Positions 1 to 64,000 of a stretch of 64,000 bases of DNA are shown here, piece by piece. Position numbers and translations under genes: made by a program. The notes below the pieces were generated by a model, which had not been told where the DNA came from, did no database searches, and saw nothing but the letters and a program-made list of their open reading frames with translations. Every line of letters starts with the position of its first letter. Position 1 is the first letter of the stretch. Origin of the DNA: an uncultured Alphaproteobacteria bacterium (GTDB lineage: Bacteria > Pseudomonadota > Alphaproteobacteria > Sphingomonadales > Sphingomonadaceae); the NCBI GenBank assembly GCA_903934325.1, contig CAIZNH010000023.1, forward strand, positions 1 to 64,000. Reading direction: 5' to 3'.

Positions 1-76
1 TCCCACCCTGTGCCAGCACGATCTCCGCTTCACGCAGCTTGCCGATGATTTCTTCCGGCTTGTGCTTCCTCGCCAT
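1..76 (-). CDS. IS3-family transposase OrfA, N-terminal part (cut by window edge)
   Basis: Reading the minus strand from the ATG at 76 gives MARKHKPEEIIGKLREAEIV and continues off the window. This is the typical N-terminus of the small helix-turn-helix OrfA protein of IS3-family elements, which binds the IS ends and is normally extended by frameshifting into the DDE-domain OrfB. A strong ribosome binding site (GGAGG) precedes the ATG. Only about 25 residues are visible, so I cannot say whether the element is intact. The family call rests on the N-terminal sequence and the adjacent IS-type end. Confidence 0.8.
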   Translation of the reverse strand, partial: MARKHKPEEIIGKLREAEIVLAQGG

Positions 77-93
77 TCCATTCCTCCTTCGTG

Positions 94-139
94 ACCAATT
101 CTAAAATAGAAATTGGGCCACTCAGAAGGGGGCAGATCA
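94..139 (-). mobile_element. Terminal end of the IS3-family element
   Basis: Read on the minus strand, the DNA starting at 139 begins TGATCTGCCCCCTTCTGAG. This is the TG-initiated, C-run terminal repeat style of IS3-family elements. Inside it, 95-116 is an imperfect inverted repeat (CCAATT...AATTGG) just before the transposase ribosome binding site. The outer boundary is inferred to be 139/140. The other end and the expected short target duplication (candidate GAC at 140-142) are outside the window. Confidence 0.65.
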
Positions 140-147
140 GACTTTCC

Positions 148-1272
148 ATGAAAATGACGTCGATCGCGGTCACAGCGGCGCTTCTGGGCGCGTTTGTGCC
201 GGCCAGCAGTGTTGCCGCGCATGATGCGCCCGAGCACCGGATGGAGGAAATGCGCGTCGCCGCGATGCGCGAGGCGACGCTCGCCTTCCTCGCCAGCCTT
301 GATGATGCCGGTCGCGCGAAGGCGTCCGCCGCGCTCGGCGACAATGATCGCCGCACCGCGTGGTCGAACCTGCCGGCCAGCATGGCCCCGCGATCGGGGT
401 TGACCGTCGCCGAGATGAATGTCGATCAGCGCAAGGCTCTGCACGCGATGCTGGCGGCGGCTTTCTCCAGTCAGGGCTACCTCAAGACCGTCACCTCAAT
501 GTGGCACGAGGATGTGCTGCACGAGATTGCGGGCAAGGGGCTGGCGGCCCTGCCTGACGGTGATCCGCGCAAGGTGCGGGGCATGGCCTTCATCCCCAAC
601 TACGACAGCGAGAAATTTTACGTCACCGTGTTCGGGGACCCGAAGGGCAAGGACTGGGGCTGGATGATGACCGGCCACCACTATGCGGCGAACTTCACTG
701 TGGCCGATGGCAAGATCGCTTTCACTCCGCTGTTCCTCGGCGCCAATCCGCAGACCGTGCCCGAGGGGCGCTATGCCGGGTGGCGCATCCTCCAGCACGA
801 GGCGGACCGCGCCTTTTCGCTGATGGGCGCGCTCAGCCCGGCGCAGATGAAGCAGGCGGTGATCGCCGATGCGGTCGACAATGCGGTGTTCGCGGGCAAG
901 GGCCGGCAGGACCGCGCGGGCAAGCCCCGGGGCATTGCCGCTTCCGCACTCGATCCGGTGCAGCGCCAGCTGCTGATCGCGGTGATCGACGAATATCTCG
1001 GCGATGCGTCTGATGAAGCCGCAGCCCGCCAGCGTGCGGCGATTGCCAAGGACGGGCCGGACACACTCCACTTCGCCTTGTGGGGGCCGACCGGCGATCC
1101 TAGGGCGCGCTACATGTTCCGTGTCGAGGGGCCGTCGATCATCATCGACTATGTGCGCGAAGGCTCGCCCGATGGCGGCTTCAATCACGTCCACTCGATC
1201 GCGCGCGATCCTGCCAATGATTACGGCGCGGGCTGGCTGGCCCAGCATTACACCGAAGCCCATCAGGACTAG
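148..1272 (+). CDS. Secreted DUF3500 family protein
   Basis: The product has 374 residues. Residues 1-23 form a Sec signal peptide (hydrophobic ITAALLGAF-like core, A-rich cleavage region before HDAPEH), so it is probably periplasmic. The rest matches DUF3500: a WHEDVLHEI block, a WGWMMTGHH block and a C-terminal HVHSIARDPANDYG block rich in histidine. No biochemical function is established for the family. I chose the ATG at 148 because it starts the signal peptide; the open frame extends to 91, but that stretch lies in the IS end. The native promoter and ribosome binding site appear to have been replaced by IS DNA, so expression may be altered or lost. Confidence 0.8.
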   Translation: MKMTSIAVTAALLGAFVPASSVAAHDAPEHRMEEMRVAAMREATLAFLASLDDAGRAKASAALGDNDRRTAWSNLPASMAPRSGLTVAEMNVDQRKALHAMLAAAFSSQGYLKTVTSMWHEDVLHEIAGKGLAALPDGDPRKVRGMAFIPNYDSEKFYVTVFGDPKGKDWGWMMTGHHYAANFTVADGKIAFTPLFLGANPQTVPEGRYAGWRILQHEADRAFSLMGALSPAQMKQAVIADAVDNAVFAGKGRQDRAGKPRGIAASALDPVQRQLLIAVIDEYLGDASDEAAARQRAAIAKDGPDTLHFALWGPTGDPRARYMFRVEGPSIIIDYVREGSPDGGFNHVHSIARDPANDYGAGWLAQHYTEAHQD

Positions 1273-1374
1273 CGAAAAAACCCTGCCCCCCATCAAACCT
1301 GCGGGTGACTTGGGCAATATTGTGTGGTGTCAGGGGCACCACGCAACGGCCCCGCCAGCAAGGATACAGGACCC

Positions 1375-2541
1375 ATGAATTTCGAACTCTCTCACGAACA
1401 CGCCATGCTTAAGGAGCTGGTCGGCAAATTCGTGAAAGACCAGCTGATGCCCTACGAAGCCGCAGTGATCGCGCGCGAGAAAATCGGGCAGGGCACCTAT
1501 CTCACCCCCGAGGAGACCGCCAAGGTCGATGCGGTCAGCCGCGAGCTGGGGCTGTGGGGCCTTGATGCGCCGGAGGAAGTGGGCGGCATGAACCTGCCGA
1601 TGGTGGCGATGGTGGGCGTCTCCGAGGAGCTGGGCAAGACCGTGGTGCCCTACTACCTGCCGCCTGACAGCCCCAACCTGCGCATGCTGATGGTCGCCGC
1701 CGACGAGCGCCAGCGCGTCGCCTATCTCGAACCCTATGTGCGCGGCGAGACGATCAGCGCGATCGGCATTTCCGAACCCGGCGCGGGTGCGGATCCGCAG
1801 GGGATGAAGACCACCGCAGTGCAGGACGGTGATGACTGGGTCATCAACGGCCGCAAGATCTGGATCACCAAGGGCGCCGAGGCCGATTTCACCATCCTCA
1901 TGGCGGTAACCGACAAGAACCCCAATGGCAGGAACGGCATGTCTGCCTTCCTCGTCGATCGCGATACGCCGGGCTTCAACGTCACCCGCAAGATCCCGAT
2001 GATCGACGGCACCGCAACCTATGAAATCGCGCTCGACGATTGCCGGGTGCCGGGCTGGAAGCTGCTGGGAACACGCGGTCAGGGCTTTGCGCCGATGCAG
2101 GTGCGGCTGGGTACGCGGCGGATCGAGATGGCCTCGTGGTCGATCGGCATGGCGCAGCGCGCGCTGGAGATGATGATCGACTATGCGCCGCAGCGCACGA
2201 CTTTCGGCAAGCCCCTGTCAGCGCGCCAGAGCGTGCAGAACTGGATCAGCGATGCCGCGACCAAGATCCATGCCATGCGCCTGATGACCTATGACTGCGC
2301 CTGGAAGATCGACGAGGGCCGCGACACCCGCAGCGAGATTTCGATGATCAAGAGCTTCTGCACCGAAAGTGCCTACGAGATCGTCGATCACGCGATGCAG
2401 CTGTTCGGCGGCATGGGGATGACACGCGAACTGCCGCTCTATCTTATGTCGAACAAGCTGCGCACGATGCGCATCTATGACGGGCCGAGCGAGATCCACA
2501 ACTGGGTGGTCGCGCGCAACCTGCTGGGCACTTACGAATAG
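1375..2541 (+). CDS. Acyl-CoA dehydrogenase, ACAD10/11-like
   Basis: A 388-residue flavoprotein of the acyl-CoA dehydrogenase family, which performs alpha-beta dehydrogenation of acyl-CoA and passes electrons to ETF. Visible signatures are ISEPGAGADPQG (FAD/substrate region), the LFGGMGMTRELP helix and the C-terminal block RIYDGPSEIH. In classical medium-chain enzymes the catalytic base in that last block is Glu; here Asp369 occupies it, as in the ACAD10/ACAD11 group. The start at 1375 has AGGATACAGG upstream; a longer frame from 1324 lacks family similarity. It stands alone, convergent with the helicase gene. Confidence 0.9.
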   Translation: MNFELSHEHAMLKELVGKFVKDQLMPYEAAVIAREKIGQGTYLTPEETAKVDAVSRELGLWGLDAPEEVGGMNLPMVAMVGVSEELGKTVVPYYLPPDSPNLRMLMVAADERQRVAYLEPYVRGETISAIGISEPGAGADPQGMKTTAVQDGDDWVINGRKIWITKGAEADFTILMAVTDKNPNGRNGMSAFLVDRDTPGFNVTRKIPMIDGTATYEIALDDCRVPGWKLLGTRGQGFAPMQVRLGTRRIEMASWSIGMAQRALEMMIDYAPQRTTFGKPLSARQSVQNWISDAATKIHAMRLMTYDCAWKIDEGRDTRSEISMIKSFCTESAYEIVDHAMQLFGGMGMTRELPLYLMSNKLRTMRIYDGPSEIHNWVVARNLLGTYE

Positions 2542-2548
2542 GCGAAAC

Positions 2549-4372
2549 CTAGGGCTGGCGCTGCTTGTGCTTGTGAGGGCGACCCCCACCACCGGCGCCG
2601 CCGCCCTTCTTGCCGCCCCACGGCTTGGCCGCCCCGCCGCCGGGCGCAGCCGCGCCTGACGGGCCGTTCGGCTTCCGTGCAAAGCTCTTGGCCTTGACGA
2701 AGGGCTTGGCATCATTGCTGCGCGAGGGGCGCAGGTGGCGGTTGCTGCGCGCCGCTTCGCGCGGGCCGGTGTCCGACTTTTCGATCACCGGCGAATCCTC
2801 CTCGCCCTCGCTCATGCCGGTGCGTGCGGCGGCATCGGCGAACTTCGCTGCGATGGTGCGGGGGATCTGGAAATAGGTCTCGTTCTGGCCGATGCGGATC
2901 GCGCCGATTTCCGAACGGGTGACATGGCCGCGGCGGCAGATGAGCGGCAGAATCCAGCGCGGATCGGCATTGTGGCGGCGGCCGATATCCATGCGGAACC
3001 ACACCGTGTCCTCGAAACCGGGGCGGTGGCGTTCGGCCTGGTTTTCGGCGCGGGCCTGGGGGCTGTTTGCGACCAGCTCTTCCGGCTCGGGCAGGCTCGC
3101 GCGGTGGGCGTGGACCAGCATTGCAGCGATATCTTCCGCGCTGCGTTCGGCCAGCAGGCGGGCGGCGAGATCGCGGTCAGCCTCGTCGATCGTGGCGGGC
3201 GCGAGCAGCTTTTCGAGCAGGCGCTCGCGGTCGCGCTCGAGGATTGCCTCGCGCTCGGGCACGTCGCACCATTCGGCATTGATCTGCGCCTGACGCAGCA
3301 TGCCTTCAACGCGGCGGCGGCGCGAGAAGGGCACCATCAGCACCGCAATCCCCTTGCGCCCGGCGCGCCCCGTGCGGCCCGAACGGTGCTGCAAGGTTTC
3401 GGCATCGCGCGGCAGCTCGACATGGACGACGAGGCTGAGCGACGGCAGGTCGATCCCGCGCGCGGCGACATCGGTCGCGACGCAAACGCGCGCGCGGCGA
3501 TCGCGCAGGGCTTGCAGCGCGTGGTTGCGTTCTGACTGCGAATGCTCGCCCGACAGCGCGACCACGGCAAAGCCGCGCTCCTGCAGGATCGCATGGAGAT
3601 GGCGCACCTTTTCGCGGGTGGCGCAGAACAGGATCGCGGTTTCCGCCTCGTGGAAGCGCAACAGGTTGACCACTGCGTTCTCGATTTCGGTCGGGGAGAC
3701 AGTGACCGCCTGATAGGCGATATCGCCGTGCCCGCGCCCTTCGGCGATGGTGGCGATGCGCAGCGCCTCGTGCTGGTAGCGGCGGGCGAGCGCCTCGATC
3801 GGGCGCGGCATGGTGGCCGAGAACAGCAGGGTGCGGCGGGTTTCGGGCGTGGCATCGAGGATCGCCTCGAGCTCCTCGCGAAAGCCCATGTCGAGCATTT
3901 CGTCGGCTTCATCGAGCACCACCGCGGCCAGACCCGACAGGTCGAGCGCGCCGCGCTCGAGGTGGTCGCGCAGACGGCCCGGGGTGCCGACGACAATGGT
4001 CGGGCCAAAGGACAGCGCCTTGCGCTCGGCCGAGGGGTTCATCCCGCCAACACAGGTCGCGATGCGCGCACCGGCTGTGCCATAGAGCCATTCAAGCTCG
4101 CGGCTCACTTGCAGCGCCAACTCGCGCGTCGGCGTGATCACCAGCGCGCGCGGGGTGCGCGAGGGGATCACACGCTCGCCGCCTTCGAGCAGTTCGGCGG
4201 CCATCGCGAGACCGAAGGCGACGGTCTTGCCCGAACCGGTCTGGGCCGAGACCAGGAGATCGCGTCCGGCGGCCTCGGGGCGCAGCACCTCGGCCTGAAC
4301 AGGCGTGGCGGCGGCATAACCGCGCGCGGCAAGGGCAGCTTCGAGCGGGGCGGGAAGAGCGGGGAAAGTCAT
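2549..4372 (-). CDS. DEAD-box ATP-dependent RNA helicase with DbpA-type RNA-binding domain
   Basis: A 607-residue RNA helicase, likely acting in ribosome assembly or RNA turnover. Motifs in order: Q motif near residue 20, AQTGSGKT (43-50), PTRELALQ (81-88), DEAD (154-157), SAT (185-187), ATDVAARGID (299-308) and HRSGRTGRAG (329-338). Around residues 445-520 there is a DbpA-like C-terminal RNA-binding domain, seen in the DIGRRHNADPRWILPLICRR block. A Lys/Gly-rich basic tail (about the last 80 residues) follows and probably adds nonspecific RNA affinity. It could be called DbpA- or CsdA-like; orthology to E. coli dbpA is not certain because of the tail. Confidence 0.92.
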   Translation of the reverse strand: MTFPALPAPLEAALAARGYAAATPVQAEVLRPEAAGRDLLVSAQTGSGKTVAFGLAMAAELLEGGERVIPSRTPRALVITPTRELALQVSRELEWLYGTAGARIATCVGGMNPSAERKALSFGPTIVVGTPGRLRDHLERGALDLSGLAAVVLDEADEMLDMGFREELEAILDATPETRRTLLFSATMPRPIEALARRYQHEALRIATIAEGRGHGDIAYQAVTVSPTEIENAVVNLLRFHEAETAILFCATREKVRHLHAILQERGFAVVALSGEHSQSERNHALQALRDRRARVCVATDVAARGIDLPSLSLVVHVELPRDAETLQHRSGRTGRAGRKGIAVLMVPFSRRRRVEGMLRQAQINAEWCDVPEREAILERDRERLLEKLLAPATIDEADRDLAARLLAERSAEDIAAMLVHAHRASLPEPEELVANSPQARAENQAERHRPGFEDTVWFRMDIGRRHNADPRWILPLICRRGHVTRSEIGAIRIGQNETYFQIPRTIAAKFADAAARTGMSEGEEDSPVIEKSDTGPREAARSNRHLRPSRSNDAKPFVKAKSFARKPNGPSGAAAPGGGAAKPWGGKKGGGAGGGGRPHKHKQRQP

Positions 4373-4594
4373 GGGAGTTTGAACTCGATCAATGCAGCAC
4401 GCGGCGTGCGGCGCGACGAACGCGGCTGTCGGGGCAGGGCATCCGGCAAAAGGGCGCGGAGCCGCAGGGGCTGCGCGTTAACGAGCCGGGCCCTTACGCG
4501 AAAACGCCGCAATGCGCTTGCGAAAAATGCAGCGGCACCATTTGCGCGCAGGCCGGAAGGTGCCAGAACGATGGCCGAGAGAGGGAGATACGCC

Positions 4595-5527
4595 ATGAGT
4601 GTGACGGATGCGGTGCTGGCCGCAGCCAAATTACAGGTCGAAGCGGCTGTGGCTGATGCAGGCTTGCGACCTGAAATCGCGGGTTTCTTCGATCCGGCGA
4701 CCTTCACCGTCACCTATGTTGTGCATGATCCTGCGAGCGGGCAAGCGGCGATCATCGATTCGGTGCTCGATTTCGATCCGAGCTCCGGCCGCACGAAAAC
4801 CGCCTCCGCCGATGCGGTGATTGCCCATGTACGCGCTCATGATCTCAAGGTGGCATGGCTGCTCGAAACCCATGCCCACGCCGATCACTTCTCCGCCGCG
4901 CCCTATCTCAAGGAGCAGCTCGGCGGGCAAATCGCGATCGGCGAGCACATCATGCAGGTCCAGCAGGTGTTCGGGAAGCTGTTCAATGCGGGCGGCGCCT
5001 TTGCCACCGATGGTTCGCAGTTCGATCACCTGTTCCGCGACGGCGACAGCTTCACCATCGGCACCCTGCCGGTCACGGTGATGCACGTCCCCGGCCATAC
5101 GCCCGCCTGCATCGCCTATGTCGTGGGCGAGGCGGTGTTCGTGGGCGATACCATGTTCATGCCCGACTATGGCTCGGCCCGCGCGGACTTTCCCGGCGGG
5201 GACGCGCGCACGCTGTTCCGCTCGCTGCGCCGCATTCTCGCCCTGCCGGAGGCAACGCGGCTGTTCATGTGCCACGACTATCTGCCTGCGGGCCGCAGCG
5301 AATATGTGTGGGAGACCACCGTCGCGGCCGAGCGGGCGGGCAATATCCACGCCCATGACGGCATCAGCGAGGACGAATTCGTCGCCATGCGCGAAGCGCG
5401 CGATGCGACGCTCGATATGCCGCGCCTGATCCTGCCGTCGGTGCAGGTCAATATGCGCGCAGGCCACCTGCCACCGCCCGATGACAATGGCATCGTCTAC
5501 CTCAAGCTGCCGGTGAACGCGGTATGA
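4595..5527 (+). CDS. MBL-fold persulfide dioxygenase-like protein (ETHE1/Blh type)
   Basis: A 310-residue metallo-beta-lactamase-fold protein. The metal motif HAHADH sits at residues 93-98, and further ligands are expected in VPGHTPAC, VGDTMF and MCHDY blocks. Family members oxidise glutathione persulfide with O2 to sulfite using a mononuclear iron. I chose the ATG at 4595 because GAGGGAG lies just upstream. The stop overlaps the next start by 4 bp (ATGA). Co-transcription with two YeeE/YedE genes and a TauE/SafE exporter matches known sulfide/persulfide detoxification operons. The ArsR-type repressor (BigR) often found with such operons is not next to it. Confidence 0.88.
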   Translation: MSVTDAVLAAAKLQVEAAVADAGLRPEIAGFFDPATFTVTYVVHDPASGQAAIIDSVLDFDPSSGRTKTASADAVIAHVRAHDLKVAWLLETHAHADHFSAAPYLKEQLGGQIAIGEHIMQVQQVFGKLFNAGGAFATDGSQFDHLFRDGDSFTIGTLPVTVMHVPGHTPACIAYVVGEAVFVGDTMFMPDYGSARADFPGGDARTLFRSLRRILALPEATRLFMCHDYLPAGRSEYVWETTVAAERAGNIHAHDGISEDEFVAMREARDATLDMPRLILPSVQVNMRAGHLPPPDDNGIVYLKLPVNAV

Positions 5528-5988
5528 GCCTGCTCGCAATGTCACTCCCGGGCTTTCCCGAGGCCGCGCCGATGGCGGGGCTGGGCGGGGGGCTGTTGAT
5601 CGGTTTTGCTGCGGCGCTGATGCTGATCGGGGCCGGGCGCATTGCCGGGGTTTCAGGCATTGCCGGGCGCGCCTTCGGGCTGGCGGCGAGCGCCATGCCG
5701 GTGAGCGGGGCCTGGGCGTTCCTGATCGGCCTGCCCCTTGGCGCGCTGATCGTGACGCGGGCCGCCGACATGCCTGCGCCCACCTTTGCCGGGCCGGTGA
5801 CGCTGGTGATTGCCGGGCTGATCGTCGGCATCGGCACGCGGCTCGGCAGCGGCTGCACCAGCGGCCACGGGGTGTGCGGGATGAGCCGCCTCTCCCCGCG
5901 CTCGCTGGTCGCCACGGCGACCTTCATGGTGACGGGCTTTGCCACTGTTGCGGTGATGAACGCGCTGGGGCTGGAGGTGCTGCCATGA
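5524..5988 (+). CDS. YeeE/YedE family sulfur-transport membrane protein, first half
   Basis: A 154-residue membrane protein with about four hydrophobic segments. The conserved core GSGCTSGHGVCGMSR at about residues 110-124 carries the YeeE/YedE cysteines thought to handle thiosulfate or other reduced sulfur species. It is half the size of fused YeeE proteins and is followed directly by a second half-size relative, so the pair probably forms one transporter. It overlaps the upstream dioxygenase by 4 bp and the downstream gene by 4 bp, which suggests translational coupling. The substrate is inferred from family and context. Confidence 0.87.
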   Translation: MSLLAMSLPGFPEAAPMAGLGGGLLIGFAAALMLIGAGRIAGVSGIAGRAFGLAASAMPVSGAWAFLIGLPLGALIVTRAADMPAPTFAGPVTLVIAGLIVGIGTRLGSGCTSGHGVCGMSRLSPRSLVATATFMVTGFATVAVMNALGLEVLP

Positions 5989-6398
5989 TCCGCAAGGTGC
6001 TGGTCCCGCTGGCCTCGGGCACGATCTTCGGCGGCGGTCTGGCGCTGGGCGGGATGACCGATCCGGCGCGGGTGCGCGGGTTTCTCGATCTGCTGGGCGC
6101 ATGGGACCCGACGCTCGCCTTCGTGATGGGCGGAGCGGTGCTGGTGATGGCGCTCGCCTGGGCGTTGCAACGGCGGATGCTGCGTCCGGTCTTTGCCGAG
6201 GATTTCGCGCTTCCCGCCACCCGCGACATCACCGCAAGGCTGATCGGCGGATCGGCGCTGTTCGGGATCGGCTGGGGGATTGCCGGCCTGTGCCCGGGGC
6301 CGGGCTTTGCCGCCCTCGCAATCGCCCCGGGCTCTGCGGCGATCTTCGTGGGCGCGATGCTGGCGGGAATGCTGCTGGTCCGGCTGACCGAGGGATGA
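5985..6398 (+). CDS. YeeE/YedE family (DUF6691-type) membrane protein, second half
   Basis: A 137-residue membrane protein. An N-terminal GGGLALGGMTDPARVRGFLD motif and a later GIAGLCPGPG motif are typical of the second, separately encoded half of YeeE/YedE transporters. The single cysteine of the CPGPG loop is probably part of the sulfur relay. The ATG at 5985 overlaps the preceding stop (ATGA). It probably acts with the preceding protein in moving thiosulfate, sulfide-derived or persulfide sulfur across the inner membrane. Confidence 0.86.
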   Translation: MIRKVLVPLASGTIFGGGLALGGMTDPARVRGFLDLLGAWDPTLAFVMGGAVLVMALAWALQRRMLRPVFAEDFALPATRDITARLIGGSALFGIGWGIAGLCPGPGFAALAIAPGSAAIFVGAMLAGMLLVRLTEG

Positions 6399-6402
6399 GC
6401 CG

Positions 6403-7185
6403 GTGATCGACACGCTCCACCTTGCGCTGGGCGGATTGTCGGGCGTGCTGGTCGGCTTCACGCTCGGCCTTGTGGGCGGGGGCGGATCGATCCTTGCGGT
6501 GCCGCTGATGGTCTATCTGGTGGGCGTCGAGAACCCCCATGTCGCGATCGGCACCAGCGCGCTGGCGGTGGCGGCCAATGCCGCGACCGGCCTGTTCCAG
6601 CATGCCCGCGCAGGCGATGTGCGGTGGCGCTGCGGGCTGATGTACGCAACCTTCGGCGTGGTCGGCGCGCTGGGCGGTTCGACCCTCGGCAAGAGCTTTG
6701 ACGGACAGCAATTGCTGTTCCTGTTTGCGCTGCTGATGCTGGTGGTGGGCGGGCTGATGCTGCGCAGCCGCAAGGCGGAAGGCGACCCCGATGTGCGGCT
6801 CAATCGCGAAAATGCCCCGCGCCTCATGGCCTTTGGTTTCGGCACCGGCGCATTCAGCGGCTTCTTCGGGATTGGCGGCGGGTTCCTGATCGTCCCGGGA
6901 CTGATCGCCTCGACCGACATGATGTTGATCAATGCGGTGGGCACCAGTCTGGTTGCGGTCACGGCCTTCGGGCTTGCCACGGCGGGCAATTATGCGGTGT
7001 CGGGACTGGTCGACTGGCTGCTGGCCGGGGTGTTCATCGCGGGCGGGGTGGCTGGCGGGCTGGCCGGTACGCGGCTGTCGCACCGCCTTTCGGCGGGCGG
7101 GCAGCTCAAGACCATCTTCGCGCTGCTGATCTTCGTGGTGGCCTTCTACATGCTCTACAAGAGCGGGCAGGCGCTCTGGGGCTGA
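6403..7185 (+). CDS. TauE/SafE family sulfite exporter-like permease
   Basis: A 260-residue polytopic membrane protein with two similar halves, each opening with a glycine-rich motif (LGLVGGGGSILAVPL near the start and GFFGIGGGFLIVPGL near residue 155), as in the TauE/SafE family. It uses a GTG start at 6403, 4 bp after the preceding stop, with no better ATG upstream. As the last gene of the operon it would export the sulfite made by the dioxygenase. That role is inference; some family members export other organosulfur anions. Confidence 0.87.
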   Translation: MIDTLHLALGGLSGVLVGFTLGLVGGGGSILAVPLMVYLVGVENPHVAIGTSALAVAANAATGLFQHARAGDVRWRCGLMYATFGVVGALGGSTLGKSFDGQQLLFLFALLMLVVGGLMLRSRKAEGDPDVRLNRENAPRLMAFGFGTGAFSGFFGIGGGFLIVPGLIASTDMMLINAVGTSLVAVTAFGLATAGNYAVSGLVDWLLAGVFIAGGVAGGLAGTRLSHRLSAGGQLKTIFALLIFVVAFYMLYKSGQALWG

Positions 7186-7270
7186 GGGATGCAACCCTTT
7201 CGGCTTCAAACCGTATATCCCATGCAGCCTTTGCATTTGATCGCTGCGGCCACGGGATTACGCCGGAATC

Positions 7271-8725
7271 ATGTTTGACAACCTCGACGCCCTGCTGCTC
7301 GCGCGGATCCAGTTTGCCTTCACGGTGAGCTTCCATTTCTTCTTCCCGGCCTTCTCGATCGGGCTGGCGAGCTACCTGATGGTGCTCGAAGGCCTGTGGC
7401 TGAAGACGGGCAAGAGCGTCTATCTCGACCTGTTCAAATACTGGCTGAAGATCTTCGCCATCGCCTTTGCCATGGGCGTCGTCTCGGGGATCGTGATGAG
7501 CTACCAGTTCGGCACCAACTGGTCGGTGTTCTCGGACAAGGCAGGCCCCGTGATCGGCCCGCTGATGGCCTATGAGGTGCTGACCGCCTTCTTCCTTGAG
7601 GCGGGTTTCCTTGGCGTGATGCTGTTCGGGATGGAGAAGGTTGGCAGGAAGCTGCACTTCGCCGCGACGCTGATGGTGGCGCTGGGCACCTTTGTTTCGG
7701 CCTTCTGGATCCTCAGCGTGAACAGCTGGATGCAGACGCCGACCGGCTATTTCGTTGGCGCGAATGGCCAGTTCATGCCGGGCGAGAGCTGGATGGAGAT
7801 CATCTTCAATCCGAGCTTCCCATATCGCCTCGTCCACACGGTGATGGCGGCCTACCTCACCACCGCCTTCGTGGTGGGAGCCGTCGGCGCGTGGCACCTG
7901 CTCAAGGACCGCGCCAACCCCCATGCGCGAACAATGTTCTCGATGGCGATGTGGATGGCGGCGATCGTCACCCCGGCGCAGATCTTTGCGGGCGACATGC
8001 ATGGCCTCAACACGCTGGAGCACCAGCCCGCCAAGGTGATGGCGATGGAAGGGCATTATCAGAGCCACCCCGAAGGCGCGCCGCTGATCCTGTTCGGCAT
8101 CCCTGACAGCGAGGCGAAGACGGTGCGCTATGCGATCGAGATTCCCAAGGCGTCCTCCTTCATTCTGAAGCACGACTGGAACGCGCCGCTCGCGGGGCTC
8201 GACACCATTCCCGACGATCAGGAGCCGCCGGTCGGCACCGTGTTCTGGAGCTTCCGCATCATGGTTGGCATCGGCTTTGCGATGCTGGGGATCGGGCTGT
8301 GGAGCCTGTGGGGCAGGGTGCGCGGGGGGCTTTACGACATGCCTTGGCTCCACCGCGCTGCCGTCTTGATGGGGCCTTCGGGGTTCGCCGCCGTGCTCGC
8401 CGGATGGATCACCACCGAAGTCGGCCGCCAGCCTTTCGTGATCTACGGCGTGCTCAGGACAGCTGACGCGGCCAGCCCGCTCGACGCGCCTGCCGTGGCA
8501 GCCTCGCTGCTGGCTTTCATCCTCGTCTACTTCACCGTCTTCGGGATCGGCGTGTGGTATATCCTCAAGCTCATGGGCAAGGCGCCGCACGCGGGCGAAT
8601 ATGGCGTGAAGCGCGGGGACACCGGGCCGATCCGCACTGCCGGGATCACCCCGGGGCCGACCCAGAACCCGGGCGGCGAGGAGACGCTTCCGACCCACGC
8701 TCCCGATGAGAAGGAGCCGGTGTGA
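7271..8725 (+). CDS. cioA: Cyanide-insensitive cytochrome bd-type quinol oxidase subunit I
   Basis: A 484-residue CydA-family subunit that oxidises ubiquinol and reduces O2 to water in the inner membrane. His22 in VSFHFFFP is the expected axial haem ligand of the first helix. A second His lies in RLVHTV and the quinol-side motif is in TEVGRQPF. The protein is shorter than E. coli CydA (522 residues), as expected for the short Q-loop CIO/CydA group. It overlaps subunit II by 4 bp. The 85-bp leader (7186-7270) contains a short ATGCA/TGCAT inverted repeat but no clear Fnr box. Confidence 0.93.
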   Translation: MFDNLDALLLARIQFAFTVSFHFFFPAFSIGLASYLMVLEGLWLKTGKSVYLDLFKYWLKIFAIAFAMGVVSGIVMSYQFGTNWSVFSDKAGPVIGPLMAYEVLTAFFLEAGFLGVMLFGMEKVGRKLHFAATLMVALGTFVSAFWILSVNSWMQTPTGYFVGANGQFMPGESWMEIIFNPSFPYRLVHTVMAAYLTTAFVVGAVGAWHLLKDRANPHARTMFSMAMWMAAIVTPAQIFAGDMHGLNTLEHQPAKVMAMEGHYQSHPEGAPLILFGIPDSEAKTVRYAIEIPKASSFILKHDWNAPLAGLDTIPDDQEPPVGTVFWSFRIMVGIGFAMLGIGLWSLWGRVRGGLYDMPWLHRAAVLMGPSGFAAVLAGWITTEVGRQPFVIYGVLRTADAASPLDAPAVAASLLAFILVYFTVFGIGVWYILKLMGKAPHAGEYGVKRGDTGPIRTAGITPGPTQNPGGEETLPTHAPDEKEPV

Positions 8726-9720
8726 TGGATCTCACCGTCATCTGGGCCTTTATCATTGCCTTTGCCGTCTTCGCCTATGTGGTGATGGACGGGTTCGATC
8801 TCGGCATCGGCATCCTCTTCCCTACGTTCGCTGCCGGGCGCGAGCGCGACCGGGCGATGAACTCGATCGCGCCGGTGTGGGACGGCAACGAGACCTGGCT
8901 GGTGCTGGGCGGAGGCGGGCTGTTTGCCGCATTTCCGCTCGCCTACGCGGTGATCCTGCCGGCGACCTATCCGCTGATCATCGCGATGCTGCTGGGCCTC
9001 GTGTTTCGGGGGGTGGCCTTTGAATATCGCTGGCGCGATCCGGGGCACCAGAAGTTCTGGGACCTCGCCTTCACCGGCGGCTCTTTCGTCGCCGCATTGG
9101 CGCAGGGGATGACCTTGGGCGCGCTGCTGCAGGGGATCGACGTCGTGGGCCGCGCCTATGCCGGCAGCTGGTGGGACTGGCTCACACCCTACACCCTCCT
9201 CACCGGGCTCGGCACGGTTGCGGGCTATGCGCTGCTGGGGAGCACGTGGCTGATCTGGAAGCTCGACGGCGCAGAGCAGGACCATGCAAGGAAGCTCGCG
9301 ATCCGCTGGGGCGCGGCGACCATTGTGCTGATGGGCGCTGTGAGCGTCTATAACATCCTGCTCAACGCCGATTACGCCGAACGCTGGCTGTCCGCGCCCG
9401 AGATCTACTGGGTCGCACCGGTACCGATCCTCACCGCGATTGTCGCGCTCTCGATGCTGCGTGCGATTCTGACGGCGCGCAACTCCAAGCCTTTCTGGCT
9501 CGGCATCGCGCTGTTCTTCCTCGGCATGAGCGGGCTGGGGGTGACGATCTGGCCCTATGCCGTGCCCGAGGCGCTGACGATCTGGGAAGCGGCCGCGCCC
9601 TATCGCAGCCAAGCCTTCATGCTGGTGGGCGTGGCGCTCACTCTGCCGCTGATCATCGCCTATACGGCCTGGGCCTATTGGGTGTTCAGAGGCAAGGTTG
9701 CGGATGAGGGGTATCATTGA
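8722..9720 (+). CDS. cioB: Cyanide-insensitive cytochrome bd-type quinol oxidase subunit II
   Basis: A 332-residue CydB-family subunit. The N-terminus carries the characteristic YVVMDGFDLGIGILFP motif followed by WDGNETWLVLGGGGLFAAFP. Eight or so membrane helices are expected. It forms the heterodimer with the preceding subunit I and contributes structure rather than haem ligands. Its start overlaps the cioA stop (ATGA). A 44-residue DUF2474 gene follows 34 bp downstream, so the oxidase operon is complete. Confidence 0.93.
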   Translation: MMDLTVIWAFIIAFAVFAYVVMDGFDLGIGILFPTFAAGRERDRAMNSIAPVWDGNETWLVLGGGGLFAAFPLAYAVILPATYPLIIAMLLGLVFRGVAFEYRWRDPGHQKFWDLAFTGGSFVAALAQGMTLGALLQGIDVVGRAYAGSWWDWLTPYTLLTGLGTVAGYALLGSTWLIWKLDGAEQDHARKLAIRWGAATIVLMGAVSVYNILLNADYAERWLSAPEIYWVAPVPILTAIVALSMLRAILTARNSKPFWLGIALFFLGMSGLGVTIWPYAVPEALTIWEAAAPYRSQAFMLVGVALTLPLIIAYTAWAYWVFRGKVADEGYH

Positions 9721-9754
9721 TGTCCTCAAGTAGCGCAGCGGTAGGACCCAAATA

Positions 9755-9889
9755 ATGCTCGCGCCGCCCGAACAGCCGCCTGAAGGCCCCTTGTGGCAGC
9801 GCATCTGCTGGATGGCGGGCATCTGGGCGGCGAGTGTCGCGGTGCTGGGCGCGGTGGCCTGGATCATCCGCCTGTGGATCGCGCCATGA
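9755..9889 (+). CDS. DUF2474 small membrane subunit of the bd oxidase
   Basis: A 44-residue protein with a proline-rich N-terminus, a PLWQRICWM amphipathic entry and one transmembrane helix (about residues 20-38, [20 protein letters not shown]), ending RLWIAP. This is the layout of DUF2474 proteins, which are encoded just after CIO-type cydAB and are taken to be the counterpart of CydX. The stop overlaps the following gene's start by 4 bp (ATGA). It is easily missed by automatic gene callers because of its size. Confidence 0.82.
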
Positions 9890-10233
9890 GCGGTGTGAAG
9901 GTCTGGTATGACGGCGCCTGTCCGCTGTGCCTGCGCGAAATTGCGCTGATGCGTCGGCTCGACAAGCGGGGGCGGATCACCTTCATCGATGTCGCGGCTG
10001 GCGCAGACCCATCCTGCCCCATTGACCGCGCGACGTTGCTGGCGCGCTTCCATGCCGAGGAGGACGGAGTGGTGCATGATGGCGCGGCGGCCTTTGCCGC
10101 GATGTGGCGCGCGATCCCGGTGCTGCGGCCGCTGGGCCTTGCAGCGCGCTCGCCGGCGGTGCTGCGGGTGCTGGAGGCAGCCTATCTGCGCTTCCTGCGC
10201 CTTCGCCCGCGCCTGCAACGCCTGTTCACCTGA
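9886..10233 (+). CDS. DCC-family (DUF393) thiol-disulfide oxidoreductase-like protein
   Basis: A 115-residue cytosolic protein opening with [14 protein letters not shown], the DxxCxxC signature (cysteines at about 13 and 16) of the DCC family, which has a thioredoxin-like core. The exact reaction of the family is not settled. Its start overlaps the DUF2474 stop, so it is probably the last gene of the oxidase operon, where it might assist redox maturation. That link is inference from position only. Confidence 0.85.
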
Positions 10234-10290
10234 AAAACCTCTTGCCCCGGCCAAGCTGATGGCCCCAATCTCCCGGCCAATAAGTATCGC

Positions 10291-10317
10291 GCCGAAAAGT
10301 GGGAACCGGTTTTCGGC
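10291..10317. repeat. Short intergenic palindrome of alphaproteobacterial type
   Basis: GCCGAAAA (10291-10298) and TTTTCGGC (10310-10317) flank an 11-bp centre GTGGGAACCGG. The core AAAAGTGGGAACCGGTTTTC is, from memory, a dispersed intergenic palindrome in many alphaproteobacteria. It lies in the 126-bp gap between the DCC gene and the hydroxy-acid oxidase gene and could act as a transcript-end hairpin. Confidence 0.6.
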
Positions 10318-10359
10318 TTCAAGCGATGCGACCAAAAAAACCGGGAGAGACCACAGGCC

Positions 10360-11526
10360 ATGAGCAATTTCGGCGGCATGCAGAACGAGATCTACAATGC
10401 GGGGCTGCGCGGCATCCTGCCGACCTTCCCGGTCGATTTCGCCACCCTCGAAAAGCGCGCGCATCAGGCCTTGGGGCCGAGCCTCACCAACTATGTCGCG
10501 GGTGGTTGCGGGGACGAGCATACGCAGGACCAGAACGCCGCCGCCTTCCACCACTGGGGCATGGTGCCGCGCATGATGGTGGATTGCGCGACCCGCGACC
10601 TGTCGATCGAGCTGTTCGGCCACCGCTATCCCACGCCGCTGTTCATGGCCCCCATCGGCCTCAACGGCGAAGCCTCGCAGGATCGCCACGGCGACATGGC
10701 CGCCGCGCGCGCTTCTGCGCTCACCGGCGTTCCCTTCTGCGCCTCGACGCTGGCCAATGATCCGCTGGAGGATGTGAAGGCGGCCTGCGGGGAAACGCCA
10801 GCGTGGTTCCAGCTCTACACGCCCAAGAACAAGGACCTCGCCACGAGCCTGATCCGCCGTGCCGAGGAGGCCGGCTACAAGGCGCTGGTGGTGACGCTCG
10901 ATACCTGGGTGACCGGCTGGCGGCCGCGCGATCTCAACGCGTCGAACTTCCCGCAGCTGCGGGGCAAGGTGCTCCAGAACTACTTCACCGATCCCGTGTT
11001 CCGCTCGCTGCTGGCCAAGCCCCCTGAGGAGGATCCGGCCGCCGCGATCTTCACCTGGGCGGCGACTTTCGGTCAGGTGCTGACGTGGGAGGACATGGCG
11101 TGGTTCAAGTCCGTCACCAAGCTGCCCATCGTATTGAAGGGCATCTGCCACCCCGATGATGCGCGCCGCGCGGTCGATAGCGGGGCGGACGCGGTCTATT
11201 GTTCGAACCACGGCGGGCGGCAGGCCAATGGCGGGATCGCGACCATCGATCTGCTCGAAGATGTGGTGGCGGCGAGCGGCGATACGCCCGTGCTGTTCGA
11301 CAGCGGGGTGCGATCAGGCACGGATGCAGTGAAGGCACTGGCGATGGGTGCGCGTGCGGTCGGCGTGGGGCGGCCCTATACCTACGGGCTGGCTCTGGGC
11401 GGGGCCGAGGGAGCCGCGTGGGTGCTGCGCTCGATCCTTGCCGAGGCGGATCTTTTGATGGCCGTTAACGGCTATCCCACGCTCGCCGATGTGCGGGTCG
11501 CGGGGGTGCGGCGGACGGATCGCTAG
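10360..11526 (+). CDS. FMN-dependent alpha-hydroxy-acid oxidoreductase (lactate oxidase/monooxygenase type)
   Basis: A 388-residue TIM-barrel flavoprotein oxidising L-2-hydroxy acids such as lactate. Visible elements are the FMN-binding MAPIGLNG strand near residue 96, KGICHPDDA with the FMN-contacting Lys, the active-site block YCSNHGGRQ with catalytic His and substrate-binding Arg, and the phosphate-binding DSGVRSGTD and GVGRPYTYG segments. Sequence style is closer to lactate 2-monooxygenase than to membrane-bound LldD, so product and electron acceptor are uncertain. It is a single gene with its own leader (CCGGGAGAGACC before the ATG). Confidence 0.87.
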   Translation: MSNFGGMQNEIYNAGLRGILPTFPVDFATLEKRAHQALGPSLTNYVAGGCGDEHTQDQNAAAFHHWGMVPRMMVDCATRDLSIELFGHRYPTPLFMAPIGLNGEASQDRHGDMAAARASALTGVPFCASTLANDPLEDVKAACGETPAWFQLYTPKNKDLATSLIRRAEEAGYKALVVTLDTWVTGWRPRDLNASNFPQLRGKVLQNYFTDPVFRSLLAKPPEEDPAAAIFTWAATFGQVLTWEDMAWFKSVTKLPIVLKGICHPDDARRAVDSGADAVYCSNHGGRQANGGIATIDLLEDVVAASGDTPVLFDSGVRSGTDAVKALAMGARAVGVGRPYTYGLALGGAEGAAWVLRSILAEADLLMAVNGYPTLADVRVAGVRRTDR

Positions 11527-11630
11527 GTTTCCCGATCCGCAAGGGCGTTAACCAAAATCAATATGGGTTTTCCACAGGATTGCTGTTGGCGTGCAAGGCA
11601 CAACAAAACAGCGATTCGGGGACGTATTCC

Positions 11631-11786
11631 ATGGCAAGACCGACTATCTGGTCCAGCGGGCCAGATCCCATGCGCCGTACTGTCTGCATACAGGACGAGC
11701 ATTCGCGCCGCGCGCGCTATGGTCGGATCCAGCCGATGGAAAGCCGCTCCTCGCTGCTCGGTCGGATTGTCCGCCTCAAGCCCTGA
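11631..11786 (+). CDS. Possible small basic protein
   Basis: A 51-residue frame starting at ATG 11631, rich in Arg (about one fifth of residues), with a central RRARYGRIQPMESR segment and a basic C-terminus LLGRIVRLKP. I have an impression that sphingomonads encode short proteins with a YG-I-PM core, but I cannot confirm it. The ribosome binding site is weak (GGGGAC). The upstream 11527-11630 stretch has an AT-richer segment that could hold a promoter. It may be non-coding. Confidence 0.35.
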   Translation: MARPTIWSSGPDPMRRTVCIQDEHSRRARYGRIQPMESRSSLLGRIVRLKP

Positions 11787-11790
11787 GCGG

Positions 11791-13242
11791 CTAGCCCCCG
11801 GCCTTCGCCAGCATCACCAGCTTGGTATCGGTGAAGGCGAGATAGCCTTCCTCGCCGCCTTCCGATCCGAAGCCGCTGTCGCCCACCCCGCCGAAGGGGG
11901 TTTCGGGCGATGACACGATCAGCTGGTTGATCCCCACCATCCCGGCCCGCAGCGCTTGCCCAAGGTAATGCGCCTCGTCGAGATCGCCGCTGAAGGCATA
12001 GGCCGCAAGGCCGTAGCGCAGGCTGTTGGCGATCCGCACCGCATCGGTGATGTCATCGAAGGGGACGATCCCGGCGATGGGGCCAAAGGGCTCCTCGGTC
12101 ATGAAGCGGCTGTCGGGCGCGGGATTGGCGATGACAGTCGGCTCGAAGAAGAACCCGCTGCCGGCGATGGCCTTGCCGCCGGTGACCACTTCGCCGCGGT
12201 TCCCCCCGGCATCGGCCACCACCTGCTCCATCGCGGACACGCGCCGGGCGTGGGCGAGGGGGCCCATGTCGACGCTCTCGTCCGCGCCCGGATCTCCGAC
12301 CTTGAGGCTCGCCGTGCGGGCAGCGAATTCGGCGACGAAATTGTCGTAGATTTCCCGCGCCACCAGAAAGCGCGTGGGCGAGACGCAGACCTGGCCTGCA
12401 TTGCGGAACTTGGTGCCTGCGCACATCGCCACAGCGCGCTCGAAATCGGCGTGCTTGCTGACGATCACCGGCGCATGACCGCCCAGCTCCGGAGCAAAGC
12501 GCTTCATGTGGGAGGCTGCGAGCGCGCCCAGCTGCTTGCCGATCGCGGTCGATCCGGTGAAGCTGACCTTGCGGGTGACGGGCGAGGCGATGAGATGCTG
12601 CGACACCATCCCCGGATCGCCGGTCACAAGATTGAGCACGCCCGCCGGCAGCCCCGCATCGATGAAGCACTGCACCAGCATTTGCGCCGAGGCCGGGGTG
12701 TTCTCGGCCGGTTTGAAGATCGCGGTGCAGCCTGCCGCCAGCGCCCCCGCGATCTTCTTCGCGGGGAGGTTCACCGGGAAGTTCCACGGGGTGAGCAGCA
12801 CCGCAGGGCCGATCGGCTCATGCGTCACCATCTGCGCGATCAGCTGGTTGCCGCGGGTCGGGATCAGGCGCCCGCCGCGCCGCTTGGCCTCTTCGCCGAG
12901 GAAGTGGATCACATCGACCGAGCCGGTGATCTCGCCCAGCGCCTGTGCGCGCGGCTTGCCCATTTCGGCGGTGATGACGCTGGCGATGGCGGGCGCGCGC
13001 TCGCGCAGCAGCGCGGCGGCGCGCACGAGGATCGCATGGCGCTCGGCCCCCGGTGTGCGGCTCCATGCCGGGAAGGCATCGCCCGCCGCCTTGAGCGCGG
13101 CGTCGAGCTGTGTGGCCGAGGCCTTGGGACATTGCCCGATCACCGCGCCGGTCGCCGGGTTCACCACGTCCATGCTTCCCGCCTCTCCGGCCTCGATCCA
13201 TGCACCGTTGATGAGCATTTTGAGAGCGGGATAGGCGACCAT
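11791..13242 (-). CDS. NAD(P)-dependent aldehyde dehydrogenase, succinate-semialdehyde type
   Basis: A 483-residue aldehyde dehydrogenase superfamily enzyme. It shows LLTPWNFPVNLPAKKIAGAL (cofactor loop), KPAENTP, FTGSTAIGK, the general-base block APELGGHAP and the catalytic Cys in NAGQVCVSPTR, then EEPFGPIAGIVPF. The closest family is GabD-type succinate-semialdehyde dehydrogenase, which makes succinate in GABA or related catabolism. No gabT neighbour is present, so the physiological aldehyde is not fixed. It is divergent from alanine dehydrogenase across a 95-bp shared promoter region. Confidence 0.87.
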   Translation of the reverse strand: MVAYPALKMLINGAWIEAGEAGSMDVVNPATGAVIGQCPKASATQLDAALKAAGDAFPAWSRTPGAERHAILVRAAALLRERAPAIASVITAEMGKPRAQALGEITGSVDVIHFLGEEAKRRGGRLIPTRGNQLIAQMVTHEPIGPAVLLTPWNFPVNLPAKKIAGALAAGCTAIFKPAENTPASAQMLVQCFIDAGLPAGVLNLVTGDPGMVSQHLIASPVTRKVSFTGSTAIGKQLGALAASHMKRFAPELGGHAPVIVSKHADFERAVAMCAGTKFRNAGQVCVSPTRFLVAREIYDNFVAEFAARTASLKVGDPGADESVDMGPLAHARRVSAMEQVVADAGGNRGEVVTGGKAIAGSGFFFEPTVIANPAPDSRFMTEEPFGPIAGIVPFDDITDAVRIANSLRYGLAAYAFSGDLDEAHYLGQALRAGMVGINQLIVSSPETPFGGVGDSGFGSEGGEEGYLAFTDTKLVMLAKAGG

Positions 13243-13304
13243 CGGACATTTCCTTGCGTTTGTTCGACCTTGCGCGAACTTGAAATTTTATTGCGCTTCC
13301 TTTA

Positions 13305-13325
13305 GCGATGTTTGTGCAGCATCGC
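13305..13325 (+). promoter_or_regulatory. Leader hairpin in the alanine dehydrogenase 5' region
   Basis: GCGATG (13305-13310) pairs with CATCGC (13320-13325) around a 9-nt loop, ending just before the GAGGAGAG ribosome binding site of the alanine dehydrogenase gene. The AT-rich stretch upstream (13280-13295) in this divergent region is the likely site of the promoters. A regulatory role for the hairpin is only a possibility. Confidence 0.3.
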
Positions 13326-13337
13326 GAGGAGAGAATC

Positions 13338-14426
13338 ATGCTGGTCGGCGTTCCCAAGGAAATCAAGCCGAGCGAGTTTCGCGTCGGCCTCACCCCCGAA
13401 GCGGTGCGCGAATATGTCGCCGCCGGTCACCGCGTGATCGTGGAAAGTAGCGCGGGCCTCGGCATCGACAAGTCCGATGATACCTATCGCAAGGCCGGCG
13501 CCGAGGTGGTCGATACGGCCGCCGAAGTCTTCGCCCGGGCCGAGATGGTGGTGAAGGTCAAGGAACCGCAGCCCAGCGAATGGGTGCAGCTGCGCGAAGG
13601 CCAGATCCTCTTCACCTATCTCCACCTTGCCCCCGATCCCGATCAGGCGCGCGGGCTGATGGCCTCGGGCGTCTCGGCGATTGCCTATGAAACCGTGACC
13701 GCGCCGGGCGGCGCGCTGCCGCTGCTGGCACCGATGAGCGAAGTCGCAGGACGGCTCGCGATCGAGGCCGGAGCCATGGCCCTGCGCGCCAGCAATGGCG
13801 GGCGCGGCACGCTGATGGGCGGCGTGCCCGGCGTGCTTCCGGCCCGCGTGGTGGTGCTTGGCGGCGGCGTGGTCGGCACGCAGGCGGCGCGCATGGCGGT
13901 GGGCCTTGGCGCGAGCGTCGAGATCTTCGACCGCTCGCTCCCGCGCCTGCGCCAACTCGACGAAATGTTCCAGGGCCGCGCGATCACGCGCTTTTCCACC
14001 GCCGGCACGATCGAACAGGCGGTCGCCCAGGCCGACGTGGTGATCGGCGCGGTGCTGATCCCCGGCGCGAGCGCTCCGCATCTGGTGACCCGCGCCATGC
14101 TGCCCGAGATGAAGCGGCGAGCGGTGCTGGTCGATGTCGCGATCGATCAGGGCGGGTGCTTTGAAACTTCGCACCCCACCACGCACGAAAACCCGACCTA
14201 CGAGGTCGACGGGATCATCCACTATTGCGTCGCCAACATGCCCGGCGCGGTGCCGCTGACGAGCTCCTATGCGCTCAATAACGCGACCCTGCCGTTCGGC
14301 CTTGCGCTGGCGAACAAGGGTCTGAAGGCCTGCGAGGAAGACCCGCATCTGGCCCCCGGCCTCAACGTCCACGAAGGCCGGATCGTCAATGCTGCCGTCG
14401 CAGAATCACTGGGCTTTTCGGCCTGA
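13338..14426 (+). CDS. ald: Alanine dehydrogenase
   Basis: A 362-residue enzyme interconverting L-alanine and pyruvate plus ammonia with NAD. The N-terminus MLVGVPKEIKPSEFRVG carries substrate-binding Arg15; Lys and His of the active site are expected in VKVKEP and YLHLAPD. The Rossmann motif VVVLGGGVVGTQAA sits at about residues 171-184. I chose ATG 13338 because GAGGAGAG precedes it; a longer frame from 13308 lies in the leader hairpin. Its stop codon abuts a perfect parS site. Confidence 0.93.
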   Translation: MLVGVPKEIKPSEFRVGLTPEAVREYVAAGHRVIVESSAGLGIDKSDDTYRKAGAEVVDTAAEVFARAEMVVKVKEPQPSEWVQLREGQILFTYLHLAPDPDQARGLMASGVSAIAYETVTAPGGALPLLAPMSEVAGRLAIEAGAMALRASNGGRGTLMGGVPGVLPARVVVLGGGVVGTQAARMAVGLGASVEIFDRSLPRLRQLDEMFQGRAITRFSTAGTIEQAVAQADVVIGAVLIPGASAPHLVTRAMLPEMKRRAVLVDVAIDQGGCFETSHPTTHENPTYEVDGIIHYCVANMPGAVPLTSSYALNNATLPFGLALANKGLKACEEDPHLAPGLNVHEGRIVNAAVAESLGFSA

Positions 14427-14442
14427 TGTTTCACGTGAAACA
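14427..14442. other. parS: parS centromere-like ParB-binding site
   Basis: TGTTTCACGTGAAACA is a perfect 16-bp palindrome identical to the canonical chromosomal parS consensus bound by ParB/Spo0J proteins. It is embedded in an 18-bp palindrome (14426-14443) that starts on the last base of the ald stop codon. Such sites nucleate ParB spreading and load SMC, and usually cluster near the replication origin. parA and parB are not in this window. Confidence 0.85.
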
Positions 14443-14459
14443 TCGAAGATAAGGGCCCA

Positions 14460-14503
14460 AGTGGCACCTAACTGCCACCCAAGTGCCACCTGACTGGCAC
14501 CCA
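14460..14503 (+). repeat. Four tandem 11-bp repeats beside parS
   Basis: Four consecutive 11-bp units occur: AGTGGCACCTA, ACTGCCACCCA, AGTGCCACCTG, ACTGGCACCCA. The consensus is A-S-T-G-S-C-A-C-C-Y-R. The 11-bp period places each unit on about the same DNA face. They begin 18 bp after the parS core in the ald/FAA-hydrolase convergent gap. No known array family matches that I can name. Confidence 0.75.
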
Positions 14504-14505
14504 AA

Positions 14506-14544
14506 GGGGGTCAAAAAGAGCCGGTTTTGGCCCGGATGACCCCC
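14506..14544. terminator. Hairpin between convergent genes
   Basis: GGGGGTCA (14506-14513) and TGACCCCC (14537-14544) form an 8-bp inverted repeat around a 23-base centre (AAAAGAGCCGGTTTTGG...). It lies between the ends of ald and the FAA hydrolase gene, so it may end transcription in both directions. There is no long T-run. Confidence 0.4.
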
Positions 14545-14554
14545 TGAAGCCCCC

Positions 14555-15565
14555 TCAGACGGCGACCACGGTCTGCTCGATCGCGCCGAAAATCGAGTGG
14601 TTGTGCGTATCGCGCATTTCGATCCGCACCGTGTCACCCGCTGCCATGAAGGGGGTGACCGGCGCGCCGCCCGCGATGGTTTCGATCATGCGGATTTCGG
14701 CGATGCAGGAATAGCCCGCGCCGCCCTCGGCCACCGGCTTGCCCGGGCCGCCATCGGCACCCTTGTTCGAAATCGTGCCGGTGCCGATCACCGTGCCTGC
14801 GCTCAGATTGCGCGTCTTGGCCGCATGCGCCACCAGCTGGGCGAGGTTGAAGGTCGCATCCACCCCTGCATTGGCGCGCCCGAAGGGCTTGCCGTTCAAG
14901 TCCACCATCAGCGGCAGGTGAATGAGGCAGTCCGCCCATGCCTCGCCCAGCTCGTCCGGCGTCACGGCGACGGGCGAGAAGGCGCTCGCGGGCTTGGACT
15001 GGAAGAAGCCGAAGCCCTTTTCCAGCTCTGCCGGAATGAGGCCGCGCAAGGACACATCATTGACCAGCATCAGCAGCTTGATGTGGCCCGCCGCTTCCTC
15101 TGCCGAAACGCCCATCGGCACATCATCGGTGATGCAGGCGATCTCGCCCTCCATGTCGCAGCCCCATGCGGGATCGCCCAGCGGGATGTCTCCGCGCGGC
15201 GGCAGGAACGCATCCGAGCCGCCCTGATACATCAGCGGATCGTGATAGAAGCTGTCGGGCACCTTGGCCCCGCGCGCCTGCCGCACCAGTTCGACATGGT
15301 TGATATAGGCGCTGCCATCGGCCCATTGGTAGGCGCGCGGCAGGGGCGAATGCGCCTGCCTTTCGTGGAACCGCTCGCACGGCACGGTCTCGTGCTCGAC
15401 ATCGCGGGCAAGCACCTCCAGTTCGGGGGCAATTCGGCTCCAGTCATCGAGCGCGGCCTGCAAGGTGGGCGCGATATAGCCCGCCGCGCAGCAGCGGGTG
15501 AGGTCCTTGCTGACCACCACCAGCTTGCCGTCGCGCGTGCCGTTGTTGAGGGTTGCGAGCTTCAT
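14555..15565 (-). CDS. Fumarylacetoacetate hydrolase family protein
   Basis: A 336-residue FAH-superfamily enzyme. Metal-binding acidic residues are visible in MEGEIACITDDVP, and downstream catalytic blocks include LMLVNDVSLRG, LGEAWADC and GTGTISNKG. It most likely cleaves fumarylacetoacetate to fumarate and acetoacetate, the last step of tyrosine/homogentisate degradation. The maleylacetoacetate isomerase gene lies 26 bp upstream on the same strand, which supports that role. GGGAGGA precedes the ATG. Homogentisate dioxygenase is not in the window. Confidence 0.88.
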   Translation of the reverse strand: MKLATLNNGTRDGKLVVVSKDLTRCCAAGYIAPTLQAALDDWSRIAPELEVLARDVEHETVPCERFHERQAHSPLPRAYQWADGSAYINHVELVRQARGAKVPDSFYHDPLMYQGGSDAFLPPRGDIPLGDPAWGCDMEGEIACITDDVPMGVSAEEAAGHIKLLMLVNDVSLRGLIPAELEKGFGFFQSKPASAFSPVAVTPDELGEAWADCLIHLPLMVDLNGKPFGRANAGVDATFNLAQLVAHAAKTRNLSAGTVIGTGTISNKGADGGPGKPVAEGGAGYSCIAEIRMIETIAGGAPVTPFMAAGDTVRIEMRDTHNHSIFGAIEQTVVAV

Positions 15566-15591
15566 GTGCGGTGTCCTCCCAAGACGTTGTT

Positions 15592-16236
15592 CTATTTTGC
15601 GTCGATCTGTTTGTCGGGGTGCGCCGCCGCAAAGGCGGGGAGCGCGAGGCAGGCGGCCTCGATGCGGGTCATGTGCGGGCTGGCGCTGAGATCATAGGCA
15701 AAGCGCCGCGCATTCGCGAGTTGCGGGATCAGCACGATCTCGAACAGGCCGGGCGCATCGCCGTGAAGGAAATCAGCCGTGCCGAGTTGCGCGAGCCGCG
15801 CCTCGATGGGATCGAGCGTGCGCTTCAGCCAGGTGCGATACCAGATGTCGATCTCGTCCTGCGTGTGGCCGAGCACGTCCTTGAGATACTTCAGCACGGG
15901 CAGATTGTTGACCGCGTGGATCTCGGTCGCGATGCCGTAGGCAAGTTCGCGCACCGTGTAGCGCGCCTCGATATCGGCGGGCAGGAAGGCGGGCGTGGGG
16001 TAGGCCTCGTCGAGCCATTCGAGCAGCGCCATCGATTGCGCGCGGTCACGCCCGTCTGCCTCCAGCATCGGCAGCGAGCCGAAGGGATTGCGCGCCGTGA
16101 AGCTCGCGTCCTTGTTCTCGGCGGTGACCAGATTGACGGGGATGTTCTCGAAAGCGAGGCCCTTCAGATTGAGGGCGATGCGCAGGCGATAGGACGTGGA
16201 CGAGCGGAAGTAGCCGTAGAGTTTCATCGAGCTCAT
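15592..16236 (-). CDS. maiA: Maleylacetoacetate isomerase (zeta-class GST)
   Basis: A 214-residue zeta-class glutathione transferase that isomerises maleylacetoacetate to fumarylacetoacetate with GSH. The N-terminal LYGYFRSSTSYRLRIALNLKG block contains the SSxxS active-site motif, followed by NPFGSLPMLEADG (GSH binding). The helical domain ends in ACLALPAFAAAHPDKQ. Translation may start at 16236 or at the internal Met at 16227; neither has a strong ribosome binding site. It is the first gene of a two-gene operon with the FAA hydrolase. Confidence 0.92.
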   Translation of the reverse strand: MSSMKLYGYFRSSTSYRLRIALNLKGLAFENIPVNLVTAENKDASFTARNPFGSLPMLEADGRDRAQSMALLEWLDEAYPTPAFLPADIEARYTVRELAYGIATEIHAVNNLPVLKYLKDVLGHTQDEIDIWYRTWLKRTLDPIEARLAQLGTADFLHGDAPGLFEIVLIPQLANARRFAYDLSASPHMTRIEAACLALPAFAAAHPDKQIDAK

Positions 16237-16313
16237 GGCCTAGCCATCGCAGGGTTCATGCGGGCGGGCAAGGGGGAGGGGGAAGGGATGGCCTTCATCT
16301 CCTGCCCCCATTC

Positions 16314-16670
16314 TCACGCGTCGGCCAGCACCTTGCTTACCGCGCACAACAGATCGGCGGGCGGGCAGGGCTTGGCCAGCGCTACGGCCTGCGGAAAGCG
16401 TTCGGCGAGCGCATCGCGGTCCGCCCGTTCGGAGTGCAGGATCACCGGCACATGATCATCGATCAGCTTCTGTGCGAGTTCGAAGGTCGTCCCGTCGCAC
16501 AGCTCGGTATCGAGGATCACCAGATCGGGTTTCGCCTTCTGGCAGGCCAGCATCGCCGAGGAAATCCCGGCGTGCGGACCTTCGACCTCGTAGCCTGCTT
16601 CTTCGAAAGTGTCGCACAAATCGAAAGCCGTGACGAATTCGTCCTCGGCCACCAAGATTCGCAATGCCAT
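16314..16670 (-). CDS. Stand-alone response regulator receiver protein
   Basis: A 118-residue single-domain receiver. The acidic pocket is Glu9/Asp10, the phospho-acceptor is Asp54 in DLVILDTEL, and the conserved Lys lies in ALAKPCPP. There is no output domain, so it acts by protein interaction or as a phosphate sink. No kinase gene is adjacent. Such single receivers are common in alphaproteobacteria as parts of general-stress or cell-cycle phosphorelays; which one applies here cannot be told. Confidence 0.87.
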   Translation of the reverse strand: MALRILVAEDEFVTAFDLCDTFEEAGYEVEGPHAGISSAMLACQKAKPDLVILDTELCDGTTFELAQKLIDDHVPVILHSERADRDALAERFPQAVALAKPCPPADLLCAVSKVLADA

Positions 16671-16740
16671 CGGTATTCTCCCGCGTTAACGAATCCCAGA
16701 TGAGGGTGTAACACGGGTTGGACGTAAACCTTGCCTGATA

Positions 16741-17253
16741 TTATCCGTTTCGGCCGAATTTCTCGGTGAAGCCGGCTTCGTCACCAGCGCTCAGCAATTT
16801 GGCCTGTTCAACCCATTGATCGCGGGTGATCCGCCCGGCGAAACGGCCGAGCTGCGCGTCGATGCGGGTCACGTCCTCGTCGCTCCACGCGGCGATCTGG
16901 GCAAAGGTGGTGACGCCGAGTTCGCCGAGCAGCACCGCCAGCTTGGGGCCGAGACCCTTGATGCGCGACAGATCGTCTGCGGCGGCGGGGGCAGGCGCCG
17001 GAGCGGGCGCGGGGGCCGTTTCGGGTTTCTCCGCAGCCGGAGCCGCATCGATCAGCGCCTGATTGCGGCGCGCGCGTTCGGCCCCTTCGTCCAGCACATC
17101 CTTGGCGCGCAGTTCATCGCCGATCACCGTCGTCTTGCGATTGGCCCGCGCAAACAGCCACACGGCCAGCGCCAGCACCACAAGGCCGGCAAGGATGAAG
17201 GGCAGCAGCGAATCGAGATCGGTGGTGATCACTTGGGGCATCTCCGGAGCCAA
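16741..17253 (-). CDS. Membrane-anchored helix-hairpin-helix protein
   Basis: A 170-residue protein with one N-terminal membrane helix (about 14-34), a charged segment, an Ala/Pro linker (about 75-95) and a C-terminal helix-hairpin-helix-like domain beginning DDLSRIKGLGPKLAVLLGELG. That domain resembles those placed at the end of NuoE-like and ribosomal L21-like fusion proteins and is not proof of DNA binding. The function is unknown. A Met at 17241 is an alternative start. A GCGCGT/ACGCGC hairpin (17260-17283) lies in the short upstream gap. Confidence 0.8.
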   Translation of the reverse strand: MAPEMPQVITTDLDSLLPFILAGLVVLALAVWLFARANRKTTVIGDELRAKDVLDEGAERARRNQALIDAAPAAEKPETAPAPAPAPAPAAADDLSRIKGLGPKLAVLLGELGVTTFAQIAAWSDEDVTRIDAQLGRFAGRITRDQWVEQAKLLSAGDEAGFTEKFGRNG

Positions 17254-17301
17254 TGAGTCGCGCGTCCCTTAGCAGGCACGCGCGCCCCAGCGCAAAGCCC
17301 C

Positions 17302-18981
17302 TCAGCCGCCCTTCATGCTGCCTGCCAGCGCATTCAGGCGCAGGAATTCCTGCCGCCAGAAGTTTTCCTGCGTGCCGGCGAGCTTGCCGATATCGTCAAA
17401 GCCGAAGCCCATCATCATTTCGTCCCCGCGCAGCACCTGCCCGAAGGCGGCGACCGCTGCGGCAAAGGCAAAGTCGCCCTGCGGCAGGGTGGCGGATTTG
17501 AGCGCGGCAGACGGCACGGCCTGCTCGATCAGCCGCGAGGTATCACCGTCCGGCAGCTTGTAGCGCAGCTTGACGTTGGCGGCCTCGGCCATGCGCGCAG
17601 CAGCGGCTGCATCGGGCTTGTCCTCGTACCTGCGCGGCGCGATCCAGCCCTTGCCGCCAACGGGTACCACTTCGTAGATCGCGGTCACCTGATGGCCCGC
17701 GCCGATATCGCCCGCGTCCACCCGGTCATTGTCGAAATCCTCCTCGCGAAGCGCGCGGTTCTCGTAGCCCACGAGGCGGTATTGCGCGATCACGGCGGGG
17801 TTGAATTCGACCTGGATCTTCACGTCCTTGGCGATGGTGAAGAGGGTTGACTGCATTTCCTCGCCCAGCACCTTCTTCGCCTCCAGCGCGCTATCGATAT
17901 AGGCGTAGTTGCCGTTCCCCTTGTTGGCGACCTGCTCCATCAGGGCCTCGTTGTAATTGCCCTGGCCAAAGCCAAGCGTGGTCAGCGTGATGCCAGAATC
18001 GCGCTTCTTCTCGATCAGTTCGATCAGCGCCTTGGTGTCGGAAATGCCGACATTGAAATCGCCGTCGGTGGCAAGGATCACGCGGTTGACCCCGCCCTTG
18101 ATGAAATTGTCCTCGGCGATGCGATAGGCGAGTTCGATGCCTGCCCCGCCTGCGGTAGAGCCGCCGGCTTCGAGGCTCTCCAAGGCGCGGCGGATTTTCG
18201 CGGTGTCATTGGTGGGTTCGAGCACCATGCCCGCCGCGCCCGCATAGACCACGATCGAGACCTTGTCCTTGGGGCTAAGCTCGCCCGCAAGGCCTGCCAG
18301 CGCGGTCTTGACCAGCGGAAGCTTGTCGGCAGCGTTCATCGAGCCCGAGACATCGAGCAGGAAAACGAGGTTGGCAGGCGGGCGCTCGGCGGTCTCGATG
18401 TCATAGCCGCGCAGGCCGATGCGCATCAGATAGGTGCCCGCGTTCCAAGGCGATTTGGCGACATCGGTGGTCACGGTGAATGGCTGGCTGCGGTCCTTGG
18501 GCCGCGCGTAATCATAGCGGAAATAGTTGATCATCTCCTCGGTCCGCACCGCGTCCTGCGGGGGCACCATGCCTTGCGTCAGGAAGCGGCGGGTGTTGGC
18601 ATAGGCGCCGGTATCGACATCGACCGCGAAGGTGGAGACCGGTTCGGCGCTGGTCAGCTTGACGGGCGAGACCTCCTTGCCGTCATATTTCTCGCGGCCG
18701 AGATCGGTGGCGACCATGACGGGCGGGGCGTAGTAGCGGGCGGCGCTGGCCTCGGCGGCGACAGCGCCGGTGCGCACCCGCGATCCGGTGACGACGACGG
18801 ATTGCGGGGCCGGCATCCGCAATGCCGGCGGGGGTGGAGGCGGCGCAGGCGGGGGAGGGGGAGGCGGAGCGAGCGGCGGCGGGGGCGGCAGAGCTTCGGC
18901 CACCTTGGGCGCTTCCTTGGCACATCCCGCGATCACGGCACACAGCGCTGCCGCAGCGATCAGACGAGTTCCACGCATCAC
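17302..18981 (-). CDS. VWA-domain lipoprotein (YfbK-like)
   Basis: A 559-residue predicted lipoprotein with lipobox VIAGC near residue 20 and then a nearly pure proline stretch (about 32-53) that could span cell-wall material. A VWA N-terminal domain is followed by the VWA fold with a perfect MIDAS start LLDVSGSM near residue 210, TDGDFN later, and a C-terminal DUF3520-like region. E. coli YfbK is the named relative; the family role is unknown. It is transcribed alone, after a hairpin-rich gap. Confidence 0.88.
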   Translation of the reverse strand: MMRGTRLIAAAALCAVIAGCAKEAPKVAEALPPPPPLAPPPPPPPAPPPPPPALRMPAPQSVVVTGSRVRTGAVAAEASAARYYAPPVMVATDLGREKYDGKEVSPVKLTSAEPVSTFAVDVDTGAYANTRRFLTQGMVPPQDAVRTEEMINYFRYDYARPKDRSQPFTVTTDVAKSPWNAGTYLMRIGLRGYDIETAERPPANLVFLLDVSGSMNAADKLPLVKTALAGLAGELSPKDKVSIVVYAGAAGMVLEPTNDTAKIRRALESLEAGGSTAGGAGIELAYRIAEDNFIKGGVNRVILATDGDFNVGISDTKALIELIEKKRDSGITLTTLGFGQGNYNEALMEQVANKGNGNYAYIDSALEAKKVLGEEMQSTLFTIAKDVKIQVEFNPAVIAQYRLVGYENRALREEDFDNDRVDAGDIGAGHQVTAIYEVVPVGGKGWIAPRRYEDKPDAAAAARMAEAANVKLRYKLPDGDTSRLIEQAVPSAALKSATLPQGDFAFAAAVAAFGQVLRGDEMMMGFGFDDIGKLAGTQENFWRQEFLRLNALAGSMKGG

Positions 18982-19064
18982 AATTTTCCCCGCACCATTG
19001 GTGAGCGCGAAAAATCGATTCGGGGCCGTGAATAGCGACTGAACGTGTCAGGTGTCCTGTTTGC

Positions 19065-19167
19065 GGGGCCGCCTCCGCGGCCCCTTCCTCGGCGCTGTTT
19101 CAATCCCTGCGGGATTGAGCGCCTGCGGCTCGCGCGCGTGCGCTCGCGGCCCGTCCGGTGGCGGGCC
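19065..19167. repeat. Cluster of three GC-rich hairpins
   Basis: Three inverted repeats lie in about 100 bp. GGGGCCGC-CTCC-GCGGCCCC is at 19065-19084. GGCGC...TCAATCCC-TGC-GGGATTGA-GCGCC is at 19091-19123. GGCCCG...CGGGCC is at 19148-19167. They sit just after the flippase stop codon (minus strand), so at least one could be a terminator. The number of hairpins is more than a single terminator needs and resembles a REP-type intergenic element. Confidence 0.55.
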
Positions 19168-19177
19168 GAGGATCGTT

Positions 19178-20701
19178 TCAGGTATCGGGCGGGGCGTCCT
19201 CGGCAGCGGGGGCGACATTTTTGCGGAACAGCACCTTGTCCTCCTCGCCAAAGCCGCGCCGCCAGATCACCGCTGCATAGGTGCCGAGCACGGCGGGGAT
19301 GCCGAAGACGAGTTCGATCCACTCGGGCAGGTAGGTGAAGGCATGGCCCACCACCACGGCAGCCGCCGCCGCATAGACCAGCGCCCAGCGCCAGGTGGTG
19401 ACAGGCGCGCCCAGCAACCGCCCGAGCAGCAGCGCCTTCACCAGGCTCGACGCCGCCAGCGCCAGCATCAGCGCGCCCGCTGCCCCTGCCGCCTCGTAGC
19501 CTGCGCCGAGGCCAGCATTGCGCGCGGCAAGGATCAGCGCCACCGTCAGCCCCGCCTGCAGCGCAATGATCCCGACCGAGATCGCAAGATTGCGCTTCCT
19601 TGCGATGTAGACAAGCACCCCTTCCGAGACGACCGCCATCGAAGCGACCACTTCAGCCGCCAGCAGGAAGGCGAGCGCGGCGGTGCCTGCAACATAGTCC
19701 GGTCCCCACAGGCCCATCACCGCCTCGCCCGGCAAGCCCAGCACCAGCGCGATCCCCAATTGCACCGCGATGATCCAGAAGCCCACCTGCCGTACCTGCG
19801 CCGCGATGGCTTCCATATTGCCGATCCGCAGGTTCTTGGTGATCACCGGGGAGAGGATCGGCTCGAAGCTCGTCTTCAGTTTCTGCGGTAGCGAGGCGAT
19901 CTGCTGCGCGGCGTAATAGATGCCCACCGCTTGCGGCGGAGCGAAGATGCCGAGGATGAAGATATCGAGCAGCCGCGTGCCCCGCTCGATCGCGTCGGCG
20001 CCAACGATCGGGAAAGCCCGCGAGGACATCGCCAGCATCGCGCGCGCCGAGGGTACCCAGTCCTTGGGCAGGCCATAGGTGCGCAGGAACGGCCACAAGA
20101 CTGTCAGCAGTCCGGCAAAGATCGAGACAATGAAGGCCAGCGCCAGCCCCGCATCGCGCAGGCCCGGCACATAGAAGAACACGCCTGCCGCAATCGAGAT
20201 GGTCCACGGCTCGACCACCGCGCGTGTGCGGACAGTGGTGGCGATATCGAAGCGATAGGCTTGCGCGGCGAGCAGGATCTCGGTGACGGCAAAGGCCGGG
20301 ATGGTGGCGACCAGCCAGATATCCCACGAGGAGTTCATCCCGTTGGGGAACATCGGCTCGGGGAAAACCAGCAGCGCGCCCGCGGCTATGGCAGAATAGA
20401 TCAGCGCCAGCAGCATCCCGTCATAGACGAGGTTGGTCTCGGCCGAACGATCATCGCCCGCACCCTCCGAAAGCCGCTGCGCCAGCCCGCGCTTTTCGCC
20501 CAGCGAGCAGATCAGTGCGACAATCTCGATCAGCACCAGCGCCGAGGCGAACCGCCCCAGCGCCTCGGCCCCGTAGAGGCGGGTGGCGAAGATCAGGAAG
20601 GGGATGCGCGCGATCAGGCGCACCACGAAGCCGATCGTGTTGGTGCGCCCGCCCTTCGCCAGCGTGGCGAGATCGTCGTTGGTCTCGCTCTCTGTGCTCA
20701 C
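19178..20701 (-). CDS. Polysaccharide flippase-like protein (Wzx/MVF family)
   Basis: A 507-residue protein with about 12-14 hydrophobic segments, starting with the GFVVRLIARIPFLIFATRLYG first helix common in oligosaccharide flippases. It probably moves a lipid-linked sugar across the inner membrane for capsule, exopolysaccharide or O-antigen. No glycosyltransferases are next to it. The GTG start at 20701 overlaps the gpsA stop by 4 bp, so it appears translationally coupled to gpsA and tsaD. Confidence 0.82.
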   Translation of the reverse strand: MSTESETNDDLATLAKGGRTNTIGFVVRLIARIPFLIFATRLYGAEALGRFASALVLIEIVALICSLGEKRGLAQRLSEGAGDDRSAETNLVYDGMLLALIYSAIAAGALLVFPEPMFPNGMNSSWDIWLVATIPAFAVTEILLAAQAYRFDIATTVRTRAVVEPWTISIAAGVFFYVPGLRDAGLALAFIVSIFAGLLTVLWPFLRTYGLPKDWVPSARAMLAMSSRAFPIVGADAIERGTRLLDIFILGIFAPPQAVGIYYAAQQIASLPQKLKTSFEPILSPVITKNLRIGNMEAIAAQVRQVGFWIIAVQLGIALVLGLPGEAVMGLWGPDYVAGTAALAFLLAAEVVASMAVVSEGVLVYIARKRNLAISVGIIALQAGLTVALILAARNAGLGAGYEAAGAAGALMLALAASSLVKALLLGRLLGAPVTTWRWALVYAAAAAVVVGHAFTYLPEWIELVFGIPAVLGTYAAVIWRRGFGEEDKVLFRKNVAPAAEDAPPDT

Positions 20702-21699
20702 CGCGAACCGTCCTGTTCTGCCTTCAGGGGACGGGCCAGCAGCGCCTGCACCACCTCGCGGGCGGGCGTTCCGGCAAGCAGATCGGCCACCGCCATGGTG
20801 ATCGGCATGTCGATGCCTTTCTCGCGTGCAAGGCCCGCCAGCACCGGCGCGGTATGCGCGCCTTCGGCCACGGTGCGCTTGTCGGCCAGCGCCTCGGCGG
20901 CGCTCATCCCTTCGCCCAGCGCCTTGCCGAGCGCGAAGTTACGGCTGGAGGTGGAGGAGCAGGTCAGCACCAGATCGCCCAGCCCGCACAGGCCTGCGAT
21001 CGTATCGAAGGATGCGCCATAGGCTGCGCCGAAGCGCGCCATTTCGGCAAAGCCGCGGGTGATCAGCGCCGCGCGCGCATTCTGGCCAAGCCCGAGCCCG
21101 TCCACCACCCCGCAGGCAATCGCCAGCACGTTCTTCACCGCCCCGCCGATTTCCGCACCGATCACATCGTCCGAATAATAGGGCCGGAAGGCCGGGCGGG
21201 CGAGGGCAGGGGCGAGCCGCTCCCACTGCGCCGCACCGCCATGGCAGGCGAGGGTCACGGCGGTCGGCAGGCCGACGGCGACTTCATGCGCAAACGTAGG
21301 CCCGGAGAGGACCGCGATTTCGCTGCCCGGCGCAGCATCGGCGGCGACATCGAACATCATGCGCCCGGTGCCCGCCTCGATCCCCTTGGAACACAGCACC
21401 AGATCACGCGGCGGCACGGTGAGGCCCGCCAGCACCTTGCCCAGTACCTGCGCAGGCGTGACCACCAGCACGATGCCCAGTCCCGCCAGATCGGCAAGGT
21501 CTGTGGTGGCGCGGATCGTCGGGGCGAGGGTAGCCGAGGGGAGATAGAGCGGATTGCGGTGATCGGCATTGATCGCGGCGGCCACGTCGGCCTCGTAAGC
21601 CCACAGCACCACATCGCGCCCGTCACTCGCCAGCATCTGCGCGAGCGCCGTGCCCCATGCGCCTGCGCCAACGACGCCGATGGTCTGGTGCTGGCTCAT
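20698..21699 (-). CDS. gpsA: Glycerol-3-phosphate dehydrogenase [NAD(P)+]
   Basis: A 333-residue cytosolic enzyme reducing dihydroxyacetone phosphate to sn-glycerol-3-phosphate for phospholipid synthesis. The Rossmann motif [15 protein letters not shown] begins at residue 7; the LCSKGIE and [10 protein letters not shown] blocks and the catalytic Lys in [13 protein letters not shown] follow. The Met at 21699 is the start because it overlaps the tsaD stop (ATGA) and gives standard length; a longer frame adds 40 unrelated residues. Confidence 0.95.
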
Positions 21700-22769
21700 C
21701 CCTTGTACCCTGCGCCGCGCACGGCCTCGGCCTGCGGATCGAGTGGCCAGCGCGGGCGGGCCATGAAGTCGAGCGGGTCTCCGGTGAAACCGGCGCCTTC
21801 CGCCGCCAGCCGCTCGCACCCCGCCCAGGCGATCATCGCGGCATTATCGGTGCACAGGGCGAGCGGCGGGGCGGTGAAGCGCATCGCGTGTTTCGTGGCG
21901 AGCGTTTCAAGCGCGGTGCGCACGGTCTTGTTAGCCGCCACGCCGCCTGCCACGACCAGCGCGGGGAAGGGGCCAGCGGTGTCGAGCGCGCGTTCGAGCC
22001 GGTCGATCAGACATTCGACCGCCGCCTGCTGGAAACTCGCGGCGATATCTTGCGGCGTGTGCGCGCCGCTTTCCACCGCGCGCAGCACCGCGCTCTTGAG
22101 GCCCGCGAAGGAGAAATGCGGTTCCGCCGAACCCTTGAGCGGGCGGGGCAGGGGCACGGCCTTGGGATTACCCTCAAGTGCGAGGCGCTCCACCGCAGGC
22201 CCGCCGGGATAGCCGAGGCGGAGCAGCTTGGCGGTCTTGTCGAAGGCCTCGCCCAGCGCATCGTCGATGGTGGTGGCAAGGCGGCGATATTGCCCCACGC
22301 CCTCGACCGCGAGGATCTGGCAATGCCCGCCCGAAACCAGCAGCAGGAGATAGGGGAAGGCGAGTTCCTGATCGGCAAGGCGCGGCGAGAGGGCATGGCC
22401 TTCGAGGTGGTTGACCGCCAGCAGCGGCTTATCCGCCGCCATCGCCAGCGCCTTGGCGCTGACGAGGCCGACCATCACGCCCCCGATCAGCCCGGGGCCG
22501 GCGGTGGCGGCAATCGCGTCGACATCATCAAGGCCCATTCCCGCATCGCCCATCACCTTTTGGAGCATCGGCGCGAGCCGTTCGGCATGGGCGCGGGCGG
22601 CGATTTCGGGCACCACGCCGCCATAGGGCGCGTGTTCGGCCTCCTGGCTGGCGATGGCCTGCGCCACGATCGTCCCGTCGCCGCGCACCAGCGCGACTGC
22701 GGTTTCATCGCAGCTTGATTCGATACCGAGAACCAGCGGCGCGTCAGATGTGTGCGTTGGCCATCCCAT
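21696..22769 (-). CDS. tsaD: tRNA N6-adenosine threonylcarbamoyltransferase
   Basis: A 357-residue ASKHA-fold enzyme that transfers the threonylcarbamoyl group to A37 of ANN-decoding tRNAs, acting with TsaB, TsaE and TsaC. Signature [13 protein letters not shown] is near residue 15, metal-binding His residues lie in [12 protein letters not shown], and LVSGGH and [10 protein letters not shown] follow. It heads the tsaD-gpsA-flippase operon with 4-bp overlaps and is divergent from hemC across a 43-bp gap, an order common in alphaproteobacteria. Confidence 0.96.
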
Positions 22770-22812
22770 CGCGCTTCCATCTAGTCGCTATGGGCGGTAG
22801 AGCAAGCACAGC

Positions 22813-23751
22813 ATGACTGAAGCAACGACAACGCCGCCGCGCCTGCGCCTCGGCACCCGCAATTCCCCGCTGGCCATGGCGCAGGCGGTTGAAACCCGCG
22901 CAAGGCTGTGCGCGGCGCATGGCTGGGCTGAGGACGAGGTCGAACTCGTCCCCGTCCTCGCCAGCGGCGACAAGGTGCTCGATCGCCCCCTGTCGGAAAT
23001 CGGCGGCAAGGCGCTGTGGACCAAGGAGCTCGACCAGTGGCTCGGCGAAGGGCGGATCGATATCGCGGTCCATTCGGCGAAGGATGTCGAGACCATCCGT
23101 CCGCGCGAATTCCACTTCCCCGCCTTCCTGCCGCGCGCGGACCGGCGCGATAGTCTGGTGGGCGCGGCGAGCATTGCGGCGATCCCACAAGGCGCGGTTG
23201 TCGGCACCAGCGCCCCCCGGCGGGCAGCGCAGCTTCTGAACCTGCGGCCCGATTGCAAGGTCGTCACTTTCCGCGGCAATGTCGCCACGCGGCTGAAGAA
23301 GCTGGCCGAGGGCGAGGCGGATGTGACCTTCCTTGCCGCGGCGGGCCTTGAGCGGCTGGGGCAGGCCGAAGTGGCAAGCCCGCTGGGTTCGGACGAATGG
23401 ATTCCGGCCGCTGCGCAAGGCGTGATCGCGATCGAATGCCGCGCCGATGATGCGCAGACGAGCGCGCTCCTTTCTGCGATCGATCACGCGCCGACCCGCG
23501 CCGAGCTGGAGTCCGAACGCGCGCTGCTTGCGGCGCTGGGCGGCACCTGCCATTCGCCGGTCGCGGTGCTGTGCGAGCTTGGCGGCGGCACGCTCGCCAT
23601 GCGCGCGGCGCTGTTCAGCCCCGATGGCGCCGAGCGGATCGAGGGCACGGCCAGCTTTGCCCCGGGCGATCACGCGGCGGTGAAGGCGCTGGCAGCCGAT
23701 CTGCTGGAGCGCGCCACCCCCGCCATCGCGCAGCATTTCAACGGGGCATGA
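22813..23751 (+). CDS. hemC: Hydroxymethylbilane synthase (porphobilinogen deaminase)
   Basis: A 312-residue enzyme that polymerises four porphobilinogens to hydroxymethylbilane in haem synthesis. The N-terminus LRLGTRNSPLAMAQ, substrate-binding SAPRRAAQL, and the dipyrromethane cofactor Cys in LGGTCHSPVA are all present. The stop overlaps the hemD start by 4 bp (ATGA), consistent with a hemC-hemD-mitofilin-like operon. Confidence 0.96.
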   Translation: MTEATTTPPRLRLGTRNSPLAMAQAVETRARLCAAHGWAEDEVELVPVLASGDKVLDRPLSEIGGKALWTKELDQWLGEGRIDIAVHSAKDVETIRPREFHFPAFLPRADRRDSLVGAASIAAIPQGAVVGTSAPRRAAQLLNLRPDCKVVTFRGNVATRLKKLAEGEADVTFLAAAGLERLGQAEVASPLGSDEWIPAAAQGVIAIECRADDAQTSALLSAIDHAPTRAELESERALLAALGGTCHSPVAVLCELGGGTLAMRAALFSPDGAERIEGTASFAPGDHAAVKALAADLLERATPAIAQHFNGA

Positions 23752-24464
23752 GCCTGCACCTCCTCGCGCTGAGGCCCGAACCGGGGCTTGCCGCGACGCT
23801 GGAGAAGGCCCGCGCTGCCGGGCTTGCGATTACCGGACTGGCGCTGTCGGAAATCCGCGCTCTCGACTGGGACTGCCCCGTTCCCGCCACCTATGATGCC
23901 CTGCTGATCGGCAGCGCCAATGCGATCCTGCACGGCGGCTCACACCTCGCGCGGCTCAGGGACAAGCCCGTCTATGCGGTGGGCGAAGCGACCGCTGCGG
24001 CGGCGCGCGCGGCGGGCTTTACCGTGGCGATGACGGGGAGCGGGGGCCTGCAAGGCGTGCTCGATGCGATTGCCGCGCCCTGCCACCTCTTGCGCATCGC
24101 GGGTGAGGAGAACGTGCCGCTGACCCCGCCTGCGGGCGTCAGTTTCGACGAGGTCATCGCCTATCGCAGTGTCACCCTGCCGCTCGATCCGGCGGCGGCG
24201 CTGCTGGCCTCGGGCGAGGCGCTGGTGCTGCTCCATTCGGCGGCCACCGCTGCCCATTTCGCTGGCGAATGCGACCGGCTCGGGCTGGACCGCGCGCGGA
24301 TCAGCCTTGCAGCGCTTGGCCCGCGCATTGCGGCTGCCGCTGGCGAGGGCTGGCGCGCTGTCCACACCGCCCCGCGCCCCGATGAGGCTGCCCTGTTGGC
24401 AATGGCGCAGGATGTGTGCCACAACCTCTCTTCCATTTCCCCGCACCCGGCGGACAGGCCATAA
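23748..24464 (+). CDS. hemD: Uroporphyrinogen-III synthase
   Basis: A 238-residue enzyme that cyclises hydroxymethylbilane with inversion of ring D. HemD proteins are poorly conserved. Recognisable here are ALRPEPG at the start, LLIGSANA, YAVGEATAAAARAAGF, and the later LLHSAATAAHFA and GPRIAAAA blocks. Position directly after hemC settles the assignment. I chose ATG 23748, overlapping the hemC stop; the open frame extends upstream inside hemC without similarity. Confidence 0.9.
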   Translation: MSLHLLALRPEPGLAATLEKARAAGLAITGLALSEIRALDWDCPVPATYDALLIGSANAILHGGSHLARLRDKPVYAVGEATAAAARAAGFTVAMTGSGGLQGVLDAIAAPCHLLRIAGEENVPLTPPAGVSFDEVIAYRSVTLPLDPAAALLASGEALVLLHSAATAAHFAGECDRLGLDRARISLAALGPRIAAAAGEGWRAVHTAPRPDEAALLAMAQDVCHNLSSISPHPADRP

Positions 24465-24513
24465 GCGTCGCGCTGCCGGGACGAACACAACTAGGGTCGC
24501 ATAACGGATCGCG

Positions 24514-25413
24514 ATGGAATCGAACGAGGCAGCCCCGCGCCAATCATCCTCCAAAAGAGGCTTGCTGCTGGCCCTGATCGCCGCTTTTGTGGCGGGCGGG
24601 GGGCTGGTGGGCTGGGGCGTTTGGTATGGCCTCAAGTCCGGTGGCGAGCCGGCCAGCCTTGCCGTCGATACCGCTCCGCAAGTGCCGCCGCCCGGCGCCG
24701 CCATTGCGCCCTCGCCAAGCCAGTCCGCCGATAATGCCGCGCAGGCGGTCAAGGAGGTCAGCCGCGTGGCCGAGCAGCAGGGCGGGATCGACCAGCGCCT
24801 TGCCGCTGCCGAACAGCGCCTTGCACGGCTCGATCTGCAAGCCCAGGCCGCCGCCGGCAATGCCGCGCGCGCGGAAAGCCTGCTGATCGCCTTTGCCACC
24901 CGCCGCGCGGTCGAACGCGGGGCCGAACTCGGCTTCCTCGCCGATCAGCTGCGCCTGCGCTTTGGCGACGGCTGGCCCAATGCGGTCTCGACCATCATCG
25001 AATTTGCGCGCAGTCCGGTGCGGATCGATAGTCTGGTGGCGCGGCTTGAAGGGCTGGGGCCGACCTTGCAGACGACCGACGAGGGGCCCTCATGGGCGGC
25101 GTTCAAGCGCGAGATGTCGGAGCTGTTCGTGTTCCGCCGCGAAGACACCCCCTCGCCGCAACCCGAACGGCGGCTGGAGCGCGCACGCTGGGCGCTGGAG
25201 CAGGGGCGCTACCAGAACGCGATCGACGAGGTGAAGGGCATGCCCGGCGCGGCCAAGGCCGATGCGTGGATCAAGGATGCCGAGCGTTACCGCAAGGTGA
25301 TGGAAGCTCTGGAAGTGATCGAAACCGCTGCCGTGCTCGACCAGCGCGGCGTGCGCGACGGGGCTGGCAACCCGGTGCGGCAGTTGAACAGCCCGCTGAT
25401 TATCGGGAACTAG
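24514..25413 (+). CDS. Mitofilin-like inner-membrane protein (COG4223 type)
   Basis: A 299-residue protein with a short cytoplasmic N-terminus, one membrane helix (about 17-39), a Pro/Ala spacer, a predicted coiled coil (about 75-120, EQRLARLDLQAQ style) and a helical C-terminal part. This is the layout of the alphaproteobacterial Mic60-like proteins encoded after hemCD, which are linked to shaping intracytoplasmic membranes. The assignment is from architecture and synteny, not from a catalytic motif. Confidence 0.8.
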   Translation: MESNEAAPRQSSSKRGLLLALIAAFVAGGGLVGWGVWYGLKSGGEPASLAVDTAPQVPPPGAAIAPSPSQSADNAAQAVKEVSRVAEQQGGIDQRLAAAEQRLARLDLQAQAAAGNAARAESLLIAFATRRAVERGAELGFLADQLRLRFGDGWPNAVSTIIEFARSPVRIDSLVARLEGLGPTLQTTDEGPSWAAFKREMSELFVFRREDTPSPQPERRLERARWALEQGRYQNAIDEVKGMPGAAKADAWIKDAERYRKVMEALEVIETAAVLDQRGVRDGAGNPVRQLNSPLIIGN

Positions 25414-25416
25414 GGA

Positions 25417-25481
25417 CGTTTTTGTCGCCTACCGCTTCGCTGCTTGAGGCGTTTTTGTCGCCTACGCTTTGCTGCTTGAGG
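25417..25481 (+). repeat. Tandem duplication of a 32-33 bp unit
   Basis: Two adjacent copies start CGTTTTTGTCGCCTAC and end GCTGCTTGAGG (25417-25449 and 25450-25481). They differ by one inserted base and one substitution. A degenerate third copy (CGGGCTTGGCCTAC) follows to about 25495, reaching the ubiH stop. The array fills the convergent gap after the mitofilin-like gene. Confidence 0.8.
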
Positions 25482-25491
25482 CGGGCTTGGC

Positions 25492-26718
25492 CTACCCCCG
25501 CAGCAGCTCCGGAAGATCGCCAGATACGCCGCGCGCTTCGTCCATGAAGAAGCTCTTGAGCAGCGGTGTTCTCTGCACCGCCGCCATGCCGAGGCGACGC
25601 ACCGCGCTCGCGGTCTTGCCCGGGACGCCGAACAGCCGCGTCAGCCCGTCGGTGGCGAGTGCGACCATGAAGCTGTCGAGCCCGCGCCACGTCTCGTAAC
25701 GCTTGAGCAACTCGGGATCGCCCGGATCAAGGCCCAGCCGCGCGCCTTCCGCCAGCACTTCGACCAGCGCGCCGACGTCCCTCAGGCCAAGGTTCAACCC
25801 CTGTCCCGCAATCGGGTGGATGCCGTGCGCAGAATCTCCGATCAGCGCGAGGCGTTCGGCGGTGATCTTGGCGGTGTGGTGGAAGCCCAGCGGATAGCTT
25901 GAGCGGTGGCCCACCGAGGTCACCTTGCCCAGCACGCCGCCCATGCGCTTCTCGATCTCGGCGAGGAAGGCGCGGTCGCCCAGCTTGGTGACGCCCGCCG
26001 CATCGCTTTCCGACACGGTCCAGACCAGCGAGGAGCGGTGGGTGCCGTCGGCTTGCGTCTTCAGCGGCAGCAGCGCGAAGGGGCCTGCGGGGTAGAAGAT
26101 TTCCCACGCGACATTGCCATGCGGCTTTTCGTGGGTCAGCCCGGCGATGATCGCGCGGTGCTTGTAATCCCACTTGGCGATGGTGATCCCGGCGGAATCG
26201 CGGGTGGGCGACTGGCGGCCCTCGGCGGCGATCATCAGCCGTCCCTTGAACTTGCGTCCGTCGCTGAGCATCGCGGCAACGCCATATTCGCTGCGCTGGC
26301 GCTCCACCACCGTGGCGAGGCTGGTCCATTCGATCAGCGGCTCTTTCGCCGCCGCCTCGAACAGCGCGAGGCGCAAGCGGCGGTTGGGGAACATCCGCCC
26401 GAGCGTGCCGCCCCCTTCGCCGGGGACGAAATCGAGCCGACCGGGCTTTTGCTGATCGGTGACGGCAATCGCGGCGATATCGCAGGCGAACTGCTCCAGC
26501 CCCTCGGCAATCCCGATATTCTCGAACAGGTGCCAGCTTGCGGTCGAGATCGCGGTGGCGCGGTCGTCGAAGCCTTCCGCGGTAAGCTCGGCCGGATCGG
26601 CGCGGTCGATCACGTGGCTCGAAAGCCCCTTCTTCGCCGCCGCGAGCGCGAGGGTCATGCCCACCAGCCCTCCGCCGAGGATCACCAGATCGCGGGTTTC
26701 GTTGGAAGGCTTTGTCAC
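25492..26718 (-). CDS. ubiH: UbiH/COQ6-family FAD-dependent ubiquinone-biosynthesis hydroxylase
   Basis: A 408-residue flavin monooxygenase hydroxylating the ubiquinone ring precursor. FAD motif LVILGGGLVGMTLALAA is near residue 11, and the second FAD block ALIGDSAHGIHPIAGQGLNLGLRD is typical of UbiH/UbiF/VisC/COQ6. Which ring position it hydroxylates cannot be read from sequence, since alphaproteobacterial members vary in regioselectivity. It is divergent from the dsbD-like gene with 50 bp between starts. Confidence 0.88.
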   Translation of the reverse strand: MTKPSNETRDLVILGGGLVGMTLALAAAKKGLSSHVIDRADPAELTAEGFDDRATAISTASWHLFENIGIAEGLEQFACDIAAIAVTDQQKPGRLDFVPGEGGGTLGRMFPNRRLRLALFEAAAKEPLIEWTSLATVVERQRSEYGVAAMLSDGRKFKGRLMIAAEGRQSPTRDSAGITIAKWDYKHRAIIAGLTHEKPHGNVAWEIFYPAGPFALLPLKTQADGTHRSSLVWTVSESDAAGVTKLGDRAFLAEIEKRMGGVLGKVTSVGHRSSYPLGFHHTAKITAERLALIGDSAHGIHPIAGQGLNLGLRDVGALVEVLAEGARLGLDPGDPELLKRYETWRGLDSFMVALATDGLTRLFGVPGKTASAVRRLGMAAVQRTPLLKSFFMDEARGVSGDLPELLRG

Positions 26719-26768
26719 CGTGTCGGCTCCGATTGCGAAGATTGTGCGGCGAGCCTAGAGGGTAGCGC

Positions 26769-28877
26769 GTGTCCCGCGCAAGAAACTTCCCGCACCCGAT
26801 CCGTCAATTGCTTGCATGGGGCCTTGCGCTCCTCGCAAGTCTCGTGGTGGCAGGCGCGGCCCATGCGCAGGATGCCGAGCGCAAGGCGGTCTATGGCGAC
26901 GAGAACATCGCGGTCGAACTGCTGATCGATCCGGCGGCGCCCAAGGGCACGCAGATGCTGGCGCTGCGCTTCACACCCAAGGCGCGCGAATGGCACGGCT
27001 ACTGGTCGAACCCGGGTGATGCGGGGCAGGGGATGCGCCTGACGCTCGATCTGCCGCCGGGCTGGGAGGCAGGCGCCCCGCTCTATCCGGTGCCCAAACG
27101 GCTGGTGATCAGCGGGCTGATGAACCACATCTACGAAGGCCCCTACACCGTGCTCGTGCCGGTAAAGCTGGGGCCGGTGGCTGCGCTTGCCGATGCGGGG
27201 CCGATCACCGGCATGGTCGAATATCTCGCCTGCACCGACAAAATCTGTGTGCCGCAGGATGCGGTGCTGACCTCGCGCGCCGGGGGCGATTTCGCGCGCT
27301 GGCGGGCCGAGGTCGCGCCGCTGCTTGATGCGAAGGCGCGCTTTGCGATTGCGGGCCAAACCCTGCGCGTGGCAATCCCCTTGCCTGCGAGTGTCGGCCT
27401 TGCCGATCCGCACGTGTTCATCGCCGAGCCGCGTCAGGTACAATACGCCGCGCCCCAGACCTTCCGCCGCGTGGGCGATGTGCTGGTGGCCGAGATCGCA
27501 CTGGCAGAGCGCCGCGAAGGTGATGCGGCAGCGCTTTCGGGCATCCTGTCTTTCGGGGACGGCGCAGGCATCCGCTTCGAGGCTGCTCCCGGCGAGGTTC
27601 CCACCGGCGGCGAGGTGATCGCCGGGAAAGCCCACGCGCCGCTTGCGCCGCTGTGGACGCTGATCCTCGGCGCGCTGGCGGGCGGCCTGCTGCTCAACAT
27701 CATGCCCTGCGTCTTCCCGATCCTGAGCCTCAAGGCGCTCACGCTGGCCCGCGCGGGCGAGAGCGAGGCCAAGGCGCGGGCTGAGGGCATTGCCTATACC
27801 GCCGGCGTGGTTCTCGCCTGCGTGGCGCTGGGCGCGGTGATGCTGGCCCTGCGCGCAGCGGGAGAGCAGGTCGGCTGGGCGTTCCAACTGCAGGAGCCGG
27901 GCGTGGTTGTCGCTCTGCTGGTGCTGGCCGCTGCGATCACCGCCAACTTTGCGGGAATGTTCGAGCTGCCCGCCGTCTCGGTGAATATGGGTGGCGAGCG
28001 CACCGGAGCCTTTGCTACGGGGCTTCTGGCCGCCTTCGTGGCGACGCCCTGCACCGGGCCGTTCATGGCGGCGGCCTTGGGCGCGGCGCTGCTGCTGCCG
28101 ACGATTGAGGCACTGGCGTTGTTCGGCCTGCTCGGGCTGGGACTTGCGCTGCCCTTCCTCCTGCTCGGCTTCGTGCCGCCCTTGCGCCGGATGCTGCCCA
28201 AGCCCGGCGCGTGGATGGAGCGGTTCCGGCACATCATGGCGATCCCGATGGGGCTGACCGCGCTGGCGCTCGTCTGGCTCACCGCGCAACTGGGCGGGCG
28301 CGGCTTCGGCCTTGTCGCGCTGGTGCTGGTGGTCGGCGTGCTGATCGCGCTGTTCGTGGTCGGCCGCTTGCAGCGCGCTGGCAAGATGGCGTGGCCCGCC
28401 TTCGCGCTTGTCGCCGCGCCCTTCCTTGCCTTTGCCCTGATTGCTCTGCCCAGTGTCTACGAGGTGAAGGCGAGCGGCGAGAAGGACAGCATCCACAATC
28501 CCCAAAGTTTCACCCGCGAGGCGCTGGCCAAGGCGCGCGCGTCAGGCAAGCCGGTGTTCGTGTGGTTCACCGCCGACTGGTGCGTCACCTGCAAGGTCAA
28601 CGAAGCCGCCGCGATCGAGCGCGAGAGCGTGCGCGATGCCTTCGAGGCGGCGGGCGTCGTCACCATTGTCGGCGACTGGACCGTGCGCGACGCGGCGATC
28701 ACCGAGTTCCTGACCGAGCAGGGCGCAGCGGGCGTGCCGCTTTATCTGTGGTATGCGCCGGGCGCCGCGACGCCGCAGCAATTGCCGCAGGTGCTTACGC
28801 CGGAGCTGTTGGAGACGCAGGCGCTTCAACCTTCCGGCACGCCTCAACCAGCTGACCCGGTAGCGAGCTCGGATTAA
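26769..28877 (+). CDS. DsbD/ScsB-like thiol:disulfide reductase
   Basis: A 702-residue protein carrying reducing power from the cytoplasm to periplasmic thiols. It has a signal peptide (1-34) and a periplasmic DsbD-alpha-like domain with cysteines in YLACTDKICVPQ. About eight membrane helices follow, with the functional cysteines in IMPCVFPILSLK and VATPCTGPFMAA. The C-terminal thioredoxin-like domain carries WCVTCK. It uses a GTG start at 26769. The 3' end overlaps the convergent lipoprotein gene by 83 bp. Confidence 0.9.
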   Translation: MSRARNFPHPIRQLLAWGLALLASLVVAGAAHAQDAERKAVYGDENIAVELLIDPAAPKGTQMLALRFTPKAREWHGYWSNPGDAGQGMRLTLDLPPGWEAGAPLYPVPKRLVISGLMNHIYEGPYTVLVPVKLGPVAALADAGPITGMVEYLACTDKICVPQDAVLTSRAGGDFARWRAEVAPLLDAKARFAIAGQTLRVAIPLPASVGLADPHVFIAEPRQVQYAAPQTFRRVGDVLVAEIALAERREGDAAALSGILSFGDGAGIRFEAAPGEVPTGGEVIAGKAHAPLAPLWTLILGALAGGLLLNIMPCVFPILSLKALTLARAGESEAKARAEGIAYTAGVVLACVALGAVMLALRAAGEQVGWAFQLQEPGVVVALLVLAAAITANFAGMFELPAVSVNMGGERTGAFATGLLAAFVATPCTGPFMAAALGAALLLPTIEALALFGLLGLGLALPFLLLGFVPPLRRMLPKPGAWMERFRHIMAIPMGLTALALVWLTAQLGGRGFGLVALVLVVGVLIALFVVGRLQRAGKMAWPAFALVAAPFLAFALIALPSVYEVKASGEKDSIHNPQSFTREALAKARASGKPVFVWFTADWCVTCKVNEAAAIERESVRDAFEAAGVVTIVGDWTVRDAAITEFLTEQGAAGVPLYLWYAPGAATPQQLPQVLTPELLETQALQPSGTPQPADPVASSD

Positions 28878-29364
28878 GGCGCACGAGGCCGGCTCCGGGC
28901 ACGGTCACGGTGACTTCGAGCGGGCCGACGAGCGCGTTCCACCCTTGCGCGATCGCAGGGGCCTCGCCCTGCCACAGCTGCCGCCCGCCGACCTTGGTGG
29001 CATCCACCGGAAAACGCCCGATATAGCGGTTGCCGATCACCGCCAGCAGCGCCTGTGCGTCGCGGTCCGCCGGGGCATGGCGGGTGATCCTGAGCTGCGC
29101 GGCCGGTGTGCCGGGGGCAAGGCATTGCAGCGAGACCAGCACCGGCTGGCCGGGAATGCCGTAGACCAGCCGTCCGGCGGTCTTGCTCTGCGCCCAGATC
29201 GCGCCTTCCACCGGCGGCGAAGCCATCGGCTCTGACGGCCCGAGGCTGGCGGGCACATTGGCAGCCCGTGCCATGGCCGCATCGGTGGGCGGCGGCTTGC
29301 AGGCGGGCAGAGCCAGCGCCGCTGCCGCCATCACACCCGAACAGGCAAGGCGTCCCACCCGCAT
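28795..29364 (-). CDS. Hypothetical lipoprotein
   Basis: A 189-residue protein with a signal sequence ending in the lipobox ALPAC, so it is likely anchored in a membrane facing the periplasm. The mature part is beta-rich with conserved-looking RLVYGIPGQPVLVSLQC and WQGEAPAIAQGWNALVG stretches. I do not recognise a domain. It is coupled to the upstream S10 peptidase (stop and start share one base, TGATG) and its 3' end is antisense to the last 83 bp of the dsbD-like gene. Confidence 0.72.
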   Translation of the reverse strand: MRVGRLACSGVMAAAALALPACKPPPTDAAMARAANVPASLGPSEPMASPPVEGAIWAQSKTAGRLVYGIPGQPVLVSLQCLAPGTPAAQLRITRHAPADRDAQALLAVIGNRYIGRFPVDATKVGGRQLWQGEAPAIAQGWNALVGPLEVTVTVPGAGLVRLNPSSLPGQLVEACRKVEAPASPTAPA

Positions 29365-30875
29365 CAGCGCGCCTTGATGAAGGCGCGGATATCGGCGGAG
29401 AGCTTGGTCCGGTCCTCGTCGCGCACATACATCATGTGGCCCGCGTCATAATATTTGAAGGTGATGCGGTCCTGCGGGATGCCGCTGCGCTTCAGCGAAT
29501 ATTCCGCGCCGAAGAAGGGCGTGGCGAAATCGTAATAGCCTTGCGCGTTGAACAAACGCAGCTGGCGGTTCTGGCGCATCGCCTGCCCGATCAGCGGGGC
29601 GATGTTGAGATAGGCTCCGCGGCCCCCGCCGCCCAGCGACCAGTCCCAGTAGCGCCCCGGCTCGCGTCCGATCGACTGGTATTCGCGGTCCGTGGTGTAG
29701 CCGAGGCTCTCGCGCGCCCAGGCATTGATCGCGGCGGTATAGCCCGCATCGATCCCGTAGAAGCTGGGATCATCATCCGGCGTCTCGCCCGCATTGTCGT
29801 AATCGGTGCCGGTGTAGCGCGCATCGAGCCGCCCGATGGTCTGACCCCGGTCACGCAGCAGCTCCTTGTAGAAACGCTGATCGGTGACGCGCAGATCGGC
29901 CTGTTCGAGATAGGTTTCCGACAGGCCGGTGAGGCGCGACAATTCGCGGCGAACACTCGCGCGCTCGTCTGCCGGAAGCTCCGCGCCCTTCAGAAGTGCG
30001 GTGGCGAAGGGTCCGATGGCGAACTTGCGGGCTTCCTCGACGATGGCTTCCACCGAAGGCGCCTGCACCTTCCCATGATAATATGCCGCCGCCGCCATGT
30101 TGGGCAGGGTGACGATATAGGCGAGTTCATTGCCCGGCGTCGGCTCGCGGCCCGCAAAATCGAGGATGGTGGAGATCAGGATCAGCCCGTTGAGGCCGAC
30201 GTCGTTGTAGGTGGAGCCCTCCAGCTCGTCGACCACCATCGCGGTGCGGCTGGTGCCGTAGCTTTCCCCGCCGAGATATTTGGGGCTGTTCCAGCGGCCA
30301 TTATCGTTGATCCAGCGGCGAATGACCTGCGCCACGGCGCGGCCATCCTGCCTGAGGCCGTAATACTTCTTGGGGTCAGTGCCCTGCGTCAGGTGGCTGA
30401 AGCCCGTGCCCGGCGGGTCGATGAAGACGAGATCGGCGACATCGAGCAGGCTGTCGGGATTGTCGAGCAGCGGATAGGGCGGCGCGCCGTCATCCTTCGC
30501 ATCCGAGGGGATTGCCACGCGCTTCGGCCCGAAGGCACCCATCTGGAGCCACACCGAGCCCGAGCCCGGCCCGCCGTTGTAGATGAAGAACACCGGGCGC
30601 GATGGGTCCGCCGGGGTCTTCACATAGGAGGTGGTGACGATCACCGCCTCGGGCTTGCCGTCATCGCTGGTGAGGATCGTGTCGGCAATCGTGGCGCGAT
30701 AGGCGATGCGCTGCCCGCCGAAAGTGCCTGCCAGATCGCGGGTTTTGACCTGCGCGGTGGGCGCGGCAGCGGCGGGCTTGGCGGCCTCGGGTTTCGGCGC
30801 GTCCTGCGCGGTGGAAGGGGCGGTGAGGGCGAGCGTGCTGACAGCGGCCAGCGCGGCAATGAGTCGCGTGTTCAT
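29364..30875 (-). CDS. S10-family serine carboxypeptidase-like protein, secreted
   Basis: A 503-residue protein with a signal peptide (1-24) and an Ala/Pro-rich spacer, then an alpha/beta-hydrolase carboxypeptidase. It shows the oxyanion-forming YNGGPGSGS, the FIDPPGTGFS block, the nucleophile elbow GESYG, and a C-terminal YDAGHMMY containing the catalytic His. It probably trims peptides in the periplasm or outside the cell. It heads a two-gene operon with the lipoprotein. Confidence 0.9.
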   Translation of the reverse strand: MNTRLIAALAAVSTLALTAPSTAQDAPKPEAAKPAAAAPTAQVKTRDLAGTFGGQRIAYRATIADTILTSDDGKPEAVIVTTSYVKTPADPSRPVFFIYNGGPGSGSVWLQMGAFGPKRVAIPSDAKDDGAPPYPLLDNPDSLLDVADLVFIDPPGTGFSHLTQGTDPKKYYGLRQDGRAVAQVIRRWINDNGRWNSPKYLGGESYGTSRTAMVVDELEGSTYNDVGLNGLILISTILDFAGREPTPGNELAYIVTLPNMAAAAYYHGKVQAPSVEAIVEEARKFAIGPFATALLKGAELPADERASVRRELSRLTGLSETYLEQADLRVTDQRFYKELLRDRGQTIGRLDARYTGTDYDNAGETPDDDPSFYGIDAGYTAAINAWARESLGYTTDREYQSIGREPGRYWDWSLGGGGRGAYLNIAPLIGQAMRQNRQLRLFNAQGYYDFATPFFGAEYSLKRSGIPQDRITFKYYDAGHMMYVRDEDRTKLSADIRAFIKAR

Positions 30876-30919
30876 GGGGCGAGGGGTTGGCAGGCTTGCG
30901 GGCCGCGTTCAAGCGCCGC

Positions 30920-33115
30920 TCACGGCTTTCCGCCCATCTTCTTGTAGCGCGTCTTGCCGAAGCGGGTCTTGCGCGTCCCCGGCTTGCCTTCGTTGCTGCG
31001 GCCCACCATCGGAGCCTTGCGCTCGCCTTCCGGCAGGCCGAGTTCGTCCGCTTCCAGCCGCCGGATCTCGTCGCGCAGCCGTCCCGCCTCCTCGAATTCG
31101 AGGTTCGCCGCCGCGTCGCGCATACGCTTTTCGAGGTCTTCGATGTAGGAACGCAGATTGTGTCCGACGAGGTTGTTGCGCTCCTTGTCGCCGGTATCGA
31201 CCAGCACCGAATCCTGCGCCGCCGTATGCGCGACGATATCGTGGATGTTGCGCTTGATGGTCTGCGGCGTGATGCCGTGCGCTTCGTTATATTCCTGCTG
31301 CTTGGCCCGGCGGCGATCGGTCTCCGCGAGCGCGCGCTCCATGCTTCCCGTGATGCGATCGGCATAGAGGATCACGCGGCCATCCACGTTGCGCGCCGCG
31401 CGGCCGATGGTCTGGATCAGCGAGGTTTCGGAGCGCAGGAACCCTTCCTTGTCGGCATCGAGGATCGTCACCAGCCCGCATTCGGGAATGTCGAGCCCCT
31501 CGCGCAGCAGGTTGATCCCCACCAGCACGTCATAGACGCCCAGACGCAGGTCGCGGATCAGCTCGATGCGCTCCAGCGTTTCGACATCCGAGTGCATGTA
31601 GCGCACCCGCACGCCCGCCTCGTGCATGAATTCGGTGAGGTCTTCGGCCATGCGCTTGGTGAGCGTGGTGACGAGGGTGCGGTAGCCCTTGGCGGCGGTC
31701 GCCTTGCACTCGGTGATGCAGTCCTGCACCTGATCCTCGACGGGTCTGATTTCCACCGGCGGGTCGATCAGGCCGGTGGGGCGGATCACCTGTTCGGCAA
31801 AGACGCCGCCGGTCTGCTCCATTTCCCAGCCGCCGGGGGTTGCCGAGACGGCGAAGGTCTGCGGACGCATCGCGTCCCATTCGTTGAAGCGTAAAGGTCG
31901 GTTGTCGATGCAGCTCGGCAGGCGGAAGCCGTATTCGGCGAGCGTCAGCTTGCGGCGGTGGTCCCCGCGCGCCATCGCGCCGATCTGCGGCACGGTCTGG
32001 TGGCTTTCATCGACGAAGAGCAGCGCGTTTTCGGGCAGGTATTCGAACAAAGTCGGCGGCGCCTCGCCCGGCAGGCGGCCGGTGAGGAAGCGGCTATAGT
32101 TCTCGATCCCCGCGCAGGAACCGGTGGCGGCGATCATTTCCAGATCGAAATTGGTGCGCTGTTCCAATCGCTGGCGTTCGAGCAGCTTGCCTTCTGCCTC
32201 CAGTTCCTTGAGCCGTTCCTCCAGCTCGAATTTGATCGCGGCGGCGGCCTGCTTCATCGTCGGCCCGGGCGTGACGTAGTGCGAATTGGCATAGACCCGC
32301 ACCCGCTCCAGCTTGGCGCCCTTGGTGCCGGTCAGGGGATCGAATTCGGCAATTTCCTCGATCTCGTCCCCGAAGAAGCTGACCCGCCAGGCCATGTCCT
32401 CGTAGTGCGAGGGGAAGATTTCGAGGCTGTCCCCGCGCACCCGGAAACACCCGCGGGTGAAGGCCGCGTCATTCCTCTTGTACTGAAGCGCCACCAGCTT
32501 GCGGATCAGTTCGCGCTGATCGACGCTTTCGCCCAGCTTGATGTCGAAGATCATCGCTGAGTACGTTTCGACCGAGCCGATCCCGTAGAGGCACGAGACC
32601 GAGGCCACGATGATCACGTCGTCACGTTCGAGCAGCGCGCGGGTGGCCGAGTGGCGCATCCGGTCGATCGCCTCGTTCACCGAGCTTTCCTTCTCGATAT
32701 AGGTGTCCGAGCGCGGGACGTAGGCTTCGGGCTGGTAGTAGTCGTAGTAGGAGACGAAGTACTCGACCGCGTTTTCGGGGAAGAAGCTCTTGAACTCCCC
32801 GTAAAGCTGGGCAGCCAGAATCTTGTTGGGGGCAAGGATCAGCGCCGGGCGCTGCAAGGTCTCGATCACCTTGGCCATGGTGAAGGTCTTGCCCGAGCCG
32901 GTGACGCCGAGCAGCACCTGCGTCTTCTCGCCCGCCAGCGCGCTCTGCGTCAGTTCGGCAATCGCGGTCGGCTGGTCGCCTGCCGGCTCGTAGTCCGAGA
33001 CCAGCTTGAAGGGGATTCCGCCCATCGACTTTTCGGGCCGCTGGGGGCGGTGCGGGGTGAAATCGGCGCCCGTTTCGGGCTCGTCCAGTCCGCGGCGGAT
33101 CACGAGTTCGGCCAT
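30920..33115 (-). CDS. uvrB: Excinuclease ABC subunit B
   Basis: A 731-residue nucleotide excision repair helicase-like protein. The Walker A GVTGSGKT is near residue 70, the beta-hairpin region [12 protein letters not shown] follows, then DESHQT, the helicase motifs [15 protein letters not shown], and a C-terminal UVR domain ([21 protein letters not shown]) for UvrC contact. A 30-residue N-terminal extension precedes the usual start. It is the only gene in its operon. A LexA-like sequence lies just upstream. Confidence 0.97.
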
Positions 33116-33129
33116 GGCGTCTCTATGGG

Positions 33130-33144
33130 GAACAAAGCAGGGAC
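33130..33144 (-). promoter_or_regulatory. Possible LexA (SOS) operator before uvrB
   Basis: GAAC-AAAGCAG-GGAC differs at one base from the alphaproteobacterial LexA direct-repeat operator GAAC-N7-GAAC. It lies 15-29 bp before the uvrB start codon, where a repressor would block initiation. One mismatch in an 8-base consensus is weak evidence on its own. Confidence 0.35.
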
Positions 33145-33216
33145 GCGCAAGGCGGCTTGCGGCGTTTCGCCGTGCCGATATGGTAGCGGGCGGGATCGCC
33201 TATGGGAGGATTGCCG

Positions 33217-33894
33217 ATGTATCGCAGGTTTGCTTGCCTTGCCGCCGGTCTGCTGGCGCTGGCCCCGGTTTCTGCATGGGCACAGACAGCGCCGCTGGCC
33301 TTCACCGGCCCGGTCGCCAGCGCACTGGCGCAAAGCACCGCCACGCCGGGCATCGATGCGGACGAGGCCGCCGTCCTCTTGAAGGCGCTGCTGGCAAACC
33401 GCGGCGAATATGGCGCGCCGGTGATGCCGCCGGAGGGCTGGGCCTTGCTGGAGCAGCTGTCGCGCGCATCGGCGCCGGTTCCGGTGCTGCTCGACGGCGA
33501 GCGGCGCGAGATCGGGCCGATGCTGCCCGATGGCGTGCGGTTCATGCAGCTGGCAATCGGCGGCACGCCCGATAACCTCAACCTGTGGCAGTCCCCCAAT
33601 CCGGAAATCCGGCTGCATCTGGTGCGGATCTATGGGCTTGAGGTGCCGGCCCTGACGAACGCGGTCGAGGCGATGGTCTATGCCGATCTGCTGGAGGCTT
33701 GGCGCAACAGCACGGTCGGCAACGCCTATGAACCGCTCAGAAATAGTATCGGGGATGTGGTGCGGTTGCTCGACACCACCACGCCGAACAACCGCAAGAC
33801 AGGGCGCGCGCTGATCGTCAAGGCCATGAAGCGCGTTGATTCTGTCAGCAGCGATGCCGTGCCCGATTATCTTTACAGCTGGGTCGCGGAGTAG
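33217..33894 (+). CDS. Secreted hypothetical protein
   Basis: A 225-residue protein with a clear signal peptide (1-24, cleaved near AWAQ). The mature part is helical with no cysteine or obvious motif and no recognised domain. I chose ATG 33217 because GGGAGGA lies 6 bp upstream; the ATG at 33202 would put the ribosome binding site inside the gene. It is divergent from uvrB and followed by the DUF3617 gene after 73 bp, probably a separate unit. Confidence 0.72.
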   Translation: MYRRFACLAAGLLALAPVSAWAQTAPLAFTGPVASALAQSTATPGIDADEAAVLLKALLANRGEYGAPVMPPEGWALLEQLSRASAPVPVLLDGERREIGPMLPDGVRFMQLAIGGTPDNLNLWQSPNPEIRLHLVRIYGLEVPALTNAVEAMVYADLLEAWRNSTVGNAYEPLRNSIGDVVRLLDTTTPNNRKTGRALIVKAMKRVDSVSSDAVPDYLYSWVAE

Positions 33895-33967
33895 ACCGGT
33901 GCGGCATTTTCGTGCCCGAATTGCGGCGCAATCGTTTAAGCTGGGGCGAGGAGCAGGAGAGACAGTC

Positions 33968-34498
33968 ATGAAACGGATCATCATCGCAATTGCAGCTACC
34001 GGCCTGCTTGCCGGGTGCTCGGGCGGGAAGGCCGATGCCGATGGTGACGGCGAGGTCAGCATGAAGGAGGCGGCCACCAAGGCCGAGGCCGCCGGACTGA
34101 AGCCCGAGCCGGGCCAGTACAAGGCCACCATCACCATGACCGAAATCAACATCCCCGGCCTGCCGCCCGAAATGAAGGGGCATGGCGCGGGGCTGACCAC
34201 CACCACCGAATATTGTCTGACCCAGGAAGAGGTCGACAAGGGCTTCGAGGACATGATGAAGCGCGGCCAGAACGGCGAGTGTGCCTACGAGAGCTTCACC
34301 CTTGATGGCGGCAAGATGGACGCGGTGATGGTGTGCAAGTCCGGGCAGGGCGATGCGCGCATGACGATGAGCGGCAATGTCACGCCGACCTCGTCCGATT
34401 TCACCGCGACCATGGCGCTCGACACGCCGGATGCCAAGGGCGGCTCGATGAGCTTTGCCGCCAAGCACGAACGGGTGGGGGATTGTCCCGCGAAGTGA
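33968..34498 (+). CDS. DUF3617 lipoprotein
   Basis: A 176-residue lipoprotein with lipobox LLAGC near residue 18. A short acidic segment resembling an EF-hand loop (DADGDGEVSMKE) follows, then a DUF3617 domain starting GLKPEPGQYKATITM. Two or three cysteines (EYCLT, GECAY, MVCKS) are typical of the family and probably form disulfides in the periplasm. Its function is unknown; DUF3617 proteins are numerous in sphingomonads. AGGAGAGAC precedes the start. Confidence 0.83.
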   Translation: MKRIIIAIAATGLLAGCSGGKADADGDGEVSMKEAATKAEAAGLKPEPGQYKATITMTEINIPGLPPEMKGHGAGLTTTTEYCLTQEEVDKGFEDMMKRGQNGECAYESFTLDGGKMDAVMVCKSGQGDARMTMSGNVTPTSSDFTATMALDTPDAKGGSMSFAAKHERVGDCPAK

Positions 34499-34580
34499 TG
34501 GGCAGCCGCCATTATGTCGGATTTGTTACGCGCGTGACACTTCATTGAACATTCAGGCCGACTGTGGCTTGAGGTGAGCC

Positions 34581-35405
34581 ATGGTCCAGCCCCGCCTCAT
34601 CCCTGAAAAGCCCCGACTGCCTGCCCCGCTGATCGCAGCCGGTACGCAGGCGCGTCAGGCCTATCAGTCGAGCGCTTTTGCCCGCCGCGTGGCCTTGGCG
34701 CGCGAGGATTGCCCGGAGGAATACCAGGCCGGAAAGCCAGCGCTGGCGCGGATGCTGGGCGAAGCGCAGGTGCTGCTCGAACCCTGGCGCCGTCCGCGCC
34801 GCAAGCTCGATATTCCCCAGACTGCCAATCCGCAGATGGTGATGATCCTGCCCGGCTTTGCCACCCATCCGGTGCGCATGCGCTATCTGGCACAGGCGCT
34901 CGAGGCGGCGGGGCACCGCACCAAGCGCTGGGGGCTGGGCTTCAACTGGGGCCCGGACGAGGAGCGTTTCGAGATGCTCGAAGCGCGGCTCGCGAGCCTC
35001 CATGCGCGCCATGGCGGTCCGGTGGTGCTGCTCGGCTGGAGCCTTGGCGGGCTGTTCGCGCGCGAACTTGCCAAGCGCAATCCGGACGCGGTCGCCAAGG
35101 TCATCACCATGGGCTCGCCTTTCAGTGGCTCTCCGCGGGCGAACAATGTCTGGCGCGCCTACCAGTTCATCACTGGCCATTCGGTCGACGCCCCGCCGGT
35201 GGTGGCCGATCTCGCCGCCAAGCCCCCCGCCGAGACCGTGGCGCTGTGGAGCCCCAATGACGGCGCCATCGCCCCGCGCTGCGCTGCCGGCCGCCCGGGC
35301 GAACGCGACCGCGCCATCGCGCTGCGCTGCACCCATATCGGCTTCACCTATGATACCGGGGTGATCAGCACCGTGCTCGAAGAGCTTGAAACCACGCAAC
35401 CCTGA
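34581..35405 (+). CDS. Alpha/beta hydrolase, PGAP1/lipase-like
   Basis: A 274-residue cytoplasmic alpha/beta hydrolase. The oxyanion strand is VMILPGFATHPVRM, the nucleophile elbow is GWSLGG (Ser in about residue 153), the acid is probably in SPNDGAIAP, and the catalytic His in RCTHIGF. The arrangement resembles lipase or PGAP1-like esterases with an added N-terminal helical 75 residues. The substrate is unknown. It precedes the Anbu cluster by 82 bp but is unlikely to be co-transcribed with it by necessity. Confidence 0.78.
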   Translation: MVQPRLIPEKPRLPAPLIAAGTQARQAYQSSAFARRVALAREDCPEEYQAGKPALARMLGEAQVLLEPWRRPRRKLDIPQTANPQMVMILPGFATHPVRMRYLAQALEAAGHRTKRWGLGFNWGPDEERFEMLEARLASLHARHGGPVVLLGWSLGGLFARELAKRNPDAVAKVITMGSPFSGSPRANNVWRAYQFITGHSVDAPPVVADLAAKPPAETVALWSPNDGAIAPRCAAGRPGERDRAIALRCTHIGFTYDTGVISTVLEELETTQP

Positions 35406-35452
35406 TTGCTCCCGCGCCAAGACCACTTTCCTTTTGCGAAAGCGGCGTTAGT

Positions 35453-35477
35453 TTGTGCACTGCACCTAAGGGCACAA
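35453..35477 (+). promoter_or_regulatory. Inverted repeat in the leader of the Anbu cluster
   Basis: TTGTGC (35453-35458) and GCACAA (35472-35477) flank 13 bp and end 10 bp before the start of the ATP-grasp gene, close to its GGGGG ribosome binding site. It could be an operator or an RNA hairpin that masks initiation. No regulator gene of a matching type is adjacent. Confidence 0.3.
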
Positions 35478-35487
35478 GCGGGGGTCG

Positions 35488-36918
35488 ATGAGCGCGGGCG
35501 GCAGCAATTTTGACGAGATGTTCGATGCTGGCGGCCAGACCCGGCCGGCCTACGCCGAGTATGGTCGCTGGTTCAATGAACAGCCCGCCGAATTCCTGAA
35601 GCGCAAGGATCGCGAGGCGGATGATACCTTCCGCCGCACCGGCATCACCTTCAATGTCTATGGCGAGAACGAGGCGGAAGAACGCCTGATCCCCTTCGAC
35701 ATGGTGCCGCGCATCATCACCGCGTCGGAATGGCGCAAGCTCTCCAAGGGCATCGAGCAGCGCGTGCGCGCGCTCAATTCCTTCCTCTATGACCTCTACC
35801 ACCGGCAGGAGATCGTGCGCGCGGGCCGCCTGCCTGAGCGCCTGCTGCGCGGCAACGAGGCGTGGCTTGCCAACATGGTGGGCTTCACTCCTCCGGGCGG
35901 CATCTACACCCATATCGTCGGGATCGATCTGGTGCGCACCGGGCCGGACGAATTCTTCGTGCTGGAAGATAATGCGCGCACGCCCTCGGGGGTCTCCTAC
36001 ATGCTGGAGAACCGCGAGACGATGATGGCGATGTTCCCCGATCTGTTCAGCCGGATCGGGGTGGAGAGTGTTTCCAACTATCCGCGCCGCCTCGCGCGCA
36101 GCCTTGCCGCCTGCGTCCCGCCGGCGTTCACCGGCGGCAAGCCGACTGTCGCGGTGCTGACGCCGGGGATCTACAACTCGGCCTATTTCGAGCACGCCTT
36201 CCTCGCCGACCAGATGGGGGCAGAGCTGGTTGAAGGAAGCGATCTGCGCGTGGTGGGCGGCCGCGTGCAGATGCGCACCACCCGCGGCTACAAGCCGATC
36301 GACGTGCTCTATCGCCGCGTCGATGACGAATTCCTCGATCCGCTCACCTTCAATCCCAGCTCTGTGCTGGGCGTGCCGGGGATCATGGACGTCTACCGCG
36401 CGGGCGGGATCACCATCGCCAATGCGCCCGGCACCGGGGTGGCGGACGACAAGGCGATCTATTCCTTCATGCCCGAGATCGTCGAGTTCTACACCGGCGA
36501 GAAACCGCTCCTTCCCAATGTCCAGACCTGGCGCTGCGCCGACAAGGACAGCCTTGCCTATGTGCTCGACAATCTGGCCGAGCTGGTGGTGAAGGAAGTG
36601 CACGGATCGGGCGGTTACGGGATGCTGATCGGGCCGACCTCATCGAAGCGCGAGATTGCCGCCTTCCGCGAGAAGCTGGTCGCCAAGCCTGACAATTACA
36701 TCGCGCAGCCCACGCTCTCGCTCTCGACCTGCCCGATCTACACCGCCAAGGGTCTTGCCCCGCGCCATGTCGATCTGCGGCCCTTCGTGCTGGTCAGCCC
36801 CGAAGGCATCGACATCACGCCCGGCGGGCTCACCCGCGTGGCGCTCAAGAAGGGATCGCTGGTGGTCAACTCCAGTCAGGGAGGCGGCACCAAGGATACC
36901 TGGGTGCTGAAGGACTGA
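35488..36918 (+). CDS. Circularly permuted type 2 ATP-grasp protein (COG2308)
   Basis: A 476-residue permuted ATP-grasp enzyme, a fold that joins a carboxylate to an amine with ATP. Recognisable blocks are the N-terminal FDEMFDAGG, RLLRGNEAWLANM, ILEDNARTPSGVSYMLENR-like (VLEDNARTPSG), DKAIYSFMPEI, VKEVHGSGGYGM and C-terminal KKGSLVVNSSQGGGTKDTWVL. It is the first gene of the Anbu cluster, with alpha-E following after 2 bp. In current models these genes make or modify an unidentified peptide-like product. Confidence 0.9.
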   Translation: MSAGGSNFDEMFDAGGQTRPAYAEYGRWFNEQPAEFLKRKDREADDTFRRTGITFNVYGENEAEERLIPFDMVPRIITASEWRKLSKGIEQRVRALNSFLYDLYHRQEIVRAGRLPERLLRGNEAWLANMVGFTPPGGIYTHIVGIDLVRTGPDEFFVLEDNARTPSGVSYMLENRETMMAMFPDLFSRIGVESVSNYPRRLARSLAACVPPAFTGGKPTVAVLTPGIYNSAYFEHAFLADQMGAELVEGSDLRVVGGRVQMRTTRGYKPIDVLYRRVDDEFLDPLTFNPSSVLGVPGIMDVYRAGGITIANAPGTGVADDKAIYSFMPEIVEFYTGEKPLLPNVQTWRCADKDSLAYVLDNLAELVVKEVHGSGGYGMLIGPTSSKREIAAFREKLVAKPDNYIAQPTLSLSTCPIYTAKGLAPRHVDLRPFVLVSPEGIDITPGGLTRVALKKGSLVVNSSQGGGTKDTWVLKD

Positions 36919-36920
36919 GC

Positions 36921-37865
36921 ATGCTGGGTAGAACCGCAAATGGCCTGTTCTGGATGTTCCGCTATCTCGAGCGGGCGGAGAACACGGCGCGCCTGCTCGA
37001 AGCGGCGCTGCGCATGGCGCTGACCCGCGATGTGGTGACCGCCGAGGCCGAATGGCGCTCGGTCATCGGGACGCTCGGCCTCAGCCACGCCTACGAGGCA
37101 GCGCATGACAGCTATGACGGCGTGTCGGTGTGGAACTTCGTGCTGCGCGGGCCTTCGAACCCGGGCAATGTCCGCGCGATGATGGGGGCGGTGCGCTCCA
37201 ATGCGCGCGAAGCCCGCATCAACATCTCCTCGGATGTGTGGGAAGCGGTCAACGCCAACTGGATGAAGCTCGACAAGCTCCTCGCACGGCCTGTCGGCCC
37301 GACCATGGTGGGCGAGGTGCTGGCCGCGATCCGGCAGGCGGGAACGCAGGTGCACGGCGCCTTCGACGGATCGATGCTGCGCGACGAGGGCTATCACTTC
37401 AGCCGCGCCGGCACCTTCATCGAACGCGCCGACAGCACCGCGCGCATCCTCGACATGAAGTATTTCCTGCTGCTGCCCTCGCTCTCCTATGTCGGGTCGA
37501 GCCTCGATACCGGGCAGTGGGAGCAGGTGCTGCGCTCGGTCGCGGGGGCGCGGGTCTATTCCTGGCTCAATGCCGGGCAGATCGAAGCGCGCGGGATCGT
37601 CGAGTTTCTGGTGCTGGATGATCGCTTCCCCAGAAGCCTTGCCTTCTGCCGCAAGGCCTTGCGTGAAAACATCGCCGCGCTCGCCCGGATGCACGGGGCA
37701 GAGGGGCGCTGCAACGCCCTCATGCACGAGGCCGACAGCGGCATGGCGCAGCTGACGGTGGACCAGATCTTCGATGCGGGGCTGCACGAATTCCTCGTCG
37801 ATTTCCTCGCCCGCAACGGCGCGCTCGCCCAGGCGATCGCCGATGATTACCGGTTCCACGCATGA
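36921..37865 (+). CDS. Alpha-E domain protein (COG2307)
   Basis: A 314-residue all-alpha protein beginning MLGRTANGLFWMFRYLERAENTARLLE in style, the hallmark of the alpha-E family. It is rich in Arg/Glu helices and has no membrane segment. It almost always travels with the permuted ATP-grasp protein and is fused to it in some genomes, which implies a complex. No catalytic activity is known. It begins 2 bp after the ATP-grasp stop and ends 10 bp before the transglutaminase gene. Confidence 0.9.
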   Translation: MLGRTANGLFWMFRYLERAENTARLLEAALRMALTRDVVTAEAEWRSVIGTLGLSHAYEAAHDSYDGVSVWNFVLRGPSNPGNVRAMMGAVRSNAREARINISSDVWEAVNANWMKLDKLLARPVGPTMVGEVLAAIRQAGTQVHGAFDGSMLRDEGYHFSRAGTFIERADSTARILDMKYFLLLPSLSYVGSSLDTGQWEQVLRSVAGARVYSWLNAGQIEARGIVEFLVLDDRFPRSLAFCRKALRENIAALARMHGAEGRCNALMHEADSGMAQLTVDQIFDAGLHEFLVDFLARNGALAQAIADDYRFHA

Positions 37866-37875
37866 GGCCGCCGCG

Positions 37876-38730
37876 ATGAGCACGATGCGACTTTCGATCC
37901 GGCACACCACCCATTACGCCTTTGCCGGGCCGGTGATGCACGCGCTCCAGCGGCTGCGGCTGACGCCCAAGGAAACGCAGGGCCAGCGCATCATCGAATG
38001 GCAGATGCGCTTCGAGAATGCCCATCTCGAACTGGAATATGACGATCAGCACTTCAACCATGTCACGCTGGTGGGGGTGAACCCCGGCGCGCGCGAGGTG
38101 ACGGTGACCTGCGAGGGCGTGGTCGAGACCGAGGACAATGCCGGGGTGATCGGCCGTCATTCGGGCCACCTGCCCTTGTGGAGCTTCCTGCGCCAGACCC
38201 CGCTGACGCGTCCCGGCGCCCGCTTGCGCGCCCTGCTGCGCGAGGTTCCGGGCGGGGCGGCGGGTGAAGCGCGGCTCGATTTTCTTCATGCGCTGTCCGG
38301 CCTGATCCGCACGCGCATCGCCTACGAGACCGGTCGCACCCATGCTGCCACCACGGCCGAGGAAGCGGTTCAGCACGGCTACGGCGTGTGTCAGGACCAC
38401 GCGCATATCTTCATCGGCGCGGCGCGGGCGAGCGGCATCCCCGCGCGCTATGTCAGCGGCTATCTGATGATGGATGACCGGATCGAGCAGGAAGCCACCC
38501 ACGCCTGGGCCGAAGCCCATGTCGAAGGGCTGGGCTGGGTCGGCTTCGATGTCTCCAACGGCATCAGTCCCGATCCGCGCTATGTCCGTGTCGCCACAGG
38601 GAGCGATTATCGCGACGCTGCACCCGTCACCGGCATCAGCTTTGGCGGGATGGAGGAAGTGCTGCGGGTCGATGTCGCGGTCGCGCCCCACGCGCTGAGC
38701 GAGCAGCAGCAGAGCCAGACCGGACAATAG
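37876..38730 (+). CDS. Transglutaminase-like cysteine peptidase (COG1305)
   Basis: A 284-residue protein with a bacterial transglutaminase N-terminal beta domain (SIRHTTHYAFAGPV) and a papain-like core. The catalytic triad is visible as Cys in GVCQDHAH, His in THAWAEAH and Asp in FDVSNG. Such proteins act as amidases or peptidases rather than cross-linkers. I chose ATG 37876 as it matches the family N-terminus; an overlapping longer frame begins inside alpha-E. It is the third gene of the Anbu cluster. Confidence 0.9.
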   Translation: MSTMRLSIRHTTHYAFAGPVMHALQRLRLTPKETQGQRIIEWQMRFENAHLELEYDDQHFNHVTLVGVNPGAREVTVTCEGVVETEDNAGVIGRHSGHLPLWSFLRQTPLTRPGARLRALLREVPGGAAGEARLDFLHALSGLIRTRIAYETGRTHAATTAEEAVQHGYGVCQDHAHIFIGAARASGIPARYVSGYLMMDDRIEQEATHAWAEAHVEGLGWVGFDVSNGISPDPRYVRVATGSDYRDAAPVTGISFGGMEEVLRVDVAVAPHALSEQQQSQTGQ

Positions 38731-38811
38731 CGCGCGCGCACGCTTTGCCTTGGTCCGGCTTTGGGCTAGGGCAGGCGCCTTTGCGACACCGGGCGGGGAA
38801 GAGGAACTGGC

Positions 38812-39558
38812 ATGACCTATTGCGTTGGCATGGTGCTCGACAAGGGGCTGGTGCTGATGAGCGACACCCGCACCAATTCGGGCGTCGACAACATCTCCAC
38901 CTTCCGCAAGCTGTTCCACTGGAGCGTGCCGGGCGAGCGCATGATCGCGGTGATGACTGCGGGCAATCTTGCCACCACGCAGGCTGTGATCAGCCAGCTC
39001 GAAGAGCGCACCAAGGCCCCCTCCGAGCGCGAGAACACCTTGCTCAAGGGCCCGACCATGTTCCAGGTGGCCACCGAGATCGGCCGGCTGCTGCGCACCA
39101 CCATTGAAACCGCGCAGACCGAGAACGGCGACAACGGCAAGGGCCGCTTCACCGCCACCATGATCCTCGCCGGGCAGATCGCGGGGATGCAGCCGCGCCT
39201 GTTCATGATCTATCCCGAAGGCAATTTCATCGAAGCCAGCTGGGACACGCCCTTCTTCCAGATCGGCGAGACCAAGTATGGCCGTCCGATCCTGATCCGC
39301 GGCTATGATCGGGACATGAGCTTCGAGGATGCGGTGAAGCTGATGATGGTGAGCTTCGATTCGACGCTCAAGGCCAACCTCTCGGTCGGTCTGCCGCTCG
39401 ATCTGCTGGTGATCGGCAAGGATGCCTTCGCGCCCAGCCACGAACATCGGGTGACAGCGGACGATCCCTATTTCACCACGATCTCGTCAGGCTGGGGGGA
39501 CGCGCTGCGATCGGCCTTCCACTCGCTGCCGGCTTACAGTTTCGGCTCCAAAGACTAA
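38812..39558 (+). CDS. Anbu, proteasome-type N-terminal nucleophile hydrolase (COG3484)
   Basis: A 248-residue self-compartmentalising peptidase-like protein, an ancestral relative of HslV and proteasome beta subunits. Removal of Met1 would expose Thr2 as nucleophile (MTYCVGM). With mature numbering Asp17 in MSDTRTNSG and Lys32 in STFRK complete the expected active site. Known Anbu structures form open helical rings. No ATPase partner is encoded nearby. GAGGAAC precedes the start; an 81-bp gap separates it from the transglutaminase gene and a terminator follows. Confidence 0.92.
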   Translation: MTYCVGMVLDKGLVLMSDTRTNSGVDNISTFRKLFHWSVPGERMIAVMTAGNLATTQAVISQLEERTKAPSERENTLLKGPTMFQVATEIGRLLRTTIETAQTENGDNGKGRFTATMILAGQIAGMQPRLFMIYPEGNFIEASWDTPFFQIGETKYGRPILIRGYDRDMSFEDAVKLMMVSFDSTLKANLSVGLPLDLLVIGKDAFAPSHEHRVTADDPYFTTISSGWGDALRSAFHSLPAYSFGSKD

Positions 39559-39567
39559 CGCGCTAAC

Positions 39568-39600
39568 CAAATCAAGGTTCGATTTGGAGCATTTTTCTTC
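39568..39600 (+). terminator. Rho-independent terminator after the Anbu gene
   Basis: CCAAATC (39568-39574) and GATTTGG (39582-39588) form a 7-bp stem with a 7-base loop, followed by AGCATTTTTCTT. The T-rich tail on the plus strand fits termination of the four-gene cluster 10 bp after the Anbu stop codon. Confidence 0.65.
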
Positions 39601-39700
39601 AATCTAATCATAGACTTGCTCGCCACCGGTTACGGTAAATCCTCCGGATCGGCGGCGACCCTGCGTGAAATGCCTAAGTAGCTGGCGCAGTCATCATCGC

Positions 39701-40321
39701 ATGACACGCAAAGCATCCCTCCACTTCATCGATTCCTGCAGCCGCCAGCGGGCCGAACTGGCGCGTGTGGGTTTTGCCCTGGGCCATCATTGCGAGGTCT
39801 ATGGCGATCTGTCGGAGCTGTCGGTCCACCCGCCGCGCGAAGGCATCATCATCGCGCGCGACACGGCCGAGGAAGGTGGCGTCGGCATGATCCTCGATCG
39901 GCTCAGCCGGCTGGGCATCTGGCTGCCGCTGATCGCGGTTGATGTGCAGCCACGCCCGGGCCGCATTGTCGAAGCGATCAAGTCCGGTGCGCTCGATTAT
40001 CTCGCTCTGCCGCTCGATCCGGAGCGTTTCACCCGCTGTCTCACCCGCATCGGCAAGGAAGCCGAACAATTCGGTGCCGCCCGCCGCCGCATGATCGAAG
40101 CGCGGGACAGGATTTCCACTCTCTCGGCGCGCGAGCGCGAGGTGCTCGACTGGCTGGCCGAGGGCAGCAGCAACAAGGCGATCGCGCGCGAACTCGATAT
40201 CAGCCCGCGCACGGTCGAAATCCACCGCGCCAACATGATGAACAAGCTGGGCGCACGCCACGCGGCGGAAGCCGTGCGGCTGCGACTGGAAGCGAAGCTG
40301 GAACCGAAATTACGGGCCTAG
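39701..40321 (+). CDS. LuxR/FixJ-type regulator with degenerate receiver
   Basis: A 206-residue regulator. The N-terminal ~115 residues fold like a receiver, but the usual acidic pair is reduced to one Asp (HFIDSCS) and the phospho-acceptor strand reads GIIIARDTAEEGG, so phosphorylation is doubtful. The C-terminal LuxR helix-turn-helix is intact: LSAREREVLDWLAEGSSNKAIARELDISPRTVEIHRA in pattern. I chose ATG 39701; an upstream GTG at 39665 would add 12 residues. It has its own gap after the Anbu terminator. Confidence 0.83.
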   Translation: MTRKASLHFIDSCSRQRAELARVGFALGHHCEVYGDLSELSVHPPREGIIIARDTAEEGGVGMILDRLSRLGIWLPLIAVDVQPRPGRIVEAIKSGALDYLALPLDPERFTRCLTRIGKEAEQFGAARRRMIEARDRISTLSAREREVLDWLAEGSSNKAIARELDISPRTVEIHRANMMNKLGARHAAEAVRLRLEAKLEPKLRA

Positions 40322-40369
40322 CGCGAAAGCAGGAACGGCAGCTGTCCCACGCCCTGCCGTTCCTCGCGC
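40322..40369. terminator. Long GC-rich hairpin downstream of the LuxR gene
   Basis: AGGAACGGCAG (40331-40341) and CTGCCGTTCCT (40354-40364) form an 11-bp stem with a 12-base loop, extended by outer GCGCG/CGCGC bases. It starts right after the LuxR stop codon and precedes the end of the convergent extensin-like gene. There is no T-run on either strand, so it may end transcripts in a factor-dependent way. The rest of 40370-40480 shows nothing. Confidence 0.5.
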
Positions 40370-40480
40370 CTGGCCAACCAGCGCCTGCCGGCATTGGCTC
40401 GCCCCCTTTGCCATGCTGGCAGGCCACTGGTGACAGGGAAGGGCAGATGGAAGGCGTCGCCGCCTAGCCGATGCACGACC

Positions 40481-41215
40481 TCAACGGCAGAAGGTGGCGC
40501 CGCCGCTGCCTTCGAGATGGAAGTGATCCTCGTGCGCGGCGTTGTATTCCGGGCCGAGCACCGTGCCGAAGCGCTTGCATGCGCTCTTGTGCACCACCCG
40601 CAGGAATTCGCGCGTGTCTGCATCGCCGCCCTGCCAATCGCGCTTCAAGATGATGCGGCGGCCATCGGCGAGCACGAAAGCCGAGACGTCGATCGCCTCG
40701 GCCCGCGCATGGGCAGAACGTCGCTCGCTGCCTGCGACATTGCGGCAGGAATAGGAGCCCATGGTCTCGATCTTGGCGATCGGGCTGCCGAGGATCTGGC
40801 GCGCGGCACGATCAACGCCGAAGCGGGCCCAGTCGCCAAACGCCTTCGCGACATTGCATTGCACCGGGCCAAGGTTGCTGACCCCGAATTGCGAACGATC
40901 CCCTGCCAACGCGGAAAGCTGCACCGTGCCGAGCTTGTTGCACCCCGGGGCGGCATAGGTATCGGGCAGGGGCTCGAATCGCGCGCCGCTCGCGCCCAGA
41001 TCTGCAAGGCAGCTGCGGTCCTGTGCGTTCACGGCATAGCTTTGCGGGGCCGAGGTGACGCGGGTGGCAGGCCGCGCTGCGGTGCCGCCGTTTGAAGCGC
41101 TGGCCGTACCCGGGCCTGCGCCGCTGCTGCCCCCCGGCACCAGCGAGCCGCAAGCCCCCAGCACCAGCGCGCCGGCGAGAATGGTCAATCCGCGAAGATG
41201 GTCCCTTGCTCTCAT
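40481..41215 (-). CDS. Extensin-like C-terminal domain lipoprotein
   Basis: A 244-residue lipoprotein (lipobox LGAC near residue 22) with a Gly/Ser/Ala-rich linker and then the bacterial extensin-like domain (COG3921). That domain has a peptidase-like core: SAHARAEAIDVSAF and HEDHFHLE carry the His/Asp residues expected to bind zinc, as in D-Ala-D-Ala peptidase M15 relatives. Several paired cysteines are present. A role in peptidoglycan editing is inference. It is transcribed alone. Confidence 0.86.
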   Translation of the reverse strand: MRARDHLRGLTILAGALVLGACGSLVPGGSSGAGPGTASASNGGTAARPATRVTSAPQSYAVNAQDRSCLADLGASGARFEPLPDTYAAPGCNKLGTVQLSALAGDRSQFGVSNLGPVQCNVAKAFGDWARFGVDRAARQILGSPIAKIETMGSYSCRNVAGSERRSAHARAEAIDVSAFVLADGRRIILKRDWQGGDADTREFLRVVHKSACKRFGTVLGPEYNAAHEDHFHLEGSGGATFCR

Positions 41216-41300
41216 GGCTAAGGATTATCGCGCAGAAATGGTTAACGAGACGGAAACATCTGTGCCCAAGCGCGGCTTGCTCGCGGCCTGAGGGATTGCC

Positions 41301-41705
41301 CTAGGGCAGGGCGTCCTCGATCTGCTCCCACAGCTCGATCTTCACTCCGTCAGGGTCAAGCAGCCAGGCAAACTTGCCATAGCCCTCGTCCGCCTCGCCC
41401 AGAATGGCGATCCCGCGCGCTTTCAATCCGGCGACGAAGCCGTCCAGATCATCGACGCGCAGGTTGATCATGAAACCGCCGCTGCCGGGCCGGATATAGC
41501 TATCATCGGCAAAGTGGCTGATCAACGAATAGGGGTGCTGGCGCGGCTCTGCGGCCCAATCGAGCTGCGGGCCATATTCGCCGTCCACCCCCAGCACATC
41601 GCGATACCACGCGCGCGTCGCCGCCGGGTCCTTCACCACATAGAACACCCCGCCCAATCCTGTAACTCTGGGTCCGGTGACGCGCGGTTGCCTGTCTGAA
41701 GCCAT
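41301..41705 (-). CDS. VOC (glyoxalase/bleomycin-resistance) family protein
   Basis: A 134-residue vicinal-oxygen-chelate protein made of the usual paired beta-alpha-beta-beta-beta units (FYVVKDPAATRAWYRDVLG and INLRVDDLDGFVAGLKARG), ending LLDPDGVKIELWE. The metal ligands are incompletely conserved, so substrate and activity are unknown. ATG 41705 is chosen because GGGAGGG lies 7 bp upstream; a TTG at 41711 is possible. It ends in a perfect GCCCTAGGGC palindrome at the stop codon. Confidence 0.82.
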   Translation of the reverse strand: MASDRQPRVTGPRVTGLGGVFYVVKDPAATRAWYRDVLGVDGEYGPQLDWAAEPRQHPYSLISHFADDSYIRPGSGGFMINLRVDDLDGFVAGLKARGIAILGEADEGYGKFAWLLDPDGVKIELWEQIEDALP

Positions 41706-41762
41706 GCCCAAGCCCTCCCTAGGGCGCGGATTATGCGCCTTTGCGCGAGGCAGGGGAAGGGT

Positions 41763-43226
41763 TCAGCCCTCGCGCGGGCGGGTCAGTGTGCTCACCACCA
41801 CGATGGCGGCAAAGGCGGCGACGAAGCCGGGGACGATTTCGTAGAGCCCGGGGCCGCCCAGAAAGGCCTTGTTCCAGCCCATCGCGATCCAGCCCGCTAC
41901 CACGCCCGCGCCGGTCACCAGACCGGCCACTGCGCCTGCGCCGGTCATCCCGCGCCACAGCAGCGCCAGCAGGATCAGCGGGCCGAAGGCCGCGCCGAAG
42001 CCTGCCCATGCGTTGGCGACCAGACCGAGCACCTCGCTTTCCGGATCGGCGGCAATCACCAGCGCGGCCGCGGCGACCAGCGCAACGCACAGCCGCCCGA
42101 TATTCACCGCCTCGCGTTCGCTCGCGTTGCGGCGCAGGAACAGGCGGTAGAAATCCTCCGTCAGCGAGGAGGAGGACACCAGCAGCTGCGCGGAAATCGT
42201 GCTCATGATCGCAGCCAGCAGCGCGGCATAGAGAAAGCCGGTGATGGCCGGATGGAACAGCAGGTTGGCGAGCACGATGAATACCGTCTCGGCATCCTCG
42301 ATCACGATGCCGTTGGCCTCGGCATAGGCACGCCCCGCCAGCCCCACGGCGACCGCACCGGTGAGCGAGATCACCATCCAGCTCATCCCGATGATCCCGG
42401 CGCGCGGGATGTTTTCGACGCGGTCGATCGCCATGAAGCGCACGATGATATGCGGCTGGCCGAAATAGCCGAGGCCCCAGGTCACGGCGCTGATGACGCC
42501 CACCAGCGTCGCGCCTTGCGTGAGGCTGAGGAAGCCTTCCTGCGGCACGGAGGACAGGTTGAGCGGGGCGGTGCTGTCATGGCCCGAAAGGATCACCAGC
42601 GGCATCACCACCAGCGCCACCATCATGATCATGCCCTGCACGAAGTCGGTAAGGCTCACCGCGAGGAACCCGCCGATCGTGGTGTAGATCAGCACGATCC
42701 CGGCGGTGATGAGAATGCCGAACATGTAGTCGGACAGCCCGCCCGTCGGCAGCACGCCGGCAAAGGCGGTCGCGAACAGCTTGCCCCCGCCGACCATGCC
42801 GGAGGCGGTGTAGACCGTGAAGAAGCCGACGATGATCACCGCCGAAACGACGCGCAGCACCGTGCCGCTCTCGGGGAAGCGGTTGGCAAGGAATTGCGGG
42901 ATGGTCAGCGCATTGCCGAGCCGCTCGGTCTGTTCGCGCAGGCGCGGAGCGACGATCCACCAGTTGAGGCCCGCGCCGACGGTCAGCCCGATGGCGATCC
43001 ACGCCTCGACCAGCCCGCTCGCAAACAGCGCGCCCGGCAGGCCCAGCAGCAGCCAGCCGGACATGTCGGACGCCCCCGCGCTCAAGGCTGTCACCGAAGG
43101 CGAAAGGTCGCGCCCGGCGAGCAGATAGCCTTCAGAGGTGTTGCGAGTCTTCGCCCAGGCGTAGATCCCGATCCCGATCATCAGGACGAAATAGACGGCG
43201 AGGCTGGCGAGGGTGTAGGTGTTCAT
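41763..43226 (-). CDS. putP: Sodium/proline symporter, SSS family
   Basis: A 487-residue sodium:solute symporter with about 13 membrane helices. The N-terminal GYLLAGRDLSPSVTALSAGASDMSGWLLLGLPG pattern and the downstream RFMAIDRVENIPRAG block are those of PutP, which imports proline with Na+. I chose ATG 43226, which gives the family N-terminus; the frame extends eight codons upstream. putA is not next to it, so proline specificity rests on sequence style. Confidence 0.9.
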   Translation of the reverse strand: MNTYTLASLAVYFVLMIGIGIYAWAKTRNTSEGYLLAGRDLSPSVTALSAGASDMSGWLLLGLPGALFASGLVEAWIAIGLTVGAGLNWWIVAPRLREQTERLGNALTIPQFLANRFPESGTVLRVVSAVIIVGFFTVYTASGMVGGGKLFATAFAGVLPTGGLSDYMFGILITAGIVLIYTTIGGFLAVSLTDFVQGMIMMVALVVMPLVILSGHDSTAPLNLSSVPQEGFLSLTQGATLVGVISAVTWGLGYFGQPHIIVRFMAIDRVENIPRAGIIGMSWMVISLTGAVAVGLAGRAYAEANGIVIEDAETVFIVLANLLFHPAITGFLYAALLAAIMSTISAQLLVSSSSLTEDFYRLFLRRNASEREAVNIGRLCVALVAAAALVIAADPESEVLGLVANAWAGFGAAFGPLILLALLWRGMTGAGAVAGLVTGAGVVAGWIAMGWNKAFLGGPGLYEIVPGFVAAFAAIVVVSTLTRPREG

Positions 43227-43296
43227 GGAGCGGGTGGGTAACAAGCGCAAAGGCGCTTGGCCACCATGTGCCGCCCGTTATCCCTCGTCAGCTCCC

Positions 43297-45129
43297 TCAA
43301 TCGTCCTTCTTGCGCCGCGCCTTCTTGCGTTCGTGCGGGCACAGGATCGCCTTGCGCAGGCGGATCGACTGCGGGGTCACCTCGACCATTTCATCATCGT
43401 CGATATAGGCGATCGCCTGCTCGAGGCTCATGCGGCGCGGCGGGGTGAGGCGGATTGCATCATCCTTGCCCGACGAACGCACGTTGCTGAGCTGCTTGGC
43501 GCGCAGCGGATTGACTTCGAGATCATCGGTCTTGGCGTTCTCGCCGATGACCATGCCCTCGTAGACCTTCATCTGCGGCGAGATGAACAATTCGCCGCGT
43601 TCTTCCAGCATGTTGAGCGCATAGGCGACCGCATCGCCATCCGAGTTCGAGATCAGCACGCCGTTGATGCGGCCTTCGATCGGGCCCTTATAGGGGCCGT
43701 ACTTCTCGAACAGGCGGTTCATGATCCCGGTGCCGCGCGTGTCCGACAGGAATTCGCCGTGATAGCCGATCAGCCCGCGCGAGGGGGCCGAGAAGGTGAT
43801 GCGGGTCTTGCCCTGGCCCGAGGGGCGCATTTCGGCAAGGTCTGCCTTGCGGCGCTGCATCTTCTCGACAACCGTGCCCGAGTGTTCGTCATCCACGTCG
43901 ATCACGACGGTCTCGTAGGGCTCCATGCGCTTGCCGTCTTCTTCGCGGAACAGCACGCGGGGGCGCGAAATGCCGAGTTCGAAGCCTTCGCGGCGCATCG
44001 TTTCGATCAGCACGCCAAGTTGCAGTTCGCCGCGGCCCGCGACTTCGTAGGCGTCCTTGTCTTCGGACTCCGTGACGCGGATCGCGACGTTGGTTTCAGC
44101 CTCGCGTAGAAGGCGGTCGCGAATGATGCGGCTGGTCACCTTGCTGCCCTCGCGGCCCGCGAGCGGCGAATCGTTGACCGAGAAACGCATCGCCAGCGTC
44201 GGCGGGTCGATCGGCTGGGCGGCGATCGGCTCGCTCACCGAAGGATCGCAGATGGTGTTGGCGACGGTCGCCTTTTCGAGGCCGGCGAGCGCGATGATAT
44301 CGCCCGCACGCGCGATTTCCACCGGAACGCGCTCGAGCCCGTCGAAGCTCATCAGCTTGGTGGCGCGGCCGGTTTCGATCACCTTGCCGTCCATGTCGAT
44401 CGCGTGGATCGGATCATTGACCTTGATCGTGCCCGACTGGACGCGGCCGGTGAGCACGCGGCCCATGAAGTTGTCGCGATCAAGCAGGGTGGCAAGGAAG
44501 GCGAACTTGGCGTCCGGATCGAGGCCGGGCGAGGGGACGTGCTCGATCACCTTGTTGAACAGCGGGGCAAGGGTGCCTTCGCGCGCATCCATGTCCTCGC
44601 TCGCATAGCCTTCGCGGCCCGAGGCGTAGAGCACCGGGAAATCGAGCTGTTCGTCATTGGCATCGAGGCTGACGAACAGATCGAACACTTCGTCGAGCAC
44701 TTCCTGCGGACGGCCGTCCGGGCGGTCGATCTTGTTGACGACGACGATCGGCTTGAGGCCCAGCGCCAGCGCCTTGCCGGTCACGAACTTGGTCTGCGGC
44801 ATCGCGCCTTCCGCGCTGTCGACCAGCAGGATCACCCCGTCGACCATCGAGAGGATGCGTTCCACCTCGGCGCCGAAGTCGGCGTGACCGGGGGTGTCGA
44901 CGATGTTGATGCGGGTGGTGGCGCCGTCATGTTCCCACTCGACGCTGGTGCACTTGGCGAGAATGGTGATCCCGCGTTCCTTTTCGAGATCGCCCGAATC
45001 CATTGCGCGCTCTTCCACGCGCTGGTTTTCGCGGAAGGTGCCTGACTGGCGGAACAACTGGTCAACCAGCGTGGTCTTGCCGTGGTCAACGTGGGCGATG
45101 ATCGCGATATTTCTCAGCGAGGAGGACAT
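43297..45129 (-). CDS. typA: Translational GTPase TypA/BipA
   Basis: A 610-residue ribosome-associated GTPase of the EF-G group that aids 50S assembly and stress adaptation. G1 is AHVDHGKT (near residue 11), G3 is DTPGHAD, G4 is NKIDRP; domain III/V blocks EVAGRGELQLGVLIE and the TypA-specific C-terminal region with YIDDDEMVEVTPQSIRLRK follow. The Lys/Arg-rich tail (ERKKARRKKDD) is typical. ATG 45129 is the start; the 19 upstream codons look untranslated. Confidence 0.96.
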   Translation of the reverse strand: MSSSLRNIAIIAHVDHGKTTLVDQLFRQSGTFRENQRVEERAMDSGDLEKERGITILAKCTSVEWEHDGATTRINIVDTPGHADFGAEVERILSMVDGVILLVDSAEGAMPQTKFVTGKALALGLKPIVVVNKIDRPDGRPQEVLDEVFDLFVSLDANDEQLDFPVLYASGREGYASEDMDAREGTLAPLFNKVIEHVPSPGLDPDAKFAFLATLLDRDNFMGRVLTGRVQSGTIKVNDPIHAIDMDGKVIETGRATKLMSFDGLERVPVEIARAGDIIALAGLEKATVANTICDPSVSEPIAAQPIDPPTLAMRFSVNDSPLAGREGSKVTSRIIRDRLLREAETNVAIRVTESEDKDAYEVAGRGELQLGVLIETMRREGFELGISRPRVLFREEDGKRMEPYETVVIDVDDEHSGTVVEKMQRRKADLAEMRPSGQGKTRITFSAPSRGLIGYHGEFLSDTRGTGIMNRLFEKYGPYKGPIEGRINGVLISNSDGDAVAYALNMLEERGELFISPQMKVYEGMVIGENAKTDDLEVNPLRAKQLSNVRSSGKDDAIRLTPPRRMSLEQAIAYIDDDEMVEVTPQSIRLRKAILCPHERKKARRKKDD

Positions 45130-45278
45130 TTTTTCGTGGTTCCAGTCTGGTCCCGGGCGCAGCCGATCCGGGCAGGTCATAAGCATGGCGCACGGCCGGG
45201 CGCGCAGGGGTAGGCCGGGTTTGTGGCGGGTTGGCGACAGGCCGCGACGCTACGGCAAGGTGCCGAGGGCGTGCTGCT

Positions 45279-45293
45279 TGTTGCAATGCAACA
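45279..45293. promoter_or_regulatory. Operator-like palindrome 1
   Basis: TGTTGCAATGCAACA is a perfect 15-bp palindrome (7-bp arms around one base). It lies about 170 bp upstream of the proposed promoter of the TonB receptor. The related GGTTTGCAACC occurs at 45351-45361. Confidence 0.45.
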
Positions 45294-45370
45294 TCGCGGC
45301 GGCGCCTAGCGCACAACCACGAATGGGGCAAGCGTCCCCGCGAGTCTGCCGGTTTGCAACCGCTTACCGA

Positions 45371-45390
45371 GTGTTGCGCCTGTGCAACAC
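45371..45390. promoter_or_regulatory. Operator-like palindrome 2
   Basis: GTGTTGC-GCCTGT-GCAACAC has perfect 7-bp arms with the same TGTTGC/GCAACA core as the palindrome at 45279 but a 6-base centre. It sits about 40 bp upstream of the proposed -35 element of the TonB receptor gene. Confidence 0.45.
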
Positions 45391-45546
45391 AGTGCCGATT
45401 TGCCCCGGAAAAACCCGCGCATTGCGCTTGTCGCGAGTCCAGCACTGGCTTATCACCGGCGCTCAAGTTCGCGGGAGAGAGCGTAGCGGAAGCTGCGTGC
45501 CGGGTGTCCGGCGCCGCGATCTGGGGATTTGAGGAGAGGAGCACCC

Positions 45547-48171
45547 ATGCGTTCGACCCACACCGGCACTGCCGGCTCGTACCGATTCACCCTTATGGCA
45601 GGCGCCGCGGCCTTCGCTCTGGCGATGCCGGCCGTAGCCCAGGCACAGGACGAAGAGCCTGAAATAGCCCAGGGCAGCAACGTCATCATCGTCACCGCGT
45701 CCAAGCGCGAACAGACGCTGCAGGAAACCCCGATCGCGGTTTCGGTGACCAGCGGCGAGACGATCGAGCGTGCGCAGATCCGCGACGTGCTCGACCTTCA
45801 GACGGTCGTCCCCTCGCTGCGCGTCAGCCAGCTGCAGACCTCGTCGGCCACCACCTTCATCATCCGCGGCTTCGGCAACGGCGATAACAACTTCGGGATC
45901 GAGCCTTCGGTCGGCGTGTTCATCGACGGCGTGTTCCGTTCGCGCTCGGCTTCGGCCCTGTCCGACCTCAACATGGTCCAGCGCGTTGAAGTGCTCAACG
46001 GGCCGCAATCGACGCTGTTCGGCAAGAACGCCTCGGCCGGTGTGATCTCGGTCGTCACCAAGGAGCCGCAGTACGAATTCGGCGGTCAGGTCGAAGCAGT
46101 CTACGGCAACTTCAACCAGATGTTCCTGCGCGGTGAAGTGACCGGCCCGATTACCGAGAACATCGCTTTCTCGCTCGACGGCACCTACCAGAAGCGCGAC
46201 GGTTTCGGCCGCATCGTGAACCTCAACAATGCCGAGATCAATGACCGCAACCGCTGGTCGGTGCGCGGCAACCTGCTCATCGAGCCCTCGGCCGACGTCA
46301 AAATCCGCCTGATCGCCGATTATGGCAAGATCGACGAGGTCTGCTGCCAGACCAGCAACGTGGTGGTTGGCGACACGACCGCGGTTGTCATCGGCGGGGT
46401 CGGCGGGCAGTTCCCGACCGATTTCTTCAGCAACGATAACTTCCTCAATATCGTGCCGGTCAACACCAACAAGAACTACGGGGTTTCGGGCCAGCTCGAC
46501 TGGAACTTCGGCAGCCTGACCCTGACCTCCATCACCGCCTATCGCGAACTGCGCAACGCCTTCACCCAGGACGTCGACTTCACCAGCGCCGACCTGACGG
46601 TGGAAAGCCGCGCGCAGGGGGTGGATACCTTCACTCAGGAACTGCGCCTGACCTCGGACTTCGACGGCCCGCTCAACTTCCTGATCGGCGGCTATTACTT
46701 CGACGAGAAGATCACCCAGGACAGCTCGCTGACCGTGGGCCGCGACTTCCGCAACTTCGCCGCGTTCCAGGCCGCTCCAGCTTCGCTGCTGCCGCCCAAC
46801 CCGACCGCTGCCCAGCGCATCGCCGTCGGCAACGCGGTTCTGCGTAACGTTGAAGGCGGCCTTGGCTTGCCGCTTGGCTCGATCCTCGGCGGCACGAACA
46901 CCGGTCTGACCCGCGAGCGCTTCGGCCTCGACAACACCTCGTGGTCGATCTTCGGCACGGTGGATTTCGAGCCGCTTGACGGCCTCGTCTTCACCGCCGG
47001 CTTCAACTACACCGACGACAAGAAGGACTTCGAGATCGAGACGCTGGCGCTTGATCCGCTGGCCAACATCAACCTCGTCGATGCCTTCATTACCGGGGCG
47101 ACCAGCGGGGCGGTGCGCAACCGCGCCCAGTTCCAGGCGCTGCCGGCGGCCAACCAGCAAGCGCTGCTTGCCGCCGCGACCAACCCTGCGGTCAACACGC
47201 TGCTGGGCCTCTCGTCGCTGCAGTTCCAGACCCCGTCGCCGTCCGTGCCCAACTCGGTCGAGCCGGGCCGGACCGCCGACAACAAGTTCACCTATCTGCT
47301 GCGTGCCGCGTATCAGGTCTCGAACGAGGTGAACATCTATGCGAGCTTCGCCACCGGCTTCAAGGCGAGCTCGATCAACCTCTCGCGTGACAGCCGTCCG
47401 CTGCTCAGCGATTACACCCCGGGTCCGCGCGGTTCGACCTTCGCGGCGCCGGCCTCGCCGATCATCAATGCGGGTCTGGCGACGCCGAACCTCACCACCG
47501 GCACCCGCTTTGCTGGTCCGGAAAATGCCGAAGTCATCGAACTGGGGATGAAGGCACAGTGGGAAGGCTTTGGCTTCAACCTCGCGGTGTTCGACCAGAA
47601 GATCAAGGGCTTCCAGAGCTTTGCCTTCACCGGCCTTGGCTTCGCCCTGCAGAACGCCGGTCAGCAGTCGGTCAGGGGCTTCGAGTTCGACAGCACCATC
47701 TCGCCGGTCCCCAACCTGGTGTTCACCTTCGCGGCGACCTACCTTGATCCGGTGTTCGACAGCTTCCCGGGTTCGGTGCTCGGCAACCTCACCGGCCAGC
47801 GCGTCGGCGGGATCCCGCAGTGGAACCTGCGCACCTCGGCAACCCACACCTGGGAACTGGGCGATGGCGGCACCAAGCTGATCACCCGCGTCGACTACAG
47901 CCACGAAAGCAACGTCAACATCAACAACGGCCTGCCGACCTTCAACCGGGCTCTCGGCAACACCCGGTTGTTCGAGCGTGAAGTGAACCTGGTCAACGCC
48001 TCGACCACGCTGGCGCTCGACAACGGGCTGGAAGTCGGCTTGTTCGCGCGCAACCTGCTCAACGATCAATACATCCTGACGGTGTTTGACGGCGTGGCGC
48101 AGGCCGGTACGGTGTCGGGCTACCCGAGCCCGCCCCGCACCTGGGGTGGCCTGGTGCGCTTCCGCTTCTGA
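45547..48171 (+). CDS. TonB-dependent outer-membrane receptor
   Basis: An 874-residue outer-membrane transporter. It has a signal peptide (about 1-35), a TonB-box-like IIVTASKREQ segment, a plug domain (ETPIAVSV ... RGFGNGDNNFGIEPSVGVFIDGV pattern, RVEVLNGPQSTLFGKNASAGVI) and a 22-strand beta-barrel ending in the aromatic RFRF terminus required for BAM insertion. This group of sphingomonad receptors imports varied organic ligands; the substrate cannot be read. ATG 45547 has a strong ribosome binding site. It is monocistronic with a terminator. Confidence 0.93.
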   Translation: MRSTHTGTAGSYRFTLMAGAAAFALAMPAVAQAQDEEPEIAQGSNVIIVTASKREQTLQETPIAVSVTSGETIERAQIRDVLDLQTVVPSLRVSQLQTSSATTFIIRGFGNGDNNFGIEPSVGVFIDGVFRSRSASALSDLNMVQRVEVLNGPQSTLFGKNASAGVISVVTKEPQYEFGGQVEAVYGNFNQMFLRGEVTGPITENIAFSLDGTYQKRDGFGRIVNLNNAEINDRNRWSVRGNLLIEPSADVKIRLIADYGKIDEVCCQTSNVVVGDTTAVVIGGVGGQFPTDFFSNDNFLNIVPVNTNKNYGVSGQLDWNFGSLTLTSITAYRELRNAFTQDVDFTSADLTVESRAQGVDTFTQELRLTSDFDGPLNFLIGGYYFDEKITQDSSLTVGRDFRNFAAFQAAPASLLPPNPTAAQRIAVGNAVLRNVEGGLGLPLGSILGGTNTGLTRERFGLDNTSWSIFGTVDFEPLDGLVFTAGFNYTDDKKDFEIETLALDPLANINLVDAFITGATSGAVRNRAQFQALPAANQQALLAAATNPAVNTLLGLSSLQFQTPSPSVPNSVEPGRTADNKFTYLLRAAYQVSNEVNIYASFATGFKASSINLSRDSRPLLSDYTPGPRGSTFAAPASPIINAGLATPNLTTGTRFAGPENAEVIELGMKAQWEGFGFNLAVFDQKIKGFQSFAFTGLGFALQNAGQQSVRGFEFDSTISPVPNLVFTFAATYLDPVFDSFPGSVLGNLTGQRVGGIPQWNLRTSATHTWELGDGGTKLITRVDYSHESNVNINNGLPTFNRALGNTRLFEREVNLVNASTTLALDNGLEVGLFARNLLNDQYILTVFDGVAQAGTVSGYPSPPRTWGGLVRFRF

Positions 48172-48197
48172 TCGCACCCGTAAGGGTAATGTGAAAG

Positions 48198-48229
48198 GGC
48201 CCCGCGCTGATGAAGCGCGGGGCCTTTTT
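48198..48229 (+). terminator. Strong intrinsic terminator after the TonB receptor
   Basis: GGCCCCGCGCT (48198-48208), loop GATGA, and AGCGCGGGGCC (48214-48224) make a perfect 11-bp stem, followed by TTTTT (48225-48229). This is the clearest Rho-independent terminator in the window. Confidence 0.9.
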
Positions 48230-48300
48230 CATTGCGCGAGACCGACGAATATGTTGATTTGTCAGGACTTGCCCGGAGCAAGACCAAAGGGGATCACGCA

Positions 48301-48780
48301 ATGGAATGGATGATTTTGCCGTTCAAACGGTATGCCGATTTCGAAGGCCGTTCGCGGCGCATGGAATTCTGGATGTTCCAGCTGCTCAACGCGCTGGTCG
48401 CGGCGGTGCTGGCCGGGCCGTTCTTCGTCGCCCTGATCTGCGCAAGCCTTGCCAATGTCGATGATCCTGCCGCGACCGAGGCTGCGGTGGCCGAGCTGTT
48501 CGCGGGAGGGATGGGCCTTTCTGCGATCGGTGTGGGGCTCTACGGGCTCTATGCGCTCGCCGCGCTGATCCCCTCGATTGCGGTGACCGTGCGCCGGCTG
48601 CATGACCGCGACATGTCGGGCTGGTGGTATCTCGGCCTGACGCTGGCGAGCCTCATTCCGCTGATCGGCTTTGTCTGCAGCATCGCGTTGTTCGTGCTGA
48701 TGGTGCTGCCGGGCACCAGCGGCTCCAACCGCTTCGGCGTGGACCCGAAGGATCCTTACGCCGAGGACGTCTTCGCCTGA
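48301..48780 (+). CDS. DUF805 membrane protein
   Basis: A 159-residue inner-membrane protein of the DUF805 family. It opens with a soluble PFKRYADFEGRSRRMEFWMF block (the family signature FxGRxxRxEFW), then three or four membrane helices, with RRLHDRDMSGWW between helices and GSNRFGVDP at the end. The function is unknown. ATG 48301 is chosen over the longer frame because AAGGGGA precedes it and it starts at the family N-terminus. Confidence 0.88.
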   Translation: MEWMILPFKRYADFEGRSRRMEFWMFQLLNALVAAVLAGPFFVALICASLANVDDPAATEAAVAELFAGGMGLSAIGVGLYGLYALAALIPSIAVTVRRLHDRDMSGWWYLGLTLASLIPLIGFVCSIALFVLMVLPGTSGSNRFGVDPKDPYAEDVFA

Positions 48781-48809
48781 CTACCGCTGAGCGGGTGTCT
48801 GCGCGGGCT

Positions 48810-51335
48810 CTAGAGTTCGCGCAGCGCCCGTGCCGGCTTGGCCCGCAGCAGCGGCAGCGATCCGCCCAGCGCGAAGGCCAGCACCAGCCCGACGCCAAGG
48901 CCGAGCACAGCCAGCACCTGGCTCCAGTCAGGCAGCCAGTCGAATTCGAACAGCTGGGTGATCACCACCCACGCCAGCCCGCCGCCAAGCGCGAGCGCCA
49001 CCAGCGCCAGCACCCCCGCGAGCAAGCCGTATTCGGCCAGTTGCAGCAGCAGGATCTGCCGCCGGCTCGCGCCCAGCACCCGCAGCATCACCGTGTCATA
49101 GGTGCGCGCCGCCCGCGCCGCGGCAATCGCGCCGAGCAGCACGGCAAGCCCTGCCAGCACCGTCACCGCCGCCGCCGCAAGGGTCGCAAGGCTGACCTGC
49201 TGGAGCAGGTTCCTCGCCTCGATCAGAATACCGCCCACCTCGATCACCGAGCTTGAAGGGAGTTCCTTCACCAGCCCCCGCAGCAAGCGCCCGCGCGCGG
49301 CGCTGTCCACCTGCTCCGGCAAGTCGATCGTGGCGGAGAGATTGTGCGGCGCATCGCTGATCGCATTGCGGCTGAAGACGAGGATGAAGTTGAACCCCAT
49401 GCTCTCCCAGTCGATCTCGCGCAGGTTGGCGATGCGGGCCGTGCGCTCGACCCCGAGGATGCCGACGGTGATGTAATCGCCGACCTTGAGCCCCGCCGCC
49501 TCGGCCAGCCGCGCGTCGACCGAGACCAGCGGTTCGCCGCGATGGAACGGGCTCCACCATTCGCCTGCCACCAGCCGGTTGCCCTGCGGGATGGTGTCGG
49601 CATAGGTCAGCCCGCGCTCGCCGCGCAGACCCCATGCGCCCTCGGGCAGCTCTTCCAGATCGGCGACGCGGATCATTGTGTCCTTCGGCCCATAGGCAAG
49701 CACCGCGCCGCGCATGGTCGGCACGGTGCGGATGGCCGCCTTGGGGAAGTCGGCCTGCACCAGTTCGAAGAAGCGCGGCTCCTTGTCGCGCGGCACGTCG
49801 AGGACGAAGTAGTCGGGTGCCTCTTGCGGCACGCGCTGCTGGATATTGCCGTCAATCGCGCTCTGGACGGCGGCGAGCAGGACGAAGGCGGCAAGCCCGA
49901 AGCCCAATGCCGTCACCAGCGCCCCCGTCGGCGCGCCGGGGCGGTGGATATTGGCGAGCGCGCTCCTGAGCAGCGGATTGGCGGGGCGGGGCAGGCGGCG
50001 CGCGGTGGTCTGGATTGCCCAGCCAAGCCCGGCAAGCAGCACCAGCGCGCCGCCCGCGCCGAGCAGGAATCCGCCCGAGAGCATCGGCTGCGCGGTGGTC
50101 AGCAGCGCCAGCGCGGCAATCGCGCCAAGGCCCAGGCCCGTTGCAATCAGCGCCCGTTTGTCGCGCGAGAGCGGCACGATGCCCGACCGCATCAGCGCCA
50201 TCGCCGGAAAGGTCCGCGCGCGCAGCAGGGGCGCGGCGGCAAAGGTGAAGGCCACCAGCAGGCCATAGGCTCCCGCCAGCAGCAGGGCTGGCGCTGAGAT
50301 AATGAACCCGCTCTCGACCGGCAGCAGGCCTTGCAAGGCGCTCGCCAGCAGCGGCGTTACCAGAATGCCCGCTGCAAGCCCCGCGACACTGCCTGCCAGC
50401 GCGGCGACACCAATCTGCATGGCATAGATGCGCACGATGTCGCCCGAGGTCGCGCCCAGAACCTTGAGGGTCGCGATGCTGGAGCGGCGCTGATCGAGAT
50501 AGGAGGACACGCCGCCGGCAATCCCGATCCCCGCAATCACCAGCGCGGCAAGGCCCACCAGCGTCAGGAAATCGCTCATCTGCCGCACGAAGCGGTCTGC
50601 TCCGGGCGAGGCGCGGTCACGCGTGCGGATGTCGAAGCCGGCATCGGGGAAGGCCTTGGTGAGCGTCTCTTCCACGCTTTCCGGATCGTTTGCGGCATCG
50701 GCAAAGGCGACGCGGTGCTTGGACTGGTAGAGCGCGCCCGGTTGCAGCAGACCGGCAGCGGCGGGCACGTCTTCGGCCACGATCACCGTCGGGCCGAGCT
50801 GGAAGCCTTCGGACAGGCGATCCGGCTCGTCCTTGATCACGCCTGCCGCGCGCAAGGTGATGGTGCCGACCTTGAAGCTGTCGCCGAGCTTGAGCCCGAG
50901 CCGTTCGAGTGCCGTTTCGGCAATCCACGCATCCGTGCCGCTCGGTGCGCCCGTTTCGCGGCCATCGGCCAGCGTCAGGGTGCCGAACATCGGCCACTTG
51001 GCGTCCACCGCCTTCAATTCAATCGGTGCAGCCGCCTCGGGCGTGCTCGCCATGGCTTGCAGACGGAAGCCGACCGAAACCTCACCATACTTCTCCAGCG
51101 CGGCCATTTCGTCGGGCTTGAGATCGCGCTGCCACACCTCGACTTCGAGATCGCCGCCGAGCAGCTCCTGCCCCGACGATGCCAGCTCACTCTCGATTGC
51201 GGCGGTCAGGGTGCCGATCGCCGCCAGCGCCGCCGTGCCGAGGAAGATGCACACCAGCAACAGGCGCAGGCCGCGGAACCGGGCGTTGAGATCGCGCCGG
51301 GCAATCCCCCAGGCGGTGGAGAGCGGCAGGCTCAT
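48810..51335 (-). CDS. ABC transporter permease, FtsX/YbbP-like
   Basis: An 841-residue permease with two FtsX-type modules: an N-terminal helix, a large periplasmic domain (about 40-240), three or four helices, then a second periplasmic domain (about 490-720) and three C-terminal helices. This is the YbbP layout; the family exports hydrophobic molecules or transmits mechanical force rather than importing nutrients. It starts 1 bp after the ATPase stop. Together with a divergent TesA-type gene it matches the E. coli ybbP-ybbA/tesA arrangement. Confidence 0.87.
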   Translation of the reverse strand: MSLPLSTAWGIARRDLNARFRGLRLLLVCIFLGTAALAAIGTLTAAIESELASSGQELLGGDLEVEVWQRDLKPDEMAALEKYGEVSVGFRLQAMASTPEAAAPIELKAVDAKWPMFGTLTLADGRETGAPSGTDAWIAETALERLGLKLGDSFKVGTITLRAAGVIKDEPDRLSEGFQLGPTVIVAEDVPAAAGLLQPGALYQSKHRVAFADAANDPESVEETLTKAFPDAGFDIRTRDRASPGADRFVRQMSDFLTLVGLAALVIAGIGIAGGVSSYLDQRRSSIATLKVLGATSGDIVRIYAMQIGVAALAGSVAGLAAGILVTPLLASALQGLLPVESGFIISAPALLLAGAYGLLVAFTFAAAPLLRARTFPAMALMRSGIVPLSRDKRALIATGLGLGAIAALALLTTAQPMLSGGFLLGAGGALVLLAGLGWAIQTTARRLPRPANPLLRSALANIHRPGAPTGALVTALGFGLAAFVLLAAVQSAIDGNIQQRVPQEAPDYFVLDVPRDKEPRFFELVQADFPKAAIRTVPTMRGAVLAYGPKDTMIRVADLEELPEGAWGLRGERGLTYADTIPQGNRLVAGEWWSPFHRGEPLVSVDARLAEAAGLKVGDYITVGILGVERTARIANLREIDWESMGFNFILVFSRNAISDAPHNLSATIDLPEQVDSAARGRLLRGLVKELPSSSVIEVGGILIEARNLLQQVSLATLAAAAVTVLAGLAVLLGAIAAARAARTYDTVMLRVLGASRRQILLLQLAEYGLLAGVLALVALALGGGLAWVVITQLFEFDWLPDWSQVLAVLGLGVGLVLAFALGGSLPLLRAKPARALREL

Positions 51336-51336
51336 G

Positions 51337-52026
51337 TCAGTTCGCCGTGTCCGAGACGATCACCCCGTCGGCCATGGTCAGCACCCGCTCGCAGCGCGCG
51401 GCCAGCGATGCATCATGGGTGATGATCAGAAGCGTTGCTCCGGTCTCGGCGCGGCGGGCGAACAGGAGGTTGATGATCTCCTCGCCGGTCGCCGCATCGA
51501 GATTGCCGGTCGGCTCGTCGGCGAAGATCAGTTCGGGGCGCGGCGCGGTGGCGCGCGCAATGGCGACACGCTGCTGCTCGCCGCCCGAAAGCTGGGTGGG
51601 ATAGTGCTCGGTGCGATGGCCAAGGCCGACCGCTTCGAGTTCGGCGATCGCGCGCGGGGCGGCATTGTCCATGCCCGCGAGTTCCATCGGGGTGGCGACA
51701 TTCTCGGCCGCGGTCATTGTCGGCAACAGGTGGAAGGCCTGCAAGACGATTCCGATCCGCCCCCGGCGCGCGGCGGCAAGGCCGTCTTCATCAAGCCCTG
51801 TGAAATCCGCGCCCGCCACTGTCAGGCTTCCCCCGCTGGCGCGTTCGAGGCCGGAGAGCACCGCCATCAGCGAGCTCTTGCCCGAGCCCGAGGGGCCGAG
51901 CAGCGCGACCACCGCGCCGTGGGGAATATCGAGGTCGATACCACGCAGGATCGTGACCGGCGCGGCACTGCTGCCGAGGGTCAGGGTGAGATTGCGGGCG
52001 AAGATTGCGAGAGAGGGACTTGTCAC
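51337..52026 (-). CDS. ABC transporter ATP-binding protein, YbbA/LolD-like
   Basis: A 229-residue ABC ATPase. Walker A is GPSGSGKSS, the Q-loop is VLQAFHLLP, the signature is LSGGEQQRVAIARA, Walker B is LIFADEPTGNLD and the H-loop His lies in IITHDASLAA. It powers the adjacent permease. It uses a GTG start at 52026. LolD-like proteins share these motifs, but the partner permease is YbbP-like, not LolC/E. Confidence 0.92.
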   Translation of the reverse strand: MTSPSLAIFARNLTLTLGSSAAPVTILRGIDLDIPHGAVVALLGPSGSGKSSLMAVLSGLERASGGSLTVAGADFTGLDEDGLAAARRGRIGIVLQAFHLLPTMTAAENVATPMELAGMDNAAPRAIAELEAVGLGHRTEHYPTQLSGGEQQRVAIARATAPRPELIFADEPTGNLDAATGEEIINLLFARRAETGATLLIITHDASLAARCERVLTMADGVIVSDTAN

Positions 52027-52085
52027 GGGGTTCCGATGGCATAGGTGAGGGGCTGCAACAAGCTACAGCTAAGGAAGGCTCGCGG

Positions 52086-52802
52086 ATGCACAAGCGCGGT
52101 TGGTCGAATATCGGGATGGTTTGCACGATTGCGCTGATGTTGGCAGCGTGCAGCGGCGAGGCAGAGGATGCCGCGCCCGCGCCCGCGGCAGAGGCGGCGG
52201 CCGAGGCTGCCTTGCCCGCGATTCCCGTGATGGGTCCCGAACGCCGCACCCTCGCCTTCGGTGACAGCCTGTTTGCAGGCTATGGCCTCAAGGACGGGGA
52301 AAGCTACCCGGCGCGGCTGGAAGCGGCCCTGCGCGCCAAGGGGGTGAATGCGAAAATCACCAATGCCGGCGTATCGGGCGATACCAGCGCGGCAGGCGCG
52401 CAGCGGCTCGCCTTCACGCTCGATGCCCAGAAGGAAAAGCCCGATCTGTTCATTCTCGAACTGGGCGGCAATGATCTGCTGCGCGGCATTTCGCCCGATC
52501 AGACCAAGGCCAATATCGGCCAGATGCTCGCCGAGTTGAAAAAGCGGGGCATTCCGGTGCTGGTGATGGGCATGCGCTCGCCCCCCAATTACGGGCCGGA
52601 ATATCAGGCCCAGTTCGATGCGCTCTACCGCGATCTGGCGAAAGAATATGGCGCTGCGCTCATCCCCTTCTGGCTGGAGGACATCTACCGCGAGCCGGAC
52701 CTGTTCCAGAACGACAATATCCACCCCACCGCAGCTGGCATCGAACGGCTGGTGGCCGCGACCATGGGGGATGTGGAAGGGGCGCTGCCCAAGGCGGAGT
52801 GA
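52086..52802 (+). CDS. SGNH-family arylesterase/lysophospholipase lipoprotein, TesA-like
   Basis: A 238-residue SGNH hydrolase. The lipobox LAAC near residue 21 suggests it is membrane-anchored rather than free periplasmic like E. coli TesA. Block I is AFGDSLFAGYG (Ser nucleophile), block III LGGNDLLRG, and block V DNIHPTAAG with the catalytic Asp and His. It hydrolyses thioesters, arylesters or lysophospholipids in related proteins. It is divergent from the ybbA-like gene by 59 bp, an order conserved with E. coli. Confidence 0.89.
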   Translation: MHKRGWSNIGMVCTIALMLAACSGEAEDAAPAPAAEAAAEAALPAIPVMGPERRTLAFGDSLFAGYGLKDGESYPARLEAALRAKGVNAKITNAGVSGDTSAAGAQRLAFTLDAQKEKPDLFILELGGNDLLRGISPDQTKANIGQMLAELKKRGIPVLVMGMRSPPNYGPEYQAQFDALYRDLAKEYGAALIPFWLEDIYREPDLFQNDNIHPTAAGIERLVAATMGDVEGALPKAE

Positions 52803-52810
52803 AACCACCT

Positions 52811-52875
52811 CCGTTCGCCTCGAGCGCAGTCGAGAGGCATTGCACGCGCGTCTCGACTGCGCTCGACACGAACGG
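52811..52875. repeat. Dispersed intergenic inverted repeat
   Basis: CCGTTCG plus TCGAGCGCAGTCGAGA (52820-52835) and its exact complement TCTCGACTGCGCTCGA (52851-52866) plus CGAACGG (52869-52875) form a long interrupted hairpin around 15 bp. The unit TTCGTGTCGAGCGCAGTCGAGA is, from memory, frequent between genes in sphingomonads. It separates the ends of the convergent esterase and recF genes. Confidence 0.7.
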
Positions 52876-52883
52876 GGATGGTC

Positions 52884-53972
52884 CTAAACCCGCTCGACGC
52901 TCCCGCCGCTGACCCGCCAGATCGCCGCTTCGGCGCGGATTGCATCGAAGGGGGCAAGCTCGGTCCCCGTCATCCACACCTGCGCGCGCCCCTGACGCAG
53001 GCGGCGGAACAGCTCGGTGCGGCGGACCGGATCGAGGTGGGCGGCAACTTCATCGAGCAGCAGCACGCTCGGGCGGCCCGCCGAGGCAAGGATGCCGTGG
53101 GCGAGCGTGATCGCGATCAGCATCGCCTTCTGCTCGCCGGTCGAACACGAGGCGGCAGGCTGGCGGGTGCTGGCCATCACCACCTCCAGCTCGTCACGCT
53201 GGGTGCCCGAGAGTGCCCGGCCCGCTGCGCGGTCACGGGTCCGGGCTTTGGCGAGTTCGGCGCGCAGGGCGGTCTCGTCGGACGGACCGCCAGGGCGATA
53301 GGTGAGAGCTGGCCGCGCGAAAGGCTCGGGGGGCAGGGCGGAGAGCTCGTCGGCCAGCCGTGCCACCAGCTCGGCGCGAGTGGTGCTGACGGCGGCGCCG
53401 TGCTCAGCTGCCTGTGCTTCCACCGCATCGAGCCAGCGCGCATCGCCGCCATTGTCGAGCAGCCGCCCGCGTTCGCGCAGGGCCGTCTCCAGCGCATTGA
53501 CGCGCCGCGCATGATCGGGCGCGATGGCGAGCGCCATGCGATCCATGAAGCGCCGCCGCGCGCCCGCGCTGTCGGTGAAGAGCCCGTCCATCGCCGGGGT
53601 GAGCCATGAAAGCGCGAGCCATTCGGCAAGGCTCGCCGCTGTTGCGCCTGCACTGTTGACGCGGACCAGCCGCCGTCCGGGTGCGCCCGCCTCGGTATAG
53701 GTGCCGAGCCGCGCCGAGACCGTGCCTTGCTCGATCAGGCTGGCACCGATGGCGAAGGGCAGGGGATCGGCGCCCGGAGCTGCCTTTCGCGCCAGATCGG
53801 CGAGATTGGCCCGCCTGAGGCCGCGCCCGGGGCCGAGCAGCGAGATAGCTTCGAGCAGGTTGGTTTTCCCTGCGCCGTTCTCGCCCACCAGCAGATTGAA
53901 ATGCGCGGTCTCGCCCAGCGTCGTGGCCGCGTGGTTGCGGAAGTTTTCGAGGCTGATTTTGCTGAGGCCCAT
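52884..53972 (-). CDS. recF: DNA replication and repair protein RecF
   Basis: A 362-residue SMC-like ATPase that loads RecA at single-strand gaps. The N-terminus LSKISLENFRNHA is typical, Walker A is GENGAGKTN near residue 30, the signature-like block is STGEQKAMLIAITLAH, and Walker B is LLLDEVAAHLD. I chose ATG 53972 as the family start; the open frame continues 88 codons upstream through a regulatory region. It stands alone here rather than with dnaN. Confidence 0.94.
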   Translation of the reverse strand: MGLSKISLENFRNHAATTLGETAHFNLLVGENGAGKTNLLEAISLLGPGRGLRRANLADLARKAAPGADPLPFAIGASLIEQGTVSARLGTYTEAGAPGRRLVRVNSAGATAASLAEWLALSWLTPAMDGLFTDSAGARRRFMDRMALAIAPDHARRVNALETALRERGRLLDNGGDARWLDAVEAQAAEHGAAVSTTRAELVARLADELSALPPEPFARPALTYRPGGPSDETALRAELAKARTRDRAAGRALSGTQRDELEVVMASTRQPAASCSTGEQKAMLIAITLAHGILASAGRPSVLLLDEVAAHLDPVRRTELFRRLRQGRAQVWMTGTELAPFDAIRAEAAIWRVSGGSVERV

Positions 53973-54031
53973 GGCGTTCTCGCGGGTAGCGAGGGGGCGG
54001 GGATTTGGCCAGTGGTTAGCGGCCGGAATCG

Positions 54032-54061
54032 CCAATGCCAAACATTGGGAAATTTCCCCAA
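54032..54061. promoter_or_regulatory. Overlapping palindromes, candidate enhancer-binding sites
   Basis: CCAATG-CCAAA-CATTGG (54032-54048) overlaps TTGGGAAATTTCCCCAA (54045-54061), itself a near-perfect palindrome. They lie about 75-105 bp upstream of the sigma-54 promoter, the usual distance for an enhancer-binding activator such as a PspF-type protein. No such activator gene is in the window. Confidence 0.5.
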
Positions 54062-54135
54062 GCTTTCGGATGGGTGAACGGGTTGTCGCCCGGATGAAAG
54101 CAGGAAAACCGCAGAATTCCGCCATTTTTCGAGTT

Positions 54136-54150
54136 TGGCACGGCTCCTGC
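54136..54150 (+). promoter_or_regulatory. Sigma-54 (-24/-12) promoter
   Basis: TGGCACGGCTCCTGC contains the required GG-N10-GC spacing and six of seven -24 consensus bases plus TGC at -12 (consensus TGGCACG-N4-TTGC). Transcription would start near 54162, giving a leader of about 50 nt before the first 37-residue peptide gene with its AAGGAGA ribosome binding site. Confidence 0.7.
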
Positions 54151-54213
54151 GATGTTGTTTGCATCCCCGGGATGGTCCCGCGGGACAGCAAAAAACACCA
54201 AGGAGACCTTCTC

Positions 54214-54327
54214 ATGTACGCCATCGAAACCGGCAACCGCCTCTTCGCCGCCGCCTTCTCGATCCTCGTTTCGGCTGCCTTCTTCGCTTACGCCATCGTG
54301 CCCGCCACCCCCGGCCTGGTTGCCTGA
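54214..54327 (+). CDS. 37-residue single-helix membrane peptide, copy 1
   Basis: A 37-residue protein: a charged N-terminus (MYAIETGNR), one hydrophobic helix (about 10-29) and the tail AIVPATPGLVA. AAGGAGACC lies 8 bp before the ATG. It aligns over its whole length with the next gene. Both peptides share the pattern F-A-A-F then F-A-Y-A-I-x-P-A-x-P-G-x-x-A, so they are paralogues. The context (sigma-54 promoter, PspC downstream) suggests a small envelope-stress effector. The function is unknown. Confidence 0.72.
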   Translation: MYAIETGNRLFAAAFSILVSAAFFAYAIVPATPGLVA

Positions 54328-54370
54328 GCCCAACGCTTCAACACCAAGGCTTCTTCAAAGGACCAACCCC

Positions 54371-54484
54371 ATGTTCGGCTCTGACAACTCCGCCCGCTTC
54401 GCCTCTGCCGCCTTCGCCGTTATCCTGACGGTTGCCAGCTTCGCCTATGCGATCCTGCCCGCCAGCCCCGGCATGATCGCCTGA
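54371..54484 (+). CDS. 37-residue single-helix membrane peptide, copy 2
   Basis: A second 37-residue peptide, 43 bp after the first, with AAAGGA before its ATG. N-terminus MFGSDNSAR, hydrophobic helix (about 10-29), tail AILPASPGMIA. The length is identical to copy 1 and the helix and C-terminal tail are strongly similar, while DNA between them is unrelated. This pattern points to selection on the protein after an old tandem duplication. Confidence 0.72.
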   Translation: MFGSDNSARFASAAFAVILTVASFAYAILPASPGMIA

Positions 54485-54516
54485 TCCGCAATCGCCCAGA
54501 CTGGAGACCAAGTGCC

Positions 54517-54732
54517 ATGAACAACGTCACCCGCAATTCCGATGGCAAGCCGCCCCGCGCTGGCTTCCGCCTCGACAAGACCAACGGCAAGGTCTTCGGC
54601 GTCTGCGCCGGGATTGGCGACTATTTCGGCATCGATGCCATGCTGGTGCGCGTCGGCTTTGTTGCCGCGACACTGCTCGGCTTCGGCAGCCCGATCCTGA
54701 TCTACCTCGCGGTCGCTCTGATCGCGGACTAA
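54517..54732 (+). CDS. PspC-domain protein
   Basis: A 71-residue protein consisting of a single PspC domain: a basic N-terminus (GFRLDKTNGKVFGVCAGIGDYFGI pattern) and one or two membrane helices in VGFVAATLLGFGSPILIYLAVALIA. PspC proteins sense envelope damage and recruit PspA or modulate the phage-shock response. GGAG precedes the start and only 32 bp separate it from the second peptide gene, so all three probably share the sigma-54 transcript. Confidence 0.88.
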   Translation: MNNVTRNSDGKPPRAGFRLDKTNGKVFGVCAGIGDYFGIDAMLVRVGFVAATLLGFGSPILIYLAVALIAD

Positions 54733-54744
54733 TCTTGCTGGCAG

Positions 54745-54770
54745 GCGGGCACCCTTATCGCGGTGCCCGC
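54745..54770. terminator. Hairpin between pspC-like and SDR genes
   Basis: GCGGGCACC (54745-54753) and GGTGCCCGC (54762-54770) make a 9-bp stem with an 8-base loop in the 48-bp gap between two convergent genes. It has no T-run; it may serve both directions. Confidence 0.6.
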
Positions 54771-54780
54771 TGCCCGGCCA

Positions 54781-55563
54781 TTACATGGCGCTGATGCCGC
54801 CATCCAGTTTCAGCTCCGCCCCCGTCATGAAGCGGCTTTCGTCGCTGGCGAGATAGAGCACCGCATTGGCGATGTCGTTGGGCTCGCCCACGAATTTCAG
54901 CGGGATCTGGCGCGCGAGCTTTTCCAGCAGCACATCCTTGTCGAGCGATGCCGCCCGCGCGGTGCCATCAAGGATCGGCGTATCGACGAAGGTCGGATGC
55001 ACCGAATTGCAGCGGATGTTCATCTGCTTCTTCGCGCAGTGCAGCGCGATCGACTTCGACAGCATCCACACCGCCGCCTTGCTGGCGTTATAGGCGGGCA
55101 TGGTGTCGCTCGCGATGAGCCCTGCGATCGAGGAGATGTTGATGATCGATCCCGGCGCGTGTTCGCGCATCAGCGGCAGGGCCTTCTGGCAGCCGTGGAA
55201 GATCGAATTGACGTTGATGTCGAAGCAGCGCTGCCAGTCGGAAAAGGTGCAGGCCTCGATATTGCCCGGCACGCCGATCCCGGCATTGTTCACCAGCACA
55301 TTGAGCCCGCCGAGGTGCTCGCGCGCGGCGTCCACGGCGGCTTCCCACTGGGCCGGATCAGTCACGTCATGCGCCATGCCAAAGGCCGTGCCGGCGCCCA
55401 TTTCGGCATTGATGATCGCCGCAGTTTCTTCGGCTCCTGCGCCATTGATGTCGGTCGCCAGCACCCGCGCGCCTTCCTGCGCGAGGCGGATGCAATGCGC
55501 GCGGCCGAGGCCTTGTGCGCCGCCCGTCACTAGGGCCATCTTGCCCGCCACACGTCCTGCCAT
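54781..55563 (-). CDS. Short-chain dehydrogenase/reductase
   Basis: A 260-residue classical SDR using NAD(P). The cofactor motif is VTGGAQGLGRA (TGxxxGxG), the NNAG block is VLVNNAGIG, Ser and the YxxxK pair are in NISSIAGLIASDTMPAYNASKAA pattern, and the C-terminal GAELKLDGGISAM is typical. Asp38 (ATDIN) at the end of the second strand suggests NAD preference. The substrate is unknown, perhaps an alcohol or hydroxyacyl compound. It is 3 bp from the Nudix gene and so probably in one operon with it. Confidence 0.88.
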   Translation of the reverse strand: MAGRVAGKMALVTGGAQGLGRAHCIRLAQEGARVLATDINGAGAEETAAIINAEMGAGTAFGMAHDVTDPAQWEAAVDAAREHLGGLNVLVNNAGIGVPGNIEACTFSDWQRCFDINVNSIFHGCQKALPLMREHAPGSIINISSIAGLIASDTMPAYNASKAAVWMLSKSIALHCAKKQMNIRCNSVHPTFVDTPILDGTARAASLDKDVLLEKLARQIPLKFVGEPNDIANAVLYLASDESRFMTGAELKLDGGISAM

Positions 55564-55566
55564 AAG

Positions 55567-56175
55567 TCAATCCTCTCCCAAGTATCCCGGTGTCAAAAGC
55601 ATCGCGATGCGCACGTCGACCGCGTGGCCTGCGCGCCGCCACTCGGCCACGAAGCGCGAAAGATCGCGCAGCGCAACCCGGTGGACGGTGATATTCTCGC
55701 CTTCGGTGCCGCCGCCCTCGCTGACGCGTTCGAGCGCGCTTGCCTTGAACAGGGTAAAGCATTCCGAGACCATGCCCGGCGAGGAATAGAACTCGCCCAG
55801 CACTTCGAGCTTTCCGGCGCGGTAGCCGGTCTCCTCCTCCAGTTCGCGCGCGGCAGCCACGCTGGCATCCTCGCCTTCGTGGCCTTCATCATCGCCGATC
55901 AGGCCGGCGGGAATTTCGAGGCTGAAGCGCGACAGCGGCACGCGGTACTGGCTGACCAGGATGACATGGCGGGTGCCGTCGGCGTCGTCATCCAATGCGA
56001 TGATCGCAGCGGCGCGGATCCCGCGTGCACGCCCGACATATTCCCAGCGCCCCCGCTGCTTGGCGGTGATGAAGCGGCCTTCCCACATCACCTGCTCGGG
56101 CAGGTCGGCATCGCGGTCTTTGAGCAAGGCGGGCACTCCGTCGGGAAGGCAGGGAGCGTCCTTCGACAGCGTCAC
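55567..56175 (-). CDS. Nudix hydrolase, ADP-sugar pyrophosphatase-like
   Basis: About 202 residues. The Nudix box is GEDASVAAARELEEETGY, with REL-EEETG as the metal-binding core. The N-terminal VMWEGRFITAKQRGRWEYVGR strand pair and the downstream YSSPGMVSECFTLFKA match ADP-ribose/ADP-sugar pyrophosphatases (NudF/NUDT5 group). The start is uncertain: GTG 56175 gives a standard length, while the Met at 56088 would cut the N-terminal strand. The frame runs far upstream antisense-free but without similarity. Confidence 0.82.
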   Translation of the reverse strand: MTLSKDAPCLPDGVPALLKDRDADLPEQVMWEGRFITAKQRGRWEYVGRARGIRAAAIIALDDDADGTRHVILVSQYRVPLSRFSLEIPAGLIGDDEGHEGEDASVAAARELEEETGYRAGKLEVLGEFYSSPGMVSECFTLFKASALERVSEGGGTEGENITVHRVALRDLSRFVAEWRRAGHAVDVRIAMLLTPGYLGED

Positions 56176-56201
56176 GGGCAAGCGGTCAAGAGGCGAATTG
56201 C

Positions 56202-56876
56202 CTAGACCTCGATCAGCCGGTCGGGCAGCTCGTTCTCGTCCTCGCTGCCGCGCGGGAAGTGTTCGGCGAGCACGAAGCCGACATCGCGGATGCCTGCTGC
56301 CAGCCCCTCTGCCACGGCACCTTTCCGGATATGGGCGAGCATATCGCCCATCGCCTCGCCCCAGACTTCGGCGGGGACCTTGGCCGCGATGCTCTCGTCC
56401 GCGACGATCTCCGCCCGGTGTTCGCGCATCGAGAGGTAGATCAGCACGCCTGTGCGCCCGGTGGTGCGTGCCTGCGCCCCAACCTTGAACTGGCGCACCG
56501 CCTGATTGTGAACGCGGATCGTCTTGGTGGGTGCGGGGATCAGCGCGAACTTGAGCGGCTGCCACTGCTGCACCAGCATCACGCCCAGAAACTTCACGAG
56601 GCCGAGTGCGATCACCATGCTGGCAAGCTCGCCCGCGCTCCACACATGGCCCCAGCTTCCCGTCAGCGCGTCCCACGCATCGAGGAAGGGCTGCGGGAGC
56701 GCGGCGAAGACACTCATCGCGGTAAAGGCTGCACCCGCCGCCCATAGCAGGGCGACGTCGGTATAGCCGTCGGAACTCTCGGCCAGCACCGTGACAATCT
56801 CGCCCGAGGTGTTTGCCTCGGCCGCGCTCACGGCCTCGCTCACCAGCGCGCGTCCGGCATCATCGAGCCACGCCAT
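56202..56876 (-). CDS. TPM-domain membrane protein (short form)
   Basis: About 224 residues. The N-terminal TPM-domain strand (EIVTVLAESSDGYTDVAL) is interrupted by two membrane helices (about 45-65 and 85-110). The second half of the domain (VLIYLSMREHRAEIVADESIAAKVP) and an acidic C-terminus follow. I chose ATG 56876, which has a GGGGGGAT ribosome binding site; ATG 56885 overlapping the upstream stop is possible. It follows the long TPM gene and lemA in one operon. Confidence 0.83.
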   Translation of the reverse strand: MAWLDDAGRALVSEAVSAAEANTSGEIVTVLAESSDGYTDVALLWAAGAAFTAMSVFAALPQPFLDAWDALTGSWGHVWSAGELASMVIALGLVKFLGVMLVQQWQPLKFALIPAPTKTIRVHNQAVRQFKVGAQARTTGRTGVLIYLSMREHRAEIVADESIAAKVPAEVWGEAMGDMLAHIRKGAVAEGLAAGIRDVGFVLAEHFPRGSEDENELPDRLIEV

Positions 56877-56878
56877 GG

Positions 56879-57775
56879 CTACCATCCCCCCGATGCGCCG
56901 CCGCCGCCGGAGCTGCCGCCGCCAAAGCCACCGAAACCCCCGCCGCCGAAGCCGCCACCGCCGCCGCCCCAGTCACTGCCGCCGCCGCGCCCGCCGCCGT
57001 TGATGAGGCCCCGCGCGATGGCGCTGCCGACTTCCCACAGGATGATGTCGCGCGCCGTATCGCCCAGATCGCGGCCACGGTCACCCCAGGGGCCCTTGCC
57101 GCTGGCGCGATATTTCCGCCTCCGCCGTCGTCCGGCGAGCATCGGCAGGATGAAGAAGAAGAACAGGAAGGCGAGCCAGATCAGCACGCCGAAGGGAAAG
57201 CCCCCGTCGCTGCGGCTGCGCTGTTGTTCGGCGGCCTGCGCGGCTTCCTCGATGGCAATGGCATCTTCCGGGTTCTTGGCGAGGTGGGCGAGGATCGCCG
57301 CCGCGCCATCGGTCACGCCTGCGTCGAAATTACCTTCCTTGAAGCGCGGCGTGATCACATCGTTGATCACGCGCCCCGCCATGATCCCGCCGAAATAGCC
57401 GTGGAGGCCGTAGCCGACCTCGATCCGCAGTTTGCGATCATCGCGCGCGATCAACAGCAGCAGGCCCATGTCGCGCTTGGCCCCGCCGATGCCCCAGTCC
57501 GAGAACAGCCCGGTGGCATAGGTCTCGATTGCAGCGCCGCCGAGGCTCGGCACGGTGGCAATGATGATCGCCCGCCCGGTCTGCGCATTATAGGCGCGCA
57601 ATTCCGCGTCGAGCTTGGCCACAGTTTCGGGCGCAAGGATGCCCGCGCCGTCATAGACCGGGCCATCGGGGCGGGGCGGGTAGTCCTGTGCGTGGGCTGC
57701 TGTGCTCAGCGCGAGCCAGACGAGGCCCGCCAGCAGCAGCAGCGCCCGGCGCAGCGGGGCGAGGGCGGTTGTCAC
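56879..57775 (-). CDS. TPM-domain protein (YgcG-like) with glycine-rich tail
   Basis: A 298-residue protein with a signal peptide (1-29), a periplasmic TPM domain (VYDGAGILAPETVAKLDAEL ... GLLLLIARDDRKLRIEVGYGL), one membrane helix (about 195-213) followed by RRRRRK, and a final ~45 residues almost entirely Gly/Ser/Phe. This is the YgcG/Psb32 layout. The GTG start at 57775 lies 1 bp after the lemA stop. In Arabidopsis the TPM domain acts in photosystem II repair; the bacterial role is unknown. Confidence 0.88.
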   Translation of the reverse strand: MTTALAPLRRALLLLAGLVWLALSTAAHAQDYPPRPDGPVYDGAGILAPETVAKLDAELRAYNAQTGRAIIIATVPSLGGAAIETYATGLFSDWGIGGAKRDMGLLLLIARDDRKLRIEVGYGLHGYFGGIMAGRVINDVITPRFKEGNFDAGVTDGAAAILAHLAKNPEDAIAIEEAAQAAEQQRSRSDGGFPFGVLIWLAFLFFFFILPMLAGRRRRRKYRASGKGPWGDRGRDLGDTARDIILWEVGSAIARGLINGGGRGGGSDWGGGGGGFGGGGFGGFGGGSSGGGGASGGW

Positions 57776-57776
57776 C

Positions 57777-58406
57777 TCAGTTGGAAGCCGCCGGCGTTGC
57801 CGCGCCAGTGATGCCGCTCATGTCGACCTTGGGGTTGGCCTTGGCGGCTTCGTCGGCCTCGAAATATTCGAGCGCCTTCGCGCCGTGGATCACATTCGCC
57901 CCGATGCTGCTCGGGAAGGTGCGGATCTCGGTGTTGTAGTCGCGCGCGAGATCGTTGTAGCGCACCCGCTCGGTGTTGATCTGGTTGTTGGCCTCGTCGA
58001 TCGCCACCATCAGATCGCCAAAGCGCGGCTGGCTCGCGAGCTGCGGGTAGTTCTCGACCACGGTGCGCAGCTGGCCCAGCGCCTGGGTGAGCTGGTTCTG
58101 CGCGTCGCTGAACTTCTTGAACTCTTCCGGGTTCGAAAGATCATCGGTGGTGATGTTGATCGACGTGGCGCGCGCGCGGGCATCGATCACGCCCTGAAGG
58201 ATGTCCTTCTCCGAAATGGCAGCAGCCTGCACCACCGTAACGAGATTGGGGATCTTGTCCGAACGGTTCTGCAACGCGCTTTCGACATTGCCCCACTGCG
58301 CCTTGGCTGCTTCTTCCTTGGTGGGCACCGAGTTGATCCCGCAGGCCGCAAGGCTGAGCGCGATCATGGCGGCAACAGCACCGCGCAGCATGGTGGTGAG
58401 ATTCAT
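57777..58406 (-). CDS. lemA: LemA family lipoprotein
   Basis: A 209-residue LemA protein with N-terminal lipobox LAAC near residue 22 and a long helical body (WGNVESALQNRSDKIPNLVTVV, then EFKKFSDAQNQLTQALGQL and YNDLARDYNTEIRTFPSSI). LemA proteins sit in the membrane facing the periplasm; their role is unclear but they regularly precede TPM genes, as here (1-bp gap). The lipoprotein form differs from the usual N-terminal anchor helix. Confidence 0.9.
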   Translation of the reverse strand: MNLTTMLRGAVAAMIALSLAACGINSVPTKEEAAKAQWGNVESALQNRSDKIPNLVTVVQAAAISEKDILQGVIDARARATSINITTDDLSNPEEFKKFSDAQNQLTQALGQLRTVVENYPQLASQPRFGDLMVAIDEANNQINTERVRYNDLARDYNTEIRTFPSSIGANVIHGAKALEYFEADEAAKANPKVDMSGITGAATPAASN

Positions 58407-58578
58407 CGCGAAGGTCCCTCTTCAAGGCACGGGCGCCGGCCCGGCCGTGGCTTTCTGTATTGCGCATATAGCACACCTCGACTCCCTTTCAAGCGGTGGA
58501 CGAGCGCATCGCGGCGGCTTGGCAGGCGGGAAGAGGGATGCCAGACATGGTAAGCAGGCATAGACAAAGGGGATCAAC

Positions 58579-59004
58579 ATGCTGTCGGAATTCAGGGCTT
58601 TCATCGCCAAGGGCAATGTCATCGATCTGGCAGTGGGTGTGATCATCGGCGCGGCTTTCGGCGCGATCGTCAAGTCGCTCACCGACGAGATCATCATGCC
58701 GCTGATCGGCGCGATTGTCGGCAATATCGACTTCTCTGATCGCTATATCGTGCTGTCGGGCGAGGTTGCGCCGGGCACCTCGCTCGCCGCAGCGCGCGAG
58801 GCGGGGGCGAATGTGCTGGGGTTCGGGGCCTTCGCTTCGGTGGTGATCAACTTCGTGATCCTCGCCTTCGTGATTTTCCTCCTGGTGCGTTATGTGAACA
58901 AGGTGACCGCCAAGCTCGCCAGGCAGCAGGAAGAAGCCGCTCCGCCCGCTGGTCCGACCGAGGTGGAGCTGCTGACCGAGATCCGCGACGCGCTGAAGAA
59001 GTGA
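58579..59004 (+). CDS. mscL: Large-conductance mechanosensitive channel
   Basis: A 141-residue pentameric channel that opens under osmotic downshock. N-terminal helix [21 protein letters not shown], first pore helix [15 protein letters not shown], second helix [19 protein letters not shown], and the C-terminal cytoplasmic helix with [19 protein letters not shown] precedes the ATG. It is divergent from the lemA operon across 172 bp with no other feature I can name. Confidence 0.96.
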
Positions 59005-59068
59005 GGCGATCGGCGGGGGCGCAATTGGTGCGCGGGGGCCGGTTTCCAGACCGGTTTTGGTGTCGAGA

Positions 59069-59080
59069 TAGGTGCCACTT
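59069..59080 (-). repeat. Copy of the 12-bp motif found next to parS at 14427
   Basis: AAGTGGCACCTA (minus strand) is identical to the first tandem unit at 14459-14470. It lies about 40 bp from the parS-like site at 59119. The GGGGGTCA motif (minus strand, about 59091-59098) and the decamer CCGGTTTTGG (59051-59060) are also shared with the first site. Confidence 0.7.
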
Positions 59081-59118
59081 GACCCGCAGTTGACCCCCTG
59101 ATGGGGGACGATTTTCGA

Positions 59119-59134
59119 TGTTTCTCGTGAAACA
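59119..59134. other. parS-like site with one mismatch
   Basis: TGTTTCTCGTGAAACA differs from the perfect site at 14427 in one base; read on the minus strand it is TGTTTCACGAGAAACA, so one centre base pair is lost. Like the first site it is extended by A/T to an 18-bp near-palindrome and followed by CGAA. It lies between mscL and ssrA. Confidence 0.55.
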
Positions 59135-59161
59135 TTCGGGCCGTTTGCGGGGCTCGTGCAC

Positions 59162-59189
59162 TTCACATTCAGGTTTGGCGCGCTATATC
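59162..59189 (+). promoter_or_regulatory. Possible ssrA promoter
   Basis: TTCACA (59162-59167), a 16-bp spacer and TATATC (59184-59189) precede the ssrA acceptor segment. The -10 is close to consensus and the spacing is acceptable; the start point would be near 59196. Confidence 0.4.
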
Positions 59190-59540
59190 CATCCTCGCCG
59201 GTTTCGGTCGGCTATGGCGATAAACTGCTGCGTGCAATAGACGCAACGGACCCGGGGGCAGTACCCGGCGGCTCCACCAGAAGCGGCGTTTCGGCGCAAC
59301 TCCTGACGGGGCCGAACTAGGATCGACGTGTGTTGAAAAGCGTAGTTTTTGCCCGGGCTGAGTAACCCGCATAAGGCTCAAAAACCATAAGTGCCAACGA
59401 CAACGAAGCACTTGCTCTCGCTGCGTAATGTGACGGCCTAACGGCCTGAATTTACAAAGCCTAGAGCACGGTTCGGACCGAACCGGGTAACAGAATCGGA
59501 AACCGGGGGCCCGGGGGAGCCTAGCAACAGAATCCCCCAC
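59190..59540 (+). ncRNA. ssrA: Two-piece (circularly permuted) tmRNA
   Basis: tmRNA rescues stalled ribosomes and tags the nascent chain. The gene is permuted: the acceptor piece comes first and ends GGCTCCACCA at 59279, then a spacer (59280-59307) that is removed, then the coding piece beginning GGGGCCGAACTAGGATCGACG at 59308. GGGGCCG (59308-59314) pairs with CGGCTCC (59270-59276) as the acceptor stem with one G-U pair. The tag frame GCC...TAA at 59393-59428 encodes ANDNEALALAA. The outer ends are approximate. SmpB is not encoded here. Confidence 0.95.
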
Positions 59541-59572
59541 CTTCCTTCACCTGCGAACTTCTTGCAAAGGCG

Positions 59573-59830
59573 CTATTCGCCCGAGCGTGCCGCTGCTGCC
59601 TCGCGCAACTCGGCCACTTCTTTCTCCAGCCGGATGCAGTCGAGCATCTTTGCTCCGGCCAGAAACACCGCGCCAGTGGTGGCAAGGAACAGCAGTTGCC
59701 CGCCAAAGCCCGGGAACTGCTGGAGGTAGGCGGTGCCCCGCGCACACGAGCCGAGCGCGAGGGCATAGATGATCAGAAACGCCTCAAAGCGCGTCTTGAT
59801 CACGAACAGCCGACCGATCTTGCGCAGCAT
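59573..59830 (-). CDS. Small conserved-looking membrane protein
   Basis: An 85-residue protein: basic N-terminus (MLRKIGRLFVIKTRFE), two hydrophobic helices (about 16-35 and 45-63), and a charged helical tail (RLEKEVAELREAAAARSGE). I believe similar proteins occur widely in sphingomonads, but no function is known. ATG 59830 is chosen because GGAGA lies 9 bp upstream; the Met at 59836 is too close to it. It lies convergent with the end of ssrA. Confidence 0.72.
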   Translation of the reverse strand: MLRKIGRLFVIKTRFEAFLIIYALALGSCARGTAYLQQFPGFGGQLLFLATTGAVFLAGAKMLDCIRLEKEVAELREAAAARSGE

Positions 59831-59921
59831 GGGCATTCTCCGGGCAGACAAGGGGTCGGCAAGGCGAACCCTTTAACAATGTCGTAACCCTACGCCCGCT
59901 GCGGGCGAGTCGGCAAATGCG

Positions 59922-61172
59922 TTAACCAAGTGTCGCGAGGTCGAGCGCCTCCAGCAAGGCCAGCCGTGCCGCAATTACGCTCGCTGCCAGACTCTCTGTG
60001 CCAAGATCGGACGGATCGATCTGCGAAGGCCAATGGCTTGCAATCACCTGTTCGATAAGGTCGGCCTTTGCCTCGGTGAGGAGGAAGCGCGGATCCACTG
60101 TCGCCGGATCGCACACCACGCGCAGCCGCAGGCAGGCCGGCCCGCCCCCATTGGCCATGGATTGCTTCACATCGACCGGGATCACCTGCCGGATCGGGCC
60201 ATTCGAGGCGAGCATGCTCTCGACCCAGCCCCATACGGCAGGGCTCTCGCGGCATTCCTCGGGCACGATCAGCGCCATTTCGCCCGAGGGCAGGGTGAGG
60301 AGCTGCGCGTTGAACAGATAGGTGCGGATTGCTGCCTGCAACGAAACCGCGCTGGACGGCACCTCGACCACCTCCAGTGCCGGGAAGGCGGCGCGGATCG
60401 CATCGTAAGCACCCTGCTGGTCGGCAAAGGCCATGTCGTGGGTGAACAATACGCGGCCATTCGCCACCGCCACCACATCATTGTGGAAGGCGCCACCCGC
60501 GATCGCCTCGGGGTTCTGCTCGATGAAGAGCGTGCGCGCCGGATCAAGCCCGTGGGCGCGCGCGATCAGACGGCTCGCCTGTTCGTGCTGGCGCGCAGGG
60601 AAGCGGCCGCCGGTCTTGCCATAGACGAACACCTCGACGCCCGGGGCATCATGGCTTTCGCACAGCCGCATATGATTGGCCGCGCCTTCATCGCCGAAGG
60701 TCGGCGGCACCGCATCATGGACCGCGAAGTGGCGCGTGTCGCCGAAAGCCACCTCCAGCTGGCGCTTGGTGTCGGGCCATTCCTGCGCACGGTGGAGCAT
60801 GGTGACGAGGTTCGCTGCCGTCAGATGGCAGCGCCCGTCCGCCGTATCGGGCGCGGGGCTGACGGTCGCAGCATTGGCGGTCCACATCGAGGAGGCCGAC
60901 CAGGGCGCGGCGCGCAGCTGCGGCAGCTCGGTGCCGTCGAGCGCCAGCGCCTGTGCAAGCGCATGGTTGGGGCGGGGCAGCGGCAGGAGAAAGCCCTGCA
61001 CGCCGAGCCGCGCGAGGTTCCCGCGCATCTTCGCGACACCCTGAAGCGCCGCCGCGCGCGGGTAGGACGGATCGCCCGCATGGCTTGCGCTGGCGATGTT
61101 CCCGAGGCTCAGCCCCGCATAATTGTGCGAGGGGCCGACGATCCCGTCGAAATTGATTTCGGTCATGCTCAT
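59922..61172 (-). CDS. astB: N-succinylarginine dihydrolase
   Basis: A 416-residue enzyme hydrolysing N2-succinylarginine to N2-succinylornithine, CO2 and two ammonia in the arginine succinyltransferase pathway. The N-terminal FDGIVGPSHNYAGLSLGN, the AANAATVSPAPDTADGRCH block, the FHNDVVAVANGRV His block and the C-terminal SMANGGGPACLRLRV with the catalytic Cys are all present. ATG 61172 overlaps the astA stop (ATGA); the Met at 61166 is the alternative. Confidence 0.94.
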   Translation of the reverse strand: MSMTEINFDGIVGPSHNYAGLSLGNIASASHAGDPSYPRAAALQGVAKMRGNLARLGVQGFLLPLPRPNHALAQALALDGTELPQLRAAPWSASSMWTANAATVSPAPDTADGRCHLTAANLVTMLHRAQEWPDTKRQLEVAFGDTRHFAVHDAVPPTFGDEGAANHMRLCESHDAPGVEVFVYGKTGGRFPARQHEQASRLIARAHGLDPARTLFIEQNPEAIAGGAFHNDVVAVANGRVLFTHDMAFADQQGAYDAIRAAFPALEVVEVPSSAVSLQAAIRTYLFNAQLLTLPSGEMALIVPEECRESPAVWGWVESMLASNGPIRQVIPVDVKQSMANGGGPACLRLRVVCDPATVDPRFLLTEAKADLIEQVIASHWPSQIDPSDLGTESLAASVIAARLALLEALDLATLG

Positions 61173-62185
61173 CGCGCCACGCTCCACACCATGTCGCCCT
61201 CGGACACGTCGAGCAGGTCCGCGCTGGCGCTATCGATCGCAATGCCGCCATCCCCGTCCAGCACCCGCGCACCGAAACAGGCGCGGAAGGTGCCGAGATG
61301 GCCGGTGGCGAGGATCGCCTTCTCGCCTTCGCCCACCGTGAGGTTCGTGACCGCCGCCGTGCAGCTGCCCTTCACGCTGGTGACATTGTCGGTGTGCGCC
61401 ACCATCGTCGGCCCGCCGTCGAAGATGTCGACGTAGCCCTCGGCGCGGAAGCCCTCGTCCTCCAGCATCCGCATCGCGGCGCGGCCGGTGGGGTGGGGCA
61501 CGCCGATGACCGAGCGCGCATCTTCGCTCAGCATCGCGATGTAGACCGGGTGCTTGGGCATCAGATCGGCGATGAACTGGTTGCCGTTGATCGCGTTGAA
61601 ATAGTCCGCGTCCTGGAAGCTCATTCCGAAGAAACGGCCGGCGACCCCGTCCCAGAAGGGCGATCCGCCGCGCTCGTCGATGATGCCGCGCAGTTCGGCC
61701 AGGATCCGGTCGGCAAAGCGCGCGCGGTGCATCGCCACGAACAGATAGCGCGATCGGGCGAGCAGCAGGCCGAGGCCTCCGGCGCGCTCGTTGGGGTGGA
61801 GGAACAGTCCGCCGACCTCGCTCGATCCTTCGAGATCGGTGACGAGGCTGAGCAGTTCGGCGCGCACCGTGCGGTCGAGTTCCTGCGAATACTGGGTGAG
61901 GGTGTTCAACCGGTACGAATAGAACGGCCAGCGCTGCCCGACCTTGGTCATCAGCTGGCAGGTGCCGCGCACCGCGCCGGTACGCGCATTCTCGAGCACC
62001 AGCACGAACTGCTCGTCGGTGAGCGTATCGCCCTCGCGCGCGAAAGCCGTCTCGGCCCGTTCCAGCTTGCCACGCAGCGCGGCGCGATCAGGCGGCAGGT
62101 TGGTGAACCCCCCGCCGGTCAGCTTGGCCATCTCGTAGAGCGCCTCGAGATCGGAAACACGCGCAGCGCGCAGGCGAAAGGTCAC
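61169..62185 (-). CDS. astA: Arginine N-succinyltransferase
   Basis: A 338-residue enzyme that transfers succinyl from succinyl-CoA to the alpha-amino group of arginine, the first step of the AST pathway. FRLRAARVSDLEALYEMAKLTGGGFTNLP in pattern is the family N-terminus; EVGGLFLHPNERAGGLGLLLARSRYLF and FWDGVAGRFFGM follow. GTG 62185 is the start, overlapping the upstream M20 gene stop (GTGA). It appears as a single-chain AstA; two-subunit forms occur in pseudomonads. Confidence 0.94.
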   Translation of the reverse strand: MTFRLRAARVSDLEALYEMAKLTGGGFTNLPPDRAALRGKLERAETAFAREGDTLTDEQFVLVLENARTGAVRGTCQLMTKVGQRWPFYSYRLNTLTQYSQELDRTVRAELLSLVTDLEGSSEVGGLFLHPNERAGGLGLLLARSRYLFVAMHRARFADRILAELRGIIDERGGSPFWDGVAGRFFGMSFQDADYFNAINGNQFIADLMPKHPVYIAMLSEDARSVIGVPHPTGRAAMRMLEDEGFRAEGYVDIFDGGPTMVAHTDNVTSVKGSCTAAVTNLTVGEGEKAILATGHLGTFRACFGARVLDGDGGIAIDSASADLLDVSEGDMVWSVAR

Positions 62186-63369
62186 GATATTGCTCCCTGA
62201 GCGAGACGCTCGATGACGCGGGCGGACAGCGCCGCGCGCTCGGCCAGACTGGGCACGATCAGATATTCGTCCGGCGAGTGGATCGCGCCGCCGCGCACGC
62301 CCATGGTGTCGACCACGGGGACACCGCAGGCGGCGATGTTGTTGCCGTCGCACACCCCGCCGGTCGATTTCCAGCGGATGTCCTGCCCCAGCTCCGCGCC
62401 GCATGCGCGCACCAGATCGAACAGCGCCTGCGCGCGGGCATCGACCTTTTTGGGCGGGCGGGTGACGCCGCCGTGGCGATGTGTGGCGACTTGATGAGTT
62501 GCCTCAATATCAATCAGCAAGTGACTGAAGGCATGATCGAATAAAGCCCCGGCCTCGACAGTCCTGGGTCGGATATTGAAGCGCAGCACGGCGTGGTCAG
62601 GGACGACGTTATTGGCCGAACCGCCTTCGAGCTTGGCGGGGTTGATGGTGATCTCGGCGTTCTCGAGCGCCTTCAGCCGCAGGATCAGATCGGCCGCCGC
62701 GACAATCGCGTTGCGACCCTCTTCCGGGTTGCGGCCTGCATGGGCGGACTTGCCGGTGATGGTGACCGAATAGTTCCCCGTGCCCCCGCGTTCATGCGCC
62801 AGCGTGCCGTCGGGCAGGGCGGCGGGCTCGTAGGTAAGGGCGGCAAGCTTGCCCGCAGCCAGTTCCGCGATCAGCGCGGCGCTGGCGAGCGAGCCGGTCT
62901 CCTCGTCGGAATTGATCAGCACGTCATAGCCGAGCGCCGAAGCGCTGGCGCTCGCCTCGAAGGCCAGCAGGGCGTAGAGCATCACCGCGATCCCGCCCTT
63001 CATGTCGGCGACGCCCGGGCCGTTCAGCGTCTCGCCGTCGAGCCAGTTCTGGCGCTGGAAGGCGTGATCGGCGGGGAATACCGTGTCCATATGCCCGGTC
63101 AGCAGGATACGGCGGTTGGCCTGCGGTCGCACGCGCACCACCAGATGCTGGCCATGCGGCTTGGCAAAGGCGCTGCCATCGGCGGCAATCGCGGTGACGG
63201 GCGCGGGATCGACCAGTTCGACTGCGCCGGGCAGGGCCGAAAACGTCTCGGCCAGCGCTGCCGCCTGCTGCGCCAGTCCGGCGAGATTCGCGGTGCCGGT
63301 GTTGATCGCGCTCCACGCCTGCACCTGCGCCAGCATCGCGCCGGAGTCGATCATCTGTGTCCCGTCCAT
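62182..63369 (-). CDS. M20-family metallohydrolase in the ast operon
   Basis: A 395-residue zinc-dependent amidohydrolase. Metal and catalytic residues are visible in LTGHMDTVFP (His, Asp), GPGVADMKGGIAV (Asp), SDEETGS (catalytic Glu and metal Glu) and a terminal GGAIHSPDEY His. Closest groups are the carboxypeptidase G2/glutamate carboxypeptidases. It is the first gene of the operon with astA and astB (4-bp overlaps), and no astE is present, so it may remove the succinyl group from N-succinylglutamate. That role is inference. Confidence 0.85.
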   Translation of the reverse strand: MDGTQMIDSGAMLAQVQAWSAINTGTANLAGLAQQAAALAETFSALPGAVELVDPAPVTAIAADGSAFAKPHGQHLVVRVRPQANRRILLTGHMDTVFPADHAFQRQNWLDGETLNGPGVADMKGGIAVMLYALLAFEASASASALGYDVLINSDEETGSLASAALIAELAAGKLAALTYEPAALPDGTLAHERGGTGNYSVTITGKSAHAGRNPEEGRNAIVAAADLILRLKALENAEITINPAKLEGGSANNVVPDHAVLRFNIRPRTVEAGALFDHAFSHLLIDIEATHQVATHRHGGVTRPPKKVDARAQALFDLVRACGAELGQDIRWKSTGGVCDGNNIAACGVPVVDTMGVRGGAIHSPDEYLIVPSLAERAALSARVIERLAQGAIS

Positions 63370-63504
63370 GGCTCCCCTCTAGCCGTGTGCGCGCAGCAGT
63401 CCAACCCGTTGCAATCGGCCGTCCCCTGCGCCATAGCGCGGGCCGGAATCGCATTCCATGTCCTCCTCCCCAGGACCCGACTTTCGGAGCCCATGAGGAC
63501 ACGC

Positions 63505-64000
63505 ATGACTGAAATGACCACCCGCGCCGGCCTTGCCATCGATTCCCGTCTGGCGAGCTTCCTTGAGCGCGACGTGCTGGCCCCGCTGAGCCGCGATTGT
63601 GAAGCTTTCTGGCAGGGATTTGCGGCGCTGCTGGCCGAGTTTGCGCCGAGGAACCGCGCGCTGCTGGAAAAGCGCGAGAGCCTTCAGGCGCAGATCGACG
63701 CATGGCATATGGAGCGCGCGGGCCAGCCGCATGACGCGGCGGCCTACAAGGCGTTCCTTGAAGAGATCGGCTATCTCGTCCCCGAGCCGGGCGACTTCAC
63801 CATCGGCACCCAGAACGTCGACCCCGAGATCGCGACCATGGCAGGGCCGCAGCTGGTGGTGCCGATCCTCAACGCGCGCTTCCTGCTGAACGCCGCAAAT
63901 GCGCGCTGGGGGAGCCTCTACGATGCCTTCTACGGCACCGATGCGCTCGATGCGGCTCCGGCGCGGCCGGGCGGCTATGACGAAGCGCGCGGGGCAGCGG
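63505..64000 (+). CDS. glcB: Malate synthase G, N-terminal part (runs off window)
   Basis: At least 165 residues of malate synthase G, which condenses glyoxylate with acetyl-CoA to malate. The visible N-terminus (IDSRLASFLERDVLAPL), the FLEEIGYLVPE block, TQNVDPEIATMAGPQLVVP and NARFLLNAANARWGSLYDAFYG are characteristic. ATG 63505 has GAGGAC just upstream; ATG 63493 would add four residues. The gene is divergent from the ast operon and is truncated only by the window end. The 63370-63504 gap shows no clear site. Confidence 0.95.
   Translation, partial: MTEMTTRAGLAIDSRLASFLERDVLAPLSRDCEAFWQGFAALLAEFAPRNRALLEKRESLQAQIDAWHMERAGQPHDAAAYKAFLEEIGYLVPEPGDFTIGTQNVDPEIATMAGPQLVVPILNARFLLNAANARWGSLYDAFYGTDALDAAPARPGGYDEARGAA

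Follow-up and report, generated by a model that had tools for sequence, protein, structure and literature searches.

The window, that is, the whole stretch of 64,000 nucleotides that was analysed, belongs to a draft genome of 2.83 Mb in 44 contigs (G000; other G-numbers denote comparison genomes) and carries two parS-like sites. Site 1 is an exact parS, TGTTTCACGTGAAACA, at 14427..14442, to which no strand is assigned. It lies directly 3' of the stop codon of the alanine dehydrogenase gene ald (13308..14426, + strand; NCBIfam TIGR00518, 495 bits, over the cut-off). An 11-bp-phased array follows at 14459..14520 on the + strand, reading GGCACCTAACT GCCACCCAAGT GCCACCTGACT GGCACCCAAAG GGGGTCAAAAA, and a repeat search detected three copies in it at a spacing of 11 bp. 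The gene on the array side, a member of the fumarylacetoacetate hydrolase family (14555..15565, - strand; Pfam PF01557 and PF18288), converges with ald. Site 2 is the palindrome TGTTTCTCGTGAAACA at 59119..59134, again with no strand and with one mismatch to the consensus. Its 11-bp-phased array is at 59047..59098 on the - strand and runs, counted from parS, through GGGGTCAACTG, CGGGTCAAGTG and GCACCTATCTC and further units to an end near GGTCTGGAA. A GGGGTCA pair is found in it at 59080-59097 if one mismatch is allowed. The array-side neighbour is mscL (58579..59004, + strand; NCBIfam NF010557 and TIGR00220), and the parS-side neighbour is a permuted alphaproteobacterial tmRNA gene, ssrA (59158..59519, + strand), as delimited by Rfam RF01849 (59158-59504) and ARAGORN (59184-59519). 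The tag of this tmRNA is ANDNEALALAA.

A preliminary description of this DNA had listed short motifs shared by the two sites, and all of the motif positions were confirmed at both. The 12-mer AAGTGGCACCTA is at 14459 (+) and 59069 (-), within the arrays of site 1 (14459-14470) and site 2 (59069-59080). These are its only copies without mismatch in the 2.83-Mb genome; one mismatch adds two further copies, one of which is 28 bp from another parS. The motif GGGGGTCA occurs three times in the window, twice at site 1, where 14506-14513 lies in the array, and once in the array of site 2 (59091-59098), and CCGGTTTTGG occurs once per site. The motif order does differ between the sites, as had been claimed, because the 12-mer and GGGGGTCA are both units of one 11-bp array. 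The claim that orientation differs was only partly borne out. Since parS is palindromic, the 12-mer and the GGGGGTCA nearest to parS have the same polarity relative to it at both sites; CCGGTTTTGG is indeed opposite at the second site, and an additional GGGGGTCA at site 1 (14537) is inverted. CCGGTTTTGG does not belong to the lattice; it was counted 3 times near parS and 0 times in parS-free intergenic DNA, numbers too small to be of use. Flanks are unrelated, and a simple duplication of one locus was rejected on this ground, in agreement with the preliminary description. GC-skew, suggested there for placing the origin, gave no clear origin within the window, and the origin cluster of parS is on a different contig.

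A search of the whole genome for parS with one mismatch allowed found 35 exact and 5 one-mismatch sites, and the control with the reversed pattern gave 1 match. Under a simple base-composition model, about 7e-5 exact sites are expected by chance. Six of the sites (5 exact and 1 near) form the usual origin cluster, which spans mnmE, mnmG and rsmG just ahead of parA and parB, the canonical locus; the other 34 are dispersed. The genome thus has ParA, identified from its sequence and location, and ParB, identified from family matches, together with a matching origin cluster, and the palindromes of the window fit this system exactly at site 1 and with one mismatch at site 2. The origin parS sites (L057 4087-7600) lie inside the reading frames called for mnmE, mnmG and rsmG or at their ends, where they are read, for example, as NVSRET or MFHVKH. 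Two sites are 38-39 bp apart in the origin cluster, and the same is seen at C44:42094/42132. The counts below use 33 dispersed sites, the non-origin ones among 39 that were read, with a one-mismatch site on contig C8 left out; 6 of these 33 lie within genes. Both window sites read as members of this family of dispersed chromosomal parS.

The motifs around the dispersed sites were compared with an intergenic background consisting of parS-free DNA from the window and 220 kb of other stretches. GGGGTCA occurred 31 times in the 7,260 bp within 110 bp of the 33 dispersed parS and twice in 33,502 bp of background, a density about 70 times higher near parS. Counted by site, 19 of the 33 had it, compared with 2 of 79 intergenic stretches 100 bp or longer (Fisher p = 9e-11), so that the motif is far from equally frequent where parS is lacking. 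The proposed "repeated vocabulary" of motifs around ParB-type sites therefore holds, and it extends far beyond two sites, through the genome and across much of the clade. Judged by sequence, the vocabulary amounts to an array on one side of parS, made of 11-bp units and in phase with the edge of the palindrome. Oriented alignments give a single lattice, parS followed by 11-bp blocks, of which a clear example comes from G139: parS, TTGCCGCAAGA, GGGGTCTAAAG, GGGGTCTAAGG, GGGGTCTAGGA.

The score of an array was taken from three GGGGTC units, spaced at a fixed distance and lying no more than 110 bp from parS (maximum 18), and a value of at least 14 was taken as an array. This score was reached by 42 of 55 sites in G121 (all its non-origin sites), 13 of 20 in G142 (20 of 76 sites fetched), 12 of 33 in G000, 2 of 20 in G152 (20 of 30 fetched) and 15 of 19 sampled from the 49 in G139, two of which were fetched on one side only. 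Random windows of the own genome reached it in 2 of 4,000 cases. Site 1 scores 11 and site 2 scores 12, both below 14; the low value for site 1 comes from scoring an array mainly of GGCACC-type units against GGGGTC. An array on both sides of parS was never seen among the sites scored in G121, G142, G000 and G152. The optimum is sharp at a period of 11, and autocorrelation peaks at 11 in all four genomes examined. G152 has a different unit by eye, and its autocorrelation is still highest at 11 (0.331 vs 0.265 background). Among sites scoring at least 13, unit starts fell no more than 1 bp from a multiple of 11 off the parS edge in 120 of 131 cases in G121, 43 of 45 in G142 and 24 of 35 in G000.

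The association also holds when it is approached from the array. With overlapping triples counted separately, 22 of 28 array matches in G121 and 16 of the 25 matches listed (of 71) in G139 had a parS no more than 150 bp away, always 5' of the array as read on the G-rich strand and never 3' of it. Among thirty loci chosen by the array pattern alone, which include at least 3 pairs that are the same locus, 22 had a parS-like sequence (up to 3 mismatches) on the 5' side of the array and the other 8 had none. Arrays without parS account for 6 of the 28 matches in G121 and 9 of the 25 listed in G139. The own genome has eight GGGGTCA clusters with 11-bp spacing (L036-L043) and no parS-like sequence, at up to 5 mismatches, within about 100 bp. 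None of the origin parS has an array, neither the 6 in G000 nor the 8 in G139 (scores 8-13). Since the origin sites carry none, the array marks the dispersed sites and not the centromere itself. The preliminary description had spoken of a composite segregation element. Its composite nature, parS plus array, stands, and a role in segregation is plausible, with the qualification that the origin parS, the sites credited at present with segregation, carry no array. Two further ideas about the array were set aside. A KOPS-like signal of replication direction is ruled out by the lack of bias in G121, where 26 arrays point against the fork and 23 with it. A G-quadruplex was considered as the conserved feature, and GGTGCCA-like units and the G152 unit would not form one.

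Next, the distribution of dispersed parS among relatives was surveyed. Of 119 genomes of the family, with one or two per genus in most cases, 118 have 0-3 exact copies, compared with 35 in the own genome. Within the genus, 61 genomes, some of them incomplete, were searched with up to 2 mismatches, and they fall into 30 with 11-89 sites and 31 with 1-6 sites, with none between; the reversed-pattern control gave 0-2. Of the 30 many-site genomes, 20 have the array triple (up to 1 mismatch), and of the 31 few-site ones none has it (Fisher p = 5e-9). In a tree built from 30 ParB proteins, 15 from each group, the 15 many-site genomes fall into one clade (support 99/96) with the few-site genome G154 as sister. 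In the ParB helix-turn-helix (HTH), V178 and D179 are each present in 14 of 15 many-site proteins and in 0 and 2, respectively, of 15 few-site proteins. A one-residue insertion at position 110 is seen in 15 of 15 many-site and 0 of 15 few-site proteins (L128-L157), and the extra residue precedes a conserved GERRWRA stretch.

Outside this group, a search of 387 genomes of the class found four others with more than 10 exact parS: G370 (78), G356 (18), G488 (18) and G347 (13). At 34 exact sites in 16 loci of these genomes, no array score reached 13, and they apparently represent separate cases of parS multiplication. In G370 and G488, parS are partly in tight clusters, 33-37 bp apart (L243-L258). 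The composite pattern was also searched for in a named genome collection, which may omit records of the own or very near genomes. It returned one other record, LNED01000038.1 (Sphingomonadales bacterium Ga0077531 MAG), probably because GGGGTCA in its exact form is a unit dialect that few species use. In this record (L056 6255-6310), the parS palindrome is extended to GCCCTGCCGATGTTTCACGTGAAACATCGGCAGGGC.

The evidence on the reader of the sites comes from ParB itself and from parS variants. Each of the 30 genomes tested has one strong ParB match, and the own ParB has ParB_N, HTH and C-terminal domains. No second ParB-like match at E <= 1e-3 was found in 8 of the 15 many-site genomes, the own genome included, and 7 of 15 have more; a dedicated second ParB was rejected as a general explanation on these counts. 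The strongest evidence is from G139, where TGTTCCACGTGGAACA, with both half-sites changed symmetrically, is found at 7 of the 8 origin and 45 of the 49 dispersed sites; the site total for this genome is a lower bound, as sites more than 2 mismatches from the query are invisible. In G121 and in the own genome, TGTTTCACGTGAAACA predominates in both classes. Because TGTTCCACGTGGAACA is common to the origin and dispersed sites of G139, so that the dispersed sites there share the variant of their own origin, the simplest reading is that the same protein, ParB, would read both classes.

The position of the sites was examined in closed genomes, since the own genome is a draft; distances to the origin come from G121 and G139. 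The 55 non-origin sites of G121 (3.09 Mb) are uniform from origin to terminus (KS p = 0.88), and those of G139 are spread over its chromosome, so the dispersed sites are not confined to the origin domain. The loci of G121 paired with the window sites, at 139,614 and 184,019, are about 0.8 Mb from the origin at 952 kb. Exact sites in G121 show no clear thinning toward the terminus (KS p = 0.26), and one-mismatch sites lie nearer to it (p = 0.002). In the presumed terminus region (G121:C1 2.40-2.86 Mb), 7 of 8 sites have one mismatch, e.g. TGTTTCATGTGAAACA, and elsewhere most are exact. Two G000 sites (L002, L026) paired with near-terminus sites of G121 are exact. The density in the closed genomes is about one site per 55-60 kb. 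When the origin cluster is counted as a single locus, G121 has 56 loci, no two of them closer than 8.3 kb, and G139 has 50, no two closer than 11.6 kb (P < 0.001 vs random for both smallest gaps). Such mutual spacing would be expected if each ParB domain extended over several kb, so that a second site nearby would be of no use or would do harm. The own genome breaks the rule: one pair on C44 is separated by 38 bp and one on C30 by 433 bp. The variation of gaps is weakly below random (P = 0.12 in G121; 0.02-0.07 in G139 for three assumed lengths, the true 2.98 Mb being between the first two).

To compare orthologous places, sites were paired by a flanking-gene homologue on the same side and strand. 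Between G000 and G121 this gave 26 pairs (24 G121 sites; both flanks homologous in 10), among them both window sites with one flanking gene each. The mean parS identity was 0.99, and the adjacent 20 bp were at 0.32 and 0.38, near chance. Five other genome pairs gave parS identities of 0.96-1.00 vs 0.27-0.51 for the 20-bp flanks. These data are best met by selection acting on dispersed parS at the paired places while the flanks are saturated. Array polarity was the same in 19 of 19 pairs in which both scores were at least 13 (six genome pairs). At scores of at least 12, 26 were the same and 2 opposite, and one of the opposite pairs is window site 2. A rule of conserved polarity was rejected, as the pattern of the strong pairs is broken at this mscL-tmRNA site. 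In the mscL-tmRNA interval, parS (up to 2 mismatches) is present in 9 of 26 readable many-site genomes, the own genome included, and also in G132, and it is absent at that threshold in 17 of the 26 and in 3 of 3 few-site genomes. The array there points toward mscL in G000, G158 and G151 and toward the tmRNA in G139, G134, G129, G132, G121, G169 and G142 (L098-L127). These opposite orientations imply that the element in this interval was inverted or gained more than once.

The array units differ between genomes. GGGGTCA and GGGGTCT stand at 21:7 in G000, and the ratio of GGGGTCT to GGGGTCA is 62:27 in G121, 36:0 in G142 and 31:2 in G139. Paired arrays of G000 and G121 are about as alike (0.418) as unrelated ones (0.406), and likeness within a genome is 0.46-0.49; in the closer pair G121-G142, paired arrays are at 0.555 vs 0.494 for others. 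It follows that, over longer times, the units of a genome evolve together, which could be due to a changing reader or to gene conversion.

Four other explanations were weighed. The location of the sites is what brings a transcription terminator into question, in which the palindrome would fold into a hairpin and Rho would bind to the C-rich strand of the array, between the 3' ends of convergent genes. Convergent junctions hold 28 of the 46 classified intergenic sites in G121 and 13 of 22 in G000 vs 22 of 140 background junctions of at least 30 bp, the background being the own genome for both and the genes being called by codon score rather than annotation. C-rich RNA with an 11-nt period would also suit Rho. 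Complementarity past the 16 bp, however, fades toward chance after about 4 bp on each side, the palindrome is fixed in sequence and not merely in pairing, and neither the variant shared with the origin parS nor the 11-bp register is expected of a terminator, which leaves this explanation very improbable. The version with a long hairpin, an intrinsic terminator with an extended stem of variable sequence, was rejected since complementarity ends about 4 bp beyond parS. We give even less credence, in fact hardly any, to regulatory sites of a transcription factor that is unrelated to ParB and has a motif equal to parS by chance. The 11-bp direct repeats do resemble the sites of winged-helix response regulators, but the identity and the shared variant with the origin parS argue against it, and so does the position of the sites, which is mostly off promoters (2 of 22 classified sites in G000 and 3 of 46 in G121 lie between divergent genes). 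The likeness of sites within a genome raises the question of a selfish or mutation-driven repeat, a short parS-array cassette that would be spread and homogenised by recombination and have no host function. Pairs of parS plus array that are 75-89% alike over 45-99 bp number 84 in G121, 23 in G142 and 19 in G000, and such a cassette would also account for genome-specific dialects, for G000-G121 arrays that are no closer when paired and for opposite orientations in one interval of different species. Next to mobile or palindromic repeat families (REP, MITE), whose copies are alike over an element with defined ends, the sites show this likeness of parS and array, flanks close to chance and no further shared ends. 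Nevertheless, the likeness stops at parS and array, with flanks at 0.28-0.31 and the far side at 0.28-0.30 on average. In addition, the constraint on parS amid saturated flanks, the greater likeness of paired arrays in G121-G142, the variant common to origin and dispersed sites in G139 and the mutual avoidance of sites in two closed genomes all speak against a cassette without function, and we hold it to be improbable.

The remaining alternative is distributed nucleoid occlusion, in which dispersed ParB-parS complexes would keep the division machinery off the nucleoid through a putative MipZ-ParB interaction, by analogy with Noc and its sites, NBS. NBS are scattered over Firmicutes chromosomes, and the even spread and mutual spacing of the dispersed parS in two closed genomes would fit such a role. 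However, the N-terminal part of ParB keeps the motif LGKGLGALLGE, which we take to be the ParA-stimulating peptide, and not a Noc-like helix. The protein scores 196.5 on the Noc model against a cut-off of 315. In addition, the exact sites do not thin clearly toward the terminus, one-mismatch sites lie nearer to it, and the array is left unexplained. In favour of the idea, Caulobacter ParB is described as recruiting MipZ (PMC5815017), and Noc is described as derived from ParB and reading its own NBS (PMC7333895). On balance, we consider distributed nucleoid occlusion unlikely.

Our preferred reading, to which we assign a probability of roughly 60%, is that the dispersed sites load ParB for chromosome-wide organisation and that the array provides a docking lattice for a second, putative protein. 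We infer binding and function at the dispersed sites from sequence comparison. The own ParB would nucleate at every dispersed site as at the origin, and a second putative DNA-binding protein would polymerise on the 11-bp lattice along the same helix face and dock against ParB. The 11-bp register implies that an occupant of the array would be on the same helix face as ParB and would start from it. Docking would give each dispersed site its polarity and set it apart from the origin cluster, and the absence of arrays at the origin suggests a tag that separates two classes of sites. SMC condensin is known to be loaded at origin parS. The ParB complexes, at about one per 55-60 kb, may serve as distributed loading or anchoring points for it and so organise the chromosome arms; segregation would remain the role of the origin cluster, which is dense and free of arrays. 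The outcome may be SMC loading, anchoring or nucleoid occlusion. Against the loading-site reading, array strength is uneven among genomes and neither window site reaches a score of 14; arrays also occur away from any parS, polarity can differ between relatives, and there is turnover in the mscL-tmRNA interval. Further counter-evidence is that the own genome breaks the spacing rule, that a few of its dispersed parS lie within genes, that the arrays are indifferent to replication direction and that the four other alphaproteobacteria rich in parS lack arrays at the 34 sites scored.

A wider version is more tentative, and we would sooner doubt than accept it as a whole. It holds that there may be two centromere-type classes, a bare origin cluster and dozens of dispersed parS that head an 11-bp lattice, with a unit dialect co-evolving with its reader, distributed loading of ParB and perhaps condensin, and a polarity set by the lattice. 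If true, bacteria would have a parallel to diffuse centromeres and their rapidly evolving satellite arrays. Origin-proximal parS has been treated as a rule with a mechanism, and the clade described here breaks the rule. With 11-89 parS beside relatives of the same genus that have 1-6, it offers a natural experiment on why parS clusters, on ParB/SMC loading off the origin and on how cells distinguish loading sites from the centromere. The array is a concrete handle on a putative partner of ParB, and the scattered parS hint at another way to organise a chromosome.

Several reports describe how closely parS is tied to the origin elsewhere. According to one, the vast majority of parS lie within an origin domain that makes up 20% of the chromosome (PMC7022226), and the richest cases named in another have up to 20-23 parS near the origin (PMC7333895). 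Scattered parS are attributed to few lineages only and are described as counterproductive through SMC collisions (PMC8357415). In Caulobacter, parS is reported to be tolerated or to work only in about 500 kb around the origin, and the harm done by ectopic parS to depend on its place (PMC5815017). For P. aeruginosa, the corresponding range is given as about 650 kb. Because parS is confined in this way in both species, it would be surprising if 30-80 scattered sites served segregation. In the open-licence literature searched, we found no earlier description of the arrays or of such dispersion.

The sites of this clade are like known chromosomal ParABS sites in their identical 16-bp palindrome and in the canonical parAB locus with mnmE-mnmG-rsmG. 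They differ in that there are up to 89 of them (up to 2 mismatches), that they cover the whole chromosome in closed genomes and that they often carry arrays. The arrays themselves can be compared to the 11-bp iterons of ParR-parC from plasmid R1 and to the 11-bp direct repeats of OmpR/PhoB-type (winged-helix) sites. They share with both the direct repeats of 11-bp period on one helix face; in contrast to both, they are in register with parS, are dispersed over the chromosome and have a unit that varies between species. Noc-NBS of Firmicutes is similar in having scattered ParB-type sites. However, NBS is described as unlike parS and as read by a dedicated paralogue (PMC7333895), whereas here the site is parS itself and the own genome has a single ParB match at E <= 1e-3. 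P. aeruginosa is reported to have hundreds of extra genome-wide ParB contacts (PMC7022226), a likeness that ends with their being 7-bp half sites, whereas the sites here are full palindromes, many kept in place and joined to arrays. Bacillus subtilis also has several parS well off the origin, but these are reported as eight over about 0.75 Mb (PMC8357415), compared to 55 non-origin sites around the 3.09-Mb chromosome of G121.
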